A DNA stretch of 64,000 nucleotides from Alphaproteobacteria bacterium (lineage in GTDB: Bacteria > Pseudomonadota > Alphaproteobacteria > Sphingomonadales > Sphingomonadaceae), in contig JAFANP010000006.1 in NCBI GenBank assembly GCA_019232625.1, positions 124,001-188,000 of the forward strand, read 5' to 3'. Under the pieces are notes generated by a model that saw only the letters and a program-made list of their open reading frames with translations, was not told the origin of the DNA and ran no database searches. The translations under genes and the position numbers were made by a program. This document shows, piece by piece, positions 1-64,000 of the stretch; within the stretch, counting starts at the first letter, position 1, and each line of letters opens with the position of its first letter.

Positions 1-612
1 CTGGATCGGCTTCAGCTCGTCGTAGAAGGCGAGGACGGCGTCGCGAAGCGCGGTGATGCGCTGGTTGGCGGTGACGCTGGTGGGGTTGCCGTTGACGTCC
101 CACATCATCGAACCGGTCGTGTCGAGCACGAGGACGATGTCGGTGTTGACGAAGTTCAGCGACGCGTCGCAGGTCACGCTCAGCGGCAGGGAGGTGTAGC
201 CGAACAGCTTCATGATCGTCGTCGGGATCGTCGTGTTCGCGGTCACCCGGACGGTGCTCGTGGACGGCTTCGTCACGGAGGGCGTGAAGGCGGCGGTCTG
301 ATACAGCCCCTGCGGGAAGTTGAAGTTGAAGAAACGCGTCGCCTCGTTGGTGACGGTGGCGTTCAGCGTGTCGTTGGTCATCACCCGGCGGCCCGCCAGG
401 GCGGCGGCGTCGCAGGCGCTCTGCAGCCGGTTCTTGGCCATATAGGCGCGGCTCATGTCGAGCCCCGAGCCGATCATGCCGGCGAGCGGCACCATCGCGG
501 CGCCGACGATGGCGAGCGTGTTGCCGCGCTGGTCCTTGACGAGGCGGCCGAACAGGCCTCGGGGGGCCTGCTCCCGCCCCGGCCGTGATGTCTTCCTGAA
601 CCGGTTCAGCAT
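1..612 (-). CDS. TadG-like pilus assembly protein with von Willebrand A domain (partial)
   Basis: Reading the minus strand from the ATG at 612 gives about 204 residues before the window ends, so the C-terminus is missing. A hydrophilic, Arg-rich N-terminus is followed by a TadE/TadG-type membrane segment (RGNTLAIVGAAMVPLAGM) near residue 34. Then comes a region rich in Thr, Asn and Phe, and near residue 160 the start of a von Willebrand factor A domain with its metal-binding motif DTTGSM. TadG-like proteins belong to Flp/Tad pilus clusters and are exported with one N-terminal anchor. The remaining tad genes would lie outside the window. The family call is good; the role within the pilus is inferred. 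Confidence 0.8.
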   Translation of the reverse strand, partial: MLNRFRKTSRPGREQAPRGLFGRLVKDQRGNTLAIVGAAMVPLAGMIGSGLDMSRAYMAKNRLQSACDAAALAGRRVMTNDTLNATVTNEATRFFNFNFPQGLYQTAAFTPSVTKPSTSTVRVTANTTIPTTIMKLFGYTSLPLSVTCDASLNFVNTDIVLVLDTTGSMMWDVNGNPTSVTANQRITALRDAVLAFYDELKPIQ

Positions 613-853
613 CTCGCATCCTTGCTGCGATTGGGAGCGCCGCGGCCCGCTATGGAGGCGGCACGGCTAAGCCTTGGTGAAGGCGAAGGGTTAATGGCCG
701 GTTGACCATGCGCATTCCGGCGCTTCGGCAGGCCGGACCGCCGCAACTCGCCTCTCGCGGGCTCGACTCGACTCGCGCCGCTGTGATTAAGACGCCCCCG
801 CAACGAGGCGGGCGGGGTCTTGAATGGCGCGGGAACGCACCTATCTATTTGAA

Positions 854-1483
854 ATGCAAAAACTAATCCGTTTCGCGGCGCTTGCGCTGGCGGCTTTGTT
901 TGCGTCCCCGACCCATGCTTCCACCCTGCCGGACGGTCAGAACAAGGCGGATTATCTCGCCTGGCTGGCGCGGGATCCCGGCGCCCGGGCGGAGGTGCTG
1001 TCGTTCAAATCCTATCTCGAGGCGGCGCGCGTCGCCGACGTCGTTCCGACCTGGGAGCTGGTGCGAACCGCCAGCATGTGGCGCGAATGCGACGGCCCGC
1101 GTTTCGAGGTCGCGCCGGCGGCGGAGTGGCCGCATATCGCGACCACCCTCGCCTTCGTGCGCAACCATGTCGAGCCGGTGATCGGCGGGGTCGAGGTGGT
1201 CTCCGGCTTCCGCGACGAGGGGCTCAACAAATGCGCCCACGGCGCCCCGCAGAGCGCCCACCGCCACTTCTTCGCGATCGACATGGTTCCGACCGGCGAG
1301 GTCAGCCGGGCGGGCCTGATGAAGAGCCTTTGCAAGATCCACGATTTTCGCGGCGAGCAATATAATATCGGCCTCGGTTTCTATTCCGGCGTCCGCTTCC
1401 ACGTCGACTCGCAGAAGTTCCGCCGCTGGGGCGCGGACGGCAAGGGCGCTTCGAGCCCGTGCAATACGGGCGTGTTCGGCTAG
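854..1483 (+). CDS. Exported M15-family peptidase (D-Ala-D-Ala carboxypeptidase-like)
   Basis: The 209-residue product starts best at the ATG at 854, which begins a clear signal peptide (Lys then a hydrophobic run ending THA-S); the ATG at 824 would add ten residues before it. The C-terminal half carries the zinc site of the M15A-type peptidase fold: SGFRDEGLNKC, then SAHRHFFAIDM with His and Asp ligands, then a final His in RFHVDS. Such proteins cut peptidoglycan cross-links in the periplasm. It converges with the retropepsin-like gene, with stop codons overlapping by 4 bases at 1480-1483. Substrate choice is inferred from the family only. Confidence 0.75.
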   Translation: MQKLIRFAALALAALFASPTHASTLPDGQNKADYLAWLARDPGARAEVLSFKSYLEAARVADVVPTWELVRTASMWRECDGPRFEVAPAAEWPHIATTLAFVRNHVEPVIGGVEVVSGFRDEGLNKCAHGAPQSAHRHFFAIDMVPTGEVSRAGLMKSLCKIHDFRGEQYNIGLGFYSGVRFHVDSQKFRRWGADGKGASSPCNTGVFG

Positions 1484-2115
1484 CGTCCCTTCTCCTGCCC
1501 GGCCGCCTGCGGGTGATGCGGGGTCAGCACCAGCGTGCGGCCCTCCACCCGCCACGAGGCTAGCTTCGTGAGGAAGTTCATGCCGATCACGTCCATGTCT
1601 CCGAAGGCGGGCGAGATCACCACCTTCAGCCGGCGCGCAACGGTATTGCCGACGCGAAGCTCTCCGACCGTGCCGGTTCGCGCCTGGGCGAGCCCGTTGG
1701 CCGTCTTCAGCACGACCGGCACCAGGCTGTGCTCCGGCTCGATGGACGCGGCGCCGGCCGTCCGCTCCGAAAGCGCGGTCACCGTGGCGCCGCTGTCGAT
1801 CAGCATCCGGCGCTTGACGCCGTTGACGGTCACGTCGGCCCAGAAATGGCCGTCCGAGGCCATCCGGATCCGCACCTCCTTGCCGACCACTTCCTGCCGG
1901 TCGAGCCCGAGCCGCTCGCTGAGGCCCGCAAGGTGGGGCTCATAAGGCGCCTGCCGCATCAGCAGGAAGAGCGACAAGGCGAGCAACCCGGCGGTTAAGG
2001 CGAGGCGGATCACGCGTCCGACCACGGGGATCCTCTGGAGCAGCATGAGGAGGACGGCCGCCGCCACCGCGTAGAGCGCCAGTTGCTGCCATTGGGGGGT
2101 GAGGGAGATCGGCAT
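1480..2115 (-). CDS. Membrane-anchored retropepsin-like aspartic protease (clan AA)
   Basis: This is a 211-residue protein. Residues 10-55 contain two hydrophobic segments, which should anchor it in the inner membrane. The C-terminal domain, from about residue 85, is a single-lobed aspartic protease. The catalytic motif is LIDSGATVTALS, and a second hydrophobic stretch (DMDVIGMNFL) matches the family's flap and strand pattern. This is the TIGR02281-type family, common in alphaproteobacteria and thought to work as a dimer like retroviral proteases. Substrates are not known from the sequence. It is a single gene with no obvious operon partner. Confidence 0.8.
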   Translation of the reverse strand: MPISLTPQWQQLALYAVAAAVLLMLLQRIPVVGRVIRLALTAGLLALSLFLLMRQAPYEPHLAGLSERLGLDRQEVVGKEVRIRMASDGHFWADVTVNGVKRRMLIDSGATVTALSERTAGAASIEPEHSLVPVVLKTANGLAQARTGTVGELRVGNTVARRLKVVISPAFGDMDVIGMNFLTKLASWRVEGRTLVLTPHHPQAAGQEKGR

Positions 2116-2354
2116 CCGCCAAGCCTAGCACAGTCCGGCCGCTCAACCGCGTGCCCCGCAATTCGATCCGGCGGCCGGCGTGACGCGGTGGGCGGAAGAC
2201 GTGCCAAAAGCCTTGTCCTGCCAAAGACGTTCTGCTTTTGTTCGTATATGAACGAGCCGATTCGCGCCGCCGATCCACAGATCGAACCTCCGTTCGGCTC
2301 CCGGCCGGGCGTCGCCCGCGCCGCCGCGAGAGCTGGCGGCGGGGACGGGCGCGC

Positions 2355-2690
2355 GTGAGGTTCTTCGTCCCCTTTGCCCAAAGCCGCGAGGCGGCCGAGC
2401 TGCTCTGGACGGCGACGCGAAGCCGCCTGCTTGATCTCGGCCTTCCGACCACCGGCCGGCGCATTCACGCTCTGTCGATCCGCCCCGATGTCAAGCGCAG
2501 GGTCGAGGTGGGCCTCGAAATGCCCGAGGATCCGGGTCCGGTGATGATGATCTTCGAGGCGGTCGGGATCGATCTCTTCTTCGTCTGCACCCCGTCGCGC
2601 GGCGTCCTTGCCGGCCGGCCCTTCCCGATCCGTCTCGACGATGAGGGCGAGGTGATCGACTTCGACGAGGAGGCGGGCGGCCGCGGCTGA
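2355..2690 (+). CDS. Conserved hypothetical protein
   Basis: A 111-residue protein if translation starts at the GTG at 2355; the frame stays open to 2238, but the upstream part is Arg-rich and looks non-coding. The product is soluble, begins with RFFVPFAQSREAAELLW and ends with an acidic tail. No signal peptide, membrane segment or known catalytic motif is visible. I do not recognise the family. It stands alone between the protease gene and lepA. Steady codon use and internal hydrophobic periodicity support real coding. Confidence 0.6.
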   Translation: MRFFVPFAQSREAAELLWTATRSRLLDLGLPTTGRRIHALSIRPDVKRRVEVGLEMPEDPGPVMMIFEAVGIDLFFVCTPSRGVLAGRPFPIRLDDEGEVIDFDEEAGGRG

Positions 2691-2899
2691 GGAGGGCGGC
2701 GCCGGGGCAGGCGCCCTAGTCGGCCGTCGCGGAGCCCGCGCGGCGATGACGCCGCGGTCCGAAACGCCTTCCCTGCGCGCGCGCGCCCCGCATCCGTAGC
2801 CCCGCCTCGCGCCGGCCCTGCCCTTTGCCTCCCCCGCCCCCTCTGCTAGGGCCCGCGGGATATTCGCGCCTCCCCAGTCGCCCTCCCGAAACGAACGTC

Positions 2900-4723
2900 A
2901 TGACAGAGCTTAGAAAACTTCGGAATTTCAGTATCATCGCCCATATCGACCATGGCAAGTCGACGCTCGCTGACCGGCTCATCCAGCGCACCGGCGGGCT
3001 CAGCGCGCGCGAGATGACTCACGGCCAGATCCTCGACAACATGGACATCGAGAAGGAGCGCGGAATCACCATCAAGGCGCAGACCGTGCGCCTCGACTAC
3101 ACCGCCCGCGACGGCGAGGCCTATGTCCTCAACCTCATGGACACGCCCGGCCATGTCGACTTCGCCTACGAGGTCAGCCGCAGCCTCGCCGCCTGCGAGG
3201 GCGCCCTCCTCGTCGTCGACGCCGCCCAGGGGGTCGAGGCCCAGACCCTCGCCAACGTCTACCAGTCGATCGAGCACGACCACGAGATCGTCCCCGTCAT
3301 CAACAAGATCGACCTCCCCGCCGCCGACGTCGACAAGGTCCGCCACGAGATAGAGGACATAGTCGGCCTCCCCGCCGACGACGCCGTCCTGACCTCGGCC
3401 AAGACCGGCCTCGGCATCGACGAGGTGCTTGAAGCGATCGTCACGAGGATACCGCCGCCGACCGGCGACCGCGACGCGCCCCTGAAGGCGATGCTGGTCG
3501 ACAGCTGGTACGACCCCTATCTCGGAGTCGTCATCCTCGTCCGGGTCATCGACGGCGCGATCAGGAAGGGCGCGAGCGTCAAGTTCATGGCCGCCGGCAC
3601 CACCCATCTCGTCGACCGGGTCGGCGCCTTCCGCCCCAAGATCGAGCCGATGGAGGCGCTCGAGGCGGGCGAGATCGGCTTCATCACCGCCCAGATCAAG
3701 GACATTTCCGAGACGCGGGTCGGCGACACCATTACCGACGCCCGCCGCCCCGCCGCCGAGGCGCTGCCCGGATTCAAGGAAGTCCAGCCGGTGGTCTTTT
3801 GCGGCCTGTTCCCGGTCGACGCCGCCGACTTCGAGAAACTGCGCGAATCCATCTCCAAGCTCCGTCTCAACGACGCCTCGTTCAGCTTCGAGATGGAGAC
3901 TTCGGCGGCCCTGGGCTTCGGCTTCCGCTGCGGCTTCCTCGGCCTCCTCCACCTCGAGATCATCCAGGAGCGCCTGACCCGCGAATACGACCTCGATCTC
4001 ATCACCACCGCGCCGAGCGTCGTCTACAAGATCCACCTCACCAAGGCCGCCGGCGAGGCGGAGCCGCGCACGATCGAGCTCCACAACCCCGCCGACATGC
4101 CCGACCCCAACCGCATCGCGAGCATAGAGGAGCCGTGGATCGAGGCGGTGATCTACGTCCCGGACGACTATCTGGGGCCCATCCTCAAGCTCTGCCAGGA
4201 CCGGCGCGGAATCCAGAAGAACCTGACCTACGTCGCCGGCCGCGCCCAGCTCACCTACGAGCTGCCGCTCAATGAGGTGGTGTTCGACTTCTACGACCGG
4301 CTGAAGAGCATCTCGCGCGGCTATGCGAGCTTCGACTACCACCAGATCGGCTATCGCGAGGGCGACCTCGTCAAGATGAACATCCTCGTCAACAACGAAC
4401 CGGTCGACGCGCTGAGCATGATCGTCCACCGCGCCGCGGCGGAGGCGCGCGGGCGGCACATGTGCGAGCGGCTTAAGGATCTGATCCCGAGGCACCTCTT
4501 CAAGATCCCCATCCAGGCCGCCATCGGCGGCAAGGTCATCGCGAGGGAGACCATCGCGGCGCTGCGGAAGGATGTGACGGCGAAGTGCTATGGCGGCGAC
4601 GCGACGCGGAAGCGCAAGCTGCTGGAGAAGCAGAAGGAGGGGAAGAAGCGGATGCGGGAGTACGGCTCGGTGAGCATTCCGCAGGAGGCGTTCATCGCGG
4701 CGCTGCGGATGGGGGAGGAGTGA
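2900..4723 (+). CDS. lepA: Elongation factor 4 (back-translocating GTPase LepA)
   Basis: The 607-residue product has the full LepA layout. The GTPase domain comes first, with P-loop AHIDHGKST near residue 15, [17 protein letters not shown] near residue 80 and NKIDLP. An EF-G-like domain with [16 protein letters not shown] follows, then the LepA-specific C-terminal domain with the [12 protein letters not shown] and [15 protein letters not shown] segments. The ATG at 2900 is chosen because the N-terminus [18 protein letters not shown] matches the family; an upstream ATG would add 25 low-complexity residues. LepA acts on the ribosome at the inner membrane or in the cytoplasm, remodelling stalled translocation complexes. 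Confidence 0.98.
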
Positions 4724-4792
4724 AACTCGTATCCCTCGTGAACCCTTTTCGGTCCCGGGGGGTTCTTGGATTGTTCAGGTCGGAGGTGAACC

Positions 4793-4963
4793 ATGAGCAA
4801 CGAACGCGAGCTGATCGATACCGGCAACGACAAGCGCTACGTCCGGCGCAATGAGGACGGCACGTTCAAGGAGAGCGACGACCAGGGCAAGTCGCTCTCT
4901 CAGGACGTGAAGCAGCATGCGGAAACGAAGAAGCCGCGCAATCAGGGCGACAAGGGAGACTGA
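4793..4963 (+). CDS. Small hydrophilic conserved protein (56 aa)
   Basis: A short gene 69 bases after lepA, with a strong ribosome-binding site (GGAGG, then TGAACC, then ATG). The 56-residue product is highly charged, starts MSNERELIDTGNDKRYVRRN, continues with DGTFKESDDQGKSLSQD and ends with RNQGDKGD. It has no Cys, no membrane segment and no known catalytic motif. Small proteins with this RRNEDGTFKESDD-type core recur in sphingomonads as far as I recall, but I know no assigned function. Its disordered, stress-protein-like composition is only suggestive. Confidence 0.7.
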   Translation: MSNERELIDTGNDKRYVRRNEDGTFKESDDQGKSLSQDVKQHAETKKPRNQGDKGD

Positions 4964-5025
4964 GGGCGGCTCCGCCTGCGGATTGGTCGTTCGGCCCTTA
5001 TCGGCTACAATCAGGGATTGACGAT

Positions 5026-5199
5026 CCCTCGCCTGTCGCGCCGGAGTTCGCCACTCCCGAGGAAGCGGCGGCCTATGACGCCTGGTTCAGGGCGAAGGTC
5101 GATGCCTCGCTTGCCGACGAGAGGCCGCCGGTCCCGCACGACCAGGTTATGGCGGAGATCCGCGCAATCATCGACCAGGCCACCAAAAAGGAGTGCTGA
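5026..5199 (+). pseudogene. Remnant of a RelB/StbD-type antitoxin ('stability determinant')
   Basis: The frame ending at the TGA at 5197-5199 encodes an antitoxin-like stretch: PEEAAAYDAWFRAKV, then DERPPVPHDQVMAEIRAII. This matches small RelB-like antitoxins called stability determinants in sphingomonads. No ATG, GTG or TTG lies in this frame between the homologous region and the upstream small gene, so the start has been lost or shifted. No RelE/ParE-type toxin follows; the accessory island begins just downstream. I read it as the stump of a toxin-antitoxin locus disrupted at the island's left edge. Confidence 0.55.
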
Positions 5200-5270
5200 G
5201 CCTCATTTGACGCGCCGACACGCTTGAAGGCGCCGAAGCATCTATGGGTGCATCTCCGCCCGCAACGTCG

Positions 5271-5504
5271 TCACTCGCTAGGCTTAAGCCCACCAAAGCT
5301 CGCGATGCTGGGCGGTCGAAAACTCGGGTTCAAAGGGTGGCACCGCTGTGCCCAAACGAGGTATGCGCGACCAGCGTAAATCGCGAATGTGAGTGCTGCG
5401 AGTGATCCGATGATAGCTGCCACGCCAAACAACCAAACCACCTCGGCGTCTCCCAAAAAGGCGATGCCGCAGGCAATGAGGCGTACAGCTTCGGCTTGTT
5501 GCAT
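5271..5504 (-). CDS. Possible small membrane protein at the island edge
   Basis: From the ATG at 5504 the minus strand encodes 77 residues. Two likely transmembrane segments are visible (VRLIACGIAFLG and WLFGVAAIIGSLAALTFAI), followed by a short polar tail. The frame is open further upstream to 5717, but that part looks non-coding. A GGAAC-N16-CGTT element lies just upstream, which would give an almost leaderless transcript. It is divergent from the methyltransferase operon. No family is recognised. The call rests on hydrophobicity and position only. Confidence 0.35.
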   Translation of the reverse strand: MQQAEAVRLIACGIAFLGDAEVVWLFGVAAIIGSLAALTFAIYAGRAYLVWAQRCHPLNPSFRPPSIASFGGLKPSE

Positions 5505-5509
5505 TGTGC

Positions 5510-5534
5510 AACGTTCGAAGTGGGGTAATGTTCC
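5510..5534 (-). promoter_or_regulatory. Possible EcfG-type promoter
   Basis: On the minus strand GGAAC (5534-5530) and CGTT (5513-5510) are separated by 16 bases. This fits the alphaproteobacterial general stress sigma consensus. The start site would fall at about the ATG at 5504. About one such match is expected by chance in 64 kb, so this is weak on its own. Confidence 0.3.
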
Positions 5535-5702
5535 GGCCGGCGAAGCTATGCCAGATCCACATAAGCGCGCCCTGGCAGCGGCCCACTCTCGATGGCCGCC
5601 ATCGGAGGCGCCCTCATCGACGGCGAGGGTGAGCAGGTTCTTTGATGCTCGATATGGGATACGGAGCGTCCCCCTCATCGCGACATTGCTGGTGGGGGAG
5701 AC

Positions 5703-6902
5703 GTGATCACGCCACATGAGGGGTCACCCACATCAAAGCTTCCCCCGCGAAGGTCGAAGAACGAGTTCTATCGGTATTACGCGGGATATCCGCTCGACTT
5801 TGCGGAGTGGGCACTTGGCAAGCTGGGGCTTCCGGCCGGAGGTCTTGTTGTAGACCCTTGGAATGGTTCCGGAACGACTGCCGCCGCATGCGCTCGCCTT
5901 GGCTTCTCCTTTCAGGGCTACGATATCAACCCGGTAATGGTCCATCTTGGACGCGCTCGCGTTGCTTCATCAGTAGACTTTGAAGAGGCCCGCGAAATGA
6001 TCGACTGCGTGGCGGAGATCATCGCCGGCGTACCGTCGCTGACGGTGGCTGCTGCTGGCCAAGCTTTCCGTGAAATCCCTGTCACAAATGAGGCGGCGCA
6101 TAGCATAGCCATTGCCGCGCTATTCCCTTTGGCGAGAAATCTCCTCGGCGAGGAGAAGACGAAGAACCCATCTTGGTTTCGGGCTGGCATATCGCTTCGG
6201 GACGCGCCCCTCGATGAGATGGTTTTTTTGGACCGCTGGCGATCGCTCCTCAGCGACGTGGCCCAGTGGCGAAGCACCCGCGACGACCCAGATGGGTCCG
6301 TCATCAGCGTCGAGCGAGGAGACTCCCGAAAATCCCTAGGCCGCAAAGACGCGTTTGACGGGCTTCTCTCGTCACCCCCGTATCTCACGCGGCTTGACTA
6401 CGTCCACGCCACTCTCCCGGAGTTTCTGCTCCTGGCCGAGTTCGATTCAGTTCCTGATATGCAGCGTCTGCGACGCTCGATGCTTGGGTCGCCTTTGACA
6501 AGCGGACGACCCAAAGAAAATGTGGAGCGCCTACCTGAAGACATCAAACGCCTCCTGCAAGCTATCCAGAACCACACATCAAAGGCATCCGCGTCATACT
6601 ATCTCCGGTTTTTTTCTACATACTTTGTTGACCTGCAGGCGTCGATGCGGAACATAGCGAAGGTGCTGAAGGTCGGGGGCCGGGGCTGCTTGGTGGTACA
6701 ATCAAGCCACTACAAGGAAATCGAGATCGATCTCGCCAAAGCGGTCATATCGCTAGCGACGGATTTGGGTCTGCGGCACATCGAGACGGTGGAGTTCATT
6801 TCGAAGCGGTCTATGTCACTGGTTAATACGCGAGCACACGAAGAAGCTCGTAAGCCGAAGGCCGAGTCAGCGGTCTTTCTTCAAAGGAATGCCCGATGTT
6901 AG
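5703..6902 (+). CDS. DNA methyltransferase (N4/N6 amino-methylase type)
   Basis: The 399-residue protein starts at a GTG preceded by GGGGGAG. Near residues 51-59 it carries the S-adenosylmethionine motif I as DPWNGSGTT, followed by the acidic motif II region FQGYDINPV. Motif IV is SSPPYL near residue 224, the catalytic signature of enzymes that methylate exocyclic amino groups of A or C. The order I then IV, about 170 residues apart, leaves room for target recognition between them. Near residue 320 there is a KVLKVGGRGCLVVQ strand typical of these folds. It is the first gene of a three-gene operon; its last 7 bases overlap the DUF262 gene. GC is lower than in flanking genes. It probably marks host DNA as self. 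Confidence 0.85.
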   Translation: MITPHEGSPTSKLPPRRSKNEFYRYYAGYPLDFAEWALGKLGLPAGGLVVDPWNGSGTTAAACARLGFSFQGYDINPVMVHLGRARVASSVDFEEAREMIDCVAEIIAGVPSLTVAAAGQAFREIPVTNEAAHSIAIAALFPLARNLLGEEKTKNPSWFRAGISLRDAPLDEMVFLDRWRSLLSDVAQWRSTRDDPDGSVISVERGDSRKSLGRKDAFDGLLSSPPYLTRLDYVHATLPEFLLLAEFDSVPDMQRLRRSMLGSPLTSGRPKENVERLPEDIKRLLQAIQNHTSKASASYYLRFFSTYFVDLQASMRNIAKVLKVGGRGCLVVQSSHYKEIEIDLAKAVISLATDLGLRHIETVEFISKRSMSLVNTRAHEEARKPKAESAVFLQRNARC

Positions 6903-7930
6903 CTGTCTACTCACCTATGTCCGTTGGCGACTATTGCAAGGCTCTGAATGACGGATTGATAATTGTTAATGACGAGTATCAGCGGAACGCTGGCATCTGG
7001 GCGCCGTACGCGCGGTCGTTTTTCATTGAGTCGATTTTGCTCGAGTATCCTATACCTAAAATATTTTTGTACTCTAAGGTCGATTTGCGTACCCGTAGCA
7101 CAATAAAGGAAATAGTCGACGGACAGCAGAGGAGTCATACACTTCAGCAATTCTATAACCGTAAGTTTCGCCTCTCTATCAAGATTGAAACGGAAGAGCT
7201 TCGTGGGAAGGGTTATAACCAGCTGTCTGAGGAGTTCCAATCGGCATTTATCTCGTACAGCCTTCCTATTGATGAGTTCCGTGGTGTGCAGCCCCTTCAG
7301 ATCCAAGAGTCATTCCGTAGGATGAATGCAAGCAATGTTCCTTTAAATGATGAGGAACAGCGCAATGCAAAGTTTCAGGGACCTTTTAAGTGGTTCATCC
7401 AGCGCGTCTCGCAGCGGTTCTCGGAATCGCTCAGAACCGCAGGAGTGCTGAGTCGAAAAGATATCATTAGAATGGGTGACTCTCGACTGTATTCAGAAAT
7501 CGTTCATACCATCGTCAATGGGTTCGTTACGACAAAGGGTCCTCAGATCGACGCATTGTACAAGCGATTTAACTCGACATTTGCTGAAGAGGAGCAGTAC
7601 TACACATATCTTGAGGCGGGTTTGGGGGGCGCGATCCCGGCAGTGACCGGCGGACCACGCGAGTTGCAGCGTGGGTATATGTTCCAGACCATAGCGCTTA
7701 TCTTTATCGACAGGCAGTTTAACCTGGGATTGGCGGCTGCGGCTGCAGACGCAGCACCGGAGGCGGCAGGCAGCGTCGCGGCAAATCCCGTCGACCTCGG
7801 AATTCTGATCGATGCGCTTCGCGACCCCGAAGCCCATCCACCTCTGGTTGACTTCGTAGAGGCTACCAAGGGAACAAATGTCGGCAAGGCGAAGGCGATC
7901 AGGTTCCTGTACCTCGGTGCGGCGGTCTGA
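6896..7930 (+). CDS. DUF262 (GmrS-like N-terminal domain) protein
   Basis: This 344-residue protein has the defining DUF262 marks: YQRN near residue 28, EIVDGQQRSHTL near 72-83, and FRRMNASNVPLNDEEQRNA near 140-158. DUF262 has a ParB-like fold and forms the nucleotide-dependent half of type IV restriction enzymes such as GmrSD and BrxU. Those enzymes normally carry a DUF1524 HNH nuclease domain as well. None is visible here, since the C-terminal third has no HNH or RxxxR-type motif. The gene overlaps the methyltransferase by 7 bases and the next gene by one base (TGATG), so all three are probably co-translated. Ribosome-binding site AAAGGAA precedes the ATG. The nuclease activity may come from its neighbour. 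Confidence 0.85.
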   Translation: MLAVYSPMSVGDYCKALNDGLIIVNDEYQRNAGIWAPYARSFFIESILLEYPIPKIFLYSKVDLRTRSTIKEIVDGQQRSHTLQQFYNRKFRLSIKIETEELRGKGYNQLSEEFQSAFISYSLPIDEFRGVQPLQIQESFRRMNASNVPLNDEEQRNAKFQGPFKWFIQRVSQRFSESLRTAGVLSRKDIIRMGDSRLYSEIVHTIVNGFVTTKGPQIDALYKRFNSTFAEEEQYYTYLEAGLGGAIPAVTGGPRELQRGYMFQTIALIFIDRQFNLGLAAAAADAAPEAAGSVAANPVDLGILIDALRDPEAHPPLVDFVEATKGTNVGKAKAIRFLYLGAAV

Positions 7931-8577
7931 TGCAGTGCGTGACCGACCTCGCTAAGCTGCGAGACTCAGTCATATCTCGGGTGAGGAACCTCAGCGCGAT
8001 TGTTGGACCGATCAAGCCCCCGCTCAGCTCCGTAGACAGGCAGGCACTGGCGTTCGTAACCATCGAACTCGATAATCTGGTGATTGTGGGCCTGCGACAG
8101 TACACGAAAAGCTCACTGCTTCGGAGCAGGACTGCTGCTGGCGACAGGATAACCGCTAATGTCAGCCCTAACTCTGTGGGCGAGGCGGCTGCATTGATAT
8201 TTAGTTCATTGAACCCGGCTAAATATGTGAAAAAGGGCAGCCCTGTCGTTATCAATGAGGAGGACGAGATAGCATTTCGCGATCCGAAGCAAGCAGAAAA
8301 GGTTCTCCTGGACTATGCCGCATCAAACATCCCAAACTTCGCATTGGCCTTATCGCTGAACGCGCTCATATTCAGCGAGCTAAAGACTTGCCGGCACTTC
8401 TTTGCTCACCGCGCGCGAAACACCTTCGAGAATGTCAGGGATTTCGCAGCTTTACAGGGGATAGCAAACATCGAGATGCCAGAGCGATTATTGGTACACG
8501 GGCGTCCCACTACCGGAACCCGGTTCTTGGACGGCTGGCTTGGCGAGTTGGAGACCTTCTTCGACCTCGCCGCCTAA
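7930..8577 (+). CDS. HEPN-like protein, probable RNase effector
   Basis: The 215-residue product contains RHFFAH at about residues 155-160, which fits the RX4H signature of HEPN ribonucleases, inside an otherwise helical protein. A preceding helix (NFALALSLNALIFSELKTC) fits the four-helix HEPN arrangement. HEPN proteins next to DUF262 proteins are known from defence loci (the MAE_28990 family is one example), though I cannot confirm which family this is. The start codon overlaps the DUF262 stop as TGATG. The expected role is RNA cleavage after infection is sensed. The motif is short, so the fold call needs a profile search or a structure model. Confidence 0.6.
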   Translation: MQCVTDLAKLRDSVISRVRNLSAIVGPIKPPLSSVDRQALAFVTIELDNLVIVGLRQYTKSSLLRSRTAAGDRITANVSPNSVGEAAALIFSSLNPAKYVKKGSPVVINEEDEIAFRDPKQAEKVLLDYAASNIPNFALALSLNALIFSELKTCRHFFAHRARNTFENVRDFAALQGIANIEMPERLLVHGRPTTGTRFLDGWLGELETFFDLAA

Positions 8578-8601
8578 TCGAAGGATTGGTGGTTCCGGCG
8601 C

Positions 8602-8781
8602 TCAAGTGAGCGCCTGTCGCAGTATCCGCCTAATCGCCTCAGGCTTCGACGGCCTAGGCTCCGGCTGGCGCGCAATCCAGGCATCGAGCGCCTCCTCGAT
8701 ATCCGGATAGAGTCGCAAGCCGATGTGCGGACCTATCCCCGTCCGCGGTCTCCCGCCCTTATTTTTCTCGCCCTCGGCTAT
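8602..8781 (-). pseudogene. Ribbon-helix-helix regulator lacking a standard start codon
   Basis: The minus strand encodes 59 residues ending at a TGA at 8602-8604: a basic start (EGEKNKGGRPRTG), then HIGLRLYPDIEEALDAWIA, and a final helix PSKPEAIRRILRQAL. This is a typical ribbon-helix-helix DNA-binding protein, common in sphingomonads as a small transcription regulator. No in-frame ATG, GTG or TTG lies before the conserved part. The expected start position is ATA (8781-8779), and an in-frame TAA lies a few codons upstream. It looks like a recent loss of start codon, or the use of ATA. It marks the right edge of the accessory island. Confidence 0.6.
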
Positions 8782-8800
8782 TGTGCTGCCCCAAGGTTAG

Positions 8801-8808
8801 TGGTACCA
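8801..8808. promoter_or_regulatory. TGGTACCA palindrome, possible operator
   Basis: A perfect 8-base palindrome lies about 20 bases upstream of the damaged ribbon-helix-helix gene. Such regulators bind short palindromes and often repress themselves. The link is inferred from position. Confidence 0.3.
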
Positions 8809-8889
8809 AATACCTCCGAGCGAACCGGAGCTAGGCGGCAACCTTGCTCCGGCTCTGACCCCCTCACGCCTTTTTCGAGGAGGCGAAGG

Positions 8890-9313
8890 ATGGCTGCTGG
8901 GCAGCATAACCTTAGCCGGCGCGCGGTGCTAGGCGGCGCGGCGGGGGTTCCGCTTCTTCCGAAGGAAGGTGCCCCTCCACCGGGTTTCACCCGGTTCTCC
9001 TCCCCTGCAAAGGCAGGGGAGGACTGGGCGGCGGCCGTCGCCGCCGTGCGCGCGGCCGAAGCCCGGCTGGCGCGTGTGGAGGCGGCGTCGGCGGGGTATC
9101 GTTTCGACGAGGAGGAGGCGGTGCTTCCGGCTTACGGCGGCTTGCGATGCGGTTTCGGGGGCGGTGCGGGCGGCGATGGGAGTGGCGGCGCCGGACTGGG
9201 CGGGGTTTGGGGTCAAGCTGGGGCTGCTGCTCGCCCACGAGATCGAGCCGCTTTCGGTCGACGAAGAGGTGGTGGCGGCGCTGCGGGACGATATGCGGCG
9301 GTTGGCGGTGTAA
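8890..9313 (+). pseudogene. Frameshifted twin-arginine-leader hypothetical protein
   Basis: The reading frame from the ATG at 8890 gives a twin-arginine-like leader (SRRAVLGGAAGVPLL), then a helical segment (VRAAEARLARVEAASAG, then YRFDEEEAVLPAY). Sense is then lost near 9140. The expected continuation (AACDAVSGAVRAAM, then HEIEPLSVDEEVVAALRDD) is found one frame over and ends at 9313. The gene is thus broken by an indel of one base (or two the other way) at about 9140. A palindromic repeat (8998-9023) also sits inside the coding region, after the leader. I know similar intact proteins of unknown function from sphingomonads. Confidence 0.6.
8998..9023. repeat. Palindromic repeat inside a broken gene
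   Basis: Eleven-base arms TCCTCCCCTGC and GCAGGGGAGGA pair perfectly around the loop AAAG. The same CTCCC-GGGAG class occurs between genes near 59540, 59620 and 63520-63650, and within putA. Here it lies within the frameshifted gene at 8890-9313. Confidence 0.7.
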
Positions 9314-9427
9314 AGGCCGTCACGGGAGCGAACCCCGTGACGTTGGTCCTGTCCGCCGGGCGGTAGGCCAGCCGGCCTTGCCGACTCCGTTCGCTGCTCG
9401 CGATCGCGGCGCGATCCCTTCGCGGGC

Positions 9428-9462
9428 GGGAACCCATCGAAGTGTAGCTTCGACGGGTTCCC
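9428..9462. repeat. Long hairpin in the intergenic region
   Basis: Arms GGGAACCC-A-TCGAAG and CTTCGA-C-GGGTTCCC surround a TGTAG loop with one mismatch. It is related to the nested hairpin at 40137-40194, whose core has the same layout. The gap 9314-9546 also holds a second hairpin of CTCCCCC-GGGGGAG type near 9517-9540. No gene is seen there. Confidence 0.6.
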
Positions 9463-9546
9463 TCTCACGGGCGGCTTCGGCTTGCCCTCACCCTGGACGG
9501 CTTTGCCGTCCTGTCCCTCTCCCCCGTGGGGGAGAGGGGGAGGGGC

Positions 9547-9888
9547 TCAGCGGTGGCACACCCTCACGCGCCTGTGGTGGCGCCAGACGGTGCGGCAGTG
9601 GCGGTTGTTGCGCCAGCCGTAGTGGTGGCCGTTGTCGTGGCGGCCGCGCCAGTGGCGGCCGTCGCGGTCGTCGCGATGGTAGCGGTCGCGGTCGCGGTCG
9701 CGCATGCCGTCGCGGTCGCGGTCCCCGCGCATCTCGTGGCGGTCGCGGTCGCGGTCGCCGCGCATGTCGTGGCGGTCGCCTTGCATGTTCTGGTCGTGGC
9801 GGTCCTGGGCGGCGGCGGGGGCCGAGGCGGCGAGGCCGAGGGCGAAGGCGGCGGCGAGGGCGCCGGCGAAAGCGGTGCTGAGCTTCAT
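9547..9888 (-). CDS. Secreted basic RD/HR-rich protein
   Basis: The 113-residue product has a clear signal peptide (MKLSTAFAGALAAAFALGLA, then ASAPAAAQ). The mature part is built of Arg-Asp-His repeats (DRDRDRHEMRGDRDRDGMR-like) and ends with GWRNNRHCRTVWRHHRRVRVC. The C-terminal block with two Cys is shared with the 78-residue protein at 13446-13682. It should be periplasmic or secreted. The repeat part is strongly zwitterionic and probably disordered. No function can be assigned. A GGACC-N17-CGTT element lies upstream, close to the general stress promoter consensus. Confidence 0.7.
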   Translation of the reverse strand: MKLSTAFAGALAAAFALGLAASAPAAAQDRHDQNMQGDRHDMRGDRDRDRHEMRGDRDRDGMRDRDRDRYHRDDRDGRHWRGRHDNGHHYGWRNNRHCRTVWRHHRRVRVCHR

Positions 9889-9934
9889 AATCGTCTCCTT
9901 GGTGCCGGGTCGAGCATGGCCCTTGCGCCGGTGT

Positions 9935-9960
9935 AACGAAGCGCGGGCGGCGAAGGGTCC
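9935..9960 (-). promoter_or_regulatory. Near-consensus EcfG-type promoter
   Basis: Minus-strand GGACC (9960-9956), 17 bases, CGTT (9938-9935), with a 5' leader of about 40 bases to the ATG at 9888. One mismatch to GGAAC. The paralogue at 13446 has the same arrangement and the same CGCTTCGTTAC block, which supports function. Confidence 0.4.
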
Positions 9961-10171
9961 GTCGGAAGGGGTCGTTCCCCGCCGGCCTGCGCCTCGGCGC
10001 CGCGGCGGTCGCAGATCAGGGTCACGGGGCGGGAAGACCCGGCCGTGGCGGCAGAACGGAAAAGGAACGAAATCCGACATTGCAAGTCCTTTTCGCGCCG
10101 CTAAATCCCCCGAAGCGGATATTAAATTCCTGATCTGCGTTAGGGACGGTTCGGCGGCAGCGGAGCGGCAG

Positions 10172-11659
10172 GTGGCGGCAGAAGGCGACAAGGCGAATTT
10201 CGGCGTGGCGGGCCTCGACGACGTCACCGCGGGCGGGCTGGCGCGGGGGCGGCTGTTCCTGCTCGAGGGCAGCCCCGGCACGGGCAAGACGACGATCGCC
10301 ACCCAATTTCTCCTCGCCGGCGCGGCGCAGGGGGAGAGGTCGCTCTACATCACCCTGTCCGAGACCGAGGACGAGCTGCGCGCCGGCGCGGCGTCGCACG
10401 GCTGGGGGCTCGACGGGGTCGACATCTTCGAGCTGGTGCCGCCCGAGAGCCTGCTCGACGACGAGCAGCAGCAGAGCCTGCTCTATTCCTCCGACCTCGA
10501 GCTTGGCGAGACCACCAAGCGGATCTTCGAAGCGTTCGAGCGGGCGCGGCCGGAGCGGGTGGTGCTCGACAGCCTGTCGGAGATCAGGCTGCTCGCCCAG
10601 TCGTCGCTTCGCTACCGGCGGCAGATCCTCGCGCTCAAGCATTATTTCTCGCGCTCGAAGGCGACGGTGCTGATGCTCGACGATTTGTCGAGCGAGGCCA
10701 ACGACAAGACGATGCACAGCGTCGCCCACGGCGTCTTCCGGCTGGAGGAGCTTTCGCCCGAATATGGCGCCGAGCGGCGGCGGATGCGGGTGATCAAGTA
10801 TCGCGGCCAGCGCTATCGCGGCGGCTATCACGACTTCGTCATCGACACGGGCGGGGTGAGGGTGTTCCCGCGGCTGATCTCGGCGGAGCACCGCCAGCCC
10901 TTCGCCCGCGAGGTTCTCGAGACCGACTCGACGCAGCTCAACGCCTTGCTCGGCGGCGGCGTGGAGCGCGGCTCGAGCGTCCTCATCCTCGGCCCGGCGG
11001 GGACCGGCAAGTCGCTGTTCGCGCTCGCCTTCGTCGCGGGCGCGGCGAAGCGCGGCGAGCGCGCGGCGATGTTCGTGTTCGACGAGGAGCTCGGCCTTCT
11101 GTTCGAGCGGGCGCTGGGGCTCGGCATCGACCTCCAGGCGATGGTCGACGGCGGGCAGCTGTTCATCGAGCAGGTCGACGCGGCCGAGCTGACGCCCGGC
11201 GAGCTGTCGGAGCGGGTGCGGCGGCGGGTCGAGGAGCATGAGGTGCGCACCGTCGTCATCGACAGCCTCAACGGCTACCAGGCGGCGATGCCCGGGGAGC
11301 AGGCGCTGATCCTGCACATGCACGAATTGCTGCAATATCTGAACCGCCGCGGCGCCTCGACCTTCCTCACCGTCGCGCAGCACGGGCTGGTCGGCGACAT
11401 GAAGGCGCCGGTCGACGTCACCTACCTCGCCGACACGGTGGTGCTGCTGCGCTATTTCGAGGCGTGCGGCCGGGTGCGGCGGGCGGTCAGCGTCGTCAAG
11501 AAGCGGACGGGCGCCCACGAGGACACGATCCGCGAGTACAGGATCGGCCGCACCGGCATCACCGTCGGCGAGCCGCTGACCGCCTTCCAGGGCGTGCTGC
11601 GCGGCGTGCCGGAGCTGGTCGGCGAGAACCAGCAGCTGCTCGAGGCGCCCGAGGAGTGA
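10172..11659 (+). CDS. KaiC-like double RecA-domain ATPase
   Basis: From the GTG at 10172 the protein is 495 residues, the normal length of bacterial KaiC-like ATPases. Two RecA/KaiC domains follow each other, with Walker A motifs EGSPGTGKTT (about residue 32) and GPAGTGKS (about 273), and Walker B strands RVVLDSLSE and TVVIDSLNG. No ATG is available in frame close to the first domain; the frame stays open upstream to 9704, but that part is low complexity. No KaiA or KaiB is visible. Its stop overlaps the GTG of the following histidine kinase, which strongly suggests a joint signalling role. Outside cyanobacteria such pairs are linked to stress and light signalling, not to a proven clock. Confidence 0.85.
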   Translation: MAAEGDKANFGVAGLDDVTAGGLARGRLFLLEGSPGTGKTTIATQFLLAGAAQGERSLYITLSETEDELRAGAASHGWGLDGVDIFELVPPESLLDDEQQQSLLYSSDLELGETTKRIFEAFERARPERVVLDSLSEIRLLAQSSLRYRRQILALKHYFSRSKATVLMLDDLSSEANDKTMHSVAHGVFRLEELSPEYGAERRRMRVIKYRGQRYRGGYHDFVIDTGGVRVFPRLISAEHRQPFAREVLETDSTQLNALLGGGVERGSSVLILGPAGTGKSLFALAFVAGAAKRGERAAMFVFDEELGLLFERALGLGIDLQAMVDGGQLFIEQVDAAELTPGELSERVRRRVEEHEVRTVVIDSLNGYQAAMPGEQALILHMHELLQYLNRRGASTFLTVAQHGLVGDMKAPVDVTYLADTVVLLRYFEACGRVRRAVSVVKKRTGAHEDTIREYRIGRTGITVGEPLTAFQGVLRGVPELVGENQQLLEAPEE

Positions 11660-13326
11660 TCCCGCATCTCTCCGAGCGCGCGCTGGTGCTGGCGCCGCAG
11701 GGGCGCGACGCGGCGGTCGCCTGCGCGATGCTTCGCGAGGCGGGCCTGCGCGGCCATGTCTGCGCGAGCCTGGCGACCCTGGTCGCCGAACTCGTCGCCG
11801 GCGCCGGCTTCGCCCTCGTCACCGAGGAGGCGCTGCGCGAGGCGGACCTCGCGCCGATGGCGGAGTGGATCCGGCGGCAGCCGGAATGGTCGGACTTTCC
11901 GTTCGTCCTGCTCACCCAGCGCGGCGGGGGACTGGAGCGGAACCCGATGGCGGGCCGCTACCTGGAGGTGCTCGGCAACGTCACCTTCCTCGAGCGGCCC
12001 TTTCACCCGACCACCCTCGTCAGCCTCGCCCAGGCGGCGCTGCGCGGCCGGCGGCGGCAATATGAGGCGCGCGCCCGGCTCGAGGACCTCCACCAGCTCA
12101 CCGCGGACCTCGAGCGCCGGGTCGAGGAACGGACCGCCGAGCACGAATCGGCGATGGCCCAGCTCCACGAGGCGCAGAAGCTGGAGACGCTCGGCCAGCT
12201 GACCGGCGGCGTCGCGCACGACTTCAACAACCTGCTGACGCCGATCACCGGCGCGCTCGACATGCTGCAGCGCAAATATGCGGAGGCCGACCCACGCTCG
12301 GCGCGCCTTCTCGCCAACGCGCTGCAGGCGGCGGACCGCGCCAAGACCCTGGTCCAGCGGCTGCTGGGCTTCGCCCGCCGGCAGACGCTGGAGACGCAGC
12401 CGGTGGACGTCCCGGCGTTGCTCTCCGGCATGCGCGACCTCATCGCCAGCTCGATCGGCTCGACGATCGAGCTGCGCGTCAGGCACGACCGCGACCTGCC
12501 CGCCGCCCTCGGCGACCCCAACCAGCTCGAGCTCGCCATCCTCAATCTGTGCGTCAACGCCCGCGACGCGATGCCCAATGGCGGGCCGCTGACGATCACC
12601 GTCGAGGAGGTGGCGATCGGGCCGGGCTCGGAGGCCAAGCTGTCGCCGGCCCTCTACGTCCGGGTCTCGGTGATCGACGCGGGCTGCGGCATGGATGCCG
12701 AGACGCTGGCCAGGGCGGTCGAGCCCTTCTACTCGACCAAGGAGACGGGGCGCGGCACCGGGCTGGGCCTCTCGATGGTGCACGGCCTCGCCGCGCAGCT
12801 CGGCGGCGGCTTCACGCTGTCGAGCGAGCCCGGCCGGGGCACCCGCGCCGATCTCTACCTGCCGATCTCCGACGACGTCGAGCCTCGCGCCGCGACCCGC
12901 GCCGCGCGGCCGGCCTCCCTCCCCGGCAGGCCGCTGTCGATCCTCCTCGTCGACGACGAGGAGATCGTGCGCGTCGGCACCGGCGAGATGATACGCGATC
13001 TCGGCCACAGCGTCGTCGAGGCGCGCGGCGGCGCCGAGGCGCTGGCCCTGCTTCGCGAAGGGATGCGCCCCGACGTGGTCATCACCGACTACAAGATGCC
13101 GCGGATGGACGGCTCGGAGCTGGCGCGGCGGATCCACGAATCCTACCCGTCGATGCCGCTTCTGCTGATCACGGGCTATACCGGCAGGACGGAGGAGCTT
13201 CCGCACCTGCCGCGTCTGGCAAAGCCGTTCGGGCAGGCGGAAATCGCCTCGGCCCTCGCGACCCTTCTGGTGGAGGACGACAAGGTGGTGAGGCTCGCCG
13301 GGGCGAAGCGCGAGCCGCGAGCCTGA
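11656..13326 (+). CDS. Hybrid histidine kinase with C-terminal receiver domain
   Basis: A 556-residue soluble protein starting at a GTG that overlaps the KaiC-like stop codon (GTGA). Residues 1-130 look like a degenerate receiver domain, with no clear phosphoacceptor Asp. A coiled coil (LTADLERRVEERTAE) follows, then the H-box GGVAHDFNNLL with His near 188. Next is a HATPase domain with the N-box NLCVNARDAM, DAGCGMD and GTGLGLSMVHG, and a C-terminal receiver with LLVDDEE and Asp in VVITDYKMP near 477. There is no transmembrane segment, so it senses inside the cell. The KaiC-like neighbour may feed it. Confidence 0.88.
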   Translation: MIPHLSERALVLAPQGRDAAVACAMLREAGLRGHVCASLATLVAELVAGAGFALVTEEALREADLAPMAEWIRRQPEWSDFPFVLLTQRGGGLERNPMAGRYLEVLGNVTFLERPFHPTTLVSLAQAALRGRRRQYEARARLEDLHQLTADLERRVEERTAEHESAMAQLHEAQKLETLGQLTGGVAHDFNNLLTPITGALDMLQRKYAEADPRSARLLANALQAADRAKTLVQRLLGFARRQTLETQPVDVPALLSGMRDLIASSIGSTIELRVRHDRDLPAALGDPNQLELAILNLCVNARDAMPNGGPLTITVEEVAIGPGSEAKLSPALYVRVSVIDAGCGMDAETLARAVEPFYSTKETGRGTGLGLSMVHGLAAQLGGGFTLSSEPGRGTRADLYLPISDDVEPRAATRAARPASLPGRPLSILLVDDEEIVRVGTGEMIRDLGHSVVEARGGAEALALLREGMRPDVVITDYKMPRMDGSELARRIHESYPSMPLLLITGYTGRTEELPHLPRLAKPFGQAEIASALATLLVEDDKVVRLAGAKREPRA

Positions 13327-13445
13327 ACCGCCACGATCCGTCCGTCGCCGCTCCCGTGCGGAGAGGACGTGCCCTCGAACCCGTCGAGCGGCTGGTCGGC
13401 GCCATCGGCCGGAGCGGATGCGCTCCGGCCGATGACGGCCGGGCT

Positions 13446-13682
13446 TCAGCGGTAGCGCCAGGTGCAGACGCGCTCGCGGTGGTGGTGGCGCCAGACGGTG
13501 CGGCAGACGCGGACGCGGCGGTGCTTGTTGCGCCATCCCATGTGGCGGCCGCGATCGCGGTGCACGACGGTCGTGGTACGGACCACGGTTCGCTCGTTGC
13601 GCTGGGCGCTTGCAGGCGCCTCGAAGCCGAACGACGTGAGCACAAGCGCCGCGGCGGCGGCGGCCATGACCGTGATCTTCAT
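13446..13682 (-). CDS. Small secreted basic protein, paralogue of 9547-9888
   Basis: A 78-residue protein with signal peptide MKITVMAAAAAALVLTSF ending near ASAQ. The mature part is rich in Arg, His and Thr and ends GWRNKHRRVRVCRTVWRHHHRERVC. That C-terminal block, with its paired Cys and Trp, matches the protein at 9547-9888, which has an added Arg-Asp repeat. The two genes sit on the minus strand on either side of the KaiC/kinase pair. A GGAGC-N16-CGTT element lies upstream at the same distance as in the paralogue. Function is unknown. Confidence 0.7.
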   Translation of the reverse strand: MKITVMAAAAAALVLTSFGFEAPASAQRNERTVVRTTTVVHRDRGRHMGWRNKHRRVRVCRTVWRHHHRERVCTWRYR

Positions 13683-13723
13683 GAGCGATACTCCTCTTAC
13701 GACAGACCCCCTGTCGCGGGCGT

Positions 13724-13748
13724 AACGAAGCGGCGGGCCAGAGGCTCC
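13724..13748 (-). promoter_or_regulatory. Near-consensus EcfG-type promoter
   Basis: Minus-strand GGAGC (13748-13744), 16 bases, CGTT (13727-13724), about 35 bases before the predicted transcript reaches the ATG at 13682. It shares CGCTTCGTTAC with the promoter of the paralogue at 9888. Confidence 0.4.
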
Positions 13749-13823
13749 GCGGGCGGGCGGCCGAATGCGACGGCGCGGGCGCCGGGCATAGGCGCGGCCG
13801 TCGCACCCCGCTATGGAGGGCCC

Positions 13824-14270
13824 ATGCCCTTCCTGCGCGCCCTCCTGCTCGTCGCCTTGCTCGTCGCGGCGCCCGTCGGCGCGCAGCCTGCGGCCGGTCC
13901 GGCGCCGGCCGCTTCGTGCGCGGAGGCGGCGGCGGAGCGCGCGACGCTCGAAGCCGAGCGGACCGCGCTCCGCCGCACCGTCACGGACCTGGCCCTCGGC
14001 GGGCACCGCAAGAAGCGCAAGGTCGGTGCCGGCGAGGTCGGCGGGGCGGTGGCCGGGACGGCGGCCAGCCTCCTCCTCCCGTTCGGGATCGGCGCCGCGG
14101 TGAGCGCCGGCGTCGGCGCGGCGGCGCGCGCCGGCCGCAAGAAGCCGGACGCGGCGCCGGCCGCCCCGCCGCCCGACGCCGCGGCCCTCATCGCGCGGCA
14201 GCAGGAGATCGACCTGCGGCTTGAGGCGCTGGCCGGCAGCGGCTGCCCCGCCCCGCCGGCGCAGCCTTAG
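13824..14270 (+). CDS. Hypothetical secreted protein with glycine-rich segment
   Basis: The 148-residue product begins with a signal peptide (MPFLRALLLVALLVAAPVGA). A helical, Glu/Arg-rich stretch with coiled-coil character follows (AAAERATLEAERTALRRTV), then a KKRKVGAGEVGG basic patch, then a glycine/alanine-rich hydrophobic segment (GTAASLLLPFGIGAAVSAG) resembling glycine-zipper proteins. The C-terminus has a second short helix and ends in a Pro-rich tail with one Cys. It probably sits in the envelope. No family is recognised with certainty. Confidence 0.6.
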   Translation: MPFLRALLLVALLVAAPVGAQPAAGPAPAASCAEAAAERATLEAERTALRRTVTDLALGGHRKKRKVGAGEVGGAVAGTAASLLLPFGIGAAVSAGVGAAARAGRKKPDAAPAAPPPDAAALIARQQEIDLRLEALAGSGCPAPPAQP

Positions 14271-14354
14271 CGTTTGATCGGCTGATTTAACCGCTCGCCC
14301 TGCTCCCGGTCGGTACAGGCCTTTCGTGCCACGCCGGGCCGCCGCGGGGACCGG

Positions 14355-15941
14355 TCAGCGCCGCTCGGCCTTCTCGACGACCGCGATCGCCAGGCTGTAG
14401 CGCCCCTCATCCGTATCGCGCGCGAGGGTGGTGCGCAGCTGCCGCGAAAGGCCGGTGACGATCCGCTCGAACCGCTCGGTCAGCGCGGGATCGCAGGTGA
14501 CGTCGCCCTTGAGCGTGTCCGTCTCGACGCTGAGGGTGGCGGTAGAGGCGCCGCTCTCGCCGCCCAGCGCGATGGCGACGGAGGCGGCCCCGCAAAGCAT
14601 CGCATATTCGACCAGCTCGGTGATCAGGAAGGCGACCGAGACGGCGACGTCCTGGGTGGCATAATAGGATTCCAGATCGAGCCTTATGGCCATCCCGGCG
14701 GCGGACTGGGGCGCCGTGCCGCGCAGATTGGCGGCCAGCTCAGAGATGAGCGGCTTGAGCGCGACGCCCCTATTCTCCTCAAGCTCCGCATAGTGGTTGC
14801 GGTGGACGACGGCGAGCGCATCCACGCGCCGCTGGATCGAGGCGTAGGCGGCGGAGACCTGCTCGTTCGGCGAGCCGCGGGCGTGGAGGTTGAGCAGCGA
14901 GGCGACGACCTGGAGGTTGTTCTTGACGCGGTGGTGCACCTCGCGGACCAGCCGCGTCTGGCGATCCACCGCCGCCTCGAGCTCGGCTTCGTGGCGGGCC
15001 ACCGTCCGCACCACCGTGTCGAAGGCGCCGCCCAGCTCGCCTATCTCGCGCGCCGGCGTCGCCAGCGGCGGGATGCCGATGTCGCGGTCGCCCGGCCGGT
15101 AGGTGGAGACGGCGCGCTGCAGCTTGGCGAGGGGACGCAGAAGGTAGCTGTTGAGGATCAGCCAGCCGATCGCCGCCGCGGCGAGCCACATCAGCACCGG
15201 CAGCAGGATCATCAGCAGGTCGACCGCGCCGATGGGCCGGGCGCCAAGGGCGAGCGAGAGGGTGAGCTGGCCGCCCGCGACCGGCTCGCTCCTCCGGACG
15301 GTGCGGACGAAGGCGCCGCCCTGATAGGCCTCGCGCAGCTTCATGACGCGGCCGGGCTGGCTGAGCGCAAGGTCGAAATTGCGGCTGGTGCCGGGGATGT
15401 AGCTGAGCACGCTGAGCGCGGACGCGGGATATTCCGCGACGCCCTGGAGCGCGCCGCCTCCGCCGTAGACGAAGAGGCGCAGCGCGCCGCCGCCGGGCAC
15501 TATCTCGGCGCGGACGCCGGGACCGCGGGCCGGCGCCACCGAGGCGAGCGGGACGAAGCCCCGGCTCTGGCAGCGGGGCAAGGGGCTTCCCGCATAGAGG
15601 GCATAGCGCGCCTCCACCGGATCCTGCTCGAGCTGCGCCAGCGTCTTCCCGCAGACGTCAGGGACGGAGGGGGCGGCGGCGATGGCCGCGCTCGCGGTGC
15701 GCAAGGTAAGGACGCTGCGCGAGAAAGCGGCGTTCAGGCGTTGCGCCTTTATCTCCAGCCGGGCGACGGTCTCGGCGCGCCGCTGGTCGTCCTTCTGCTG
15801 TGCGCTGTGGAGCGTGGCGAGGATCGCGACGAGGCCCAAGGGCAGCAGCGCCGCCGATAGGATGAGCAGCATCTTGAGGCCCGTCGACAGGCGAGCGAAC
15901 GACGCACCAATTCTGCCCTGTTCGTTGGTCGTCACGTCCAC
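14355..15941 (-). CDS. phyP: PhyP-like HisKA_2 sensor of the general stress response
   Basis: A 528-residue membrane sensor. A transmembrane segment near residues 22-42 and another near 240-265 enclose a periplasmic domain; a HAMP-like linker follows. The phosphorylation box is REVHHRVKNNLQVVASLLNL, with the His near residue 336, typical of HisKA_2 kinases. The ATP-binding domain is degenerate: the usual N-box Asn is absent (ELVEYAMLCG in place of ELVTNALKH-type) and no clear DNG or GLG motif follows. In Sphingomonas, PhyP encoded beside phyR/nepR acts as a negative regulator, probably a PhyR phosphatase. The weak ATP site fits that role. It lies 25 bases after nepR in a likely operon. Confidence 0.8.
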   Translation of the reverse strand: MDVTTNEQGRIGASFARLSTGLKMLLILSAALLPLGLVAILATLHSAQQKDDQRRAETVARLEIKAQRLNAAFSRSVLTLRTASAAIAAAPSVPDVCGKTLAQLEQDPVEARYALYAGSPLPRCQSRGFVPLASVAPARGPGVRAEIVPGGGALRLFVYGGGGALQGVAEYPASALSVLSYIPGTSRNFDLALSQPGRVMKLREAYQGGAFVRTVRRSEPVAGGQLTLSLALGARPIGAVDLLMILLPVLMWLAAAAIGWLILNSYLLRPLAKLQRAVSTYRPGDRDIGIPPLATPAREIGELGGAFDTVVRTVARHEAELEAAVDRQTRLVREVHHRVKNNLQVVASLLNLHARGSPNEQVSAAYASIQRRVDALAVVHRNHYAELEENRGVALKPLISELAANLRGTAPQSAAGMAIRLDLESYYATQDVAVSVAFLITELVEYAMLCGAASVAIALGGESGASTATLSVETDTLKGDVTCDPALTERFERIVTGLSRQLRTTLARDTDEGRYSLAIAVVEKAERR

Positions 15942-15966
15942 TCGATCGCCGCGGGAGCGGCCGCCC

Positions 15967-16164
15967 TTAGCCGAGCTTGCCGAGCAGATCGAGCATTTCG
16001 GGTGGAATTTCTTCCCTCACCGCCTGCTCGTAGGCGGCCCGCAACGCATGGCCCACCTCCGGACTCGCCCCGCGCTTGCGCTTCGTCCGCGGCGCGTCGT
16101 GCATGTCGGTTTGGGGCGTTTGCTCGTTCTTGCGCCGGCGATCCCTATCGTCTTCGAAGGTCAA
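15967..16164 (-). CDS. nepR: Anti-sigma factor NepR
   Basis: The C-terminal part carries the NepR signature GHALRAAYEQAVREEIPPEM followed by LDLLGKL, the two helices that clamp EcfG and are released when phosphorylated PhyR mimics sigma. The start is uncertain. A TTG at 16164 with GAGGGG eight bases upstream gives 65 residues, the usual NepR length; the first in-frame ATG (16104) gives only 45 and has no visible ribosome-binding site. A GGAAC-N17-GTT promoter lies upstream. phyP follows on the same strand after 25 bases, and phyR is divergent. Confidence 0.9.
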   Translation of the reverse strand: MTFEDDRDRRRKNEQTPQTDMHDAPRTKRKRGASPEVGHALRAAYEQAVREEIPPEMLDLLGKLG

Positions 16165-16292
16165 AATAACATTCCCCTCGCGGCCGGCGCCGCGCCCGCT
16201 CGTTCCGTCGGAGCCCACGCTCGACTCCACACCATGGAACGACGATGCGCGAACCCACCCCGCGGCCAATAATGGCGCGCAGTCCGCCTTGA

Positions 16293-16317
16293 AACAAAAA
16301 AGTCGTACGATGGTTCC
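16293..16317 (-). promoter_or_regulatory. EcfG-dependent promoter of nepR-phyP
   Basis: Minus-strand GGAAC (16317-16313), a 17-base spacer and GTT (16295-16293). This matches the stress sigma consensus, and feedback control of nepR by EcfG is known in alphaproteobacteria. The intergenic region 16165-16449 holds no other feature I can support; the phyR promoter is not obvious. Confidence 0.65.
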
Positions 16318-16449
16318 ACCGCTTCGAAAGGGAGCGGGCAGGGCCGTTTTCCTGTGCGTGCGCGATGCGAAGGCGGGTCCGGAGGCGGACTTGCAAAGCG
16401 TTCGGCACGCTCACAATAGACCCGTATTCGGACAGGAGTCGCAACGAAC

Positions 16450-17250
16450 ATGTCGCTTGGCCAGGATCTCGCGCCCCACCTCCCCTTTCTCCGGCGCTAC
16501 GCGCGCGCTCTCACCGGCAGCCAGCAGCATGGCGACGCCTTCGTTCGGGCGACGCTCGAGGCGATCGTCGCGGCGCCGGGCGAGTTCCCGCGCAACGTCG
16601 ACCCGCGGCTGGGCCTATACCGCACCTTCCACGCCATCTGGGATTCGGCCCATATCGAGGACGATCCGGGCGACGCCGGCGCGGTGAACGAGAGCGAGAT
16701 CATCGCCCGCGCGCGGCTCGCGCCGATCACCCCGGTCTCGCGCCAGGCGCTGCTCCTCACCGCGATGGAGGGCTTCACGGCGGAGGACGCCGGCTATCTG
16801 ATCGGCGCGAGCGCGGAGGACGTCGACCGGCTCGTCGCCGAAGCCCATGCCGAGATCGAGCGGCAGACGCGCGCCGACGTCCTCATCATCGAGGACGAGC
16901 CGATCATCGCGATGGACATCGAGACGATCGTGAGGGACCTCGGCCACAACGTCACCGGCGTCGCCGTCACCCGCGACGAGGCGGTGGCGCAGGCGATGGC
17001 GCGGCGGCCCGGCCTGGTGCTGGCGGACATCCAGCTCGCCGACGACAGTTCCGGCATCGACGCGGTCAAGGACATACTTTCCGAGTTCGAAGTGCCGGTG
17101 ATCTTCATCACCGCCTTCCCCGAGCGTCTCCTCAGCGGCGAGCGGCCCGAGCCGACCTTCCTGATCAGCAAGCCGTTCCAGCGCTCGACCGTCCGGGCCT
17201 CCATCGCGCAGGCGCTCTTCTTCGACCGCGAGACTCTTCCCGCCGGATAA
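16450..17250 (+). CDS. phyR: General stress response regulator PhyR
   Basis: The 266-residue protein has the PhyR layout: an N-terminal sigma-like domain (MSLGQDLAPHLPFLRRYARAL, sigma2-like; then FTAEDAGYLIGASAEDVDRLV, sigma4-like) and a C-terminal receiver (VLIIEDEPIIAMDIE, phosphoacceptor Asp in LVLADIQLADDSSGID, Lys in FLISKPF). When phosphorylated, its sigma-like part binds NepR and frees EcfG. It is divergent from nepR-phyP and followed by a small membrane protein and ecfG on the same strand. All key receiver residues are present. Confidence 0.96.
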   Translation: MSLGQDLAPHLPFLRRYARALTGSQQHGDAFVRATLEAIVAAPGEFPRNVDPRLGLYRTFHAIWDSAHIEDDPGDAGAVNESEIIARARLAPITPVSRQALLLTAMEGFTAEDAGYLIGASAEDVDRLVAEAHAEIERQTRADVLIIEDEPIIAMDIETIVRDLGHNVTGVAVTRDEAVAQAMARRPGLVLADIQLADDSSGIDAVKDILSEFEVPVIFITAFPERLLSGERPEPTFLISKPFQRSTVRASIAQALFFDRETLPAG

Positions 17251-17274
17251 GTCCCGCCGGCCGGGCGTTCGTTC

Positions 17275-17299
17275 GGAACCGGCGCGCGCAGCGGGCGTT
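17275..17299 (+). promoter_or_regulatory. EcfG-dependent promoter upstream of the small membrane gene and ecfG
   Basis: GGAAC (17275-17279), a 17-base spacer and GTT (17297-17299) lie 34 bases before the 45-residue ORF. Auto-control of ecfG is known in this pathway, so the site is in the expected place. Confidence 0.65.
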
Positions 17300-17332
17300 G
17301 CCCGCCTGAAACGATTTCGGAACCGAGGTACC

Positions 17333-17470
17333 ATGGACGACGGCGAACGCCATATCGACACCACGCGGGCGCGGGCGGGGCAGACCAACCACATGACCCG
17401 CGTCATCCTGCCGGCGAGCCTCGGGCTCGTCGTCGTCGCCTTCCTCCTTCTGTTGCTGATCTGGCGCTAG
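17333..17470 (+). CDS. Small single-pass membrane protein between phyR and ecfG
   Basis: A 45-residue ORF with ribosome-binding site GAGG before the ATG. A charged N-terminus (MDDGERHIDTTRARAG) is followed by a transmembrane helix (VILPASLGLVVVAFLLLLLI) near residues 24-43 and ends with Trp-Arg. It sits behind an EcfG-type promoter and 48 bases before ecfG, so it is probably co-transcribed with the sigma factor. It could be a membrane-bound modulator or simply a stress protein. I know no named family. Confidence 0.6.
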   Translation: MDDGERHIDTTRARAGQTNHMTRVILPASLGLVVVAFLLLLLIWR

Positions 17471-17518
17471 CTACCTACATCGGGGAGGATCGGGACGGCC
17501 CGCCGTTCCCGCAATCGC

Positions 17519-18217
17519 ATGAGCGAATATAGTATAGCGTCTAACGGGGGCAGCTTGACCCAGCAGCCGGTGATCACGGACGAAGAGGACGACGAGTTCG
17601 AGGCGCCGCGCCCCGAGCCGGTGCCGCTTCCCGACGACGAGTTCAAGGATCAGCTCGCGCAGGTGATCCCCCACCTGCGCGCCTTCGGGCGCTCGCTTTC
17701 GGGCAGCCGCGACCTCGCCGACGACCTCGTCCAGGAGACGCTGCTCAAGGCCTGGGCCGCGCGCAAGCGCTTCCAGGCCGGCACCAACATGCGCGCCTGG
17801 ACCTTCATCATCCTGAGGAACCTGTTCCTCAGCCAGATGCGCCGCGCCCGCTTCAAGGGCGAGTGGGACGAGATCACCGCCTCCAAGATGCTGGCGGCGC
17901 CGGCCAGCCAGGACCGGCACGTCGAGCTGACCGACATGCAGCGGGCGCTCCTCCATCTGCCCCAGCCGCAGCGCGAGGCCCTGATCCTCGTCGGGGCGGG
18001 CGGCTTCGCCTATGAGGAGGCGGCCGAGATTTGCGGCTGCGCGGTCGGCACCATCAAGAGCCGGGTCGCGCGCGGCCGGGTCGCGCTCGAGCACCTGCTC
18101 GCCGAAGGCAAGCTGCCGTCGCGCCGCGAGCACGAGACGGACGGCAGCTCCGCTCTCGCCAGCATCATGGCGGAAGTGGACGACCTCAGCCGCGACCGCG
18201 ATCCGAGGACGGACTGA
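17519..18217 (+). CDS. ecfG: General stress sigma factor EcfG
   Basis: The 232-residue protein is an ECF sigma factor. An acidic N-terminal extension (about 40 residues) precedes region 2 ([20 protein letters not shown], then QETLLKAWAARKRFQ) and region 4 (MQRALLHLPQPQREALILVG, then YEEAAEICGCAVGTIKSRVAR). The position beside phyR and nepR identifies it as EcfG. In unstressed cells it is held by NepR; on PhyR phosphorylation it directs transcription from GGAAC-N16/17-GTT promoters. It is preceded by one such element at 17275. Confidence 0.95.
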   Translation: MSEYSIASNGGSLTQQPVITDEEDDEFEAPRPEPVPLPDDEFKDQLAQVIPHLRAFGRSLSGSRDLADDLVQETLLKAWAARKRFQAGTNMRAWTFIILRNLFLSQMRRARFKGEWDEITASKMLAAPASQDRHVELTDMQRALLHLPQPQREALILVGAGGFAYEEAAEICGCAVGTIKSRVARGRVALEHLLAEGKLPSRREHETDGSSALASIMAEVDDLSRDRDPRTD

Positions 18218-18312
18218 AGCGCCGCGGCGGGCCGCGCCCCAGGGGGACGGCACCGCTTCGGCACGACGGCGACGGGACGGAAGGAACGGAAGCCGCCCGG
18301 GCGGCCGGGGCC

Positions 18313-18468
18313 TCAGGCGTCGTCGAGGCGGAGGAGGAGATCCTCGAACATCTGGAGCGAGCGGACCTCGCCGTCCATGGCGAAAGCCTGACGCAGCGCG
18401 TTGCCCACGCCGGCGTGGACGGTGGGCGGGGCCACCTTCACGAAGCGGCGCTGGGAAGCCTGGATCAT
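18313..18468 (-). CDS. Small NepR-like protein next to ecfG
   Basis: A 51-residue product from the ATG at 18468, preceded by AGAAGAGAAGCG; a GTG at 18498 would add ten residues. The middle and end (GVGNALRQAFAMDGEVRSLQM, trimmed here, then FEDLLLRL) resemble the two-helix NepR core, GxALRxAY followed by xDLLxKL. The true nepR lies at 15967. This may be a second anti-sigma factor or a decoy for PhyR. Similarity is by eye over about 30 residues; the linker between the helices lacks the usual IPPEM turn. Confidence 0.5.
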   Translation of the reverse strand: MIQASQRRFVKVAPPTVHAGVGNALRQAFAMDGEVRSLQMFEDLLLRLDDA

Positions 18469-18572
18469 CGCTTCTCTTCTTGGGTTGATCGTGTTCACAA
18501 GGCCAGAACGCGCGCCGGGGAAGGGGGTTTCAACTGTTGCGCACCCCCAACAGAACTGATTGGGCTTGTTGC

Positions 18573-21272
18573 ATGAATGAGACAGAGGGTGAAGGCGGGA
18601 TTAACGCCGCGCTCCGGCGGGCGCGGGCGCATTCGCCCTATCTTCGCGCTCAGCTCGACCGCTTCGGCGAGGTCGATCAGGCGCTCGCCGCCGGGCGCAT
18701 CGAGGAGGCCCTTGCGGCGGCCGGACGGGCGGGGGCGGACGCGCCGGGGCTCGCCGCCGCGCTGCGCCGCGAGCGCAACGCCTTGTCGGCGGCGCTGGCA
18801 GTGGGCGACCTCGCCGGCGCGGTTCCGCTCGAGCGCCTGATGGCGGCGCTCTCGGGCCTTGCCGACCGCGCGCTGGAGCGGGCTCTGGCGGCGGCGATCG
18901 AGGAGCGGACGCCGGGGGAGAGCGTGCGCGGCTTCGCCGTCGTCGCGCTCGGCAAGCACGGCAGCCGCGAGCTCAACTTCTCCTCCGACATCGACCCCAT
19001 ATTCCTGTTCGATCCGCGGACCCTGCCGCGCCGCCCCCGGGAGGAGCCGGGGCAGGCGGCGGTGCGGATCGGCCAGCGGGTCATCGAGCTGCTCCAGAAG
19101 CGCGACGAGAACGGCTTCGTCTTCCGCGTCGACCTCAGGCTCCGGCCCTCGCCTGAAGTGACTCCGATCGCGCTGCCGGTCGACGCCGCCATCTCCTATT
19201 ACGAATCGAGCGCGCTGCCGTGGGAGCGGGCGGCGTTCATCCGCGCCCGCCACGCTGCCGGCGACGCGGCGCTCGGCCGCTATTTCATGGAGGCGATCCA
19301 CACCTTCGTGTGGCGCCGCTCGCTCGATTTCGGGGCGATCGGGGAGATCCAGGCGATCACCCGGCGGATCCGCGACCATTACGCCCACGGCCAGGGCTTC
19401 GGCCCGGGGTACGAGCTCAAGCGCGGGCGGGGCGGCATACGCGAGGTGGAGTTCTACGCCCAGATCCACCAGCTCGTCCACGGCGGCCGCGAGCCGGCGC
19501 TGCGCGCGCCGGCGACGCTCGACGCGGTGGCCGCGCTCGCGGCCGGCGGGCGGATCCCGGCGGCGCGGGCCGGGGCCCTGGCAGCGGCCTATCGCCTGTT
19601 CCGGACGATCGAGCACCGGCTTCAGATGATCGACGACCGCCAGACCCACATGCTCCCCGCCGACGCCGACGCGCTCGACTCGGTGGCGCGGCTCCACGGC
19701 CTCGGCGACGGGGCCGGCCTCCTCGACCTGCTCCGTCCCCATGTCGAGGAGGTGGCGGCGCTCTACGACGGGCTCGCCGGGCAGGAGGAGCGGCGGCTGC
19801 CGCTCAGCGCCGTCCACCTCGAGGCGCAGCTCGCCGGCGCGGGCTTCGGCGACCCGGTCGCGGCGCGGCTGAGGATCGACGGCTGGCGCGGCGGCAAGGC
19901 GCGGTCGCTGCGCAGCCCCGCGGCGCAGGAGGCGTTCGAGGCGATGCTGCCGGTGGTGATCGAGGCGTTCGGCAAGGCGCCGGACCCGATGCGGGCGATG
20001 AACCGCTTCGACGACGTCGTCGAGCGATTGCCGAGCGGAGTCAATTTCTACCGGCTGCTCGAGGCTCGGCCCGGCCTCACCGCCCAGGTGGCGACGATCC
20101 TCAGCCACGCGCCGGCGCTGGCCGAGCAGCTCGGGCGGCGGCCGCAGCTGCTCGACGGGCTGATCGACGCCAGCGCCTTCGCGCCCGTCCCGCCGACCGA
20201 AGCGCTGATCGACGAGTTCGCCCGGGCGGAAGGGGGCGGCGAGGATTACCAGCTCGTCCTCGACCGCGTCCGCCGGCGGGTGAACGAGCGCCGCTTCGCG
20301 CTCGGCGCCCAGCTCGTCGTCGCGCATACCGACCCGATCGACGCGGCGGAGGGCTATTCGCGCATCGCCGAGGCCGCGATCAACGTCCTCGCCTCTGCGG
20401 CGACCGCGGAGTTCGAGCGGCGGCACGGCCGGGTCGAGGGCTCGGAGCTCCTCGTCATGGGGCTCGGGCGGCTCGGCGGCGAGGCGCTCACCCATGCCTC
20501 CGACCTCGACCTCGTCTACCTGTTCAGCGGCACGCACGAAGCCGAATCGGACGGCGAGCGGCCCCTGCGCGCCACCGATTATTTCAACCGCCTGGCGCCG
20601 CGCATCACCTCCGCGCTTAGCGTGCCGACCCCGGCCGGGCCGCTCTACGACGTCGATACGCGGCTGCGCCCGTCCGGCGTCGACGGCATGCTCGCGGTGT
20701 CGGTGGAGGGCTTCGACCGCTACCAGCGCGAGCAGGCCTGGACCTGGGAGCACATGGCCCTGCTGAGGGCGCGGCCGCTCTACGGCTCGGCGGCGGGAAG
20801 GGCGGCGCTCCAGCGGGTGATCGACGGGGCGCTGCGGCAGCCGCGCGATCCCGACCGGCTCGTCGCCGACGCGGTGCGGATGCGGCGCGACATCGCCCGG
20901 CACAAGCCGCCGCTGGGGCCGTTCGACATCAAGCGCGGTCCGGGCGGCCTCATCGACCTCGAATTCGCCGTCCATACCCTGCAGCTGCGCCACGGCCTCG
21001 GCCTCTACCCCCACCTCGAGGTGGCGATCGCCGCGTTGCTCGAGGCGGGGCTGGTGCCCGAGGATACCGATCCCGACCTGAGGCTGCTGACGCGGATGCT
21101 GGTCATGTTCCGGCTCGTCTCGCCGAGCTCGGCCGAGCCGCCGGAGGCCACCCGTCCCCTCGTCGCCGCCGCCTGCGGACTCGCCGATTGGGACGCGCTG
21201 CTTGATGCGCAGGCCAGGGCGCGGCAGAGGATCGCAGGGCTCTGGGCGCGCGTTTCCGGGCAAGAGGAGTGA
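18573..21272 (+). CDS. glnE: Bifunctional glutamine synthetase adenylyltransferase/deadenylase
   Basis: The product, 899 residues from the ATG at 18573, has two nucleotidyltransferase domains joined by a helical region. The first (deadenylylase) has GSRELNFSSDIDPIF near residue 130; the second (adenylylase) has GGEALTHASDLDLVYLF near residue 640. Both carry the Gly-Ser/Gly...Asp-x-Asp metal site. It adds or removes AMP on glutamine synthetase according to PII signals. An ATG 36 bases upstream is less likely. The stop overlaps the start of the peroxiredoxin gene (GTGA). Confidence 0.96.
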   Translation: MNETEGEGGINAALRRARAHSPYLRAQLDRFGEVDQALAAGRIEEALAAAGRAGADAPGLAAALRRERNALSAALAVGDLAGAVPLERLMAALSGLADRALERALAAAIEERTPGESVRGFAVVALGKHGSRELNFSSDIDPIFLFDPRTLPRRPREEPGQAAVRIGQRVIELLQKRDENGFVFRVDLRLRPSPEVTPIALPVDAAISYYESSALPWERAAFIRARHAAGDAALGRYFMEAIHTFVWRRSLDFGAIGEIQAITRRIRDHYAHGQGFGPGYELKRGRGGIREVEFYAQIHQLVHGGREPALRAPATLDAVAALAAGGRIPAARAGALAAAYRLFRTIEHRLQMIDDRQTHMLPADADALDSVARLHGLGDGAGLLDLLRPHVEEVAALYDGLAGQEERRLPLSAVHLEAQLAGAGFGDPVAARLRIDGWRGGKARSLRSPAAQEAFEAMLPVVIEAFGKAPDPMRAMNRFDDVVERLPSGVNFYRLLEARPGLTAQVATILSHAPALAEQLGRRPQLLDGLIDASAFAPVPPTEALIDEFARAEGGGEDYQLVLDRVRRRVNERRFALGAQLVVAHTDPIDAAEGYSRIAEAAINVLASAATAEFERRHGRVEGSELLVMGLGRLGGEALTHASDLDLVYLFSGTHEAESDGERPLRATDYFNRLAPRITSALSVPTPAGPLYDVDTRLRPSGVDGMLAVSVEGFDRYQREQAWTWEHMALLRARPLYGSAAGRAALQRVIDGALRQPRDPDRLVADAVRMRRDIARHKPPLGPFDIKRGPGGLIDLEFAVHTLQLRHGLGLYPHLEVAIAALLEAGLVPEDTDPDLRLLTRMLVMFRLVSPSSAEPPEATRPLVAAACGLADWDALLDAQARARQRIAGLWARVSGQEE

Positions 21273-21742
21273 AGGCGATGGTCGACGAAGGCGAGGTGGT
21301 GCCCGACGTGAAGCTGGAGAGCGTCGAGGGAAAGCCGATCAGCCCGGCGGATTTCACGGGGCAGAAGCTCGTCCTCTATTTCTATCCCAAGGACGATACG
21401 TCGGGCTGCACCGCCGAGGCGCAGGCGTTCAGCGCGCTCGCCGGCGAGTTCGAGAAAGCGGGCACCTGGGTGCTTGGAGTCTCGAAGGACGATGCGAGGA
21501 AGCACAGGAAGTTCATCGACAAATACGGCCTCGCCGTCGCGCTCGCGACCGACTCCGACGGCGCCGCGTGCGAGGCGTTCGGCACCTGGATCGAGAAATC
21601 GATGTACGGGCGCAAATATATGGGCATCGACCGGGCGACCTTCCTCGTCGATCGCGACGGGGTGGTGAAGCGGGTGTGGCGCAAGGTGAAGGTGCCCGGC
21701 CATGCCGACGAGGTGCTGGAGGCGGCGCGGGCGCTGCCCTGA
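21269..21742 (+). CDS. bcp: Peroxiredoxin of the Bcp/PrxQ type
   Basis: A 157-residue thioredoxin-fold peroxidase. The peroxidatic Cys is Cys47 in DTSGCTAEAQAF, equivalent to TPGCTxE of the family. Many Bcp proteins have a resolving Cys five residues later; here that site is Ala. Another Cys (Cys101) lies in DGAACEAFGTW and could act instead, or an external thiol may be used. It starts at a GTG overlapping glnE, or at the ATG nine bases on. It reduces hydroperoxides in the cytoplasm. Confidence 0.92.
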   Translation: MKAMVDEGEVVPDVKLESVEGKPISPADFTGQKLVLYFYPKDDTSGCTAEAQAFSALAGEFEKAGTWVLGVSKDDARKHRKFIDKYGLAVALATDSDGAACEAFGTWIEKSMYGRKYMGIDRATFLVDRDGVVKRVWRKVKVPGHADEVLEAARALP

Positions 21743-21751
21743 GCCCGGACG

Positions 21752-22555
21752 ATGGAAAGCGTCGCTTCCGCCTGCCGCGCCGTGCTGCTCGCCGCCGAGC
21801 CGGCGGAGAAGGTGAAGGCGGCGCGGACGGCGGCGCGGGCGTGGCGGCGGGGAGACCTCGCCTTCCGGTTCGAGACGGCGATGCCCGACCGCCCGGCGCG
21901 CCCGGCCCGGCCGCTCCTGCTCGCGCCGTCCCACATGCCCAAGCGCGGCCGCGGAGGCTCGGAGCGCGGCCGGCTCGCCATGCTGCACGCGCTCGCGCAC
22001 ATCGAGTTCGGGGCGATCGATCTCGCCTTCGACATGGCGGGGCGGTTCGGCGGAAGCTTCGCGCCGCCCTTCGTAGACGACTGGTTCTCGGTCGGCGCCG
22101 ACGAGGCGATCCACTTCGCCCTGCTCGACCGCCGGCTGAAGGCGGCCGGTTCCGGCTACGGGCAGCTCCCAGCCCATGACGGCCTGTGGGAAGCGGCGGA
22201 AGCGACGGCGGGGGACGTGCTGGCGCGCCTCGCGGTCGTGCCGATGGTCCTCGAGGCGCGGGGGCTCGACGTCACCCCGGCCACCGTCGCCCGCTTCGAA
22301 GCGGCCGGCGACGACGCCTCGGCGGCGATCCTGGGACGCATCTGCCGCGACGAGATCCGGCACGTCGCGGTCGGCACGAAATGGTTCGAAAAGGTCTGCG
22401 AAGCGCGGAGAATCGCGGCTGTTTCGGAATGGAAACGGTTGGTGGGCGTCCACTTTCGGGGTGCGATAAAACCGCCGTTCAACGACTCGGCGCGCGATAA
22501 AGCCGGTCTGTCCCGCGATTACTATGCCGGGCTTGCCGCGGCAGGAGATGTTTAA
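21752..22555 (+). CDS. DUF455 ferritin-like protein
   Basis: The 267-residue protein belongs to the DUF455 family of ferritin-like di-iron proteins. Likely metal-binding residues appear in helices with LAHIEFGAIDLA, DDWFSVGADEAIHFALL and ICRDEIRHVAVG. The middle holds PMVLEARGLDVTP, a family hallmark. Its chemistry is unknown; the family is sometimes grouped with oxygen-using carboxylate-bridged enzymes. It lies 9 bases after the peroxiredoxin gene, so a shared redox-related role is possible. Confidence 0.88.
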   Translation: MESVASACRAVLLAAEPAEKVKAARTAARAWRRGDLAFRFETAMPDRPARPARPLLLAPSHMPKRGRGGSERGRLAMLHALAHIEFGAIDLAFDMAGRFGGSFAPPFVDDWFSVGADEAIHFALLDRRLKAAGSGYGQLPAHDGLWEAAEATAGDVLARLAVVPMVLEARGLDVTPATVARFEAAGDDASAAILGRICRDEIRHVAVGTKWFEKVCEARRIAAVSEWKRLVGVHFRGAIKPPFNDSARDKAGLSRDYYAGLAAAGDV

Positions 22556-22691
22556 CAGTCTCCGGCCATCCAGTCGCGGAGGGGGCAACTCCTGACGGAT
22601 AAAAGAGGCCCGAACGGCCTCGGGATGAGCATTTTCAGGCCCATCGGGCGCGCTTTTCCGCGTGCTCCGTGAGCCGGGCGAGGGACCGATA

Positions 22692-23636
22692 GTGGCGAGC
22701 AAAACCAAGAACGCGGGCTTTACCGGAACGTTCCGCAAGCTGTTCAGGCCCCGCGATATTTTCTTCCACGACGGCACCACCCTCCGCCGCATCCGGGTCG
22801 GCTCCGGCCTCCAGCTCTTCGGCGCCCTCGCCGCTTCTCTCATGCTCTTCTGGTCGGTGTTCGCCGCCGCGCAGATCGCGACCTTCTCGTCCGCGCCGCC
22901 GTCCGCCGACGTGCTGCGCATGCAGCGCGAGGTCACCGCGATGCGCGCCGACGTCGCCGCCATCAAGCAGGTCGCCCAGCAGCGCTACCTGATCACCGAG
23001 CGCGAAATCCGCCGTCTCGGACTCGAGCCCAAGCGCCTCGTCGCCGGCGGCATGGGCGGCCCGTTCGAGCCGGTCACCACCGCCAGCAACGAGGATCCCA
23101 ACTTCAAGGCCCTCTTCATGAGCTGGAAGAAGCTCGAGAGCCTGGAGCAGGGGACGATCGCCATCCCGTCGATCGAGCCGGTCCACGGCACCAACTTCAC
23201 GTCCGGCTACGGCGTCCGCTCCGATCCGTTCAAGGGCCGGGCGGCGATGCACGCCGGCATCGACCTCGCCGGACCGATCGGCACGCCGATCTACGCCACC
23301 GCCGACGGCACCGTGGACCGCGCCGAGTGGAACAATGGCGGCTACGGCAACCTGGTCGAGATCGACCACGGCCACGGCATCCAGACGCGTTACGGCCACC
23401 TCACCCGCTACATCGTCGCCGCCGGCCAGCAGGTGAAGCGCGGCCAGCTGATCGCCTACATGGGCTCGACCGGCCGCTCGACGGGCAGCCACCTCCATTA
23501 CGAGGTCCGGCTCGACGGCCGCCCGGTCAACCCGATCCCGTTCCTGCAGTCGTCCGACTATCTGCAGGCCGTCCAGCGCCGCGCCGCCGCCGCCACCCAG
23601 GTGGCCATCGGCGGACCCGACGAGAGCCGGGACTGA
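22692..23636 (+). CDS. M23 family metallopeptidase
   Basis: From the GTG at 22692 the protein has 314 residues. A cytoplasmic N-terminus (about 45 residues) and one transmembrane segment (FGALAASLMLFWSVFAAAQI) are followed by a short coiled coil and the M23/LytM domain. Zinc ligands and active-site residues are in MHAGIDLAGP, RYGHLTRY and GSHLHYEVRLDG, so it looks catalytically active. It should cut peptidoglycan cross-bridges during growth or division from the periplasmic side. A rho-independent terminator follows. Confidence 0.92.
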   Translation: MASKTKNAGFTGTFRKLFRPRDIFFHDGTTLRRIRVGSGLQLFGALAASLMLFWSVFAAAQIATFSSAPPSADVLRMQREVTAMRADVAAIKQVAQQRYLITEREIRRLGLEPKRLVAGGMGGPFEPVTTASNEDPNFKALFMSWKKLESLEQGTIAIPSIEPVHGTNFTSGYGVRSDPFKGRAAMHAGIDLAGPIGTPIYATADGTVDRAEWNNGGYGNLVEIDHGHGIQTRYGHLTRYIVAAGQQVKRGQLIAYMGSTGRSTGSHLHYEVRLDGRPVNPIPFLQSSDYLQAVQRRAAAATQVAIGGPDESRD

Positions 23637-23662
23637 AGCTTCAGGAGAGAGCCAAAAGGCCG

Positions 23663-23695
23663 GGGCCGCTTCCGACGAGGGAGCGGCCCTTTTTC
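23663..23695 (+). terminator. Rho-independent terminator after the M23 peptidase
   Basis: Stem GGGCCGCTTCC / GGGAGCGGCCC with one wobble pair and a GACGA loop, followed by a run of T. Confidence 0.75.
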
Positions 23696-23740
23696 TTGGA
23701 ATCGGTCATCCGAAAGGACGGCCGGCGGCGTCTGACCGGC

Positions 23741-23857
23741 ATGAAGAGGATCGCGTTCCTGCTGGCGGCACTGGCGCTGACGATGCTGGGGCTGGCGGCG
23801 GCGGTCGCGCCGGCGGCGCATATCGCGCGGGCGGGGCCGGTCATGTCGAGGATTTAG
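23741..23857 (+). CDS. Possible 38-residue membrane peptide
   Basis: ATG at 23741 opens a 38-residue ORF with one hydrophobic helix (IAFLLAALALTMLGLAAAVA) and a short basic tail. It looks like a single-pass or exported peptide. There is only a weak ribosome-binding site and no recognised family. It follows the M23 terminator. Confidence 0.35.
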   Translation: MKRIAFLLAALALTMLGLAAAVAPAAHIARAGPVMSRI

Positions 23858-23890
23858 GGCGGTGGGCGATCGGGTTGGATCACCTCCACC

Positions 23891-23912
23891 GTTCGCCCTG
23901 AGCTTGTCGAAG
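23891..23912 (+). repeat. REP-like unit GTTCGCCCTGAGC(T/C)TGTC
   Basis: One copy of a dispersed unit also found at 57485-57569 (as an inverted pair) and at 59475-59498 (reverse). The gap 23858-24062 holds no gene. Confidence 0.65.
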
Positions 23913-24062
23913 CCTGTCCTGAGCGACGCCGCAGGCGGCGTCGAAGGGGGCTTTTCTTCTTACCTTTGGAAGGAGGAGGGCTTCGAGGCTCAGCCCGAAC
24001 CTGGTCGATCCAGGCGCACCGCTCGAGGGTGCTCATCCCCTCCCTTCAGCGGGGGGAATCCT

Positions 24063-24842
24063 TCACTTCCCCCGCCTCTGGCGGTGCTGGTCGAGGTCGA
24101 GGACCATGTTGCCTTCGCCTTCGGGCAGCAGGCCGAGGCGCCGCGCGACTTCCTGATAGGCTTCGGCCTCGCCGCCGAGGTCGCGGCGGAAGCGGTCCTT
24201 GTCGAGCTTCTCGTTGGTGGTCATGTCCCACAGCCGGCAGCCGTCGGGGCTGATCTCGTCGGCGAGGATGGTGCGGGCATAGTCGTTCTCCCACAGCCGG
24301 CCGAACTCCAGCTTGAAGTCGACGAGACGGATGTGGATGGCCGCGAACAGCCCGCACAGGAAGTCGTTCACGCGCACCGCCATGTCGGCGATGTCGTTCA
24401 TCTCCTCCTGGCTCGCCCAGCCGAAGCAGGCGATATGCTCGTCGGCGACCATCGGATCGCCCAGCGCATCGTCCTTGTAATAATATTCGATGATCGTGCG
24501 GGGGAGCTGAGTCCCCTCCTCGATGCCGAGCCGCTGGGAGAGCGTGCCGGCGGCGACGTTGCGCACCACGACCTCGATCGGGATGATCTCGACCTGGCGG
24601 ATCAGCTGCTCGCGCATGTTGAGGCGGCGGATGAAATGGGTGGGCACGCCGATCTGCCCGAGCAAGGTGAAGATATGCTCGGAGATGCGATTGTTGAGCA
24701 CACCCTTGCCGCTGATCGTGCCGCGCTTCTGCGCGTTGAACGCGGTGGCGTCGTCCTTGAAATACTGGATCAGCGTCCCCGGCTCCGGCCCTTCGTAGAG
24801 GATCTTGGCCTTGCCCTCGTAGATCTGGCGGCGGCGGGACAT
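24063..24842 (-). CDS. purC: Phosphoribosylaminoimidazole-succinocarboxamide synthase
   Basis: The 259-residue product begins [20 protein letters not shown] and contains the ATP- and substrate-binding segments of SAICAR synthetase: [36 protein letters not shown] and [14 protein letters not shown]. It joins aspartate to CAIR in purine synthesis. The ATG at 24842 fits the family length, though the frame extends upstream to 25301. It stands apart from other pur genes. Confidence 0.96.
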
Positions 24843-24985
24843 GATCGGGCGCGTCCTTTCGCGGAAGCTTCGAAAAAATCGGCCCCGGACGCATCGTCGG
24901 CGGACGGGCACCCAGGGCGGTTGGTGTGGGCCAATAGCGGAGCGGTCCGGGTTGTGCAACGTAGCGGCGCGAGAAGGAGCGAGGC

Positions 24986-25459
24986 ATGGCTGAGACCGAT
25001 GAGGAGTTCGCGAGCGTGGAATCGCTGATGGAGGCGCTCTACCGCTCCATCTCCGGGCCGCCGGGCGGCCAGGACTGGGCCCTGTCGCGACGCCTCTACC
25101 ACCCTTGCGTGCGGCTGGTGCGGACCCGGCTCGGGGCGGACGGTAAGCCCGTCGCGCTCTCCATGTCGGGCGAGGAATATGAGGCGAACGCCAAGACGCT
25201 TCTTGCCGACACGCCATTCTACGAAGTGGAGACGGAGCGCCGCGTCGTTCGCTTCGGCAACGTCGCGCAGGTCTTTTCCGCCTACGAGGCGCGAAGCGCA
25301 CCTGCCGGCGGCGAGATCCTCAAGCGCGGCATGAATCTCGCCCACCTCTATCATGACGGCGCCCGCTGGTGGCTGATGCATCTCCTCTGGGACGACGAGC
25401 GCCCCGGCGTGACCGTTCCCGCGGAGATCTTCCGCGACTGGAAGGATGTCGGCGTCTAG
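24986..25459 (+). CDS. NTF2/SnoaL-like protein of unknown function
   Basis: A 157-residue soluble protein with an NTF2-like cone fold pattern: an N-terminal helix ([20 protein letters not shown]), a segment [13 protein letters not shown], then [16 protein letters not shown] and [21 protein letters not shown], the last two being the typical curved strands. Such proteins are small enzymes or ligand binders. It is divergent from purC and convergent with the S9 peptidase. Confidence 0.7.
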
Positions 25460-25521
25460 CCGACGTCCCGCGCCGGGGGGCGGCGGCGGACAGGGCGGAC
25501 AGGATCGTGTCCGCCTCCAAT

Positions 25522-27543
25522 TCAGCGGCTCATCGCTTCGGCAAGGCCGGGCGCGAACTCGGCGCCGTAGGGCACCTGCGCGCTCGACGCCCTGATCGCG
25601 CCGCCGATCGACTCCGCCCGCCCGCCGAGGCAGCGGGCGAGGAAGTTCTCGGCAACGGCGTTGAAGGCTATGTTGTTCTGCGGGCGCGCGAAGCCGTGCC
25701 CTTCGTCGGGGAAGACGACGTAGGTGACGGGAATGCCCTTCGCCTTGAGCGCATCGACGATCTGCTGCGATTCGGCGACGTTCACCCTCGGATCGTTCGC
25801 GCCTTGGCCGATCAGCAGCGGCCGCCGGATCCGATCCGCCTTGAACAGCGGCGAGGCCTCCCGGAGCACCGCCTGGCCTTCCGGCGTGTTCGGATCGCCC
25901 ATGCGCTGGTAGAACTGGGCGCGGACCGCCTCCCAATAAGGCGGGATCGTCTTGAGCAAGGTGCTAAGGTTGGACGGGCCGACGATGTCGACGCCGCAGG
26001 CGAACTTTTCGGGCGTGAAGGCGAGGCCCGCGAGCGTCGCGTAGCCGCCGTAGGAGCCGCCCATGATCGCCACCCTGTCGGGCTGCGCGACGCCGTGCGC
26101 CACCGCCCAGTCGACGGCGTCGCCGAGGTCGTCCTGCATCTTGCGGCCCCATTGCAGGTTGCCGGCGGCGAGGAACTTCTTGCCGAAGCCCGCGGACGCC
26201 CGGAAGTTGGGCGATAGGACGGCATAGCCGCGGTTGGCGAGCCATTGATGGGCGCCGTCATAGCCGTAGCCGTCCCGTCCCCACGGCCCGCCATGGACCA
26301 GCAGCACCAGCGGCACCGGCTTGTCGGGGCGACCGTCGCCGTCCGTGTCGGAGCCCGGCGGAAGGGTGAGGTAGGACACCATCGTGAGCCCGTCGCGGGT
26401 CTTGATCTCGAGCGGGTGCATCGTCGCGAGCGCCGCGCCGTCGAGCTCGGGCCGGTTGGTATAGAGCTTGACGAGCGTCCTCGCCTTGCGGTCGTAGAGC
26501 CAGGCGCTGGGGGAGGCGTTGCCGGGGTCGAGGGCGACGATCCACTTGTCGTCCGCGTCGGTCCGCGACGCCACGCCTATCTCGCCGCGCAGCTTCGCCC
26601 GCAGGAAGGCTAGGTCGGCCTTCACCGCATTGCCGACCGGCACCCACTCGTTCCTGAGATAGTTGAGGGCATAGGCCTCAAGCCGGCCGGTCCGCGGGTT
26701 CGCCATCGTCCCGCCGATGTCGGCCCTAGGGCTCTGCGCGATCATCGTCTTGCGGCCGGACGCCACGTCCTCCGCGAAGAGCGCCGCCGTGTCGCGACCG
26801 CGCGAATCCAGCCAGTAAAGGGTCTTGCCGTCGGCGGTGAAGCCGGCCGGGCGGGTGGTCTGGCTGTCGTCGAGCGTCACCCGCTCGAACGGCGCCTCCT
26901 CCACCTTGCCGGCGACGATCCGGAAGAAGTCGCTGCCCCCGCCCGGCGTCGCCCTGGAGGCGATGCGCAGGTTGAGCTGCTCGTCGGCGATGAAGTCCGC
27001 ATAGCCGCCCAGGTTCATCAGCACCGGAGTGAGGCTGCCGCTGGCGAGATCGAGGCTGTAGACGTCGTGCCACTTGGGGTCGCGGTCGTTGACGGCGACG
27101 AGGATCCGGTCCTTCACTTGGTTGGAGATGTTGACGATCCGCACCCGGGTCTTGTCGAAGGGGGTCAGCGTGCGCAGCTGCGCGCTCGCCACGTCGACGC
27201 CGTAGAGCTTGTAGTTCTCGTCCCCGCCCTTGTCGTTGATGAACAGGATCTGGCGGCTGTCCGGCGCCCAGAAATAGCCCCGCACCGGCCGCTGGCGTTC
27301 GTTGGTCAGCGGGCGGGCGGCCTTCGGATCGGAGGCGGGCGCGACATAGATGTTGAGCACGCCGTCTCGCGGCGCGATCCAGCTCAGCCACTTGCCGTCG
27401 GGCGAGAGCTTGCCCGCCACCCGCGTGGGATTGCCGAAGAAGGTCTCGCGGGCGATCAGCGGCACAGCGTTCTGGGCGGCCGCCGGGACGGCGGCCAGGG
27501 TGAGGCCCGCGCAGGCGGCGAGCAGCAGCGTCTTGACGGTCAT
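25522..27543 (-). CDS. Exported S9 family prolyl oligopeptidase-like peptidase
   Basis: A 673-residue enzyme with a signal peptide (TLLLAACAGLTLAAVPAAAQ). The first 400 residues form a beta-propeller with repeats such as FWAPDSRQILF and LSPDGKWLSW. The C-terminal alpha/beta-hydrolase domain has the nucleophile in MGGSYGGYAT (Ser near 495), Asp in GANDPRVNVAE (near 583) and His in DEGHGFA (near 615). It should cleave small peptides in the periplasm. It stands alone and is transcribed away from kynU. Confidence 0.93.
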   Translation of the reverse strand: MTVKTLLLAACAGLTLAAVPAAAQNAVPLIARETFFGNPTRVAGKLSPDGKWLSWIAPRDGVLNIYVAPASDPKAARPLTNERQRPVRGYFWAPDSRQILFINDKGGDENYKLYGVDVASAQLRTLTPFDKTRVRIVNISNQVKDRILVAVNDRDPKWHDVYSLDLASGSLTPVLMNLGGYADFIADEQLNLRIASRATPGGGSDFFRIVAGKVEEAPFERVTLDDSQTTRPAGFTADGKTLYWLDSRGRDTAALFAEDVASGRKTMIAQSPRADIGGTMANPRTGRLEAYALNYLRNEWVPVGNAVKADLAFLRAKLRGEIGVASRTDADDKWIVALDPGNASPSAWLYDRKARTLVKLYTNRPELDGAALATMHPLEIKTRDGLTMVSYLTLPPGSDTDGDGRPDKPVPLVLLVHGGPWGRDGYGYDGAHQWLANRGYAVLSPNFRASAGFGKKFLAAGNLQWGRKMQDDLGDAVDWAVAHGVAQPDRVAIMGGSYGGYATLAGLAFTPEKFACGVDIVGPSNLSTLLKTIPPYWEAVRAQFYQRMGDPNTPEGQAVLREASPLFKADRIRRPLLIGQGANDPRVNVAESQQIVDALKAKGIPVTYVVFPDEGHGFARPQNNIAFNAVAENFLARCLGGRAESIGGAIRASSAQVPYGAEFAPGLAEAMSR

Positions 27544-27617
27544 GAATCCTCCCAGTTCCGATTCACGTCCAGCCTAGTGTCATAATACACTAACACACAA
27601 GTGAATTTATGGAGGAT

Positions 27618-28877
27618 TTACGTGACCTTGCCGCGGACGGCGAAGCGCGGGTCGCGCCAGCGGCCGGTGTCGAGGATCGCGCGGAGCCGTTCGACGGCGG
27701 TCCAGACGTCCTCGAAGCCGAGATAGAGCGGCGTCAGGCCGAAGCGGACGACGTCGGGGGCGCGAAAGTCGCCGACGACTCCGTCGGCGATCAGCGCCTG
27801 GCATATCTCGAAGGCGTTGGGATGCGAGAAGCTGATGTGGCTGCCGCGCCGCTCCGGTTCGCGCGGAGAGATGCAGGCGAGGCCGTGGCCGGCGCAGCGC
27901 GCCTCGACGAGCCGGGCGAACAGGTCGAACAGCGCGATCGACTTCGCCCACAAGGCCTCGAGCGGAGCGCCCGCGAAGCTGTCCACGCCGGTCTCGAGCG
28001 CGGCGAGGCCGAGGATGGGCGGGGTTCCGGCGAGAAACCGCGCGATGCCGGGCGCCGGGGCGTAATCGTCGGTGAAGGCGAAGGGCGCGGCGTGGCCCAT
28101 CCAGCCGCGCAACGGGCTGACGAGCCGCTCCTGCAGCGCCTCGGCGACATAGAGGAAGGCGGGCGCTCCGGGGCCGCCGTTCAGATATTTGTACCCGCAG
28201 CCGACGGCAAGCTCCGCCCCCGCGCCGTTGAGGTCGAGGGGCACCGCGCCGGCGCTGTGGCTGAGGTCCCAGAGGGTCCGCGCGCCCGCCGCCTTGGCCC
28301 GCGCCGTCACCTCAGCCATGTCGAAGCGGAAGCCGGCCTTGAAGTGGACGTGGGTGAGAAGGAGGAGGTTGGTGTCGGGGCCGAGCGCCGCCTCGAGCCC
28401 CTCGCGCGGGACGATATCGAGGCGGAGCCCGGCGAGCTCGGCCGCGCCGCTGGCGATGTGGAGGTCGGTGTGGAAGTTGCCCGCCTCGGAGAGCAGCTGC
28501 CGCCGGCCCGGCGCCAGCGCCGCCGCCGCGACGATCAGCTTGAACAGGTTGACCGAGGTCGAATCGGCGACGATCACCTCGTGCGGCTTGGCCCCGATCA
28601 GCGGCGCGATCTTGGCGCCCACCCGCTGGGGCGCGTCGATCCAGCCGCGGCTGTTCCAGCTGCGGATCAGCTCCTCGCCCCACTCCTCCTCGACGAGCCG
28701 CCGCTGCCGCTCCGCCGCGGCCTTGGGCAGCGCGCCCAGCGAGTTGCCGTCGAGATAGACGAGCCCCTTCGGGAGGCGGAACCGGTCGCGGAAGGCGCGG
28801 AGCGGATCCGCGGCGTCGAGGGCGCGCGCCTCGTCGAGGGCGATCGTTCCGGAAGGGCGGCTAGTGGCGGAGCCCAT
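27618..28877 (-). CDS. kynU: Kynureninase
   Basis: The 419-residue protein is a fold-type I PLP enzyme. The N-terminal signature YLDGNSLGALP, the phosphate-binding ADSTSVNLFK, and the PLP lysine in CGYKYLNGGPGAP (near residue 230) are all present. It splits kynurenine or 3-hydroxykynurenine to anthranilate or its hydroxy form plus alanine, in tryptophan catabolism. The upstream gene for an alpha/beta-hydrolase overlaps its start by 17 bases. No kynA is seen in the window. Confidence 0.95.
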   Translation of the reverse strand: MGSATSRPSGTIALDEARALDAADPLRAFRDRFRLPKGLVYLDGNSLGALPKAAAERQRRLVEEEWGEELIRSWNSRGWIDAPQRVGAKIAPLIGAKPHEVIVADSTSVNLFKLIVAAAALAPGRRQLLSEAGNFHTDLHIASGAAELAGLRLDIVPREGLEAALGPDTNLLLLTHVHFKAGFRFDMAEVTARAKAAGARTLWDLSHSAGAVPLDLNGAGAELAVGCGYKYLNGGPGAPAFLYVAEALQERLVSPLRGWMGHAAPFAFTDDYAPAPGIARFLAGTPPILGLAALETGVDSFAGAPLEALWAKSIALFDLFARLVEARCAGHGLACISPREPERRGSHISFSHPNAFEICQALIADGVVGDFRAPDVVRFGLTPLYLGFEDVWTAVERLRAILDTGRWRDPRFAVRGKVT

Positions 28878-29772
28878 CTCGGATCTCCTCCACCGCCACC
28901 GCCCAGGCGGCGGTCTCAGGGGCGATCAGCTCGACATGGCCCGTCTGGTCGACGGTGCGCACCCTCACCCGGTCGCCGCTGGCGCGCATCGGCCGGGCAT
29001 AGCCTTCCGCGTAAGCGATGGGGATTATGCGGTCCTGGAGGCCGTTGACCAGCACCTGGTCGACCCCGAGCGGGGCGAGGCGGGGGACGGACGTCTCGGC
29101 ATAGCGGCCGCCGCCGGAGATTTGGGCGATGACCTCGGTGCCGCAGCCGCTGCCCGGAGGGCGCGCCGCCTCCTCGAGATCGGGAAGGCCGCCGAGGCTG
29201 ACGACCTTGTGGATCGGGAGCGGCGTCCCTGAGCGCAAGGGGCTGCCGGGCGGAAGCTTGGCGCGGCCGGCCAGCCAGAGCGCCAGGTGGCCGCCCGCCG
29301 AATGGCCGACCGCGACGAGGCGGCGCAGGTCGAGGCGGTAGAGCGGCGCCTTGTCGCGGAGCGCGTCCGCCGCCGCCGCGGCATCGAGGTAGGTGCCCGG
29401 ATAGCCTCCGCCCTCGCGGTCGACGCCGCGATAGTCGATGTTCCACACCGCGATGCCGCGCTTGCGCAGGTCGTCGGCGATCCAGTTCATGATGCGCCGG
29501 TCCGCGATCTCGGTCTGCCAGCAGCCGCCATGGACCATCAGCACCGTCGGGTGCGCCCCGGGGCCCTTGGGCAGCCAGAGGTCCACCACCTGCGTGGCCG
29601 CCTCGCCGTAGCGGATGGTGGCGTCCGGCTCGGGCCGCGGCCGGCCGAGAAGGTCCGGCCATTTCATCAGCTCGGCCCGCGGCTGGAGCGGAGGGGCGGG
29701 GGGGTCGGTCACCGAGCAGCCGGCTAGCCCGGCAAGGGCGGCGGCGGCAAGGGCGAGGAGGGCTGAACGCAT
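28861..29772 (-). CDS. Alpha/beta-hydrolase lipoprotein, possible kynurenine formamidase
   Basis: The 303-residue product starts with a lipoprotein signal (lipobox LAGCS). The hydrolase fold follows: oxyanion HGGCWQTE, nucleophile in VGHSAGGHLALW, and late Asp and His in GLQDRIIP and QTGHVELI. It overlaps kynU by 17 bases on the same strand, which fits a formamidase acting just before kynureninase (N-formylkynurenine to kynurenine). The lipobox argues for an envelope location, unusual for a cytoplasmic pathway. Family by fold is sure; substrate is inferred from context. Confidence 0.8.
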   Translation of the reverse strand: MRSALLALAAAALAGLAGCSVTDPPAPPLQPRAELMKWPDLLGRPRPEPDATIRYGEAATQVVDLWLPKGPGAHPTVLMVHGGCWQTEIADRRIMNWIADDLRKRGIAVWNIDYRGVDREGGGYPGTYLDAAAAADALRDKAPLYRLDLRRLVAVGHSAGGHLALWLAGRAKLPPGSPLRSGTPLPIHKVVSLGGLPDLEEAARPPGSGCGTEVIAQISGGGRYAETSVPRLAPLGVDQVLVNGLQDRIIPIAYAEGYARPMRASGDRVRVRTVDQTGHVELIAPETAAWAVAVEEIRDGLRH

Positions 29773-29879
29773 CGCGCCGCCCTATCGAAGGGCGGCGCGG
29801 GCGGCAATGAAGAGGGTGAGCGGGCGCCGGGCGGCAAGGGGGCAGGACCGGATCGGCGCCCGCTCGGGCGGCCGGCGGC

Positions 29880-30248
29880 TTACCGGCCGAGGCCGATCGC
29901 CGGCGCCGCGCCTTGGGTCGCGCCGGAGAGGAGGCGGCGGACCTGGGGGGCGGCGGAGGCGATCGCGGCGTCGCGGCAGGCGAAGCCTTCCAGCCTGGCC
30001 TGAAGCGTCACCGTGCCGGTGCCGAAGCAAAGCTTTTCGGCGGCGGCGCGGACCCGGGCGTCGAGGCGGGCCGCGCCCGCCGGGCTGCGCAGGTCGAGAT
30101 CTTCATAGGCGACACGCGCGGTCGGCTGGGCGGTGACGACCATCTCCGCGGCGGCGGCCGGAGCACCGGTGGCGGCGAGGGTGGCGCCGGAGACGGCGAA
30201 GGCGGCGGCGAGCGCCAGGGCGGCGAAGCGAGGGTAGAGACGGATCAT
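29880..30248 (-). CDS. UrcA family protein
   Basis: A 122-residue exported protein with a signal peptide (RFAALALAAAFAVSGATLAA). The mature part has the UrcA pattern VAYEDLDLRSPAGAARLDAR, then AAEKLC and a second Cys in LEGFACRDAAIA, probably forming a disulfide. UrcA proteins are common in Sphingomonadales and Caulobacterales; function is unknown. It is followed upstream on the same strand by a small hypothetical gene. Confidence 0.85.
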   Translation of the reverse strand: MIRLYPRFAALALAAAFAVSGATLAATGAPAAAAEMVVTAQPTARVAYEDLDLRSPAGAARLDARVRAAAEKLCFGTGTVTLQARLEGFACRDAAIASAAPQVRRLLSGATQGAAPAIGLGR

Positions 30249-30286
30249 GTTTTTTCTCCCTGAACGAGGTGGTTTGAGGTGGCGGA

Positions 30287-30448
30287 TCAGGCCTGCGGCG
30301 GGCCGTGACGGCGCTGCCACGGAGCCTCGAACTGCCATTCGTTGAGCCGGCGCAAACCGAGCGCGACCTCCCCGAGGAAGCTCGCGACGCTGGCGGAGAA
30401 AGCCTGGTGATGCTCGACCCAAAGGCGGCCGTCTATCTCATCGCGCAT
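30287..30448 (-). CDS. Small conserved hypothetical protein (53 aa)
   Basis: Starts at the ATG at 30448 behind AAGGAGTGATAAA, an excellent ribosome-binding site. The product begins MRDEIDGRLWVEHHQAFSAS, with a helical middle and NEWQFEAPWQRRHG near the end. I recall short proteins of this IDGRLWVEHH...QFDAPW type from sphingomonads, often beside transcription regulators, with no known role. The divergent LysR-type gene starts at 30576, so the two may be linked. Confidence 0.7.
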   Translation of the reverse strand: MRDEIDGRLWVEHHQAFSASVASFLGEVALGLRRLNEWQFEAPWQRRHGPPQA

Positions 30449-30575
30449 TTTATCACTCCTTCCCAAGAGGCGCTGCCGGGTGGCAGGCCGATGAGAGAGA
30501 AATAAGGGAGCGGCAGCAGCAGCGTCCAACTAAAAGCTGGACACAGGTGATAAAGCTAACTTATCAACTACGAGG

Positions 30576-31496
30576 ATGCGCCAGCTCCCGCCCCTCGCTG
30601 CCGTCAAGGCCTTCGAAGCCGCCGCGCGGCACGAGAATTTCACCGCCGCCGCCGCGGAGCTGGGCATGACCCAGGCGGCGATGAGCTACCAGATCAGGCT
30701 GCTCGAGGAGCGGCTCGGTGTGCCTTTGTTCGTGCGCGCCCGGCGGCGGGTGACGCTGAGCGAGGCGGGACGCCGCATCGCCCCCGCGGTCTCGGGCGCG
30801 CTCGACGACATATCCGAGGCCTTTGCCGGCCTGGTCGAGGAGGATGAGGGCGTCCTCACCATCAGCACCGCGCAGACCTTCGCCTCGAACTGGCTGGCGG
30901 CGCGGCTCGGCGCCTTCCAGATCGGCCGCCCGGAGCTGGCGGTGCGGCTCCAGACCAGCAATGCGATGATCGACTTCGCCGCCGACGCGGTCGACGCGGC
31001 GGTACGCATGGGGCTGGGGCCCTGGCCGGGCCTTCGCAGCCACTTCCTCTTCCACCTCCACTTCACGCCGCTTTGCACGCCCGAGTTCCGCGACCGCCAC
31101 GGCATCGCTCGCCCCGCCGACGTGCTTCGCGCGCCGCGGCTCAGCCCGGGCGACGAATGGTGGGAGATCTGGCTCGCCAAGGCCGGCGTCGCCGTGCCCG
31201 AGGAGCGCCGGCCCGGCATCCTTCTCGATTCGCAAGCCACCGAGGGCCAGGCGGCGCTGGCCGGGCACGGCATCGCCTTGATGACGCCGATGTTCTGGCG
31301 GTCGGAGCTCGCCGCGGGCCGGCTTGTGCAGCCCTTCGACCTGATCAGTTGCGACCGCCGCGCCCATTGGCTCGTCTATCCCGAGCACAAGCGCGGCCAC
31401 GCCAAGATCCGCGCGCTGCGCGAGTGGCTGCTCGCCGAGATTGCCGGCGAGGCCGCGCGCGGCCCCGCCGAAATCTTCACGCCTCCGCAGGCGTGA
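30576..31496 (+). CDS. LysR-type transcription regulator, GcvA-like
   Basis: The 306-residue protein has an N-terminal winged helix (LAAVKAFEAAARHENFTAAA, then MTQAAMSYQIRLLEERLG) and a periplasmic-binding-protein-like effector domain. The opening MRQLPPLAAVKAFEAAAR is typical of the GcvA/AmpR branch. It is divergent from the small gene at 30448 and the UrcA gene, which may be its targets. Its 3' end overlaps the DUF4349-like gene on the other strand by 20 bases. Confidence 0.92.
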   Translation: MRQLPPLAAVKAFEAAARHENFTAAAAELGMTQAAMSYQIRLLEERLGVPLFVRARRRVTLSEAGRRIAPAVSGALDDISEAFAGLVEEDEGVLTISTAQTFASNWLAARLGAFQIGRPELAVRLQTSNAMIDFAADAVDAAVRMGLGPWPGLRSHFLFHLHFTPLCTPEFRDRHGIARPADVLRAPRLSPGDEWWEIWLAKAGVAVPEERRPGILLDSQATEGQAALAGHGIALMTPMFWRSELAAGRLVQPFDLISCDRRAHWLVYPEHKRGHAKIRALREWLLAEIAGEAARGPAEIFTPPQA

Positions 31497-32370
31497 CTGC
31501 CGCGGGCGCGGGAGAGGCGCGGCGTCCCCAGCGCCGCCACGCCCAGATGCCCAGGGCCAGGAGCGCGAGCCAGGGCAGCAAGGTGATCAGCGCCACGAAG
31601 ATCCAGATCACTCCGCCGGCGAGGTTATCGAGCGCGTTCTGCAGCGCCTGCTTCACCCGCGGCCGGCCGTCGAAGCCGGGGACGAGATCGCCCGTACCGT
31701 AGTTGAACACCATCGGCGTCGTCGCGAGCGATTCCTGCTGCGTCTGCTTCTCGGAATGAGTGGCGCGGATCTGCTCGCGCAGCTGCTGCGCCTGGATCTG
31801 GAGCTCGGCGCGTTCCGCCGACCGCAGGCCGGCGCGGGCAAGCTGCTCTTCCACCCGCTTCAGGTCGTCGGCGAGCTGGCCTTCGGAGCGCGTCGCGGCG
31901 GCGATCCGGGCGCCCGCATCCTCGCCGGTGATCTCCGCATCGACTAGCATCCCCTCCGCCTGGGTCACGGCGTCGATGCCCTGCTTGCCGAAGGCCCTGG
32001 CGATCGCCGGATCGAGCTTGAAGGCGAGCATCGCCTCGATGTCGCGATTGCCGACGAGCCGGTAGCGCATGCCGGTGATGCGGCAGCGGGCGATGCCGAG
32101 CTTCTCGCACGCGGCCGCGTGCTGCTCCTGCATGCCGGCGATGCGCTCCCCGGCGAGGCGGAAGGCATAGCGATAGTTGAAGGCGACGCCGGGCGCGGCG
32201 GTGGGCGCTATGCCCGGCGCGGCGGGTGCCCGTGCGCTCGAATCGGCGGATGCGGCGGGGGGCGGCTCCGCCGCGTCCATCGTCCGCAGATCCTCCGAAC
32301 GCTCCTGTCGGGGCTGGCTGCCGCAGCCGGCGGTGGCCAGAAGAAGGGCGATCACGAACGCCTTGCGCAT
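31477..32370 (-). CDS. DUF4349-like lipoprotein
   Basis: A 297-residue product with a lipobox (LLATAGCGS). A Pro/Ala-rich linker, then a domain with FNYRYAFRLAGERIAGMQEQ, a long coiled coil (residues about 150-205, EEQLARAGLRSAERAELQIQ) and one C-terminal transmembrane helix (VIWIFVALITLLPWLALLAL) make up the rest. This matches DUF4349-type envelope proteins. It would be anchored at both ends. Function unknown. Confidence 0.75.
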   Translation of the reverse strand: MRKAFVIALLLATAGCGSQPRQERSEDLRTMDAAEPPPAASADSSARAPAAPGIAPTAAPGVAFNYRYAFRLAGERIAGMQEQHAAACEKLGIARCRITGMRYRLVGNRDIEAMLAFKLDPAIARAFGKQGIDAVTQAEGMLVDAEITGEDAGARIAAATRSEGQLADDLKRVEEQLARAGLRSAERAELQIQAQQLREQIRATHSEKQTQQESLATTPMVFNYGTGDLVPGFDGRPRVKQALQNALDNLAGGVIWIFVALITLLPWLALLALGIWAWRRWGRRASPAPAAVTPAEA

Positions 32371-32482
32371 CCTCGTCTCCTTTATGTCCCAGTCGGTCTT
32401 GCGCCGACTGTTGTAACACTATCTCAAAGGTAGAGAAGCAGCAATCCTCGCGTCTCCCGAATCGCGCTGCTATCGCTCGGCG

Positions 32483-34732
32483 ATGGCCAGCCAGATGAAC
32501 GATATCGACCCGATTCAGGACACCCCGTTCGGCGACGCGCTGTCGCAGCGCTACCTCGTCTACGCCCTCTCCACGATCACCGCGCGCTCGCTGCCCGACG
32601 TGCGCGACGGGCTGAAGCCGGTGCACCGTCGCCTGCTCTGGGCGATGCGGCTGCTCCGCCTCGATCCGGCCGCGGGCTACAAGAAGTGCGCCCGCGTGGT
32701 GGGCGACGTGATCGGCAAGTACCACCCGCACGGCGATCAATCCGTCTACGACGCGATGGTCCGCCTCGCCCAGACCTTCTCGCTTCGCTACCCTTTGGTC
32801 GACGGCCAGGGAAATTTCGGGAATGTCGACGGCGATAACGCCGCGGCGATGCGCTATACCGAGGCGCGGCTCACCCAGGCGGCCAACGACCTGATGGCCG
32901 GGCTCGACGAAGGCACCGTGGAGTTCCGCCCGACCTACAACGGCGAGGAGGAGGAGCCCGAGGTATTCCCCGGCCTATTCCCCAATCTCCTCGCCAACGG
33001 GGCGAGCGGGATCGCCGTCGGCATGGCGACCTCCATCCCGCCGCACAACCTCGCCGAGATACTCGACGCCGCCATCCACCTGATCGACAATCCCCATGCC
33101 GAGCCGTCGGCGCTGATGGACTTCGTCTCGGGCCCCGATTTCCCGACCGGCGGCGTCGTCGTCGACAGCGCCGCCGCGATCGCCACCGCCTACGAGACCG
33201 GCCGCGGCGCCTTCCGGGTCCGCGGCCGCTGGACGACCGAGGACCAGGGGCGCGGCACCTGGGTCGCCGTGGTCTCGGAGATCCCGTACCAGGTGCCCAA
33301 GTCCAAGCTGATCGAGCAGATCGCGGCGCTGATCGCGGAGAAGAAGCTGCCGATCCTTGCCGACGTGCGCGACGAATCGGATGCCGAGGTGCGCATCGTC
33401 ATCGAGCCGCGGAGCCGTACCGTCGACGCCGCGCTGCTGATGGAGAGCCTGTTCCGCCTCACCGACCTCGAGGTCCGCGTCCCGCTCAACATGAACGTGC
33501 TCGATGCACGCCACACCCCCCGGGTGATGGGCCTCAAGGAAGTCCTCTCCGCCTGGCTCGCTCACCAGTTCGAGGTGCTCGTGCGCCGCGCCCAGCACCG
33601 CATCGCGAAGATCGACGATCGCGTGGAGCTGCTCGAAGGCTATCTGGTCGCCTATCTGAACCTCGACCGGGTGATCCAGATCATCCGCGAGGAGGACGAG
33701 CCCAAGGCGGTCATGATGGCCGAGTTCCGCCTCACCGACCGCCAGGCCGAAGCCATATTGAACATGCGGCTGCGCTCGTTGCGCAAGCTCGAGGAGATGC
33801 AGATCAGGGGCGAGCGGGAAGCGCTGATCAAGGAGCGCGAGGAGCTCGCGAAATTGGTCGAGTCGACCGCGCGGCAGCGGACCCGGCTCAAGAAGGACCT
33901 CACCGCCCTCCAGGCCCGCTACGGACCGGCGACTCCGCTCGGCCGGCGCCGGACCTCGATCGAGGAGGCGGGCCCGGCGCGCGAAATCCCGCTTCACGCG
34001 ATGATCGAGCGCGAGCCGATCACCGTCATCATGTCGCAGCGCGGCTGGATCCGGGCCATGAAGGGCCATGTCGATCTTTCGAGCCCCGAAGCGATGAAGT
34101 TCAAGGAGGGAGACGGCCCCGCCTTCTTCTTCCATGCCCAGACCACCGACCGCCTGCTCCTCGCCGCCGCCAGCGGGCGCTTCTACACGCTCGCCGCGGA
34201 CAAGCTCCCCGGCGGCCGCGGCTTCGGAGAGCCGGTCCGGCTGATGGTCGACATCGACGGGGAGGCGCAGATCGTCGCCTTGTTCGCCGCCGTGCCGGCC
34301 GCCAAGATCCTGCTCGCCTCCTCCGACGGACGGGGCTTCGTCACGTCGGCGGACGCCGCCGTGGCGGAAACGCGCAAGGGCAAGCAGGTGATGAACCTGC
34401 GGCCCGGCGCGACGCTCACCGTGGTGCGGCCGGTCCGGCCCGCGGACGATTACGTCGCCGTCATCGGCGAGAACCGAAAGATGGTCGTCTACCCGCTGAC
34501 CGAGCTTCCCGAGATGGGACGGGGCCAGGGCGTTCAGCTCCAGCGCTATCGCGACGGCGGCCTGGCGGACGCGGTGACCTTCCCGTTCGCCCAGGGACTC
34601 AGCTGGTCGATGGGCGGCGACAGCGGCCGCACCCGCACGGAAAGCGATCTTTCCGCCTGGCGCACCGCCCGAGGCGCGGCCGGGCGCATGCCTCCGGTCG
34701 GCTTCCCCCGGAGCAACCGGTTCTTAGGCTAA
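32483..34732 (+). CDS. parC: DNA topoisomerase IV subunit A
   Basis: The 749-residue product starts with the type IIA cleavage domain ([30 protein letters not shown]). The catalytic tyrosine is Tyr125 in AMRYTEARL, and the GrlA-type QRT...HPHGD region ([14 protein letters not shown]) precedes it. The C-terminal part has blades with [14 protein letters not shown] and similar GyrA/ParC repeats but no GyrA-box, which favours ParC over GyrA. With ParE it unlinks daughter chromosomes. Confidence 0.95.
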
Positions 34733-34768
34733 CAGGAAATTAACCATTCCCCCGCTACCGCAGCGGGC

Positions 34769-36499
34769 ATGATGGCGACGGCATCGCGGCGAGGCGCAGC
34801 GCAGGACGGAATGGTCCGGCGCGCCGTTCGCACGGCGGACCGCGAGGCGGAGATCAACCGCGCGCGCCAGGACTTCCTCGACGCCCTGCCCGTCGCCGCC
34901 GCGGTCGTCTGTCTCGACGGAGACGGGACCCGCGTCCAGGTGGCGAACGACGGCTACGGCGCCCTCTCCCGCGCCGGACACGGCCCTTCCTTCATCGAGG
35001 CGAGCGGGCTGCCGGCCAGGATCGCAGCCTTCCTCCGCGCCCAGACGGCGGAATCGGTGTTCGAGGTCGACGACGGCCAGGGCGTCGCGCCGCGCGTCTT
35101 TTCCGTGCGGATGACCCGGATGCGGGCGTGGCCGGCGCTGGGCGCGCGCGCGCTCGTCACCTTGCTCGAGCGCACCGCGGAAGTGGAGACCGAGAAGAGC
35201 CTTCGCGCCGAGATGGTCCGCGACAGCCTGACCGGCCTCGCCAACCGAACCGCCTTCAACGAGGCGGTCGAGGCGGTGCTCGACGACCCCGCCTTCCAGC
35301 CGGGAAGCCATGCCGTCCTGGTCCTCGACATCACCCGGTTCAGCCGGGTCAACGAATGCGTCGGTGCGCTGGCCGGCGACGAGCTTCTGCTCACCTTCGC
35401 GCGCCGACTCTGCTCGGCGGTGCGGGCGCACGATCTGCTGGCGCGCACCGGCGGCAACGAATTCGCGCTCCTGATGCGCCTCGATCGAGGCCTGGAAGAG
35501 GCGCTGAGCGCGGCGGAGCGGATCCGCGCCGCGCTCGGCGCGCCGTTCCGCCTGTCCGAGCTGGAGATCAGGGTCGACTGCGCCATGGGCTGCGCGCTCC
35601 TCGGCGGGGGCGAGACGCTGGCTGCGGAAGTTCTGCGCAACGCCCAGTTCGCGCTGAAGCGCGCCAAGGGCAGCGGCCGGGTGCGAATCTACGAACCCAA
35701 GCAGGCCCGCGCGGCGCGGCGGCGCTTCAGCATCGAGACGGCGCTCCGGCGGGCGATCGAGGCGGGCGAGCTGCGTCTCGCCTTCCAGCCGATCATCGCC
35801 CTCGGGACCGGCGCCGTCGCCGGCTTCGAGGCGCTCTCGCGCTGGGACCGGGGCGAAGAGGGCGAAATCTCGCCGGGCGAGTTCATCCCGGTCGCCGAGG
35901 AATCCGGGCTCATCGTCCCGCTCGGCCGCTGGGCCCTCGAAACGGCGCTCGCCACCCTGGCGGGTTGGGACCGCGCCGCCGGGCGGGTGCTGCCGCTCAC
36001 CGTCAACGTCAACCTCTCGCCGATCCAGGTGGTGCAGGACGACGTCGCCGCCTTCGCCGCCTCCGCCCTCGCCCGCCACGGCCTCGCCGGCGAGCGGCTG
36101 ACCCTCGAGCTTACCGAGAGCGCCATCATCCGCGATCCGCCGATGGCGATGAAGGTGATAGAGACGTTGAAGGCGTTCGGCGTCAGGGTCGCGGTCGACG
36201 ATTTCGGCACCGGATATACGTCCCTCGCCTATCTGCAGCGGCTGCCGATCGACGTCCTCAAGATCGACCGCAGCTTCGTCAGCGGCATGGTCGACGACGA
36301 GGATTCGGTCGCCATCGTCCGGGCCATTCTGTCGCTCTCGGCGGCGCTCGGCATGGAGACGACGGCGGAAGGGATCGACACGCCCAAGCTCGCCTCCGCC
36401 CTGAAGGCGCTCGGCTGCTCCCACGGCCAGGGCTTCCACTTCGCCGCGCCGCTGAGCGCCGCGGACGCCCTCGACTATTGGCTCGCGCGACGCGCCTGA
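34769..36499 (+). CDS. GGDEF/EAL protein with degenerate GGDEF, probable c-di-GMP phosphodiesterase
   Basis: The 576-residue protein has a PAS-like N-terminus, a GGDEF-type domain (DSLTGLANRTAFNEAVE) and an EAL domain. The active loop of the first is TGGNEFALL: GGNEF instead of GGDEF, with the catalytic Asp replaced, so synthesis of c-di-GMP is doubtful. The EAL domain keeps FEALSRW, TESAIIRD, DDFGTGYTSLAYL and LKIDRSFV, all needed for hydrolysis. It should lower c-di-GMP. No transmembrane segment is visible. Confidence 0.9.
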   Translation: MMATASRRGAAQDGMVRRAVRTADREAEINRARQDFLDALPVAAAVVCLDGDGTRVQVANDGYGALSRAGHGPSFIEASGLPARIAAFLRAQTAESVFEVDDGQGVAPRVFSVRMTRMRAWPALGARALVTLLERTAEVETEKSLRAEMVRDSLTGLANRTAFNEAVEAVLDDPAFQPGSHAVLVLDITRFSRVNECVGALAGDELLLTFARRLCSAVRAHDLLARTGGNEFALLMRLDRGLEEALSAAERIRAALGAPFRLSELEIRVDCAMGCALLGGGETLAAEVLRNAQFALKRAKGSGRVRIYEPKQARAARRRFSIETALRRAIEAGELRLAFQPIIALGTGAVAGFEALSRWDRGEEGEISPGEFIPVAEESGLIVPLGRWALETALATLAGWDRAAGRVLPLTVNVNLSPIQVVQDDVAAFAASALARHGLAGERLTLELTESAIIRDPPMAMKVIETLKAFGVRVAVDDFGTGYTSLAYLQRLPIDVLKIDRSFVSGMVDDEDSVAIVRAILSLSAALGMETTAEGIDTPKLASALKALGCSHGQGFHFAAPLSAADALDYWLARRA

Positions 36500-36517
36500 A
36501 CCGGGCGCCGGCCCGCG

Positions 36518-37726
36518 TCAGGACGTGTCCCTCAGCGCCTCGCCGACATGGCGGCGCGCGATCGCCTTCTGCGCCGCCTCGTCCGACGGGAAGCCGGCGG
36601 CAGCCCACTCCGCCTCGATCGCCTGGAGCGTCCGAGCGACGACCGGGCCCGCGGAAAGGCCCATGGCGATGAGATCGCCGCCGCGCACGTCGAGGCGGGG
36701 CCGCTCCCATCCGGCGAGAAGCGCGGAGGCGCGCGGGTCGCCGTCCCCGAGCAGGAGGCGGTCGACCGCCTCGTCGGCGCCCAGGCGATAGGCGAGCATC
36801 GCCGGATCCGCGGCGTCGCCGGGCGATCGCGCGGCGGCCGTCGTGACCCGCTTCGAGGCCCTTTTCGAGAGGCGCAGCCGCGCCGCCACCGCCGCGGCGA
36901 TGTCCGGCCGGGGCGGGAGCAATGCGGCGAGGCGGCGCAGCGGATCAGGGGGGCGGCCGCCTTCCCGCTCCCGCGCATCGAGGCGCGCCAGCGCCGCCAC
37001 GCCCTCGCCGCCGATCTCGGGCAGCACGGGCTTCAGGATGCCGCGCTCCACCATCAGCCGCACGGTCGCCGCGGGCTCGGGGAGGGAGAGGAGCTTCAGA
37101 AGCTCGTCGGCGATGCGCTCGCGCGACAGGGCCATGAGATCGTTGGCGCGGGCCGTGCAGGCGTCGATCGCCGCGGCGTCGGGCGCCCCGCGGCCGAAAC
37201 GGGCGTGGAATCGGAAGAAGCGCAGGATGCGCAGATGGTCTTCGGCGATGCGGGTCAGCGGATCGCCGATGAAGCGGACGAGGCGCGCCTCGATATCCTC
37301 GCAGCCCCCAAAATAATCGAAGACGGCGAGGCTTTCGGGATCGGCGGAGAGGGCGTTGATGGTGAAGTCCCGCCGCGCGGCGTCTTCCCGCCAGTCGTCG
37401 GTGAAGTCGACCTGCGCCCAGCGGCCGTCGGTCGCGACGTCGCGGCGCAAAGTCGTCACCTCGACCGGCTTGCCTTCGACGATCGCGGTGACCGTGCCGT
37501 GGGCGAGGCCGGTCGGCACCGCCTTGATCCCGGCCGTCTCGAGGCGGACCAGCACCTCGTCGGGGGGGAGGCGGGTGGCGAGATCGACGTCGTTCACCTC
37601 GATCCCCAGCAAGGTGTCGCGCACGCAGCCGCCGACATAGCGCGTGTCGCCCTGTGCCGCGCCCAGGGCCCGCAGGAGGTGTCGCAGCCCCTTGCCCTTC
37701 TGCCAGCGCGCCTTGGGAAGCTTCAC
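36518..37726 (-). CDS. CCA tRNA nucleotidyltransferase / poly(A) polymerase family
   Basis: From the GTG at 37726 the product has 402 residues. The head domain carries RYVGGCVRDTLLG and DVDLATRLPPDE, the nucleotidyltransferase metal site, then ARRDFTINALS and RFIGDPLTRIAEDHLRILRF, the nucleotide-choosing segments. A C-terminal helical domain follows. Such class II enzymes in alphaproteobacteria repair tRNA 3' CCA ends. The GTG overlaps the Nudix stop (GTGA); the long upstream extension of the frame is spurious. Confidence 0.92.
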   Translation of the reverse strand: MKLPKARWQKGKGLRHLLRALGAAQGDTRYVGGCVRDTLLGIEVNDVDLATRLPPDEVLVRLETAGIKAVPTGLAHGTVTAIVEGKPVEVTTLRRDVATDGRWAQVDFTDDWREDAARRDFTINALSADPESLAVFDYFGGCEDIEARLVRFIGDPLTRIAEDHLRILRFFRFHARFGRGAPDAAAIDACTARANDLMALSRERIADELLKLLSLPEPAATVRLMVERGILKPVLPEIGGEGVAALARLDAREREGGRPPDPLRRLAALLPPRPDIAAAVAARLRLSKRASKRVTTAAARSPGDAADPAMLAYRLGADEAVDRLLLGDGDPRASALLAGWERPRLDVRGGDLIAMGLSAGPVVARTLQAIEAEWAAAGFPSDEAAQKAIARRHVGEALRDTS

Positions 37727-38316
37727 GCCGCGAGCTCCAGGCGGCGCGAGAGGTTGACCAGCATCGCCGCCGTCGCGCCCCAGATGCGCCGGCCCTGCCA
37801 CTCGATCTCGTAATAGCTGCGCGGCCGTCCCCGCCACTCGACCGTCCGCACCTTCTGGCGGGCGGGATCGAGCAGCCAGCGCAGCGGCGCTTCGAACATG
37901 TCCGCCACCTCGCCCGGGTGCGGGCGCAGATCGAGGCCGGGCGGCACGACTCCGACGACGGGCGTCACCTCGAAGCCGGTGACGGTGCGGTAGAGGTCGG
38001 CGATGCCGATCACCTCCACCGCGTCGCGGGGAAGGCCGATCTCCTCCTCCGCCTCGCGAAGGGCGGCGGCGACCGGCCCGTCGTCGCCCGGGTCGATGCG
38101 GCCGCCGGGGAAGCTGACCTGGCCGGGATGCTTGCGCATCGTCTTCGGCCGCTCGGTGAGGATGATCGTCGGCTCGGGCCGGTCGACCACCGCGACCAGC
38201 ACGGCCGCCGGCATCGTCTCCCCGCCCTCCTCGTCGAGCGCGTCGCCGGTGAGCAGGACCGGGCTGCGGCGGCGGCCGAGCTCGAGCGCCTCGCGCAGCC
38301 GGTCGGCGAGACTCAC
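37723..38316 (-). CDS. Nudix hydrolase, CoA pyrophosphatase-like
   Basis: The 197-residue protein, from the GTG at 38316, has the Nudix box: GGRIDPGDDGPVAAALREAE followed by EEIGL, preceded by QVSFPGG. That preceding context is typical of CoA pyrophosphatases (NudL-like). It starts at a GTG overlapping the DUF1285 stop and ends by overlapping the nucleotidyltransferase start, so three genes are chained by GTGA overlaps and probably translationally coupled. Confidence 0.9.
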   Translation of the reverse strand: MSLADRLREALELGRRRSPVLLTGDALDEEGGETMPAAVLVAVVDRPEPTIILTERPKTMRKHPGQVSFPGGRIDPGDDGPVAAALREAEEEIGLPRDAVEVIGIADLYRTVTGFEVTPVVGVVPPGLDLRPHPGEVADMFEAPLRWLLDPARQKVRTVEWRGRPRSYYEIEWQGRRIWGATAAMLVNLSRRLELAA

Positions 38317-38882
38317 CCGCCGCCTCCCATCGCGAAGAAGGCGCCGGCGCTCCACAGGCCGGGCGGGTCGCCGCCCTCCTCCAGCGCCAGCTCGGCCAGC
38401 TCGTAATAGACCGGCCGCGCGACCAGCGCCTCAAGGCCGCCGCGGACGGCGAGATAGGGTTGCGGCCCAGCCTCGCCGGCGGCGAAGCGGAGCGGGTGGT
38501 CGGGCCCGGCCACGACGATGTCGCCCGTGTTGAGCCGGAAGGCGAGCCGGCGCTCACGGCCCGAGCCCTCGCTCTTCAGCTCGACGGCGACGAAGGCGGC
38601 GTCCTCCACCGCGATGTCGAGCTTCTCGACCGGGGTCACCAGCACGTGCCTCCCGTCCGCCTCGCGCCTCAGGATGGTCGAGAAGAGCCGCACCATCGCC
38701 GGCCGGCCGATCGGGCTCCCTTGGTGGAACCAGGTGCCGTCGCGGGCGATGCGCATCTCGCTGTCGCCGCAATGCTCGGGATTCCAGCGCTCGACCGGCG
38801 GCAGCTTCTTCTCCTCGGCGAGGCGGGCGATGTCGGCGAGCGACAGGCCTTCGAGGCTGGCGGGAGGCGGCGGGGTCGGCAT
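38313..38882 (-). CDS. DUF1285 domain protein
   Basis: The 189-residue product has the DUF1285 pattern: PVERWNPEHCGDSEMRIARD, then WFHQGSPIGRPAMVRLFSTI and DIVVAGPDHPLRF. The ATG at 38882 is chosen because the conserved part begins soon after; a start at 38939 would add 19 residues of low complexity. The gene heads the three-gene chain with the Nudix and CCA-adding genes. Structure of this family is known but the function is not. Confidence 0.88.
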   Translation of the reverse strand: MPTPPPPASLEGLSLADIARLAEEKKLPPVERWNPEHCGDSEMRIARDGTWFHQGSPIGRPAMVRLFSTILRREADGRHVLVTPVEKLDIAVEDAAFVAVELKSEGSGRERRLAFRLNTGDIVVAGPDHPLRFAAGEAGPQPYLAVRGGLEALVARPVYYELAELALEEGGDPPGLWSAGAFFAMGGGG

Positions 38883-38958
38883 GCGCTCCGGAGGTACGCG
38901 ACGGCCGGGGGGCGCGGCAAGCCTTGCCGCCTCTCCCACGCGCGCCTATCGCGCCGCC

Positions 38959-39708
38959 ATGGCCAGCCCGTTCGAAGGCCCCCGCACCGCCGTCGTGACG
39001 GGCGGCGCCCGCCGGATCGGCGCCGCTATCTGCCGCGCCCTCGCCGCCGACGGCTGGCGCCTGCTCATCCACTATCGCCGCTCGCGGGGCGAGGCGGAGG
39101 CGCTGGCGACGGAGCTGGGCGACGCCCGCACCGTCGCGGCGGATCTCGCCGATCCCGCCGCGGCGCAGGCGATCGTGGCGGCGCTGGACGGGCTCCCCCC
39201 CGCGCGGCTGCTCGTCAACAACGCCTCGCTGTTCCGCTACGACCGGGCCGACGACTTCACGCTCGAAGGCTGGAACGCCCATCTCGACTCCAATCTGCGC
39301 GGCCCGGCCCTGCTCTCGCAGGCCCTCGCCGGCAGCCTCGGCCTGGTCGTCAACCTGCTGGATGCGAAGCTCGCCGCGCCCAATCCCGACTTCTTCAGCT
39401 ACACTGTCTCCAAATTCGGCCTGGCGGGGATGACCGAGCTGCTCGCCCGCGCCTGGGCCGCGCGCGGCATCCGCGTTTGCGGCATCGCGCCGGCCGTCAC
39501 CCTCGTTTCGGGCGGGCAGCGCAACTTCGAGGCGGTCCACGCCCTCAACCCGCTCGGCCGCGGCGTCGAGGTCGAGGAGATCGTCGCCGCCCTGCGCTTC
39601 ATCATTGCCACGCCCACCTTCACCGGCCAGACGCTGGTCCTCGACGGCGGCCAGCGATTTCTGTCGCTGCCGCGCGACGTGCAGTTCTTGGAGCCGGACG
39701 ATGGCTGA
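38959..39708 (+). CDS. Short-chain dehydrogenase, pteridine/dihydromonapterin reductase-like
   Basis: The 249-residue protein has the SDR fold: TGGARRIGAAI near the N-terminus for NADP(H), LLVNNASLF, and the catalytic Tyr-Lys in FFSYTVSKFGLAG. The TGGARRIG start is typical of pteridine reductases (FolM/PTR1). The folB gene overlaps its last 8 bases, which supports a role in folate or pterin metabolism. It is divergent from the DUF1285 gene. Confidence 0.88.
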   Translation: MASPFEGPRTAVVTGGARRIGAAICRALAADGWRLLIHYRRSRGEAEALATELGDARTVAADLADPAAAQAIVAALDGLPPARLLVNNASLFRYDRADDFTLEGWNAHLDSNLRGPALLSQALAGSLGLVVNLLDAKLAAPNPDFFSYTVSKFGLAGMTELLARAWAARGIRVCGIAPAVTLVSGGQRNFEAVHALNPLGRGVEVEEIVAALRFIIATPTFTGQTLVLDGGQRFLSLPRDVQFLEPDDG

Positions 39709-40102
39709 AGCGGTCAAGCTGGAGGGCCTGGTGCCGGAGCGTCTGGCGCCCCGCACCCGCCGGATCGTCCTCCAGGACCTGTCGCTGGAGGTGGAGATCG
39801 GCTTCCACGATTTCGAGATCGGACGGCCGCAGCGGCTGCTGGTCAGCGTCGAGGTGTGGCTGGAGGAACAGGCGTTCGCCGCGACCGACGCCGTCGCCGA
39901 CGCCTGGGACTATGACGTCCTGCGGAGCGGCATCGTCGCCTTGGCGCAAGGCCGCCGCTTCAATCTCCAGGAGACGCTGGTGCGCGAGATATACGACCTC
40001 GTCGCCGCGCGCCACGGAGTCGGCGCGCTGCGCGTCGCAAGCCGCAAGCCGGACGTCTATCCCGATTGCGCCGGCGTCGGCGTCGAGCTCGCCTCCTTCT
40101 GA
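39701..40102 (+). CDS. folB: Dihydroneopterin aldolase
   Basis: A 133-residue protein with the FolB pattern: IVLQDLSLEVEIGFHDFEIG (the IGxxxxE start), VSVEVWLEE, DYDVLRSGIV and the lysine in VASRKPDVYPDCAGVGVE. It splits dihydroneopterin in folate synthesis. It starts inside the SDR gene by 8 bases, so the two are coupled. Confidence 0.9.
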   Translation: MAEAVKLEGLVPERLAPRTRRIVLQDLSLEVEIGFHDFEIGRPQRLLVSVEVWLEEQAFAATDAVADAWDYDVLRSGIVALAQGRRFNLQETLVREIYDLVAARHGVGALRVASRKPDVYPDCAGVGVELASF

Positions 40103-40136
40103 GGGCATCGAGGGATCGGGATGCGCCATCCTCGTC

Positions 40137-40194
40137 ATGCCGGACGGAGGGACCCCATCAAAGTAGCACTTTGATGCGGTCCCTGATCCGGCAT
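40137..40194. repeat. Nested palindromic repeat
   Basis: Outer arms ATGCCGGA and TCCGGCAT enclose an inner hairpin with arms GGGACC-C-CATCAAAGT and ACTTTGATG-C-GGTCCC. A simpler unit with the same outer arms lies at 44088-44108; the inner part resembles 9428-9462. The gap 40103-40281 holds no gene. Confidence 0.65.
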
Positions 40195-40281
40195 CCACCT
40201 TTTCCTTCAGGCGTAATGTCGTGGAGAAGATGGACCCCGGATCAGGTCCCGGGTGACGATTCTACCTGAACAGGATCGGCG

Positions 40282-41130
40282 CTAAGGGCGCCGGTTGCGG
40301 GTGCAGGGGCCGAGGCGTTCCAGCACCAGCCGGTAATCCGCCTCGATCGCCGCCCCCGAGCCCGGCTCCGCCTCGGCGAGGCTCTGCGCCGGCAGGCGCG
40401 GCGGGAGCGAGCAGGCGAGGCGGTACCAGAGCAAGGTCTCGGGCGCGGGCGGCGCCGCGGCATCGTCGACGATCTCGCCCAGCGCCGCCGCCCATTGCGG
40501 CGTCTGGCCCGGCCGGCGAAGCACGGTCAGCGACACCGGGCGCCGGTCCGCGGTCTGCAGGAATATCTGCGTCTCGCTCTCCCCCGGAAGCGAGCCCGGC
40601 ACGTGGAAGGCCTTGCCGACGCCGGTGATGCGGGGCGGCGGCGCGGCGGCCGACGCCTCCCGGACGATCGCGCGCAGCCGCGCGGCGGCGGCTTGAGTGT
40701 AGGGGATCTGGGCGTCGGGCGCCGCCAGCCTCACCTCCCCGTCGCGCCCCCCGACCGGCGCGCCCAGTATCAGCAGCTCCGTCCCTTTTCTCAGCCTTGC
40801 CGTCCTGCCCTTCGCGTCGCGCGGGAGGTCGACGACGTAGCGCAGCCGCGCGGGCAGGGGGCCGGCCGAGCGGATGAGCGCGACCACGTCCGCCTCCACG
40901 TAGAGCCGGCCGAAGCCGGGGCGAAGGCCGGGCGCCTGCTCGTCCTTGACCGCGATCGCCGCCGCTACCCGGACATGGGCCGCCACGGGCGCTGCGAGGG
41001 CAAGATCCGCAAGGTCGGCATAGGTGAAGGCCGGGCCCGCCGCCGGCCCCGAATCGGCCGGCGCGGCGGCGGCCGGCGCCGCGGCGAGGAGGAGCAGCGT
41101 GAGGCAAAAAGTTCGCATCGGCGATTCCAT
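40282..41130 (-). CDS. Hypothetical exported protein
   Basis: From the ATG at 41130 the product has 282 residues; the ATG 12 bases downstream is equally possible. A signal peptide (CLTLLLLAAAPAAAAPA) is followed by a globular domain with TYADLADLALAAPVAAHVRV, then LRYVVDLPRDAKG, TELLILGAPVGG and LWYRLACSLPP near the end. Two late Cys may form a disulfide. It lies on the opposite strand, divergent from the tonB operon. I know similar unannotated periplasmic proteins in sphingomonads; no function is assigned. Confidence 0.7.
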   Translation of the reverse strand: MESPMRTFCLTLLLLAAAPAAAAPADSGPAAGPAFTYADLADLALAAPVAAHVRVAAAIAVKDEQAPGLRPGFGRLYVEADVVALIRSAGPLPARLRYVVDLPRDAKGRTARLRKGTELLILGAPVGGRDGEVRLAAPDAQIPYTQAAAARLRAIVREASAAAPPPRITGVGKAFHVPGSLPGESETQIFLQTADRRPVSLTVLRRPGQTPQWAAALGEIVDDAAAPPAPETLLWYRLACSLPPRLPAQSLAEAEPGSGAAIEADYRLVLERLGPCTRNRRP

Positions 41131-41269
41131 TCCGGGTCCGTAAATTAAGGCTCTGTTTGCCATAGGTTTATCGACCTTTACCCTGCCTGACACGCCCCGC
41201 ACGGGGCAACTACCGGGATGCACAGGAGGATTGCGTACCCTGCGCGTACGCGATAGAGGACCGTCCCTT

Positions 41270-41294
41270 ATCGATGATATGTTGATACATCGAT
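41270..41294. promoter_or_regulatory. Inverted repeat upstream of tonB
   Basis: Arms ATCGATG and CATCGAT, 11 bases apart, lie about 80 bases before tonB. A second inverted repeat GCGTAC/GTACGC lies at 41233-41251. Either could bind a regulator; neither resembles a classical Fur box. Confidence 0.35.
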
Positions 41295-41373
41295 GGAGCC
41301 GTTGGGGTTTCGCTGCGTTGTGATGCTCGGCGCCAATCCCGGCACGACATTCGAGAGGGAGTGTGGCTGATTA

Positions 41374-42054
41374 ATGGCATATGCTGACAAACCGCAGATG
41401 AGTAACAGCCGGATCGCGGCGATCGTCATCGTCGCCATCCTCCATGCTCTTCTCGGCTACGCTTTCGTCACCGGCCTTGCCTACAACGTGGTCAAGAAGG
41501 TTGCGGCCGACCTGAAAACCTTCAATGTGGAGGAGCCTCCGCCCCCCGAGGAGAAGCCCCCGCCCCCGCCGCCGGACACGCCGAACACGCCGCCGCCAGT
41601 GGTCGCTCCGCCGCCTCTGGTCCGCACGCCGGTGGTCTCGCCGCAGATCCAGACGGTCAACATAGCGCCGCCGCCGGTCATCACGCCGACTGCGCCGCCG
41701 GCTCCGCCCGCGCCTCCGGCCCCGCCGCCTCCGCCTCCGCCGCCTCCGGCGCCGCGTCAGGCCGAATCGGTGAAGCCGCGCGGCAACCCGCAGAGCTGGG
41801 TGACCAACGAGGACTATCCCGCCGCCGCCATGCGGTCGGGAGAGAGCGGCACGACGAGCTTCAGGCTCGCCGTCGGCCCCGACGGACGCGTGACGGACTG
41901 CAGCGTCACCGGCTCCAGCGGATCCTCGACGCTCGATCAGACCGCCTGCCGCCTGCTGATGCGCCGCGCGCGCTTCTCGCCGGCAAAGGACCAGAACGGT
42001 CAGCCCATGGCGAGCAGCTGGTCGAGCCGCTTCCGGTGGGAATTGCCGGAATGA
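41374..42054 (+). CDS. tonB: Energy transducer TonB
   Basis: The 226-residue protein has one N-terminal transmembrane helix (IAAIVIVAILHALLGYAFVT), a long proline-rich periplasmic spacer (residues about 50-130) and a C-terminal TonB domain (WVTNEDYPAAAMRSGESGTT, then GRVTDCSVTGSSGSSTLDQ). It carries energy from ExbBD to outer-membrane receptors. It is the first gene of tonB-exbB-exbD-exbD. Confidence 0.95.
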   Translation: MAYADKPQMSNSRIAAIVIVAILHALLGYAFVTGLAYNVVKKVAADLKTFNVEEPPPPEEKPPPPPPDTPNTPPPVVAPPPLVRTPVVSPQIQTVNIAPPPVITPTAPPAPPAPPAPPPPPPPPPAPRQAESVKPRGNPQSWVTNEDYPAAAMRSGESGTTSFRLAVGPDGRVTDCSVTGSSGSSTLDQTACRLLMRRARFSPAKDQNGQPMASSWSSRFRWELPE

Positions 42055-42111
42055 TCCGGCAGCCTCGCCAAATTCCCACGCACGCTTAAGAACGAGAGGA
42101 AAGTTAGACCG

Positions 42112-42912
42112 ATGACCACCCCAGCAGCAGGCCATGGCGGAAACCCTTACGGGCTCGTCGCCGCACTCCAGCAGGGCGGCCTTATCGCCCAAGCCACCTT
42201 CGGCATTCTCGTCATCATGTCGGCGGCGTCTTGGTACGTCCTGTTCGTCAAGCTGTTCGAGCAGCAGAAGATCCTGCGCGAGGGCCGTCGCGCCCGCAGC
42301 GCCTTCTGGTCCGCCGGCACGCTTCGCGACGGCGCCCAGAAGCTCGAGAAGAACGGCGCCTATCGTCAGATCGTCGACGACGGCATCCTCGCCCTCGAGC
42401 AGCACGACAAGCTGACCGATCCGATCGACCAGCACGATTGGATGCTGAACTCGCTGGCGCGGAGCCAGGGCGCGATCGCCTCGCGGCTTTCGACCGGCCT
42501 CGCTCTGCTCGCCACCGTGGGCTCGACGGCGCCGTTCGTCGGCCTGTTCGGTACCGTCGTCGGCATCTACCGCGCTCTGATCAAGATCGGCGCGGCAGGC
42601 CAGGCGTCGATCGACGCGGTCGCCGGCCCGGTCGGCGAATCGCTGATCATGACCGCGCTCGGCCTCGCCGTCGCGGTTCCGGCGGTGCTCGCCTACAACT
42701 GGCTCCAGCGCCGCAACAAGTCGATCATCGAGGAGCTGGCGCGCTTTGCCAACGACCTGCACGGCTACATGATGTCCGGCGGTTCGGTGAAGCCGGCGGT
42801 CACCGCGCCGGCCGGCGGCACGGCCACCCGCACCGGCGGCTCGACGCCGAGCGGCACCACGGCCACCGGCAGCGCCACCGGCACGACCACCTCGGGTCCG
42901 AAGAAGCTCTAA
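42112..42912 (+). CDS. exbB: Proton channel protein ExbB
   Basis: A 266-residue MotA/TolQ/ExbB family protein with three membrane segments (FGILVIMSAASWYVLFVKLF; ALLATVGSTAPFVGLFGTVV; IMTALGLAVAVPAVLAYNWL). It forms the stator with ExbD and passes protons. The C-terminal 35 residues are an unusual Gly/Thr/Ser-rich tail (GGTATRTGGSTPSGTTATG) that looks disordered. Second gene of the tonB operon. Confidence 0.95.
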   Translation: MTTPAAGHGGNPYGLVAALQQGGLIAQATFGILVIMSAASWYVLFVKLFEQQKILREGRRARSAFWSAGTLRDGAQKLEKNGAYRQIVDDGILALEQHDKLTDPIDQHDWMLNSLARSQGAIASRLSTGLALLATVGSTAPFVGLFGTVVGIYRALIKIGAAGQASIDAVAGPVGESLIMTALGLAVAVPAVLAYNWLQRRNKSIIEELARFANDLHGYMMSGGSVKPAVTAPAGGTATRTGGSTPSGTTATGSATGTTTSGPKKL

Positions 42913-42991
42913 GACGTCGGGCGGGGCGGCTTCGGCCGCTCCGCCTGCCAGGCCCGCGAGAAGAGCAAGTCAAGGATAGGAACTCAGAACC

Positions 42992-43483
42992 ATGGCCATG
43001 AGTGTCGGCCCAGGCGAAAGCGGCGAAGAAGCCCCGATGTCGGACATCAACACGACGCCGCTGGTCGACGTCATGCTGGTGCTTCTGATCATCTTCCTCA
43101 TCACGGTGCCGGTGGTGATCCAGGCGGTGCCGATGAAGCTGCCGAAGGTCCGCTACGAGCCGACGACCACCAAGCCGGAGAACGTCTCTCTCTCCGTGCG
43201 CGGCGACGGCAAGGGCGGCTGCGAAGTCTATTGGAACCTCCAGAAGGTCAATTCCGAAGACCTGCTCGATCGCGCCGCCAAGAAGCTGAAGGCGGAGATC
43301 GACAAGCTCGGCGGCCCGCAGAACGTCACCGAGGAGACGATGCCGGAGGCGCATATCCGCGGCGACGTCAACACGCCGTACAAGTGCATCGGCGGCGCCG
43401 TCTTCACCATGCAGCGGGCGGGTTTCGCGCGCGTCGGCTTCATTTCCGAGCCGCCGCCGGGCGAAGTCACCACCCGCCTCTAA
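42992..43483 (+). CDS. exbD: ExbD/TolR-type biopolymer transport protein (first copy)
   Basis: A 163-residue protein with a short N-terminus, one membrane helix holding the proton-carrying Asp (NTTPLVDVMLVLLIIFLI) and a periplasmic domain with QRAGFARVGFISEP at its end. It has an insertion with one Cys (GGCEVYWNLQKVNSEDL) absent from the second copy. It pairs with ExbB in the TonB motor. Confidence 0.93.
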   Translation: MAMSVGPGESGEEAPMSDINTTPLVDVMLVLLIIFLITVPVVIQAVPMKLPKVRYEPTTTKPENVSLSVRGDGKGGCEVYWNLQKVNSEDLLDRAAKKLKAEIDKLGGPQNVTEETMPEAHIRGDVNTPYKCIGGAVFTMQRAGFARVGFISEPPPGEVTTRL

Positions 43484-43515
43484 CCCGCCAGACGCGTTTT
43501 ACGGAGTAGCCCGAT

Positions 43516-43941
43516 ATGGCAATGTCAATGGCCAGCGCCGAAGGCGAGCCGATGATGGACATCAACACGACGCCGCTGATCGACGTCATGCTGGTTCTCC
43601 TCATCATGTTCATCATCACCATCCCGATCCAGACCCACGCGGTGAAGCTCGACCTGCCTCAGGACCAGCCGAACCAGCAGCCGCCGCCCATCGATCCGGT
43701 GAAAAACAAGGTGGTGATCATGCCCAACCGGGCCGTGCTTTGGAACGGCACGCCGGTCGACATGGTGACGCTGCGCCAGTATCTGGATCTCACCCAGACG
43801 ATCAATCCGGTGCCGGAGCTCCACCTCCAGCCGGATCCGAACGCGCCCTACGAGGTGGTCGACGAAGTGCTCGCCGTCACCAAGCGGGCCCATGTCGAGA
43901 AGATGGGTTTCGTCGGCAACGAAGCCTACGCCAACTTCTAG
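43516..43941 (+). CDS. exbD: ExbD/TolR-type biopolymer transport protein (second copy)
   Basis: A 141-residue protein closely related to the preceding ExbD: MDINTTPLIDVMLVLLIMFI with the membrane Asp, then a periplasmic domain ending VEKMGFVGNEAY. Two unlike ExbD proteins in one tonB operon are common in alpha- and gammaproteobacteria and may form a mixed dimer within the ExbB ring. A terminator follows. Confidence 0.93.
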   Translation: MAMSMASAEGEPMMDINTTPLIDVMLVLLIMFIITIPIQTHAVKLDLPQDQPNQQPPPIDPVKNKVVIMPNRAVLWNGTPVDMVTLRQYLDLTQTINPVPELHLQPDPNAPYEVVDEVLAVTKRAHVEKMGFVGNEAYANF

Positions 43942-43967
43942 GCGAGCCCGCACTCTCGTTCGCAGGA

Positions 43968-43994
43968 GGGCGGTCCCGACGGGGCCGCCCTTTC
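43968..43994 (+). terminator. Rho-independent terminator of the tonB operon
   Basis: Stem GGGCGGTCCC / GGGGCCGCCC (one wobble pair) followed by a short T run, 27 bases after the second exbD. Confidence 0.7.
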
Positions 43995-44087
43995 TCGTTG
44001 GGGCCGCTCCCCGGGCCGCGACCGACGTCCGGCGCGCGGCAGGCGGGCGGAGGACTCGAGCCTGTCCCCCCTGAGCTGAGCCTCGTC

Positions 44088-44108
44088 ATGCCGGACCTGA
44101 TCCGGCAT
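44088..44108. repeat. Palindromic unit ATGCCGGA-CCTGA-TCCGGCAT
   Basis: Perfect 8-base arms. The outer part of the repeat at 40137-40194 is the same. Confidence 0.6.
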
Positions 44109-44171
44109 CCACCTTCTTCTCACTGGCTACAAAGGAAGCTGGGCCCCCGACGCCGGGGCCGTCGCCGGCGG

Positions 44172-45950
44172 TCAGGCCGCCATGCCCTCGAACTGAAGCC
44201 GGGCGAGCCGCGCGTAGAGGCCGCCGGCGGCGCTGAGCCGGTCGTGCGTGCCTTCCTCGACGATCCGCCCCTGGTCCATGACGACGATCCGGTCGGCGGC
44301 GCGGACGGTGGCGAGGCGGTGGGCGATGACCATCGTCGTGCGATGCTCCATCAGCCGCTCGAGCGCCGCCTGGACGAGCTGCTCGGACTCGGCATCGAGC
44401 GCCGACGTCGCCTCGTCGAGGAGGAGGAGCGGCGCGTCGCGCAGAATGGCGCGGGCGATGGCGATGCGCTGCCGCTGCCCGCCGGACAGCCGCGCCCCGC
44501 CTTCGCCCATGTAGGTGTCGAGCCCCTGCGGCAGGGCGCGGAGGAAGGTCGCGGCGTTGGCCGCCTCGGCCGCCTGCCACAGCGCCTCGTCCGAGGCGTC
44601 CCAGCGACCGTAGCGCAGATTGTCCCGCGCCGAGGCGGCGAAGATCACCGTTTCCTGCGGGACCAGCGCGATGCGCGCGCGGATGGCCGCCGGGTCCGCC
44701 GCGGGCAGCGGCACGCCGTCGAGGAGCACGGCGCCGCCCTCGGGATCGTAGAAGCGCAGGGCGAGCTGGAACAAGGTCGACTTGCCGGCGCCGGACGGCC
44801 CCACCACCGCCACCGTCTCGCCGGCCCGGACCTTCAGCGAGAAGTCGGCGAGCGCGCTCACCTCGCGGCGGGTGGGATAGCGGAAGGCGACGTCGCGGAA
44901 CTCGATCTCGCCGCGGGCCGGCTCCGGCAGCGCCGCCGGGCGCGGCGGGGCTTGTATCTCGGGCTCCTCGGCGAGCAGCTCGGCGAGCCGCCCGGCGGCG
45001 CCGGCCCCGCGCAGCAGATCGCCATAGACCTCGGTGAGCGCCCCGAAGGCGCCCGCGACGAGGCCGCCGGTGAGGACGAAGGCGGCGATCGTGCCGCCGG
45101 TGATCCGCCCGGCCTGGACGTCGACCGCGCCCTGCCACATCACCATGGTGATCGCGCCGAAGATGAGGCCGATGATCATCGCCGTCATCACCGCGCGCAG
45201 CAGGATCCGCCGCCGGGCCGTCTGGAACACCTTCTCGACGGCGTCGCGGAAGCGCTCCGCCTCGCGCCCCTGCTGGCCGAACGCCTGGACGATCTTCATG
45301 GCGCCGAGCACCTCGTCGACCATGGCGCCGACATCGGCCACCCGGTCCTGGCTGGAGCGGGAGACGGCGCGGACCCGGCGGCCGAAGAAGGTCAGCGGCA
45401 GCACAACGACGGGGATGCCGAGCAGCATCATGCCGGCCAGCTTGGGCGCCAAGGCGAAGAGATAGACGATCCCGCCGACCCCCATGACGAGGTTGCGCAG
45501 CGCCACCGAGAAGGTGGTTCCGACGACCTGCTCGATGATCGTCGTGTCGGCGGTGAGGCGGGAGGCGATCTCGGAGGGGCGGTTCTCCTCGAAGAAGCTG
45601 GGCGCGAGGCGCAGCAGGTTCTGCTGGACCGCCTCGCGGACGTCGGCGACGACCCTCTCCCCCAGCCAAGAGACGAAATAGAAGCGGGCGGCGGTGGCGG
45701 CCGCCATCAGCACCACCAGGCCGAGGAGATACTGGAACCAGCGGCCGATGTCGCCGCTGCCCGCCGCGCCGAAGCCGCGATCGATGATCAGCCTGAACGC
45801 ATTGGGTATGGCCAGCGTCGCCCCCGCCGCCAGCAGCAGCGCGAGCACCGCGCCGGCGACATGCCCCTTGTAACGGGCGGTGAAACGCCAGATGATGGCC
45901 AGGTTGCCGATCTTCCGGGGGGGTGTCGCGTCGGGGGTGGAACGAGCCAT
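44172..45950 (-). CDS. ABC exporter, fused permease and ATPase (MsbA/BmrA type)
   Basis: The 592-residue half-transporter has six membrane segments in the first 320 residues. The C-terminal ATPase has Walker A GPSGAGKST, Q-loop VPQETVIF, signature LSGGQRQRIAIARAI, Walker B LLLLDEATSALD and H-loop IAHRL. It should act as a homodimer, moving lipids or hydrophobic compounds out of the inner leaflet. Substrate is not evident. It converges with the tonB operon, from which it is separated by the terminator and a palindromic repeat. Confidence 0.94.
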   Translation of the reverse strand: MARSTPDATPPRKIGNLAIIWRFTARYKGHVAGAVLALLLAAGATLAIPNAFRLIIDRGFGAAGSGDIGRWFQYLLGLVVLMAAATAARFYFVSWLGERVVADVREAVQQNLLRLAPSFFEENRPSEIASRLTADTTIIEQVVGTTFSVALRNLVMGVGGIVYLFALAPKLAGMMLLGIPVVVLPLTFFGRRVRAVSRSSQDRVADVGAMVDEVLGAMKIVQAFGQQGREAERFRDAVEKVFQTARRRILLRAVMTAMIIGLIFGAITMVMWQGAVDVQAGRITGGTIAAFVLTGGLVAGAFGALTEVYGDLLRGAGAAGRLAELLAEEPEIQAPPRPAALPEPARGEIEFRDVAFRYPTRREVSALADFSLKVRAGETVAVVGPSGAGKSTLFQLALRFYDPEGGAVLLDGVPLPAADPAAIRARIALVPQETVIFAASARDNLRYGRWDASDEALWQAAEAANAATFLRALPQGLDTYMGEGGARLSGGQRQRIAIARAILRDAPLLLLDEATSALDAESEQLVQAALERLMEHRTTMVIAHRLATVRAADRIVVMDQGRIVEEGTHDRLSAAGGLYARLARLQFEGMAA

Positions 45951-46083
45951 TAAGGGGGCCTAGCAGCGCATGAGATGACGCTCAACCGAAGGGGCGGCCG
46001 GAGCCTATCCGCCGCCCGTCCGTTCCCACCTCAAGTCCTTGCCGCCATTGACCTTTCCTCGCGGCACATCATTTGGAGAGCAG

Positions 46084-47301
46084 ATGCTCTACGACGCTTA
46101 TGAAATGCAGCGCTCGCTGCTCGCCGGCGCCAGCACCCTCGCCAATATCGGCGCCGGCTGGATGCAGAACCCCGCCAATCCCTTCGCCTACAGCCAGGCG
46201 GGGCCGATCGTCGCCTCGGCGCTGGACGTCTTCGCCCACGCCTCCCAGCCGCGCGGCAAGCCCGAATTCGGCCTGGCGACGACCCGGGTGGAGGGCCGCG
46301 AGGTCCGCGTGCGCGAGGAGATCGTGCTGAGGAAGCCCTTCGGCCAGCTGAAGCGCTTCGTCCGCGAGGGCGTCGAGGGTGGCCCCCGGCTGCTCATCGT
46401 CGCGCCGATGTCGGGCCATTATGCGACCCTTCTGCGCGGCACGGTCGAGCGGATGCTGCCCGGCCACGACGTCTACATCACCGACTGGCGGGACGCGAAG
46501 CTGGTGCCGACCGACGCCGGCCGCTTCGACCTCGACGATTATGTCGACTATCTCGTCGCCTTCCTCGAGCATATCGGGCCGGGCGCGCACATGCTCGCCG
46601 TCTGCCAGCCCTCGGTGCCCTGCTATGCGGCGGCGGCGCTGATGAGCGAGGACCGGCATCCCTGCCGCCCCCGCACCCTGACGATGATGGGCGGCCCGAT
46701 CGACACGCGCGAGGCGCCGACCGCGGTCAACGGGGTCGCGACGCAGCGGCCTTATGCCTGGTTCCAGCACAACGTCATCGCCACCGTCCCCTATCTCTAT
46801 CCGGGGGCCGGCCGAGCCGTCTATCCCGGCTTCCTGCAGCTCGCCGGCTTCATGACCATGAACCTGGGCGATCACCTCACCAGCCATTGGGAGTTGTTCA
46901 AGCACTTGGTCGAGGGCGACGGCGAGAGCGCCGAGGCGACCAAGCGCTTCTACGAGGAGTATCGCTCGGTCTGCGACATGACCGCCGAATTCTACCTGCA
47001 GACGATCGACGCCGTCTTCCAACGCCACCTCCTGCCCAAGGGCGAGATGATGCATCGTGGCCGGCGGATCGACCCGGCGGCGATACGCGACGTCGCCCTG
47101 CTCGCCATCGAAGGCGAGCGCGACGACATTTCCGGCATCGGCCAGACGAAGGCGGCGCTGGACATTTCCTCCCGGCTTCCGGCGCGCCTCAAGAAATACC
47201 GCCTCGCCGAGGGCGTCGGCCATTACGGCATCTTCAACGGCTCGAAATGGCGCGAGCGGATCGCCCCGGTGGTCGAGGCCTGGATCGCCGCCCACGATTG
47301 A
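46084..47301 (+). CDS. phaZ: Intracellular polyhydroxyalkanoate depolymerase
   Basis: A 405-residue protein matching intracellular PHB depolymerases: start MLYDAYEMQRSLLAGAS, then VAPMSGHYATLLRGTVER, DVYITDWRDAKLVP, and the nucleophile region LAVCQPSVPCYAA. In this family the nucleophile is a Cys (here Cys174) within a lipase-box-like turn. His near the end is in GVGHYGIFNG and Asp in EGERDDISG. It mobilises stored PHA. The ATG at 46084 is preceded by GGAGA. Confidence 0.93.
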   Translation: MLYDAYEMQRSLLAGASTLANIGAGWMQNPANPFAYSQAGPIVASALDVFAHASQPRGKPEFGLATTRVEGREVRVREEIVLRKPFGQLKRFVREGVEGGPRLLIVAPMSGHYATLLRGTVERMLPGHDVYITDWRDAKLVPTDAGRFDLDDYVDYLVAFLEHIGPGAHMLAVCQPSVPCYAAAALMSEDRHPCRPRTLTMMGGPIDTREAPTAVNGVATQRPYAWFQHNVIATVPYLYPGAGRAVYPGFLQLAGFMTMNLGDHLTSHWELFKHLVEGDGESAEATKRFYEEYRSVCDMTAEFYLQTIDAVFQRHLLPKGEMMHRGRRIDPAAIRDVALLAIEGERDDISGIGQTKAALDISSRLPARLKKYRLAEGVGHYGIFNGSKWRERIAPVVEAWIAAHD

Positions 47302-47401
47302 GTCGGGGGGCAGGTTGCAGCTAAGCCTCTGAACCCGTTGCAAAACCCTGCTCGCTCCCCATATCGCGCGCAGTGTTGAACAACTGAAAGGAGGTGGTCT
47401 G

Positions 47402-47470
47402 ATGTCTCATTGTCACATGCCGAACGCGGCTGAATGGGTGAGCGCGGCCTCCGAGGGAGTCCCCGCCTGA
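47402..47470 (+). CDS. 22-codon ORF with near-perfect Shine-Dalgarno
   Basis: MSHCHMPNAAEWVSAASEGV-PA is encoded behind GAAAGGAGGTGGTC, which pairs with the 16S 3' end at 13 of 14 positions, 7 bases before the ATG. The peptide has His/Cys at the front and no membrane segment. The strong signal argues for translation despite the length. It lies between phaZ and a terminator hairpin. Confidence 0.5.
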   Translation: MSHCHMPNAAEWVSAASEGVPA

Positions 47471-47499
47471 CGGCATCGGCCGCTTCGGTCGGACAATGG

Positions 47500-47527
47500 A
47501 AGGGCCGTCCCGGAAGGGGCGGCCCTT
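47500..47527. terminator. Bidirectional terminator between phaZ/small ORF and the MFS gene
   Basis: Arms AAGGGCCGTCCC and GGGGCGGCCCTT with a GGAA loop, between converging genes. The A and T ends could serve both strands. Confidence 0.65.
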
Positions 47528-47534
47528 CGACGTT

Positions 47535-48947
47535 TCAGGCCTTGCGCAGCAGAAGGAAGGCGCTGAGGCCGGCCGCCGCCGCGACCGCCGCGCAGGTGAG
47601 GACGGTGACGTAGAAGCCGGCGACCAGCGCCGCCCCCTTGCCGGCCAAAGCCGCGCCGAGAAGCGCGGTGGCGACGAGGCCGCCGGTCCGCGCCACCGCG
47701 CTGTTGAGGCCCGAGGCGGTGCCGGTGTGGCGGGCGTCCACGCAGGCCAGCACGGCGGTGGTGAGCGGCGCCACCGCGACCGCCATGCCGAGCGAGAGCA
47801 CCGCCACCATCGGGAAGACCGTCGTCCAATAGGGGCCGCCGCCGAGGCGAAGGCCGAGCAGGAAGCCGCCGGCGACGATCAGCGGCCCCGCGGTGAGCGG
47901 CAGGCGCGGCCCGAGGCGGGCGGCGATCCGGCCCATCAGCGGGGAGACGAGCGCGATCAGCAGCGGCAGCGGCAGCAGCGCCGCCCCTGCCGCGACGGCG
48001 CTGTAGCCTTCCGCCTCGATCAGAGTGAAGGGAAGCAGCACCATCACCGCCCCGAACGCGCCGTAGAGGAGGAAGGTGAGCAAGGTGAGGCCGACGAACT
48101 CGGCCGATCCGAACAGGGTGAGCGGGACCATCGCCGTCTCGCCGCGCTTCTTCTCGGCGAGGACGAAGACCAGCATCAGGCCCATGCCCGCCGCCAGTCC
48201 CGCGCCGGCCGCCGGCGAGAGCGCGCGCGCGGCGGACGCGTCGGTCAGGGCCCAGGTCAGCGCCCCTAGCCCGAGCGTCGCCAGCGCCGCCCCGGCCCAG
48301 TCCGGCGGCGGCCGCTCCGCCTGCCCGCTTTCGGGGACGACCCGCCAGGCGAGGGCGATGGCCGCCGCGGCGATGGGGAGGTTGATGAGGAAGATCGCCG
48401 GCCAGCCCACGCCGTCGACGAGCCAGCCGCCGAGCAGGGGCGCGCCGGCCGCCGCCATCGCCCCTGAGGCCGCCCAGATGCCGACCGCCCGCCCGCGCCC
48501 TTCCCCCGCGAAGGCGTCGCTCAATATCGCAAGGCTGCTCGGCAGCAGCATCGCCGCTCCGAGGCCCTGGAGCACCCGGCCGGCGAGGAACAGGGCGAGG
48601 CTCGGCGCCAGCGCGCACAGCAGCGAAGCGGCGGAGAACAGAGCGATCCCCGCCATGAGCAGCCGGCGCCGTCCGTAGAGGTCGCCGGCCGCGCCGCCGG
48701 TCAGGAGCAGCGCGCTCAGCGGCAGGAGGAAGGCGTTGACCACCCACTGCACCTCCGCCGCGCCGGCGCCGAAGCTGCGGCCGATGGCGGGAAGGGCGAC
48801 GTTGAGCACCGAGCCGTCGATGAACGACAGGCTGGACGCGAGGATGGTGGTGGCGAGGACCAGGCGCGGATGGCGCGGCCCGTTCTCCGCGGACGGAGCG
48901 GCGCTGGGCGGGGCGGTATCGCAGCCGGGGGCGAGGGTGGCGTTCAG
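47535..48947 (-). CDS. MFS multidrug efflux pump (DHA2/EmrB-QacA type)
   Basis: About 14 hydrophobic segments; motif A is GDLYGRRRLL, motif C region is SGAMAAAGAPLLGGWLVD. The usual first helix (LVLATTILASSLSFIDGSVL) lies upstream of the first GTG (48809), so the gene must start earlier. The only candidate in frame is a CTG at 48947 preceded by AGGAG six bases away, giving 470 residues. No ATG, GTG or TTG is available before that helix. It exports drugs or other small molecules using protons. The CTG start is an inference. Confidence 0.85.
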   Translation of the reverse strand: MNATLAPGCDTAPPSAAPSAENGPRHPRLVLATTILASSLSFIDGSVLNVALPAIGRSFGAGAAEVQWVVNAFLLPLSALLLTGGAAGDLYGRRRLLMAGIALFSAASLLCALAPSLALFLAGRVLQGLGAAMLLPSSLAILSDAFAGEGRGRAVGIWAASGAMAAAGAPLLGGWLVDGVGWPAIFLINLPIAAAAIALAWRVVPESGQAERPPPDWAGAALATLGLGALTWALTDASAARALSPAAGAGLAAGMGLMLVFVLAEKKRGETAMVPLTLFGSAEFVGLTLLTFLLYGAFGAVMVLLPFTLIEAEGYSAVAAGAALLPLPLLIALVSPLMGRIAARLGPRLPLTAGPLIVAGGFLLGLRLGGGPYWTTVFPMVAVLSLGMAVAVAPLTTAVLACVDARHTGTASGLNSAVARTGGLVATALLGAALAGKGAALVAGFYVTVLTCAAVAAAAGLSAFLLLRKA

Positions 48948-49004
48948 CCGCGTCTCCTGACGACGGCCAGGCTAGCCTGCCGGGCGGCGGCGCGCAAATG
49001 GCGA

Positions 49005-49262
49005 TCAGGCCGAGGCGCCCTCCGCCTCCAGCGCGGCCAGCACCATCGCCTCCCAGACTGCGGGATCGCCGGCCGCCGCCATGGTGGGATCGGGCTCGCG
49101 CAGCGTGCGCAGGATCGAGCGGGCGTCCTCCGCATAGTCGCGCCAGGTCGCGTCGACCCGGTCGCCCGCCGACCGCTCGTCGCCCTCGGCGTTGATGCTG
49201 GCGACCCGGCCGGCGATGACTCGGGCGATCCGCTCGACGACGGACGTGTTCGATACGGGCAT
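49005..49262 (-). CDS. Small conserved hypothetical protein (85 aa)
   Basis: An acidic, helical 85-residue protein with VVERIARVIAGRVASINAEG near the start and VDATWRDYAEDARSILRTLR, then REPDPTMAAAGDPAVWEAMV in the second half. I recall short sphingomonad proteins with this REPDPxMAAAGD ending; function unknown. AAAGGGAGGCGCCA upstream is a good ribosome-binding site. It is divergent from the lysozyme gene. Confidence 0.7.
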   Translation of the reverse strand: MPVSNTSVVERIARVIAGRVASINAEGDERSAGDRVDATWRDYAEDARSILRTLREPDPTMAAAGDPAVWEAMVLAALEAEGASA

Positions 49263-49381
49263 TGGCGCCTCCCTTTCGTTTCGAGAGGATAACGGAGCGG
49301 GAGGCTTACGGTTTCGCCGGATTGAGCGGAAGCGGGAAGTGGCGCATCATCGACGCGCGATTCAGGGGGGAGGACCGGCGC

Positions 49382-49843
49382 ATGAATCCCAGCGAGAGGT
49401 GCATCAAGACCATCCAGCAGTTCGAAGGCTGCGCCAAGAAGCGCTCCGACGGCAGCTTCGAGGCCTATCCCGATCCGGGCACCGGCGGAGACCCCTGGAC
49501 GATCGGCTGGGGAAGCACCGGCGCCGACATCAAGAAGGGCATGGTGTGGACCCAGCAGCAGTGCGACGAGCGGTTCGGCGAGCATGTCGCCCAGTTCGCC
49601 GCGAGCGTCGCCAAGGCGCTCGGCGGCGCGCCCACCACCCAGCCGCAATTCGACGCGATGGTCAGCTTCGCCTACAATGTCGGGGTCGGCAATCTCCAGA
49701 GCAGCACCTTGCTGAAGAAGCACAAGGCGGGCGACTATGCCGGGGCGGCGCTGGAGTTCGCCAAGTGGAACAAGGCGGCCGGCAAGGTCCTCCCGGGCCT
49801 CACCCGGCGCCGGGCGGCGGAGGCGGCGCTCTATTCGAGCTGA
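49382..49843 (+). CDS. Phage-type lysozyme (GH24 endolysin-like)
   Basis: A 153-residue muramidase. The catalytic Glu is Glu15 in IQQFEGC, followed by the beta-hairpin AYPDPGTGGDPWTIGWGSTG with Asp and Thr, then FDAMVSFAYNVGVGNLQSST and LTRRRAAEAALY, the GH24 core. No signal peptide or holin is nearby, and no other phage gene is seen. It is either a lone domesticated endolysin or a prophage remnant. Confidence 0.9.
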   Translation: MNPSERCIKTIQQFEGCAKKRSDGSFEAYPDPGTGGDPWTIGWGSTGADIKKGMVWTQQQCDERFGEHVAQFAASVAKALGGAPTTQPQFDAMVSFAYNVGVGNLQSSTLLKKHKAGDYAGAALEFAKWNKAAGKVLPGLTRRRAAEAALYSS

Positions 49844-49861
49844 GCGCCGCCCCGCGCCGGC

Positions 49862-51043
49862 TCACAGCACCTCGAACAGCCCGGCGGCGCCCATTCCGCC
49901 GCCGACGCACATCGTCACAACCACCCATTGCACGCCGCGCCTCTTGCCCTCGATCAGGGCGTGGCCGGTCATTCGGGCCCCCGACATGCCATAGGGATGG
50001 CCGATCGAGATCGAGCCGCCGTTGACGTTGAGCCGGTCGTCCGGGATGCCGAGCTGGTCCTGGCAGTAGAGGACCTGCACCGCGAAGGCCTCGTTCAGCT
50101 CCCACAGGCCGATGTCGTCGACGGTGAGGCCGAAGCGCTTCAGCAGCTTGGGCACGGCGAAGACCGGGCCGATCCCCATCTCGTCCGGCTCGGTCCCGGC
50201 CACGGCCATGCCGACGTAGCGGCCGAGCGGCGTCAGCCCGCGCTCGGCGGCGAGGCCGGCCTCCATCAGCACGCAGGCCGAGGCGCCGTCGGAAAGCTGC
50301 GAGGCGTTGCCGGCGGTGATCGCCGCCTCGGGCCCCATCACCGGCTGCAGCCTCGCGAGGTCCTCGTAGGTGGTCGAGGGCCGGTTGCCCTCGTCCTTGG
50401 CGATCGTCACCTCCCGCATCGAGGTCTCGCCCGTCTCCTTGTCCTTGACCATCATCTTGACGGTCGCGGGGACGATCTCGTCGTCGAACTTCCCTTCCGC
50501 CTGGGCCTTGGCGGTGAGCTGCTGGGAGCGCAGGGCATAACGGTCCTGCCGCTCTCGGCTGACGGTGTAGCGCTTGCCGACCACCTCGGCGGTCTGCAGC
50601 ATCGGCATGTAGACTCCGTTGTGCATGGAGAGGAGCTCGGGATCGGGACCGACGCGCATCTCCGCGGTCTGGACCAGCGAGATGCTCTCGACGCCGCCGG
50701 CGACGCAGATCGGCATCCGGTCCACGATGATCTGCTTGGCGGCGGTCGCGATCGCCATCAGCCCCGAGGCGCATTGCCGGTCGACCGACATGCCCGCGAC
50801 GGTGACCGGAAGGCCCGAGCGCAGCGCCGCGGTGCGGCCGATCGTCGTCTGCACCCCCTGCTGGAGGGCGGCGCCGACGACCACGTCGTCCACTTCCGCG
50901 GGGTCGATCTTCGCCCGCTCGACCGCCGCCTTGATCGCGAAGCTGGCGAGGGTGGGGGAGGGGGTGGCGTTGAACGCGCCGCGATAGGCCTTGCCGATGG
51001 CGGTGCGCGCGGTGGAGACGATGACGGCTTCGCGGGTGGGCAT
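49862..51043 (-). CDS. Acetyl-CoA C-acyltransferase (thiolase)
   Basis: A 393-residue thiolase. The nucleophilic Cys is in [13 protein letters not shown] (near residue 90), His in [18 protein letters not shown] and the second Cys in [15 protein letters not shown]. The N-terminus [19 protein letters not shown] is typical. It may cut 3-ketoacyl-CoA in fatty acid oxidation or make acetoacetyl-CoA; sequence alone does not decide. The ATG at 51043 fits; the frame extends upstream without meaning. Confidence 0.94.
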
Positions 51044-51131
51044 GATGCTTCTTTCAGGATGAGGATGGCCTTCCCTAGCGCGGCCTGGCGCGAGGGGGAA
51101 GGCGGGGGCGTGGACGCGCGCTCCGCCATCT

Positions 51132-51139
51132 GTTATAAC
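51132..51139. promoter_or_regulatory. GTTATAAC palindrome before the toxin-antitoxin pair
   Basis: A perfect 8-base palindrome 6 bases before the antitoxin ATG. It may be both a -10-like element and an operator for the antitoxin. The transcript leader would be very short. Confidence 0.35.
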
Positions 51140-51145
51140 GTTTGT

Positions 51146-51373
51146 ATGAACACGCCTCTGAAGATCAAGAAGTTCGGCAATTCCGCGGGAGTCATCCTCC
51201 CCAAGGAGCTGCTTGCCCGGTTGCGCGTCGCACCCGGCGACACCGTCTTCGTCACGGAGGCGCCCGACGGGTTGCGGATTACCGCGAGCGATCCCGATTT
51301 CGCCGAGAAGATGGCCCTGGCCGAGGAGATCATGCGCGAGGACCGCGATATCCTCCGCGTTCTCGCTCAGTGA
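51146..51373 (+). CDS. AbrB/MazE-type antitoxin
   Basis: A 75-residue protein with the swapped-hairpin DNA-binding start [20 protein letters not shown], followed by [15 protein letters not shown] and an acidic tail [15 protein letters not shown] that should wrap and block the toxin. The Doc-like toxin gene follows after 4 bases. Likely self-repressing through the palindrome upstream. Confidence 0.88.
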
Positions 51374-51377
51374 CCGC

Positions 51378-51770
51378 ATGACCACGCAGGCGCGGCAGGA
51401 GCCGGTCTGGATCGAGCGCGACGTTGCGCTCGCCATCCACGACCGTCAGCTCGCCGAGCACGGCGGAGGCGTCGGCGTGCGCGACGAGAACGCCTTCGGA
51501 TCCGCCTTGGCGCGACCGATCAACAAGTGGAGCTATGAGGACGAACTCGTATCCCTCGCGGCCGCTTATGCCTTCGGCGTCGCGCGCAACCATGCTTTCG
51601 TCGATGGCAACAAGCGCACGGCCTGGGTGCTCGCGCGTCTTCTCCTCGCCCTCAACGGCGTCAAGCTTCGCTTCACGGGGTCGGAGGCGATCGAGATCAT
51701 GCTCGCCCTCGCCGCCGGGGAGCTCAGCGAGGAGGAGATGGCGGAGTGGTTCCGGCGGCACCAGGGCTGA
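51378..51770 (+). CDS. Doc-type Fic-domain toxin
   Basis: A 130-residue death-on-curing protein. The Fic motif is [12 protein letters not shown] (His72), matching HxFxDxNKR of Doc. Doc phosphorylates elongation factor Tu and stops translation. The partner antitoxin is directly upstream. It ends immediately beside the stop of the MaoC gene on the other strand. Intact motif suggests an active pair. Confidence 0.88.
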
Positions 51771-52226
51771 TCAGACGAAGATCATCCCGATCCAGTCGGC
51801 CACCAGGGCCGGCTTGTCCTCGCCTTCGATCTCGACCGTCACGCCGTGGACGAACTGGTGGCGGCCCGGCCCCTTCTCGTCGAACGCGGCGAGGGTGAAG
51901 CGTCCGCGGACACGCTGGTCGGCGCGCACCGGGGCGAGGAATCGGACCCGCTCGAAACCGTAATTGACGCCCATCTTCGTCGCCTCGGGACGGAGCATCA
52001 CGTCGGCGGCCATTCGGCTGAGCAGCGACAGGGTGAGGAAGCCGTGGGCGACGGTGCCGCCGAACGGAGTCCTCGCCGCCGCCTCCGGATCGACATGGAT
52101 GAACTGATTATCCTCGGTGACCTCGGCGAACGCGTCGATCCGCGCCTGGTCGATCAGGATCCAGTCGGAGACTCCGATCTCCTGACCGAGGCGGGCGCGT
52201 ATATCGTCGAGGCTGGCGATGGGCAT
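51771..52226 (-). CDS. MaoC-family (R)-specific enoyl-CoA hydratase
   Basis: A 151-residue hot-dog fold protein. The hydratase motif is FAEVTEDNQFIHVDPEAAAR with the catalytic Asp and His, followed by FGGTVAHGFLTLSLLSRM and GVNYGFERVRFLAPV. It should hydrate enoyl-CoA, linking fatty acid oxidation to other pathways, possibly PHA. It is divergent from putA by 25 bases. Confidence 0.9.
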   Translation of the reverse strand: MPIASLDDIRARLGQEIGVSDWILIDQARIDAFAEVTEDNQFIHVDPEAAARTPFGGTVAHGFLTLSLLSRMAADVMLRPEATKMGVNYGFERVRFLAPVRADQRVRGRFTLAAFDEKGPGRHQFVHGVTVEIEGEDKPALVADWIGMIFV

Positions 52227-52251
52227 CGACCGGGTCTAGAGCGCCCGTCCT

Positions 52252-55200
52252 ATGAGACTCAAGCCCGTTGAAGCCGCCGAGGCGTCCGACGCTACGGCAT
52301 CCGCGCGCGCCGAAATCCGCCGCCTCCACCGCGCGAGCGAGCCCGAGGTGCTGAAGCCCCTCCTTGCCGACGCCGCGCTCGATCCCGATTCGCGGCGGCG
52401 GGTGGAAGGCCGCGCGCTCGGCATGCTCGCCGACCTCAGGGCCGCGCAATCGTCGGGCTGGGTCAACCAGTTCCTGCAGGAATATCGCCTCAACACCTCC
52501 GAAGGAATCGCCCTCCTTTCCCTGGCGGAAGCCTTCCTGCGCGTGCCCGACCCGGAAACGGCCGACCAGCTCATCGCCGACAAGCTCGGCAATGCCGACT
52601 GGCGCGCCCACAAGGGCAAGTCCCATTCGAGCCTGGTCAACTCCGCCACCTGGGGCCTGGTGATCGGCCGGGCGCTGGTCAGCGACAGCGAGCAGGCGAG
52701 CGCGCTCAAGCGGCTCGTCGCGCGGGTCGGCGAGCCGTTCGTCCGCCAGGCGGTGGGCGCGGCGATGCGGCTGATGGGCGAGATCTTCGTCATGGGCCGG
52801 ACCATCGACGAGGCGATCAAGCGGATGGAGCGGCGCGAGAATGCCGGCTTCACCGCCAGCTTCGACATGCTCGGCGAGGCGGCCCGCACCTTCCCCGACG
52901 CGGAGCGCTATTTCCGAAGCTACGAGGAGGCGATCCGCGCCGTCGGCAAGGTGGCGAAGCGCGGCCACTCCATCTCGGTCAAGCTCTCCGCCCTCCACCC
53001 GCGCTACGAGGTGGCGCAATATGAACGCTGCGTGCCCTCCCTGGTCGAGCAGGTCGAGGCCCTGGCCCTGCTCGCCCGCAAGACCGGCATCGGCTTCACC
53101 ATCGACGCGGAGGAGAGCGAGCGGCTGGAGATGAGCCTCGACATCATCGAGACGGTGGCGGGACTGCCGTCGCTCGAGGGATGGGACGGGCTCGGCATGG
53201 CCGTCCAGGCCTATGGCAAGAGGTGCCGGCCGACCATCGCCTGGGCCGACGCAATCGGCGCCGCCACCGGCCGGCGCATCGCCGTCCGCCTCGTCAAGGG
53301 CGCCTATTGGGACAGCGAGGTCAAGCGGACCCAGGAGCAGGGGCTGCCCGATTACCCGCTCTTCACCCGCAAGGCGGCGACCGACGTCTCCTATCTGGCC
53401 TGCGCGCGCGACATGCTGGCGGCGAGGAACATCTATCCCGCCTTCGCCACCCACAATGCGCTCACCGTCGCCACCCTGCTCGAATGGGCAGGGCCGAGCC
53501 GCGACTTCGAGTTCCAGCGCCTCCACGGCATGGGGGAGGGGCTCTACGAGACGCTGGTGCGCGAGCAGGGCTACCAGACCCGCATCTATGCGCCGGTCGG
53601 GGGCCACCGCGACCTCCTCGCCTATCTCGTGCGCCGGCTGCTCGAGAACGGCGCCAATTCGAGCTTCGTCCACCAGCTCGCGGACGAGCGGCTGACCGAT
53701 TCCGACATCCTCGCCGACCCGGTGGCGAAGATCGCGGCGGTGGGCGGCTCGCGCCACTCGGCCATTCCCCTGCCCAAGGACCTGTTCGAGCCGGTACGGG
53801 GGAACAGCCAGGGCCTCGACCTGGCCGACCGGGTGGAGCTGGAGCGGGTGGCGCGCGCCGTGGCGAGCGCTCCCCTCCCGCTCGCGGGAGCGGCCGGGGG
53901 CGGGCAGGCGGAGACCGCGCGCGCCCACCCCCCGGCCCCCTCCCGCGCGCGGGAGGGGGAGAAGCCCGCGGTCACTTCCACCGGCGAGGGTGCCGACCGG
54001 TGCAAGGCCGAAGCCCGCGCGATGGTCTCGCGCGCGCTCGCCGCCTTCCCCGCCTGGGCGTCGCGGCCGGTCGAGCATCGCGCCCGCTGCCTCGAGCGCC
54101 TCGCCGATTTGCTCGAGCAGGAGCGCGACGCGCTGATGCGGATCTGCGTCCAGGAAGCGCGCAAGACCATCCCCGACGCCCTCGCCGAAGTGCGCGAGGC
54201 GGTCGACTTCTGCCGCTATTACGCCAACCAGGCCCGTGCCGGGCTGCAGCCCGTCGAGCTACCCGGGCCGACCGGCGAGCGCAACGTCTTGAGGATGGAG
54301 GGCCGCGGCGTCTGGGTCTGCATCGCGCCCTGGAACTTCCCGCTCGCCATCTTCCTCGGCCAGGTCGCCGCCGCCCTGGTGACCGGCAACGCGGTGGTCG
54401 CCAAGCCGGCCCCGCAGACCCCCGAGATCGCCGCCTACGCCGTCGGCCTCGCCCACGGCGCGGGCATTCCGGAGGACGCGCTCGTCCTCGCGCCGGGCGG
54501 TCCGGACATGGGCGGGGCCCTCGTCGAGGACGGCCGCATCGCCGGCATCGCCTTCACCGGGTCCACCGCCACCGCCAAGCGCATCGCCCGCGAGCTGCTG
54601 AGCGACGACGAGCGGCCGATCATCCCCTTCATCGCGGAGACCGGCGGCATCAACGCGATGATCGTCGATTCCACCGCCCTGCCGGAGCAGGTGGTGATGG
54701 ACGTCGTCACCTCCGCCTTCCGCTCCGCCGGCCAGCGCTGCTCGGCGCTGCGCCTTCTCCTCCTCCAGGAAGAGATAGCGGAGCGCACGCTGGAGATGCT
54801 CGCGGGAGCGATGGACACGCTCGTCGTCGGCGACCCGGCCGACCCCGCCACCGACGTCGGCCCGGTGATCGACGAGGGCGCCTACGACCGGCTGATGCGG
54901 CACCGCGAGGAGACGCGGGCCCGCTGGATCAAGACGGTGGAGGCGCCGGCCGGGGGCCTGTTCGTCCCGCCCACCCTGATCGGCATCGACCGGGTCGAGG
55001 ACCTCGGGAAGGAATGGTTCGGCCCGCTCCTCCACGTCGCCACCTGGAAGGCGGGCCGGCTCGCCGAGACGGTGGAGCGGGTCAATCGCTCGGGCTTCGG
55101 CCTCACCATGGGCCTCCACAGCCGAATCGCCCGCGCCGCCGAGACGGTCGAGGAGGTGGCGACGGTCGGCAATCTCTACGTCAACCGCTCGATGATCGGC

Positions 55201-55371
55201 GCCATCGTCGGCTCGCAGCCGTTCGGCGGCGAGGGCCTCTCCGGAACCGGCCCCAAGGCGGGCGGCCCCCATTACCTCCCCCGCTTCTGCGCCGAGCGGG
55301 TCACCAGCACCGACACGACGAGCGCCGGCGGCAACGCGACCTTGCTCAGCCTGGAGGATGTGGGGCTGTAG
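52252..55371 (+). CDS. putA: Bifunctional proline dehydrogenase / P5C dehydrogenase
   Basis: The 1039-residue enzyme turns proline into glutamate. The first half is the FAD-dependent barrel (ISVKLSALHPRYEVAQ, RLVKGAYWDSEVKR, YAPVGGHRDLLAYLVRRL). The second half is an aldehyde dehydrogenase with PWNFPLAIFLGQVAAAL, FTGSTATAKRIA, Glu in IAETGGINAM and Cys in SAGQRCSALR. Residues about 541-570 are encoded by a palindromic repeat and read as Pro/Ala/Arg-rich filler. The last 285 bases are repeated at 57066-57350 beyond an inserted gene. No N-terminal DNA-binding domain is present. Confidence 0.96.
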   Translation: MRLKPVEAAEASDATASARAEIRRLHRASEPEVLKPLLADAALDPDSRRRVEGRALGMLADLRAAQSSGWVNQFLQEYRLNTSEGIALLSLAEAFLRVPDPETADQLIADKLGNADWRAHKGKSHSSLVNSATWGLVIGRALVSDSEQASALKRLVARVGEPFVRQAVGAAMRLMGEIFVMGRTIDEAIKRMERRENAGFTASFDMLGEAARTFPDAERYFRSYEEAIRAVGKVAKRGHSISVKLSALHPRYEVAQYERCVPSLVEQVEALALLARKTGIGFTIDAEESERLEMSLDIIETVAGLPSLEGWDGLGMAVQAYGKRCRPTIAWADAIGAATGRRIAVRLVKGAYWDSEVKRTQEQGLPDYPLFTRKAATDVSYLACARDMLAARNIYPAFATHNALTVATLLEWAGPSRDFEFQRLHGMGEGLYETLVREQGYQTRIYAPVGGHRDLLAYLVRRLLENGANSSFVHQLADERLTDSDILADPVAKIAAVGGSRHSAIPLPKDLFEPVRGNSQGLDLADRVELERVARAVASAPLPLAGAAGGGQAETARAHPPAPSRAREGEKPAVTSTGEGADRCKAEARAMVSRALAAFPAWASRPVEHRARCLERLADLLEQERDALMRICVQEARKTIPDALAEVREAVDFCRYYANQARAGLQPVELPGPTGERNVLRMEGRGVWVCIAPWNFPLAIFLGQVAAALVTGNAVVAKPAPQTPEIAAYAVGLAHGAGIPEDALVLAPGGPDMGGALVEDGRIAGIAFTGSTATAKRIARELLSDDERPIIPFIAETGGINAMIVDSTALPEQVVMDVVTSAFRSAGQRCSALRLLLLQEEIAERTLEMLAGAMDTLVVGDPADPATDVGPVIDEGAYDRLMRHREETRARWIKTVEAPAGGLFVPPTLIGIDRVEDLGKEWFGPLLHVATWKAGRLAETVERVNRSGFGLTMGLHSRIARAAETVEEVATVGNLYVNRSMIGAIVGSQPFGGEGLSGTGPKAGGPHYLPRFCAERVTSTDTTSAGGNATLLSLEDVGL
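53871..53960. repeat. Palindromic repeat pair within putA coding sequence
   Basis: Two hairpins, CTCCC-GCTCGC-GGGAG and CCCCCTCCCGC-GC-GCGGGAGGGGG, lie in frame in the linker between the two putA enzyme domains. The encoded filler reads APLPLAGAAGGGQ then HPPAPSRAREGEK. Elsewhere in the window this class lies between genes. Confidence 0.75.
55087..55371 (+). repeat. Left copy of the 285-bp putA 3'-end repeat
   Basis: The last 285 bases of putA, paired with 57066-57350. I count 14 base differences, all silent, including the stop codon (TAG against TAA). The antisense stop TGA of the inserted gene lies in this copy at 55346-55348. Confidence 0.9.
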
Positions 55372-57001
55372 CGTCGGTGGAGGCTGAAGGCTTAAATCCG
55401 AGGGCCCAACCGGGCACAACATCAAAGACTGCGCGGGAAGGCGAGTACAGAACCGCCGAGCCGAGGCTGGACTGTTCATGTGCCGCGGCTGTCGAGAGAT
55501 TGGACAAGCTCTCGCGGGCTTGCCTTACATTTTGAACAACCGACTCGCGGCCCTGCGCTACGACAAAGTAAGTGATCCCTGCGGCGATGAAGCCGAATAT
55601 TATAGGAGTTCCTAAGGTCGATATTAGCTCCTCAAGAATATCTGAACTGCCACTGTTATGGCCGAAGTTCGTGCAGGCATAGAGAAGGGTTAAGGCAGCA
55701 ACGGCAATCCCGACCCCAAACGGTAGGTTTTCAGACGCCGGTGGAGGATCTCTCATTTCACCTGCTGCAGCCCGCCTGTCCTGCAGTAAAGAAGATAAGA
55801 AAACTTTTGCATTCTCGACAAATTTAGCATTCCAATTCCCCAAATCCATCCACAGATTCGGTATCTCCTCCAGCACTATCCGAATATCATCTATGCCGAA
55901 ATCAGCGGATTCTTCGAGCCGCCGAGCCAGGCTCCTTGCCGCGTTGATCGCTGTGGAGTCACTGGAATTTGCACCGTAGGACACATCGAATGTATTGCTG
56001 TAGTAATAAAGAGCAGACATTCGATCTGCCTCCGCTTTGATAAGCGGATGTGCACCGAAAGCAATTTCCTTTATCTCTTGCAGCAATTCCGAAAACACTT
56101 TTTCTACGAAGTCAGTCTGAAGGATAAAAGCGGGATCGCCTGGAGCCTTCGTCAGGAGATTTCTGTCGAGCCGAATGGACCACTTGAGGTGGTACGCTGC
56201 CCCCTCAAGATCGCGTAGCGCGCAGAAGGCCCGTGCAAGCTCGTAATGCAGTCCGGCTGTCTCGTGTAAGGTCAAGCCTTTGCGGGCATATGCTGCTGCT
56301 TCAGTGTATTTGCCTTGGCAGTTTGCCGCGTAAGCCGCATAGAGCTGCCCATTCGCAGACTCTTCCGGAAAGTCATGTGCCGCGTAACGTGATGAAGCCA
56401 GGAATGCTGACTCGGCCGCGCTGAGGTCAATTACGTCCGGCGAATTATTTAAAGAGTCTCCAAGGAGCACGACTCCACGCAGAAAGTGAAAACGGTGCTC
56501 GGTATTTTCACCTAACTCGCTACCGTAACCGTTAATTGCCTTATCGACGGCATCGAGGGCTTCCGCAAAGTGGCCACGCCTAAGTCGGTCGCGCGCCCTG
56601 CTGAACTGCTCGTAAGCCCAAGTCAGCGAAGGGTTTTCAATCAGGTTTTCAATTTTTTCCAGATGATCGTTGGTTCGACCCAGTTCGGCGGCAACGCGTG
56701 CAAATCCCCACTCGAGGACGGAACCTACGCGAGAGAACCCGTCTTCCGTAGCCTTCTTAAGGTCACTGATCGACCATACTATTTCGTGAGTCGCTTCACG
56801 GTGAGCCTCCTCAAGACGCTCGAGCTGTCTGATCTGCGCCCCGGAAGCTTCATTCGTGGTGGTAATCATCGACTTCACCGGTGCACTGACCCACGTAGCG
56901 AGTTCGCGATTAAGCTCCCGCTGTTGAAGGAAGTCCGTGTACGTCATGCTGCTATCGCTCGATCGATAGTATGCCGTTGGCGAACCGAGCCACTGAGCCA
57001 T
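55346..57001 (-). CDS. TPR and transmembrane protein inserted at the putA end
   Basis: A 551-residue protein from the ATG at 57001 behind GGGGGAGAGCAA. Residues about 45-120 form a coiled coil (IRQLERLEEAHREATHEIVW). Residues about 125-330 are helical repeats of TPR type (RRGHFAEALDAVDKAINGYG; CQGKYTEAAAYARKGLTLHE; LRDLEGAAYHLKWSIRLDRN). Two membrane helices lie near 428-447 and 466-484, with about 67 residues after them. GC is well below that of putA. The frame has no stop before 55346, so its C-terminus runs into the putA end on the opposite strand. No catalytic domain is recognised. The build (repeat sensor plus membrane pair) fits a membrane-acting defence effector, but that is inference. 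Confidence 0.8.
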   Translation of the reverse strand: MAQWLGSPTAYYRSSDSSMTYTDFLQQRELNRELATWVSAPVKSMITTTNEASGAQIRQLERLEEAHREATHEIVWSISDLKKATEDGFSRVGSVLEWGFARVAAELGRTNDHLEKIENLIENPSLTWAYEQFSRARDRLRRGHFAEALDAVDKAINGYGSELGENTEHRFHFLRGVVLLGDSLNNSPDVIDLSAAESAFLASSRYAAHDFPEESANGQLYAAYAANCQGKYTEAAAYARKGLTLHETAGLHYELARAFCALRDLEGAAYHLKWSIRLDRNLLTKAPGDPAFILQTDFVEKVFSELLQEIKEIAFGAHPLIKAEADRMSALYYYSNTFDVSYGANSSDSTAINAARSLARRLEESADFGIDDIRIVLEEIPNLWMDLGNWNAKFVENAKVFLSSLLQDRRAAAGEMRDPPPASENLPFGVGIAVAALTLLYACTNFGHNSGSSDILEELISTLGTPIIFGFIAAGITYFVVAQGRESVVQNVRQARESLSNLSTAAAHEQSSLGSAVLYSPSRAVFDVVPGWALGFKPSASTDATAPHPPG

Positions 57002-57065
57002 TTGCTCTCCCCCTCGCACGAGGATGTTATTGGGGTTCCGGGATGTCAACGGTGAAGCGTGTGAC

Positions 57066-57350
57066 CGCTCCGGCTTCGGCCTCACCATGGGCCTCCACAG
57101 CCGGATCGCCCGCGCCGCCGAGACGGTCGAGGAGGTGGCGACGGTCGGCAATCTCTACGTCAACCGCTCGATGATCGGCGCCATCGTCGGCTCGCAGCCG
57201 TTCGGCGGCGAGGGCCTCTCCGGAACCGGCCCCAAGGCCGGCGGCCCGCATTATCTGCCGCGCTTCTGCGCCGAGCGGGTCACCAGCACGGACACGACCA
57301 GCGCCGGCGGCAACGCGACCTTGCTCTCCCTGGAGGACGTCGGGCTGTAA
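57066..57350 (+). pseudogene. Duplicated putA 3' fragment
   Basis: These 285 bases encode the last 94 residues of PutA, identical in protein sequence to the end of the full gene (GFGLTMGLHSRIARAAE ... LEDVGL). There is no functional start; a frame from 57024 reads into it from the inserted DNA. Homology stops abruptly at about 57060-57066. It is either the displaced original end of the host putA or an incoming fragment. Confidence 0.88.
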
Positions 57351-57484
57351 TTTCCCCGAGTCGCACCCCCGGTCCACGATCGATCCGGGGCATCTTGCCC
57401 CCCTCTCCCCGGCGGGAGAGGGGCTTCGACAAATACGGGGACGCTAGCCCTAGAGCGATGAGGGACCGGATTGAATGGCCGGCA

Positions 57485-57569
57485 CCGTTCGCCCTGAGCC
57501 TGTCGAAGGGCTTTCCTTCCCCTTGCGCAAAGCAGAAGGGAAAGGCTTCGACAGGCTCAGCCCGAACGG
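57485..57569. repeat. Inverted pair of REP-like units
   Basis: CCGTTCGCCCTGAGCCTGTC-GAAG and its near-complement face each other around about 37 bases. A further hairpin CCCCTCTCCC-CGGC-GGGAGAGGGG lies at 57399-57422. The gap 57351-57597 holds no gene. Confidence 0.75.
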
Positions 57570-57597
57570 AGGTGGGTAACGCTCATCGCCGGCCGCT

Positions 57598-58392
57598 CTA
57601 GAACCGCTTCGACACGCCGGCGTAGAGCTGCACGTCCGGTGCCGCTTCGTTGAGGCCGATGTTCGCGCCGACGTCCAGCTGCAGGTCGTCCTTCGCCATC
57701 CACCCGGCGGAGAGCCCCGCCAGAAGCTCGGTCGAGCGGCCCGACGGGTCCTCGTCCCGAACCGCGCTGAGCTCGGCCGTCGCCGACAGCGTCTCGCTCA
57801 ACTCCGCCGACAGGCCGGCGACGCCGCCATAAGCGAGGTGGCGGCCGTGGCGGTCCTCGTCCGCGGCGGCTTCGACCTGCCCCGTGAGGCCGAGCTGCAG
57901 CCCGTGCGGAAGCTCGTAGCTCACCGGGACGAGCAGCCCCGCGCTCCAGTCGCCTGCGCCGATCGCGCCGTTCCCGGTCGGCAGCGTCGCATAGGGCATG
58001 AGCGCCGCCGAGAAGCCCTTGCCGTCCGGATGGGCGAGGTTGGCGCGGAGGGCGAGGGTCACGTCTCCGATGCCGTCCATGCGCGAGCGGCCTGCCGCAT
58101 TCCGCTCCTTCACCCGTCCGTAGGCCGTCCAGCCGAGCTGCGCCTCGATCCGGTCGGAGAGGCCGAGGCGGACGAGGATCTCGCCGAGCTGCAGCGTGTC
58201 GGTGCGCGCCCCGCCGTCCCGCTCCAGCGTCCAGTCGGCGAGCCCCAGCTCGACCGCGGCATGGCCCGCGTCGATCGTGCAGGGCGGCGTGCCCAGCCCC
58301 GGACGGTCCGGGCAGAAGTCGCGGAGACCCTGCGCTCCGGCGGGGGCGGCGGCGGCGAGGAAGAGGGCGGCGAGCCGTGCGAAGCTGATCAT
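57598..58392 (-). CDS. Outer-membrane beta-barrel protein (phenol MetA-like transporter family)
   Basis: A 264-residue exported protein with signal peptide (ISFARLAALFLAAAAPAGA) and alternating strands typical of a beta-barrel (AAVELGLADWTLER; IEAQLGWTAYGRV; LQLGLTGQVEAAADE), ending in Phe (LYAGVSKRF), the usual sorting signal. Two Cys near the front may bond. It resembles the 'MetA-pathway of phenol degradation' transporter family. Substrate is unknown. Confidence 0.75.
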   Translation of the reverse strand: MISFARLAALFLAAAAPAGAQGLRDFCPDRPGLGTPPCTIDAGHAAVELGLADWTLERDGGARTDTLQLGEILVRLGLSDRIEAQLGWTAYGRVKERNAAGRSRMDGIGDVTLALRANLAHPDGKGFSAALMPYATLPTGNGAIGAGDWSAGLLVPVSYELPHGLQLGLTGQVEAAADEDRHGRHLAYGGVAGLSAELSETLSATAELSAVRDEDPSGRSTELLAGLSAGWMAKDDLQLDVGANIGLNEAAPDVQLYAGVSKRF

Positions 58393-58454
58393 GCCGCCCT
58401 ATTAGCGGCCCGCCGCCCTTGCCGCGAGCGCCCGACTCGGCGAAGGATGGCGTC

Positions 58455-59462
58455 ATGACCGATCTCGACGCCTTCATCGCCGGCCTGCCCAAGGCCGAGC
58501 TCCATATCCATATCGAGGGCAGCCTCGAGCCGGAGCTGATGTTCGAGCTGGCGAGGCGCAACCGGGTGGCGATCCCCTTCGCGAGCGTCGAGGAGGTGCG
58601 GGCCGCCTACAGCTTCTCGAACCTCCAGGACTTCCTCGACATCTACTATCAGGGCGCCAACGTCCTGCTCCACGAGGAGGATTTCCGCGACCTCGCCGTC
58701 GCCTATTTCGACCGGGCGGCGGCCGACGCCGTGACCCACGCCGAGATATTCTTCGACCCGCAGACCCACACCGACCGCGGCGTCGCCTTCGACACGGTGG
58801 TGCGCGGCCTTCTCGCCGGGATGGACGAGGCGCGCGAGAGGCACGGCCTGACTTCCAAGCTGATCCTCTGCTTCCTCCGCCACCTCGACGAAGACGCGGC
58901 CTTCGCGACGCTTCGCAAGGCCGAGCCGTGGCTGGAACGGATCGAGGCGGTGGGCCTGGACAGCTCGGAAGTGGGCCATCCCCCTTCCAAGTTCGCCCGG
59001 GTGTTCGCCGCCGCCGCCGAGCGGGGCCTGAAACGGGTCGCCCATGCCGGCGAGGAGGGGCCGCCCGAATATGTGCGGGAGGCGCTGGACATCCTCAGGG
59101 TCGACCGGCTCGACCACGGCAATCGCTCGCTGGAGGACCCGGCGCTTGTCGACCGGCTGGCGCGCGAGGGGATGACCCTCACCGTCTGCCCGCTCTCCAA
59201 CCTCAAGCTGTGCGGAGTGAAGGACATGGCCGAGCATCCGCTCGACCGGATGCTCGCCCTTGGGCTTCGGGCGACGGTGAACTCCGACGACCCGGCCTAT
59301 TTCGGCGGCTATGTGAACGACAATTACCGGGCGGTGGCGGCGGCCCGGCGGCTGAGCCGCGACCAGCTCGCGACCCTGGCCCGCAACAGCTTCCTGGGGT
59401 CGTTCCTGGGAGAGTCGGAGAAAGCGGCGCGGATCGCCCGGCTGGACGCCTATCTCGCCTAG
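58455..59462 (+). CDS. Adenine deaminase (adenosine deaminase superfamily)
   Basis: A 335-residue metal-dependent deaminase: AELHIHIEGSLEPELMFELA, the segment NLQDFLDIYYQGANVLLHEEDF, VAHAGEEGPPEY, IDH-like LDHGNRSLEDP and NSDDPAYFGGYV. The FxNLQxFLDxYY and DSSEVGHPPSKF segments are typical of the adenine-specific branch, like the Pseudomonas aeruginosa enzyme, rather than adenosine deaminase. It turns adenine into hypoxanthine for purine salvage. The ATG at 58455 fits the family. Confidence 0.88.
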   Translation: MTDLDAFIAGLPKAELHIHIEGSLEPELMFELARRNRVAIPFASVEEVRAAYSFSNLQDFLDIYYQGANVLLHEEDFRDLAVAYFDRAAADAVTHAEIFFDPQTHTDRGVAFDTVVRGLLAGMDEARERHGLTSKLILCFLRHLDEDAAFATLRKAEPWLERIEAVGLDSSEVGHPPSKFARVFAAAAERGLKRVAHAGEEGPPEYVREALDILRVDRLDHGNRSLEDPALVDRLAREGMTLTVCPLSNLKLCGVKDMAEHPLDRMLALGLRATVNSDDPAYFGGYVNDNYRAVAAARRLSRDQLATLARNSFLGSFLGESEKAARIARLDAYLA

Positions 59463-59474
59463 AGCAAGGAAGCC

Positions 59475-59641
59475 CTTTGACAGGCTCAGGGCGAACGGTG
59501 CGGGCGTCAATCCGATCCCTCGTCGCTCTAAGTCCCCTCCCTGCGTGCAGGGGAGAGGCTAGGGGTGGGTGCGTCTCCGGAAGAGGTTTCGCGCTTCATT
59601 GACGGACCCACCCCCGGCCCCTCCCTGCACGCAGGGAGGGG
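59475..59641. repeat. Cluster of REP-like and palindromic repeats
   Basis: A reversed REP-like unit (TTTGACAGGCTCAGGGCGAAC, 59476-59496, trimmed here) is followed by two hairpins, CTCCCTGC-GTGCAGGGGAG near 59537-59555 and CCCCTCCCTGC-AC-GCAGGGAGGGG at 59618-59641. No gene lies in this gap. Confidence 0.65.
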
Positions 59642-59643
59642 GG

Positions 59644-60837
59644 TCAGCCCGGGGCCGGCTTGTCCGGCTGCTCCGGCCGATCCGCTCCCTCGTCCTCTTG
59701 CGCCACCAGCCTGACCGGCGGGTAGGGCATGATCAGGCTTCCGTCGGGCGCCGCCGTGAAGGTCGTCTGGCTGGGATAGGCGAGCTGGACGTCCTCGCGG
59801 TTGAAGCGGTCGAGGATGGCGATGCAGACCGCGCTTCGGGTGCGGTAGACCTCCTCATAGTCGGTCGAATGGACGTCGAACTGCAGCTCGAAGTCGAGCG
59901 TCGAGGCGCCGAAGCCGGTCATCCCCGCCCGCACCAGCGACGCCTTGGGCTGCGCCTCGACGATCTCCTTCAGCATCGCCGGCAGGCGCGCGCACACGTC
60001 CGACGGAGTCTGGCAGACGAGGCCGAGCGGCAGCACGATCCGGCGATGCTCGAGATGCGCGAAATTGTGGATCTGTTGCTCGAGCAGCTTCGCGTTGGCG
60101 ACGACGATCTGCTCGCCCGAGAGGGAGCGGATCCGGGTCGTCTTGAGGCCGATATTCTCGACGGTGCCGTTGACCTCGCCGAAGCGTATGCCCTCGCCGC
60201 GCCGGAAGGGCTTGTCGAACAGGATCGACAGCGCGGCGAACAGGTCGGAGAATATGCCTTGCGCGGCGAGGCCGATGGCGATGCCGCCGATGCCGAGGCC
60301 GGCGACGAGGCCGGTGACGTTGACGCCGAGATTGTCGAGGATGAGGATGATCGCGATCGCGAACAAGGCGATGGTGACGAGCAGCCGGATGATCCCGACC
60401 GCCGAGCTCAGGGTGCTGTGCTCGTCGCTGGCGCCGACGCGGTGCTCGACATAGCCGAGCACCAGCTCGCGCGCCCAGATCGCCGCCTGGATGGCGAAGG
60501 CGATGACGAAGGCGGCGTGGATGACGCTCATCAGCGTCGGCGGGGTGAAGGCGTGCTCCGCGACAAGCTCGGCCGCGGCCGCGATCATGAAGTAGAGCTT
60601 CGTCCTCGAAAGGACGCGGGCGAAGATCACCGGCCAGTGCGGGTCGCCGCCCCAGCGCGAGATCAGCCGGCAGCCGAGCGTGCGTATCGCCAGCATGGCG
60701 AGGACGAGGAGGACCCCGAGCGCGGCGGCGATGAGGATGCCGACGAGATTGCCGCTCACCCACTGGGCGGCTTCCGCCGCGAGGCGCTGGCTCTTTTCGG
60801 TGACGTTCGTCGCGACACCGGCAGTGTGGACGTTCAT
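59644..60837 (-). CDS. Small-conductance mechanosensitive channel (MscS family)
   Basis: A 397-residue protein with about five membrane segments. The pore helix is VTGLVAGLGIGGIAIGLAAQ, typical of MscS, followed by the beta domain with FRRGEGIRFGEVNGTVENIG and RIRSLSGEQIVVANAKLL. It opens under turgor to release solutes. It follows the topoisomerase gene on the same strand, with a 1-base overlap. Confidence 0.93.
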   Translation of the reverse strand: MNVHTAGVATNVTEKSQRLAAEAAQWVSGNLVGILIAAALGVLLVLAMLAIRTLGCRLISRWGGDPHWPVIFARVLSRTKLYFMIAAAAELVAEHAFTPPTLMSVIHAAFVIAFAIQAAIWARELVLGYVEHRVGASDEHSTLSSAVGIIRLLVTIALFAIAIILILDNLGVNVTGLVAGLGIGGIAIGLAAQGIFSDLFAALSILFDKPFRRGEGIRFGEVNGTVENIGLKTTRIRSLSGEQIVVANAKLLEQQIHNFAHLEHRRIVLPLGLVCQTPSDVCARLPAMLKEIVEAQPKASLVRAGMTGFGASTLDFELQFDVHSTDYEEVYRTRSAVCIAILDRFNREDVQLAYPSQTTFTAAPDGSLIMPYPPVRLVAQEDEGADRPEQPDKPAPG

Positions 60838-61943
60838 CAGGCCGCTTCCGCCTTCACCTTCGCTTCCGCCTCGGCCGCCATCTCCGCCTCCGCCTGCTTC
60901 TTCGATTTGGCGCCGGCTTGTGCCCGAAGCCGGGCCTTCTCGTCCACCCTCGCGGTCTCCTGCGGCAGGGCGTCGAGGAACTCGATCAGGCCCCGCTCGG
61001 CCGCGGACAAATATTTGGACGGACGCGGCAGACGGCGATCCCCGATCGCGCCGGAATCCTTCGCCGCCTCGATCAGCGCCGGGTGGACGTAGGATTTGCG
61101 GCTGATCGCGGGCGTGTTGCCGAGCGCCTCGGCGACCGGCTCGATGACGCTCTTCAATTTGACGCTGCCATGCTTGCGCAGGCGCTTCTCCATCTCCTCG
61201 AAGGCGATCACGCTCGCCCCCCAGGTGCGGAAGTCCTTGGCGGTGAACTCCTCTCCCATCGCCTCCTTGATGTAGGCGTTGACGTCACCGGAGGTGACCG
61301 GGCAGACGCCGCCCTCCTCGCTCACATATTCGAACAGATTCTGTCCCGGCAGGTCCTGCGTCCGCCGGGCGATCCGGACGAGGTTGCGGTCGGTGATGGT
61401 GACGGTGCGCTTGACGCCGTGCTTGCCGGCATAGCTGATCTTCAGCCGCCCGCGCTCCACCCTGGCATGCCGGTTCCTCAGCGTCGTCGCGCCGAAGCTC
61501 TTGTTCTCCTTGGCATATTCCTCGTTCCCTATCCGCATCCGGGTTTCGTCGATCAGCCTGACGACGGCGGCGAGCACCGTCTCCATCGCCGTCGCCTTGC
61601 CCTTGAGGTCTTCCTCCACCCGCTTCCTGAGCTTGGGCAGGGCCCGCCCGAAGGCGGCCAGCCGCTCATATTTGCGCGCCTCCTGCTGGGCGCGGAAATC
61701 CGGGTGGTAGCGATATTGCTTGCGTCCCTTGGCATCGAAGCCGACCGCCTGGATATGGCCGTTGGGGAAGGGGCAGAACCAGCAGCGCTCATAGGCCGGC
61801 GGCATGCCGACGCCGTTCAGCCGGTCGATCTCCTCGCGATCGGTGATGCGTCCGCCGCCGGCGTCGAAATAGAGCCAGTAGCGCCCCTGCCGCTTGCGGC
61901 TGATGCCCGGGACGCTGTCGTCGACATATCTCAGCCTTGTCAT
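60837..61943 (-). CDS. DNA topoisomerase IB (eukaryote/poxvirus type)
   Basis: A 368-residue enzyme. The active-site tyrosine is Tyr285 in ISRKSYVHPAL; other catalytic residues are in RMRIGNEEYAKENKSFGATT, LRNRHARV and FTAKDFRTWGAS. The C-terminal 40 residues are an Ala/Lys/Glu-rich tail. Type IB enzymes of this short bacterial kind relax supercoils of both signs and need no ATP. It overlaps the mscS gene by one base. Scattered presence in bacteria points to horizontal spread in the past. Confidence 0.92.
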   Translation of the reverse strand: MTRLRYVDDSVPGISRKRQGRYWLYFDAGGGRITDREEIDRLNGVGMPPAYERCWFCPFPNGHIQAVGFDAKGRKQYRYHPDFRAQQEARKYERLAAFGRALPKLRKRVEEDLKGKATAMETVLAAVVRLIDETRMRIGNEEYAKENKSFGATTLRNRHARVERGRLKISYAGKHGVKRTVTITDRNLVRIARRTQDLPGQNLFEYVSEEGGVCPVTSGDVNAYIKEAMGEEFTAKDFRTWGASVIAFEEMEKRLRKHGSVKLKSVIEPVAEALGNTPAISRKSYVHPALIEAAKDSGAIGDRRLPRPSKYLSAAERGLIEFLDALPQETARVDEKARLRAQAGAKSKKQAEAEMAAEAEAKVKAEAA

Positions 61944-61979
61944 GCGGACGCATAAGCGCCCGCGCCGCGGCTTCGTTCC

Positions 61980-63341
61980 TCAGGCGGCCGGCGCCGCAGC
62001 CCGGGGCCGCACCGGGGGCGCCCTCTTCCTCGCCGGGTAGCGGCGGGCAACGAACCCGTCGAAGCCGATCTGCACCGCGATCAGCATCCAGACGAACGGC
62101 TGGAAGGCGATTCCGACGAACAGGGATCCCACCAGGTAAATGATCTGCGCCGCCTGAAGGGCGGTGGCGAGCGGCGCGATCCATTCCTGCTCCTGCCCGG
62201 CGGAGCGCCGGAACCGCCGGCGCACGCTCTCCATCCTGAGGAGGCCGATGGCGTGGATGAGGAGGAACAGGAACAGCCCCGGAAAGCCCTGCTCGCCGAG
62301 CATCTCGAAATAGGAGCTGTGATAGGCGCGCGCCCTGTCCTCCTGGACTCGCCAGTCGACTTCCTGCGCCGCTCCCGGCTCGCCCGCCTTGGCGACTGTG
62401 TGCACCTGCAGGTTGTTCTGGCGATAGGCCTCGAAGCCGCCGCCGAGCGGATGCTGCCTCGCATAGCCCCAGGTCCACGCCCAGACGGCGAGCCGCGAGG
62501 CCGCCGAGGTATCGGCCTGGTAGTTCTGGATCGTTCCCATCCGGGTCGAGAAGCTCTGCGGGAGGAAGGGGATCGCGATGGCGACCGACGCGGCGATCAG
62601 CCCGGCGTAGACGAAGCGCCGCTTGACGTCGCGCAAGGTGAGGACGGCGAGCACGCCGATGCAGATGAGGCCTGTGCGCGCCTCCGTCCCCACCGGGATG
62701 AGCAGGCAGGCGAAGACGAGATTGTAGGCGAACAGCCTCACCCGCCAGTCGCGCGGGAAGATCGTGCCGAAGCGTGCAAGCCACAGGATGACGGGGATGA
62801 GGGCGATGGCCACGGTCGAGATGGTGCTGCCCTCGTAGAGCCCGCTGTTGCTCGTCACCATCAGGTTGAGCGCGCCGTAGCCGCCGCCCGACGCCGCCGT
62901 CTTGATCCCGCCGACGATGATGATCGCCGCCGCCGAAAGGGTCATGAAGAGCAGGTAGGCTTCCAGGCGCAGGCGCGTGCGCAGCGCCAGCGGCAGGAAG
63001 ATCGCCCAGACCATCGCCTTCCAGACCCATTCCCATTTGTCGGGCGCGAATTGGGGAAAGTCGGCGTGGAGGGTGGTGAAGCCGGCCCAGAGCAGGAGGA
63101 GCAGCATCAGCCCCTGCCGCGGCGCGAAGGTCGCGCCCTTCCTGGCATCGGCGACGAGCCAGCCGCCGACGGCAAGCACGAAGACGATGGCGGAGAGCTG
63201 GATCGAGTTCAGCAGGAAATAGGAAAGATGCTGCGGCGCGACGATGTCGACATAGGCGTAGGCGAGCACGAACAGGAACGGCCGCCGGAAGCCGAGGCCG
63301 AGCAGGGCGATCAGGAAGCCGACGAAGGCGAGGTCACGCAC
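61980..63341 (-). CDS. O-glycosylation/O-antigen ligase-like protein, exosortase A-associated
   Basis: The 453-residue protein has about ten hydrophobic segments and a large periplasmic loop (residues about 290-350). The start RDLAFVGFLIALLGLGFRRP and DIVAPQHLSYF match the TIGR03097-type ligases found beside exosortase A. The later AYHSSYFEMLGEQGFPGLFL is the conserved Wzy/WaaL-like part. It should join glycan units in exopolysaccharide export. It is preceded by a small membrane gene overlapping by 8 bases. Confidence 0.9.
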   Translation of the reverse strand: MRDLAFVGFLIALLGLGFRRPFLFVLAYAYVDIVAPQHLSYFLLNSIQLSAIVFVLAVGGWLVADARKGATFAPRQGLMLLLLLWAGFTTLHADFPQFAPDKWEWVWKAMVWAIFLPLALRTRLRLEAYLLFMTLSAAAIIIVGGIKTAASGGGYGALNLMVTSNSGLYEGSTISTVAIALIPVILWLARFGTIFPRDWRVRLFAYNLVFACLLIPVGTEARTGLICIGVLAVLTLRDVKRRFVYAGLIAASVAIAIPFLPQSFSTRMGTIQNYQADTSAASRLAVWAWTWGYARQHPLGGGFEAYRQNNLQVHTVAKAGEPGAAQEVDWRVQEDRARAYHSSYFEMLGEQGFPGLFLFLLIHAIGLLRMESVRRRFRRSAGQEQEWIAPLATALQAAQIIYLVGSLFVGIAFQPFVWMLIAVQIGFDGFVARRYPARKRAPPVRPRAAAPAA

Positions 63342-63492
63342 CCGGCCCGGCCCTCCTGAAGCCGCGGGCCGGCTTCGCCGCCGGATCGGGCGCCGGCGCC
63401 TCGGGATCGTCGAGGTCGCGCCGCGACACCAGCCGCCATGCCGCGAGCAGCAGCAGGGCGTGGCTCAACCCCAGCGCGAAATTGTCGATCAT
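63334..63492 (-). CDS. Small membrane protein of the exosortase A locus
   Basis: From the ATG at 63492 the product has 52 residues: one membrane helix (FALGLSHALLLLAAWRLV), then an acidic and proline-rich tail (DPEAPAPDPAAKPARG). It overlaps the ligase start by 8 bases and follows GAAAGGGCTCGCGG, a moderate ribosome-binding site. Similar short ORFs precede the ligase in sphingomonad polysaccharide loci as far as I recall. Confidence 0.65.
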   Translation of the reverse strand: MIDNFALGLSHALLLLAAWRLVSRRDLDDPEAPAPDPAAKPARGFRRAGPGA

Positions 63493-63518
63493 CCGCGAGC
63501 CCTTTCGCTGCCTCTCGT

Positions 63519-63651
63519 CCTCCCCGTCCGCGGAGCGGATGGGGAGGGGGACCGGCTGCAAGCCGGTGGAGGGCCGTCGGCGCGGATAGCCCCTCCACCG
63601 TGCTCGCACGGTCCCCCTCCCCATCGCCTGCAGCGACAGGGAGGATTGTCG
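63519..63651. repeat. Palindromic repeat cluster before the glycosyltransferase
   Basis: Several overlapping hairpins of CTCCCC-GGGGAG type and CACCGTG-CTCG-CACGGT. This is the same class as the element inside putA. No gene is seen in the gap 63493-63713. Confidence 0.65.
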
Positions 63652-63713
63652 ATGCTCCCTAGCTCCGCTCCAGTTGACGCGGCGTTAAGCCTCCTTCGCC
63701 ATAGATGCGCGTC

Positions 63714-64000
63714 ATGCGCATTCTCCACGTGCTCGACCACAGCCTGCCGCTGCACAGCGGCTATGCCTTCCGCACGCGGGCGATCGTCACCGCGCAGCAG
63801 GCGCGCGGGCTCGAGGTCCGCTGCCTCACCGGCGGCCGGCAGGGCGCCGCGGGCACGGACCCGGAGACGATCGACGGCATCGTCTTCCACCGCACGCCGC
63901 CGCCGCCGCCGGCGCCCTCGCCGCTGCGCGAGTGGCGGGAGATCAAGGCGCTGGAGGCGCGGCTCGAGCGCCTCGTCGACGAATGGCGGCCGGACCAGCT
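63714..64000 (+). CDS. Glycosyltransferase, exosortase A-associated family (partial)
   Basis: The first 95 residues begin MRILHVLDHSLPLHSGYAFR, the exact opening of the TIGR04063-type glycosyltransferases of exosortase A loci (GT4 fold). An ATG 9 bases upstream is also possible. The rest lies outside the window. With the ligase and small membrane gene on the other strand it marks the edge of an exopolysaccharide/PEP-CTERM cluster. Confidence 0.85.
   Translation, partial: MRILHVLDHSLPLHSGYAFRTRAIVTAQQARGLEVRCLTGGRQGAAGTDPETIDGIVFHRTPPPPPAPSPLREWREIKALEARLERLVDEWRPDQ

Follow-up and report, generated by a model that had tools for sequence, protein, structure and literature searches.

What does a KaiC-like ATPase do beside a general stress locus? 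Many bacteria without a KaiABC clock have KaiC relatives of unclear use, and one such gene lies in the window analyzed here, a stretch of 64,000 nucleotides. It is followed by a gene for a hybrid histidine kinase (together kaiC-HK) and flanked by two minus-strand genes for exported basic proteins, P1 and P2, of which P2 is the nearer to the stress locus (Table 1). A first-pass annotation had proposed that the secreted proteins are outputs of a stress pathway that includes the KaiC/kinase pair. Its description of the layout was borne out: the kaiC-like frame ends at 11659 and the kinase begins with GTG at 11656, giving the overlap GTGA; both flanking paralogues, read in translation, carry the tail GWRN..CRTVWRHH..RVC; the common block CGCTTCGTTAC has exact copies at 9933-9943 and 13722-13732, with GGACC-N17-CGTT and GGAGC-N16-CGTT before P1 and P2; and genes for a PhyP-like kinase, NepR, PhyR, a 45-aa membrane protein, and EcfG occupy 14355-18217.

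Table 1. Features of the locus, in positions of the window
Feature	Position	Strand	Remarks
P1, exported basic protein, 113 aa	9547..9888	-	signal peptide-like N-terminus by eye; tail GWRNNRHCRTVWRHHRRVRVC
P1 promoter, ECF-type, GGACC-N17-CGTT(AC)	9935..9960	-	conserved in relatives
kaiC-HK promoter, ECF-type, GGATA-N16-CGTT	10117..10141	+	close orthologues have GGATC-N16/17-CGTT
KaiC-like double ATPase	10172..11659	+	presumed start GTG 10172; PF06745 1.4e-68; PDB KaiC 8zn5 3.3e-57
Hybrid histidine kinase with pseudo-receiver (about 1-134), HisKA, HATPase_c, and receiver domains	11656..13326	+	start GTG 11656
Pseudo-receiver domain of the kinase	11656..12057	+	A13-P14 replaces the acid pair, E57 the Asp, R114 the Lys
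P2, exported basic protein, 78 aa, P1 paralogue	13446..13682	-	signal peptide-like N-terminus by eye
P2 promoter, ECF-type, GGAGC-N16-CGTT(AC)	13724..13748	-	conserved in relatives
Predicted exported protein (by eye), 148 aa, divergent from P2	13824..14270	+	no family above cut-off
PhyP/PhyK-like HisKA_2 kinase, stress locus	14355..15941	-	domain matches
NepR anti-sigma factor	15967..16164	-	presumed start TTG
GGAAC-N16-TGTT upstream of nepR	16293..16317	-	by eye
PhyR	16450..17250	+	NF006623 6.4e-111
Promoter of the unit of ecfG and the 45-aa protein gene, EcfG consensus GGAAC-N16-CGTT	17275..17299	+	
EcfG sigma factor	17519..18217	+	

The ATPase belongs to the KaiC family, with PF06745 matching in two stretches, alignment to PDB KaiC over the full length, and the Walker A motifs GSPGTGKT and GPAGTGKS. 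It is not of the clock type: the CII phosphorylation pair of cyanobacterial KaiC, which we take to be S431/T432, aligns to T-Y (that T may still be phosphorylated), and the NCBIfam KaiC equivalog cut-offs were missed (259.8 of 408 and 152.1 of 546.25). A KaiB gene, the mark of a KaiABC clock, was found in none of 10 genomes with this kaiC, among them the source genome (99.99% complete); six of the 10 reach 90% completeness or more with no more than 5% contamination, and the same search was positive in Synechococcus elongatus. Across 96 loci, the gene after kaiC encodes the N-terminal domain of the window kinase in 94, and a 4-nt overlap joins the two genes in 71. The named loci are the top 80 among 422 candidates encoding a relative, which makes this a sample of close KaiC. 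Overall, the best reading of kaiC-HK is that its two genes form a co-translated operon and that the module is widespread in alphaproteobacteria; S. gei and Sphingobium subterraneum, for example, have the operon.

The kinase itself is CckA-like, with HisKA (PF00512, 2.1e-10) and HATPase_c; no Pfam match to HisKA_2 or HWE was seen up to an E value of 1. Its N-terminal domain was aligned across 56 sequences, with 18 invariant columns, and is predicted to adopt the (beta-alpha)5 fold of receivers (model pLDDT 92.3; Foldseek E 5e-6 and VIA Z about 15 against PDB receivers). Ala13 and Pro14 each stand at the acid-pair position in 55 of the 56, the Asp position is held by E (49), D (6), or Q (1), Arg replaces Lys throughout, and T is kept in 54. 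The domain thus fits a definition of pseudo-receivers as lacking one or more of DD, D, T, and K, as worded in PMC12632262. Neither CikA nor KaiA appeared among the 50 structural matches listed per search with the model.

Turning to regulation, CGTT ends 46 nt before the ATG of P1 and 41 nt before that of P2. CGCTTCGTTAC occurs only twice in the 3.6-Mb assembly, at these two positions; this rarity proves nothing, because the reversed pattern also has two sites, and evidence of function had to come from relatives. Eight genes of the P1/P2 family from five genomes of the genus were therefore compared over 160 nt upstream. GGACC-N16/17-CGTT is kept in six of them (shuffle mean 0.013, maximum 1), and one of the family's promoters lies 113 nt from its ATG; identity is 0.95 in the -35 and 0.94 in the -10 box versus 0.35 and 0.34, the spacers having drifted. 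Among more distant members, GGA(C/G)C..CGTT is present in 4 of 10 (shuffle mean 0.04, maximum 1), or in 4 of 11 if one protein is counted whose tail fits by eye, fails the tail pattern, and lacks the motif (L347); this sample derives from the 29 of 38 matches outside the window that had loci, and includes seven genomes of the genus, the source genome among them. Because the promoters are conserved in relatives, and not on the strength of the window alone, chance is excluded, and those predicted for P1 and P2 are conserved ECF-type elements.

Each of these sites had been described as a single mismatch away from the stress sigma consensus. A departure from GGAAC is indeed present, but it does not mark a merely weak site, as the departure is itself conserved: the -35 box is GGACC in seven and GGAGC in one of the eight family genes and GGAAC in none, versus GGAAC in all 25 ecfG units of the genus (25 of 26 genomes; the other, G004, is 87% complete and had no match for ecfG at 1e-40). 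In Sphingopyxis, only 3 of 79 general stress response -35 boxes break the AAC triplet, according to PMC7083833. The P1, P2, and kaiC promoters of the window all have the CGTT at N16/17 expected of sigma-EcfG, and none has its GGAAC. Control of P1 and P2 by sigma-EcfG is possible on this sequence evidence. A large GGACC regulon was considered and rejected. In the source genome, GGACC-N16/17-CGTT has 38 sites versus 44 for the reversed control (GGAAC, 34 versus 28, is barely above its own); 26 genomes of the genus gave 4 matches versus 3, with a spacer range of N15/16 that missed some sites; and GGACCC-N14/15-TCGTTA gave 55 matches in 47 of 298 family genomes, with more than 55 for the reversed control.

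A new finding is that the kaiC operon, too, has a putative stress-type promoter. Upstream of kaiC operons, GGAAC-N16/17-CGTT is found in 10 of 96 loci (shuffle mean 0.22, maximum 2) and GGATC-N16/17-CGTT in 8 (shuffle mean 0.39, maximum 4), and no other 5-mer is as frequent at this spacing from CGTT (98 loci, two duplicates included). The window's own -35, GGATA, is two bases off GGAAC. GGAT(C/A)-N16/17-CGTT stands before eight of the nine closest kaiC genes (at least 81.5% identity, window included), the exception being orthologue L035; identity in this close group is 0.95 in the -35 and 1.00 in the -10 box, with 0.41 in the spacer, 0.31 in the leader, and 0.25 upstream. Since the P1 and P2 promoters are conserved and a related element precedes kaiC here and in relatives, a connection of all three units with stress-type transcription is plausible.

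Do the units then form one pathway, with KaiC and the kinase signaling upstream and the secreted proteins as outputs? Physical nearness and similar promoters speak for such an arrangement, and the original proposal is supported as regards the promoters of the secreted genes, which are conserved ECF-type elements. The set itself does not recur. A search for it in other genomes, put forward in advance as a check, detected neither P1 nor P2 nor ecfG, with a cut-off of E<=1e-5, in any of 95 further kaiC loci, 79 of which span at least 15 kb (diverged members could be missed), and P1/P2 relatives lie adjacent to each other without kaiC in two genomes, G004 and G024. Conserved synteny with the stress locus was likewise rejected, as neither kaiC nor a clear secreted gene was seen in 12 general stress response loci of relatives (two under 6 kb). 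P1, kaiC, the kinase, and P2 thus form no conserved unit, and the secreted genes seem to neighbor kaiC-HK in this genome only. In addition, kaiC itself carries an output-type promoter, and a place for KaiC/kinase upstream in the stress pathway is not supported, because the kinase is of the CckA-like HisKA and not the HWE/HisKA2 type. We regard a single pathway as quite improbable. Somewhat less improbable, though still unlikely, is that kaiC-HK has nothing to do with stress and is a housekeeping sensor of energy or timing, with some other factor reading its GGATC/GGAAC-CGTT elements. GGANC-N16/17-CGTT is in fact absent within 250 nt upstream in 77 of 96 kaiC loci; against this stand an enrichment far above shuffles, the strong footprint in the close group, and the altered UV and heat resistance of Methylorubrum extorquens kaiC mutants described in PMC8069551.

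A more serious alternative, compatible with a stress-type sigma at kaiC, concerns P1 and P2, which another ECF sigma with a -35 of GGACC(C) might read, their nearness to the stress locus being accidental. All eight genus members have GGACC or GGAGC where the ecfG units have GGAAC; in G001, some 195 kb separate the P2 relative from ecfG, and in G024 and G021 the two are on different short contigs. Other ECF sigmas probably exist in the genome, because PF08281 has 22 matches there, some of which may be other regulators with the domain. On the other hand, the -10 CGTT is that of EcfG, GGACC sites are not enriched over controls in the source genome or the 298 family genomes, and GGANC-N16/17-CGTT occurs in only 1 of 19 sigma-match stretches (of 21 besides ecfG). 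We give a separate sigma a real but minority chance. The single site, a GGACC some 540 nt upstream of the C58 match, makes that match a candidate autoregulated sigma gene.

The reading we prefer, to which we give about an even chance, is that a stress-type ECF sigma turns on a KaiB-less module of KaiC and pseudo-receiver kinase and that the secreted genes are separate targets. The locus would then hold three side-by-side units, kaiC-HK, P2, and P1, each transcribed independently. A stress-type ECF sigma, most simply sigma-EcfG, would act on kaiC-HK from GGA(A/T)C-N16/17-CGTT, and the operon would therefore be an output of the general stress response, then sensing energy or time for as long as stress persists. 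The kinase would read the KaiC-like ATPase via its N-terminal pseudo-receiver and pass the signal on through HisKA phosphorylation to the C-terminal receiver and a phosphorelay. P2 and P1 would be a split tandem pair with their own GGA(C/G)C-N16/17-CGTT promoters, best read as targets of the same sigma, which would tolerate the altered fourth base, or of a similar ECF sigma with an overlapping preference. More tentatively, a stress-induced timer or energy gauge may be common in Alphaproteobacteria, in which sigma-EcfG or a close ECF sigma induces a KaiB-less KaiC and a kinase that reads it through a pseudo-receiver, the pair sets the duration or strength of a phosphorelay, and the fourth -35 base is family-specific (A/T for kaiC, C/G for secreted genes).

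The closest described system is kaiC2-kaiR2 of Methylorubrum (Methylobacterium) extorquens AM1, also a KaiC homologue with a paired regulator gene in a cluster without kaiB in an alphaproteobacterium; deletion there alters UV and heat resistance (PMC8069551). As far as that account goes, the likeness is one of description, as KaiR2 may or may not have a pseudo-receiver; AM1 also has kaiB genes in its other cluster, unlike the 10 genomes searched here, and its KaiC2 is phosphorylated on S426, whereas the window KaiC has T-Y at the S-T pair. Rhodobacter sphaeroides likewise has kaiC and a histidine kinase in one operon, which, as described in PMC5520375, includes the kaiB not found here. The CikA and KaiA pseudo-receivers share the receiver fold without phosphotransfer residues and a place in proteins that partner a Kai system, and CikA, too, is a hybrid kinase; in the description of PMC12632262, the CikA domain binds KaiB, whereas the domain here, in genomes where KaiB was not found, is N-terminal in a HisKA hybrid kinase with an additional C-terminal receiver, unlike CikA and KaiA. 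The sphingomonad sigma-EcfG regulon has the same GGA.C-N16/17-CGTT geometry and -10 CGTT, and the ecfG unit of the window matches it with GGAAC-N16-CGTT; the fourth -35 base is A in that regulon as given in PMC7083833, whereas P1/P2 relatives have C or G there and close kaiC promoters have T. In a full-text search of an open-access library, no paper was found that treats KaiC together with EcfG; KaiC, PhyR, and stress co-occur in some. Placed downstream of the general stress response, the module would give one alphaproteobacterial KaiC branch a direct, testable role, and the conserved fourth-base change offers a clean test of promoter discrimination by EcfG-type sigmas.

The P1 and P2 tails are 64.5% identical over 31 aa, and the two proteins probably act in the envelope. 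Further same-genus matches to P1 or P2 lie at about 1e-4 to 1e-2, for example in G016, G008, G009, and G002. Weak P1 matches are also scattered in kaiC loci (30-36 bits) and in four general stress response loci (33-41 bits), and resemble Arg/Asp-rich low complexity.

In the window, a kaiC-like gene and a hybrid histidine kinase gene overlap by GTGA and are flanked by two small minus-strand genes, P1 and P2, whose products are basic, are predicted to be exported and share one tail. The canonical general stress response (GSR) locus adjoins, and the genome itself is a 3.6-Mb assembly of 66 contigs. The first-pass annotation had tentatively joined these elements into one stress pathway that includes the KaiC/kinase pair, with the secreted proteins as its outputs.

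Features of the locus, its surroundings and one further promoter-like site in the same genome
Feature	Position	Strand	Content	Promoter
Low-G+C stretch	5703-8577		Between lepA and the kaiC/secreted-gene locus; G+C 0.54 in 6001-8000
P1	9547-9888	-	113 aa	GGACC-N17-CGTT
kaiC	10172-11659	+	KaiC-like ATPase
Kinase	11656-13326	+	Hybrid histidine kinase
P2	13446-13682	-	78 aa	GGAGC-N16-CGTT
GSR locus	14355-18217		phyP-like kinase gene, nepR, phyR, 45-aa protein gene, ecfG
45-aa protein gene	17333-17470		Membrane protein with a single span; gene lies between phyR and ecfG
C23 site (L343, L206)	G000:C23:21390-21414	-	41 nt upstream of the ATG of a long ORF	GGACCC..TCGTT

Genome-wide, GGACC-N16/17-CGTT was found at 38 sites and its reversed control at 44, so that neither the window nor the genome by itself shows that the P1 and P2 promoters exceed chance. 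Comparison with relatives decides, at the level of sequence, that they do. When 60 genomes, own included, were searched, four others (G004, G024, G021 and G001), each belonging to this genus, had clear relatives of P1/P2 at E below 1e-5, and the same dyad, with a spacing of 16 or 17, lies upstream of all eight family genes in the five genomes. Six carry GGACC-CGTT, one (P2 of the window) GGAGC-CGTT and one GGACC-TGTT, and in 2,000 dinucleotide shuffles GGACC-N16/17-CGTT appeared in at most 1/8 sequences. Mean pairwise identity among the eight promoters was 0.95 at −35 and 0.94 at −10 but only 0.35 in the spacer and 0.34 in the leader. A profile search of 298 family genomes extended the matches, at E ≤ 1e-4, to 34 genomes with the own one among them, a set consisting partly of other small envelope proteins; 10 of the 29 loci examined fitted a fixed pattern for the tail, and GGA(C/G)C-N16/17-CGTT was present in 4 of the 10 (shuffle mean, 0.04; maximum, 1). 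GGAAC-N16/17-CGTT was found in none of the 29.

The sites had been described as one mismatch away from the stress sigma consensus. The mismatch is present, but it is itself conserved, GGAAC occurring in 0/8 P1/P2-family promoters versus GGAAC-N16/17-CGTT in 25/25 ecfG units of the genus. In Sphingopyxis granuli, PMC7083833 gives an AAC-triplet mismatch in only 3 of 79 GSR promoters. Given this conservation and rarity, P1 and P2 are read either by an EcfG that accepts C or G at the mismatch position or by another ECF factor. The genome has a single EcfG copy (E ≤ 1e-40), and the closest of the 19 other sigma-domain stretches examined shares 40% identity with it over 126 aa.

The KaiC/kinase operon was assessed in the best 80 of 422 loci encoding a KaiC relative, drawn from 84,980 species genomes; with 17 further stretches from relatives, and after removal of two repeats, this gave 96 loci including the window. 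The operon holds up: the gene after kaiC has the same N-terminal domain in 94/96 loci, the exceptions being one where the contig ends first and one (L121) where start choice failed though a kinase match is present. In 71/96 the two genes overlap by precisely 4 nt, and 85/96 have an HDFNN box, a motif of CckA-type kinases. As a single pathway with the secreted genes, however, the operon lacks comparative support. P1, P2 and EcfG (E ≤ 1e-5) were found in none of the other 95 kaiC loci, 79 of which hold 15 kb or more, and matches to PhyR and PhyP there were domain-level, at most 71 bits. Conversely, 12/12 stress loci fetched from relatives contain phyP, nepR, phyR, the 45-aa gene and ecfG, with no adjoining kaiC or clear secreted gene (two are under 6 kb). 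Since neither set shows shared linkage, the arrangement seems to be peculiar to the present genome. In G004 and G024 the P1/P2 paralogues stand in tandem on one strand, in the window's order, only ~188 and ~135 nt apart, respectively; in the window, the kaiC pair lies between secreted genes that adjoin one another in those genomes. No paper on KaiC together with EcfG was found among the open-access full texts searched, nor one there that combines KaiC as a circadian clock protein with a sigma factor and alphaproteobacteria.

A better lead is a KaiC-kinase module with stress-type promoters and a pseudo-receiver front end. Such promoters appear to precede kaiC at a fair share of alphaproteobacterial loci. 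Within 250 nt upstream of kaiC, the 5-mers that most often preceded CGTT at a distance of 16 or 17 nt were GGAAC (10/96; shuffle mean, 0.22; maximum, 2) and GGATC (8/96; mean, 0.39; maximum, 4; 300 shuffles); 77/96 had no GGANC form. Loci from Sphingobium, Novosphingobium and Sphingomonas, together with two from Bradyrhizobium, are among those with GGAAC; those with GGATC are for the most part the nearest orthologues, from Sphingomonas and Sphingobium. Nine kaiC genes, that of the window among them, are at least 81.5% identical; all except L035 carry GGAT(C/A)-N16/17-CGTT, 21 to 35 nt before the assumed start. The two boxes show identities of 0.95 and 1.00, compared with 0.41 for the spacer, 0.31 for the stretch that follows and 0.25 for the one that precedes. 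Because GGAAC and GGATC alternate among orthologous promoters, one sigma factor reading both seems favored, which argues mildly for EcfG.

KaiB was found in none of 10 genomes searched, and the position of the KaiC S-T phosphosite pair aligns as T-Y; on these grounds the system is, judged by sequence, not a KaiABC clock. Kinase residues 1 to 165 are predicted to form a receiver fold (pLDDT 92.3; model from an alignment with 55 relatives) that matches receivers of PhoB, KdpE and PleD in structure comparison. Across the 56 sequences, the acid-pair position reads Ala13 in 55 and Pro14 in 55, the phospho-Asp position Glu in 49, Asp in 6 and Gln in 1, and the Lys position Arg in all. E57, T87 and R114 align automatically with D, T and K of the kinase's own C-terminal receiver; this alignment misplaces the first strand, and A13-P14 were placed by eye with the help of the predicted strand. 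As modeled, the domain is a pseudo-receiver by the definition in PMC12632262, which also describes the pseudo-receivers of cyanobacterial CikA and KaiA as taking part in the clock; by that analogy, contact with KaiC would be a natural guess. In M. extorquens, KaiC1 and KaiC2 act on temperature-dependent UV resistance, according to PMC8069551.

Several side observations were made. The kaiC loci L036 and L037 contain a kinase with similarity (62 and 64 bits) to the product of phyP, and the 250-nt stretch before kaiC in L036 resembles, by eye, the end of such a gene. The 45-aa protein gene, present in 12/12 fetched stress loci, probably heads the transcription unit carrying the GGAAC promoter. 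The low-G+C stretch holds a partial match to an N6/N4 DNA methylase, a GmrSD_N restriction-type protein and a third gene without family, and is likely a restriction or defense island. The C23 site may also belong to the GGACC class, and the ORF behind it looks by eye like a surface protein. Two loci, L369 and L371, have GGACC-N16-CGTTATC, the promoter type of P1, 37 and 34 nt upstream of the ATG of genes from a different small envelope protein family; the L369 protein has YCRRDNGTTGLVIGAGVGAL. Where the GGACC promoter is absent, a GAAC...GTTCA-like element recurs, by eye, before small exported-protein genes in Sphingomonadaceae (e.g., L358, L359, L367 and L373).
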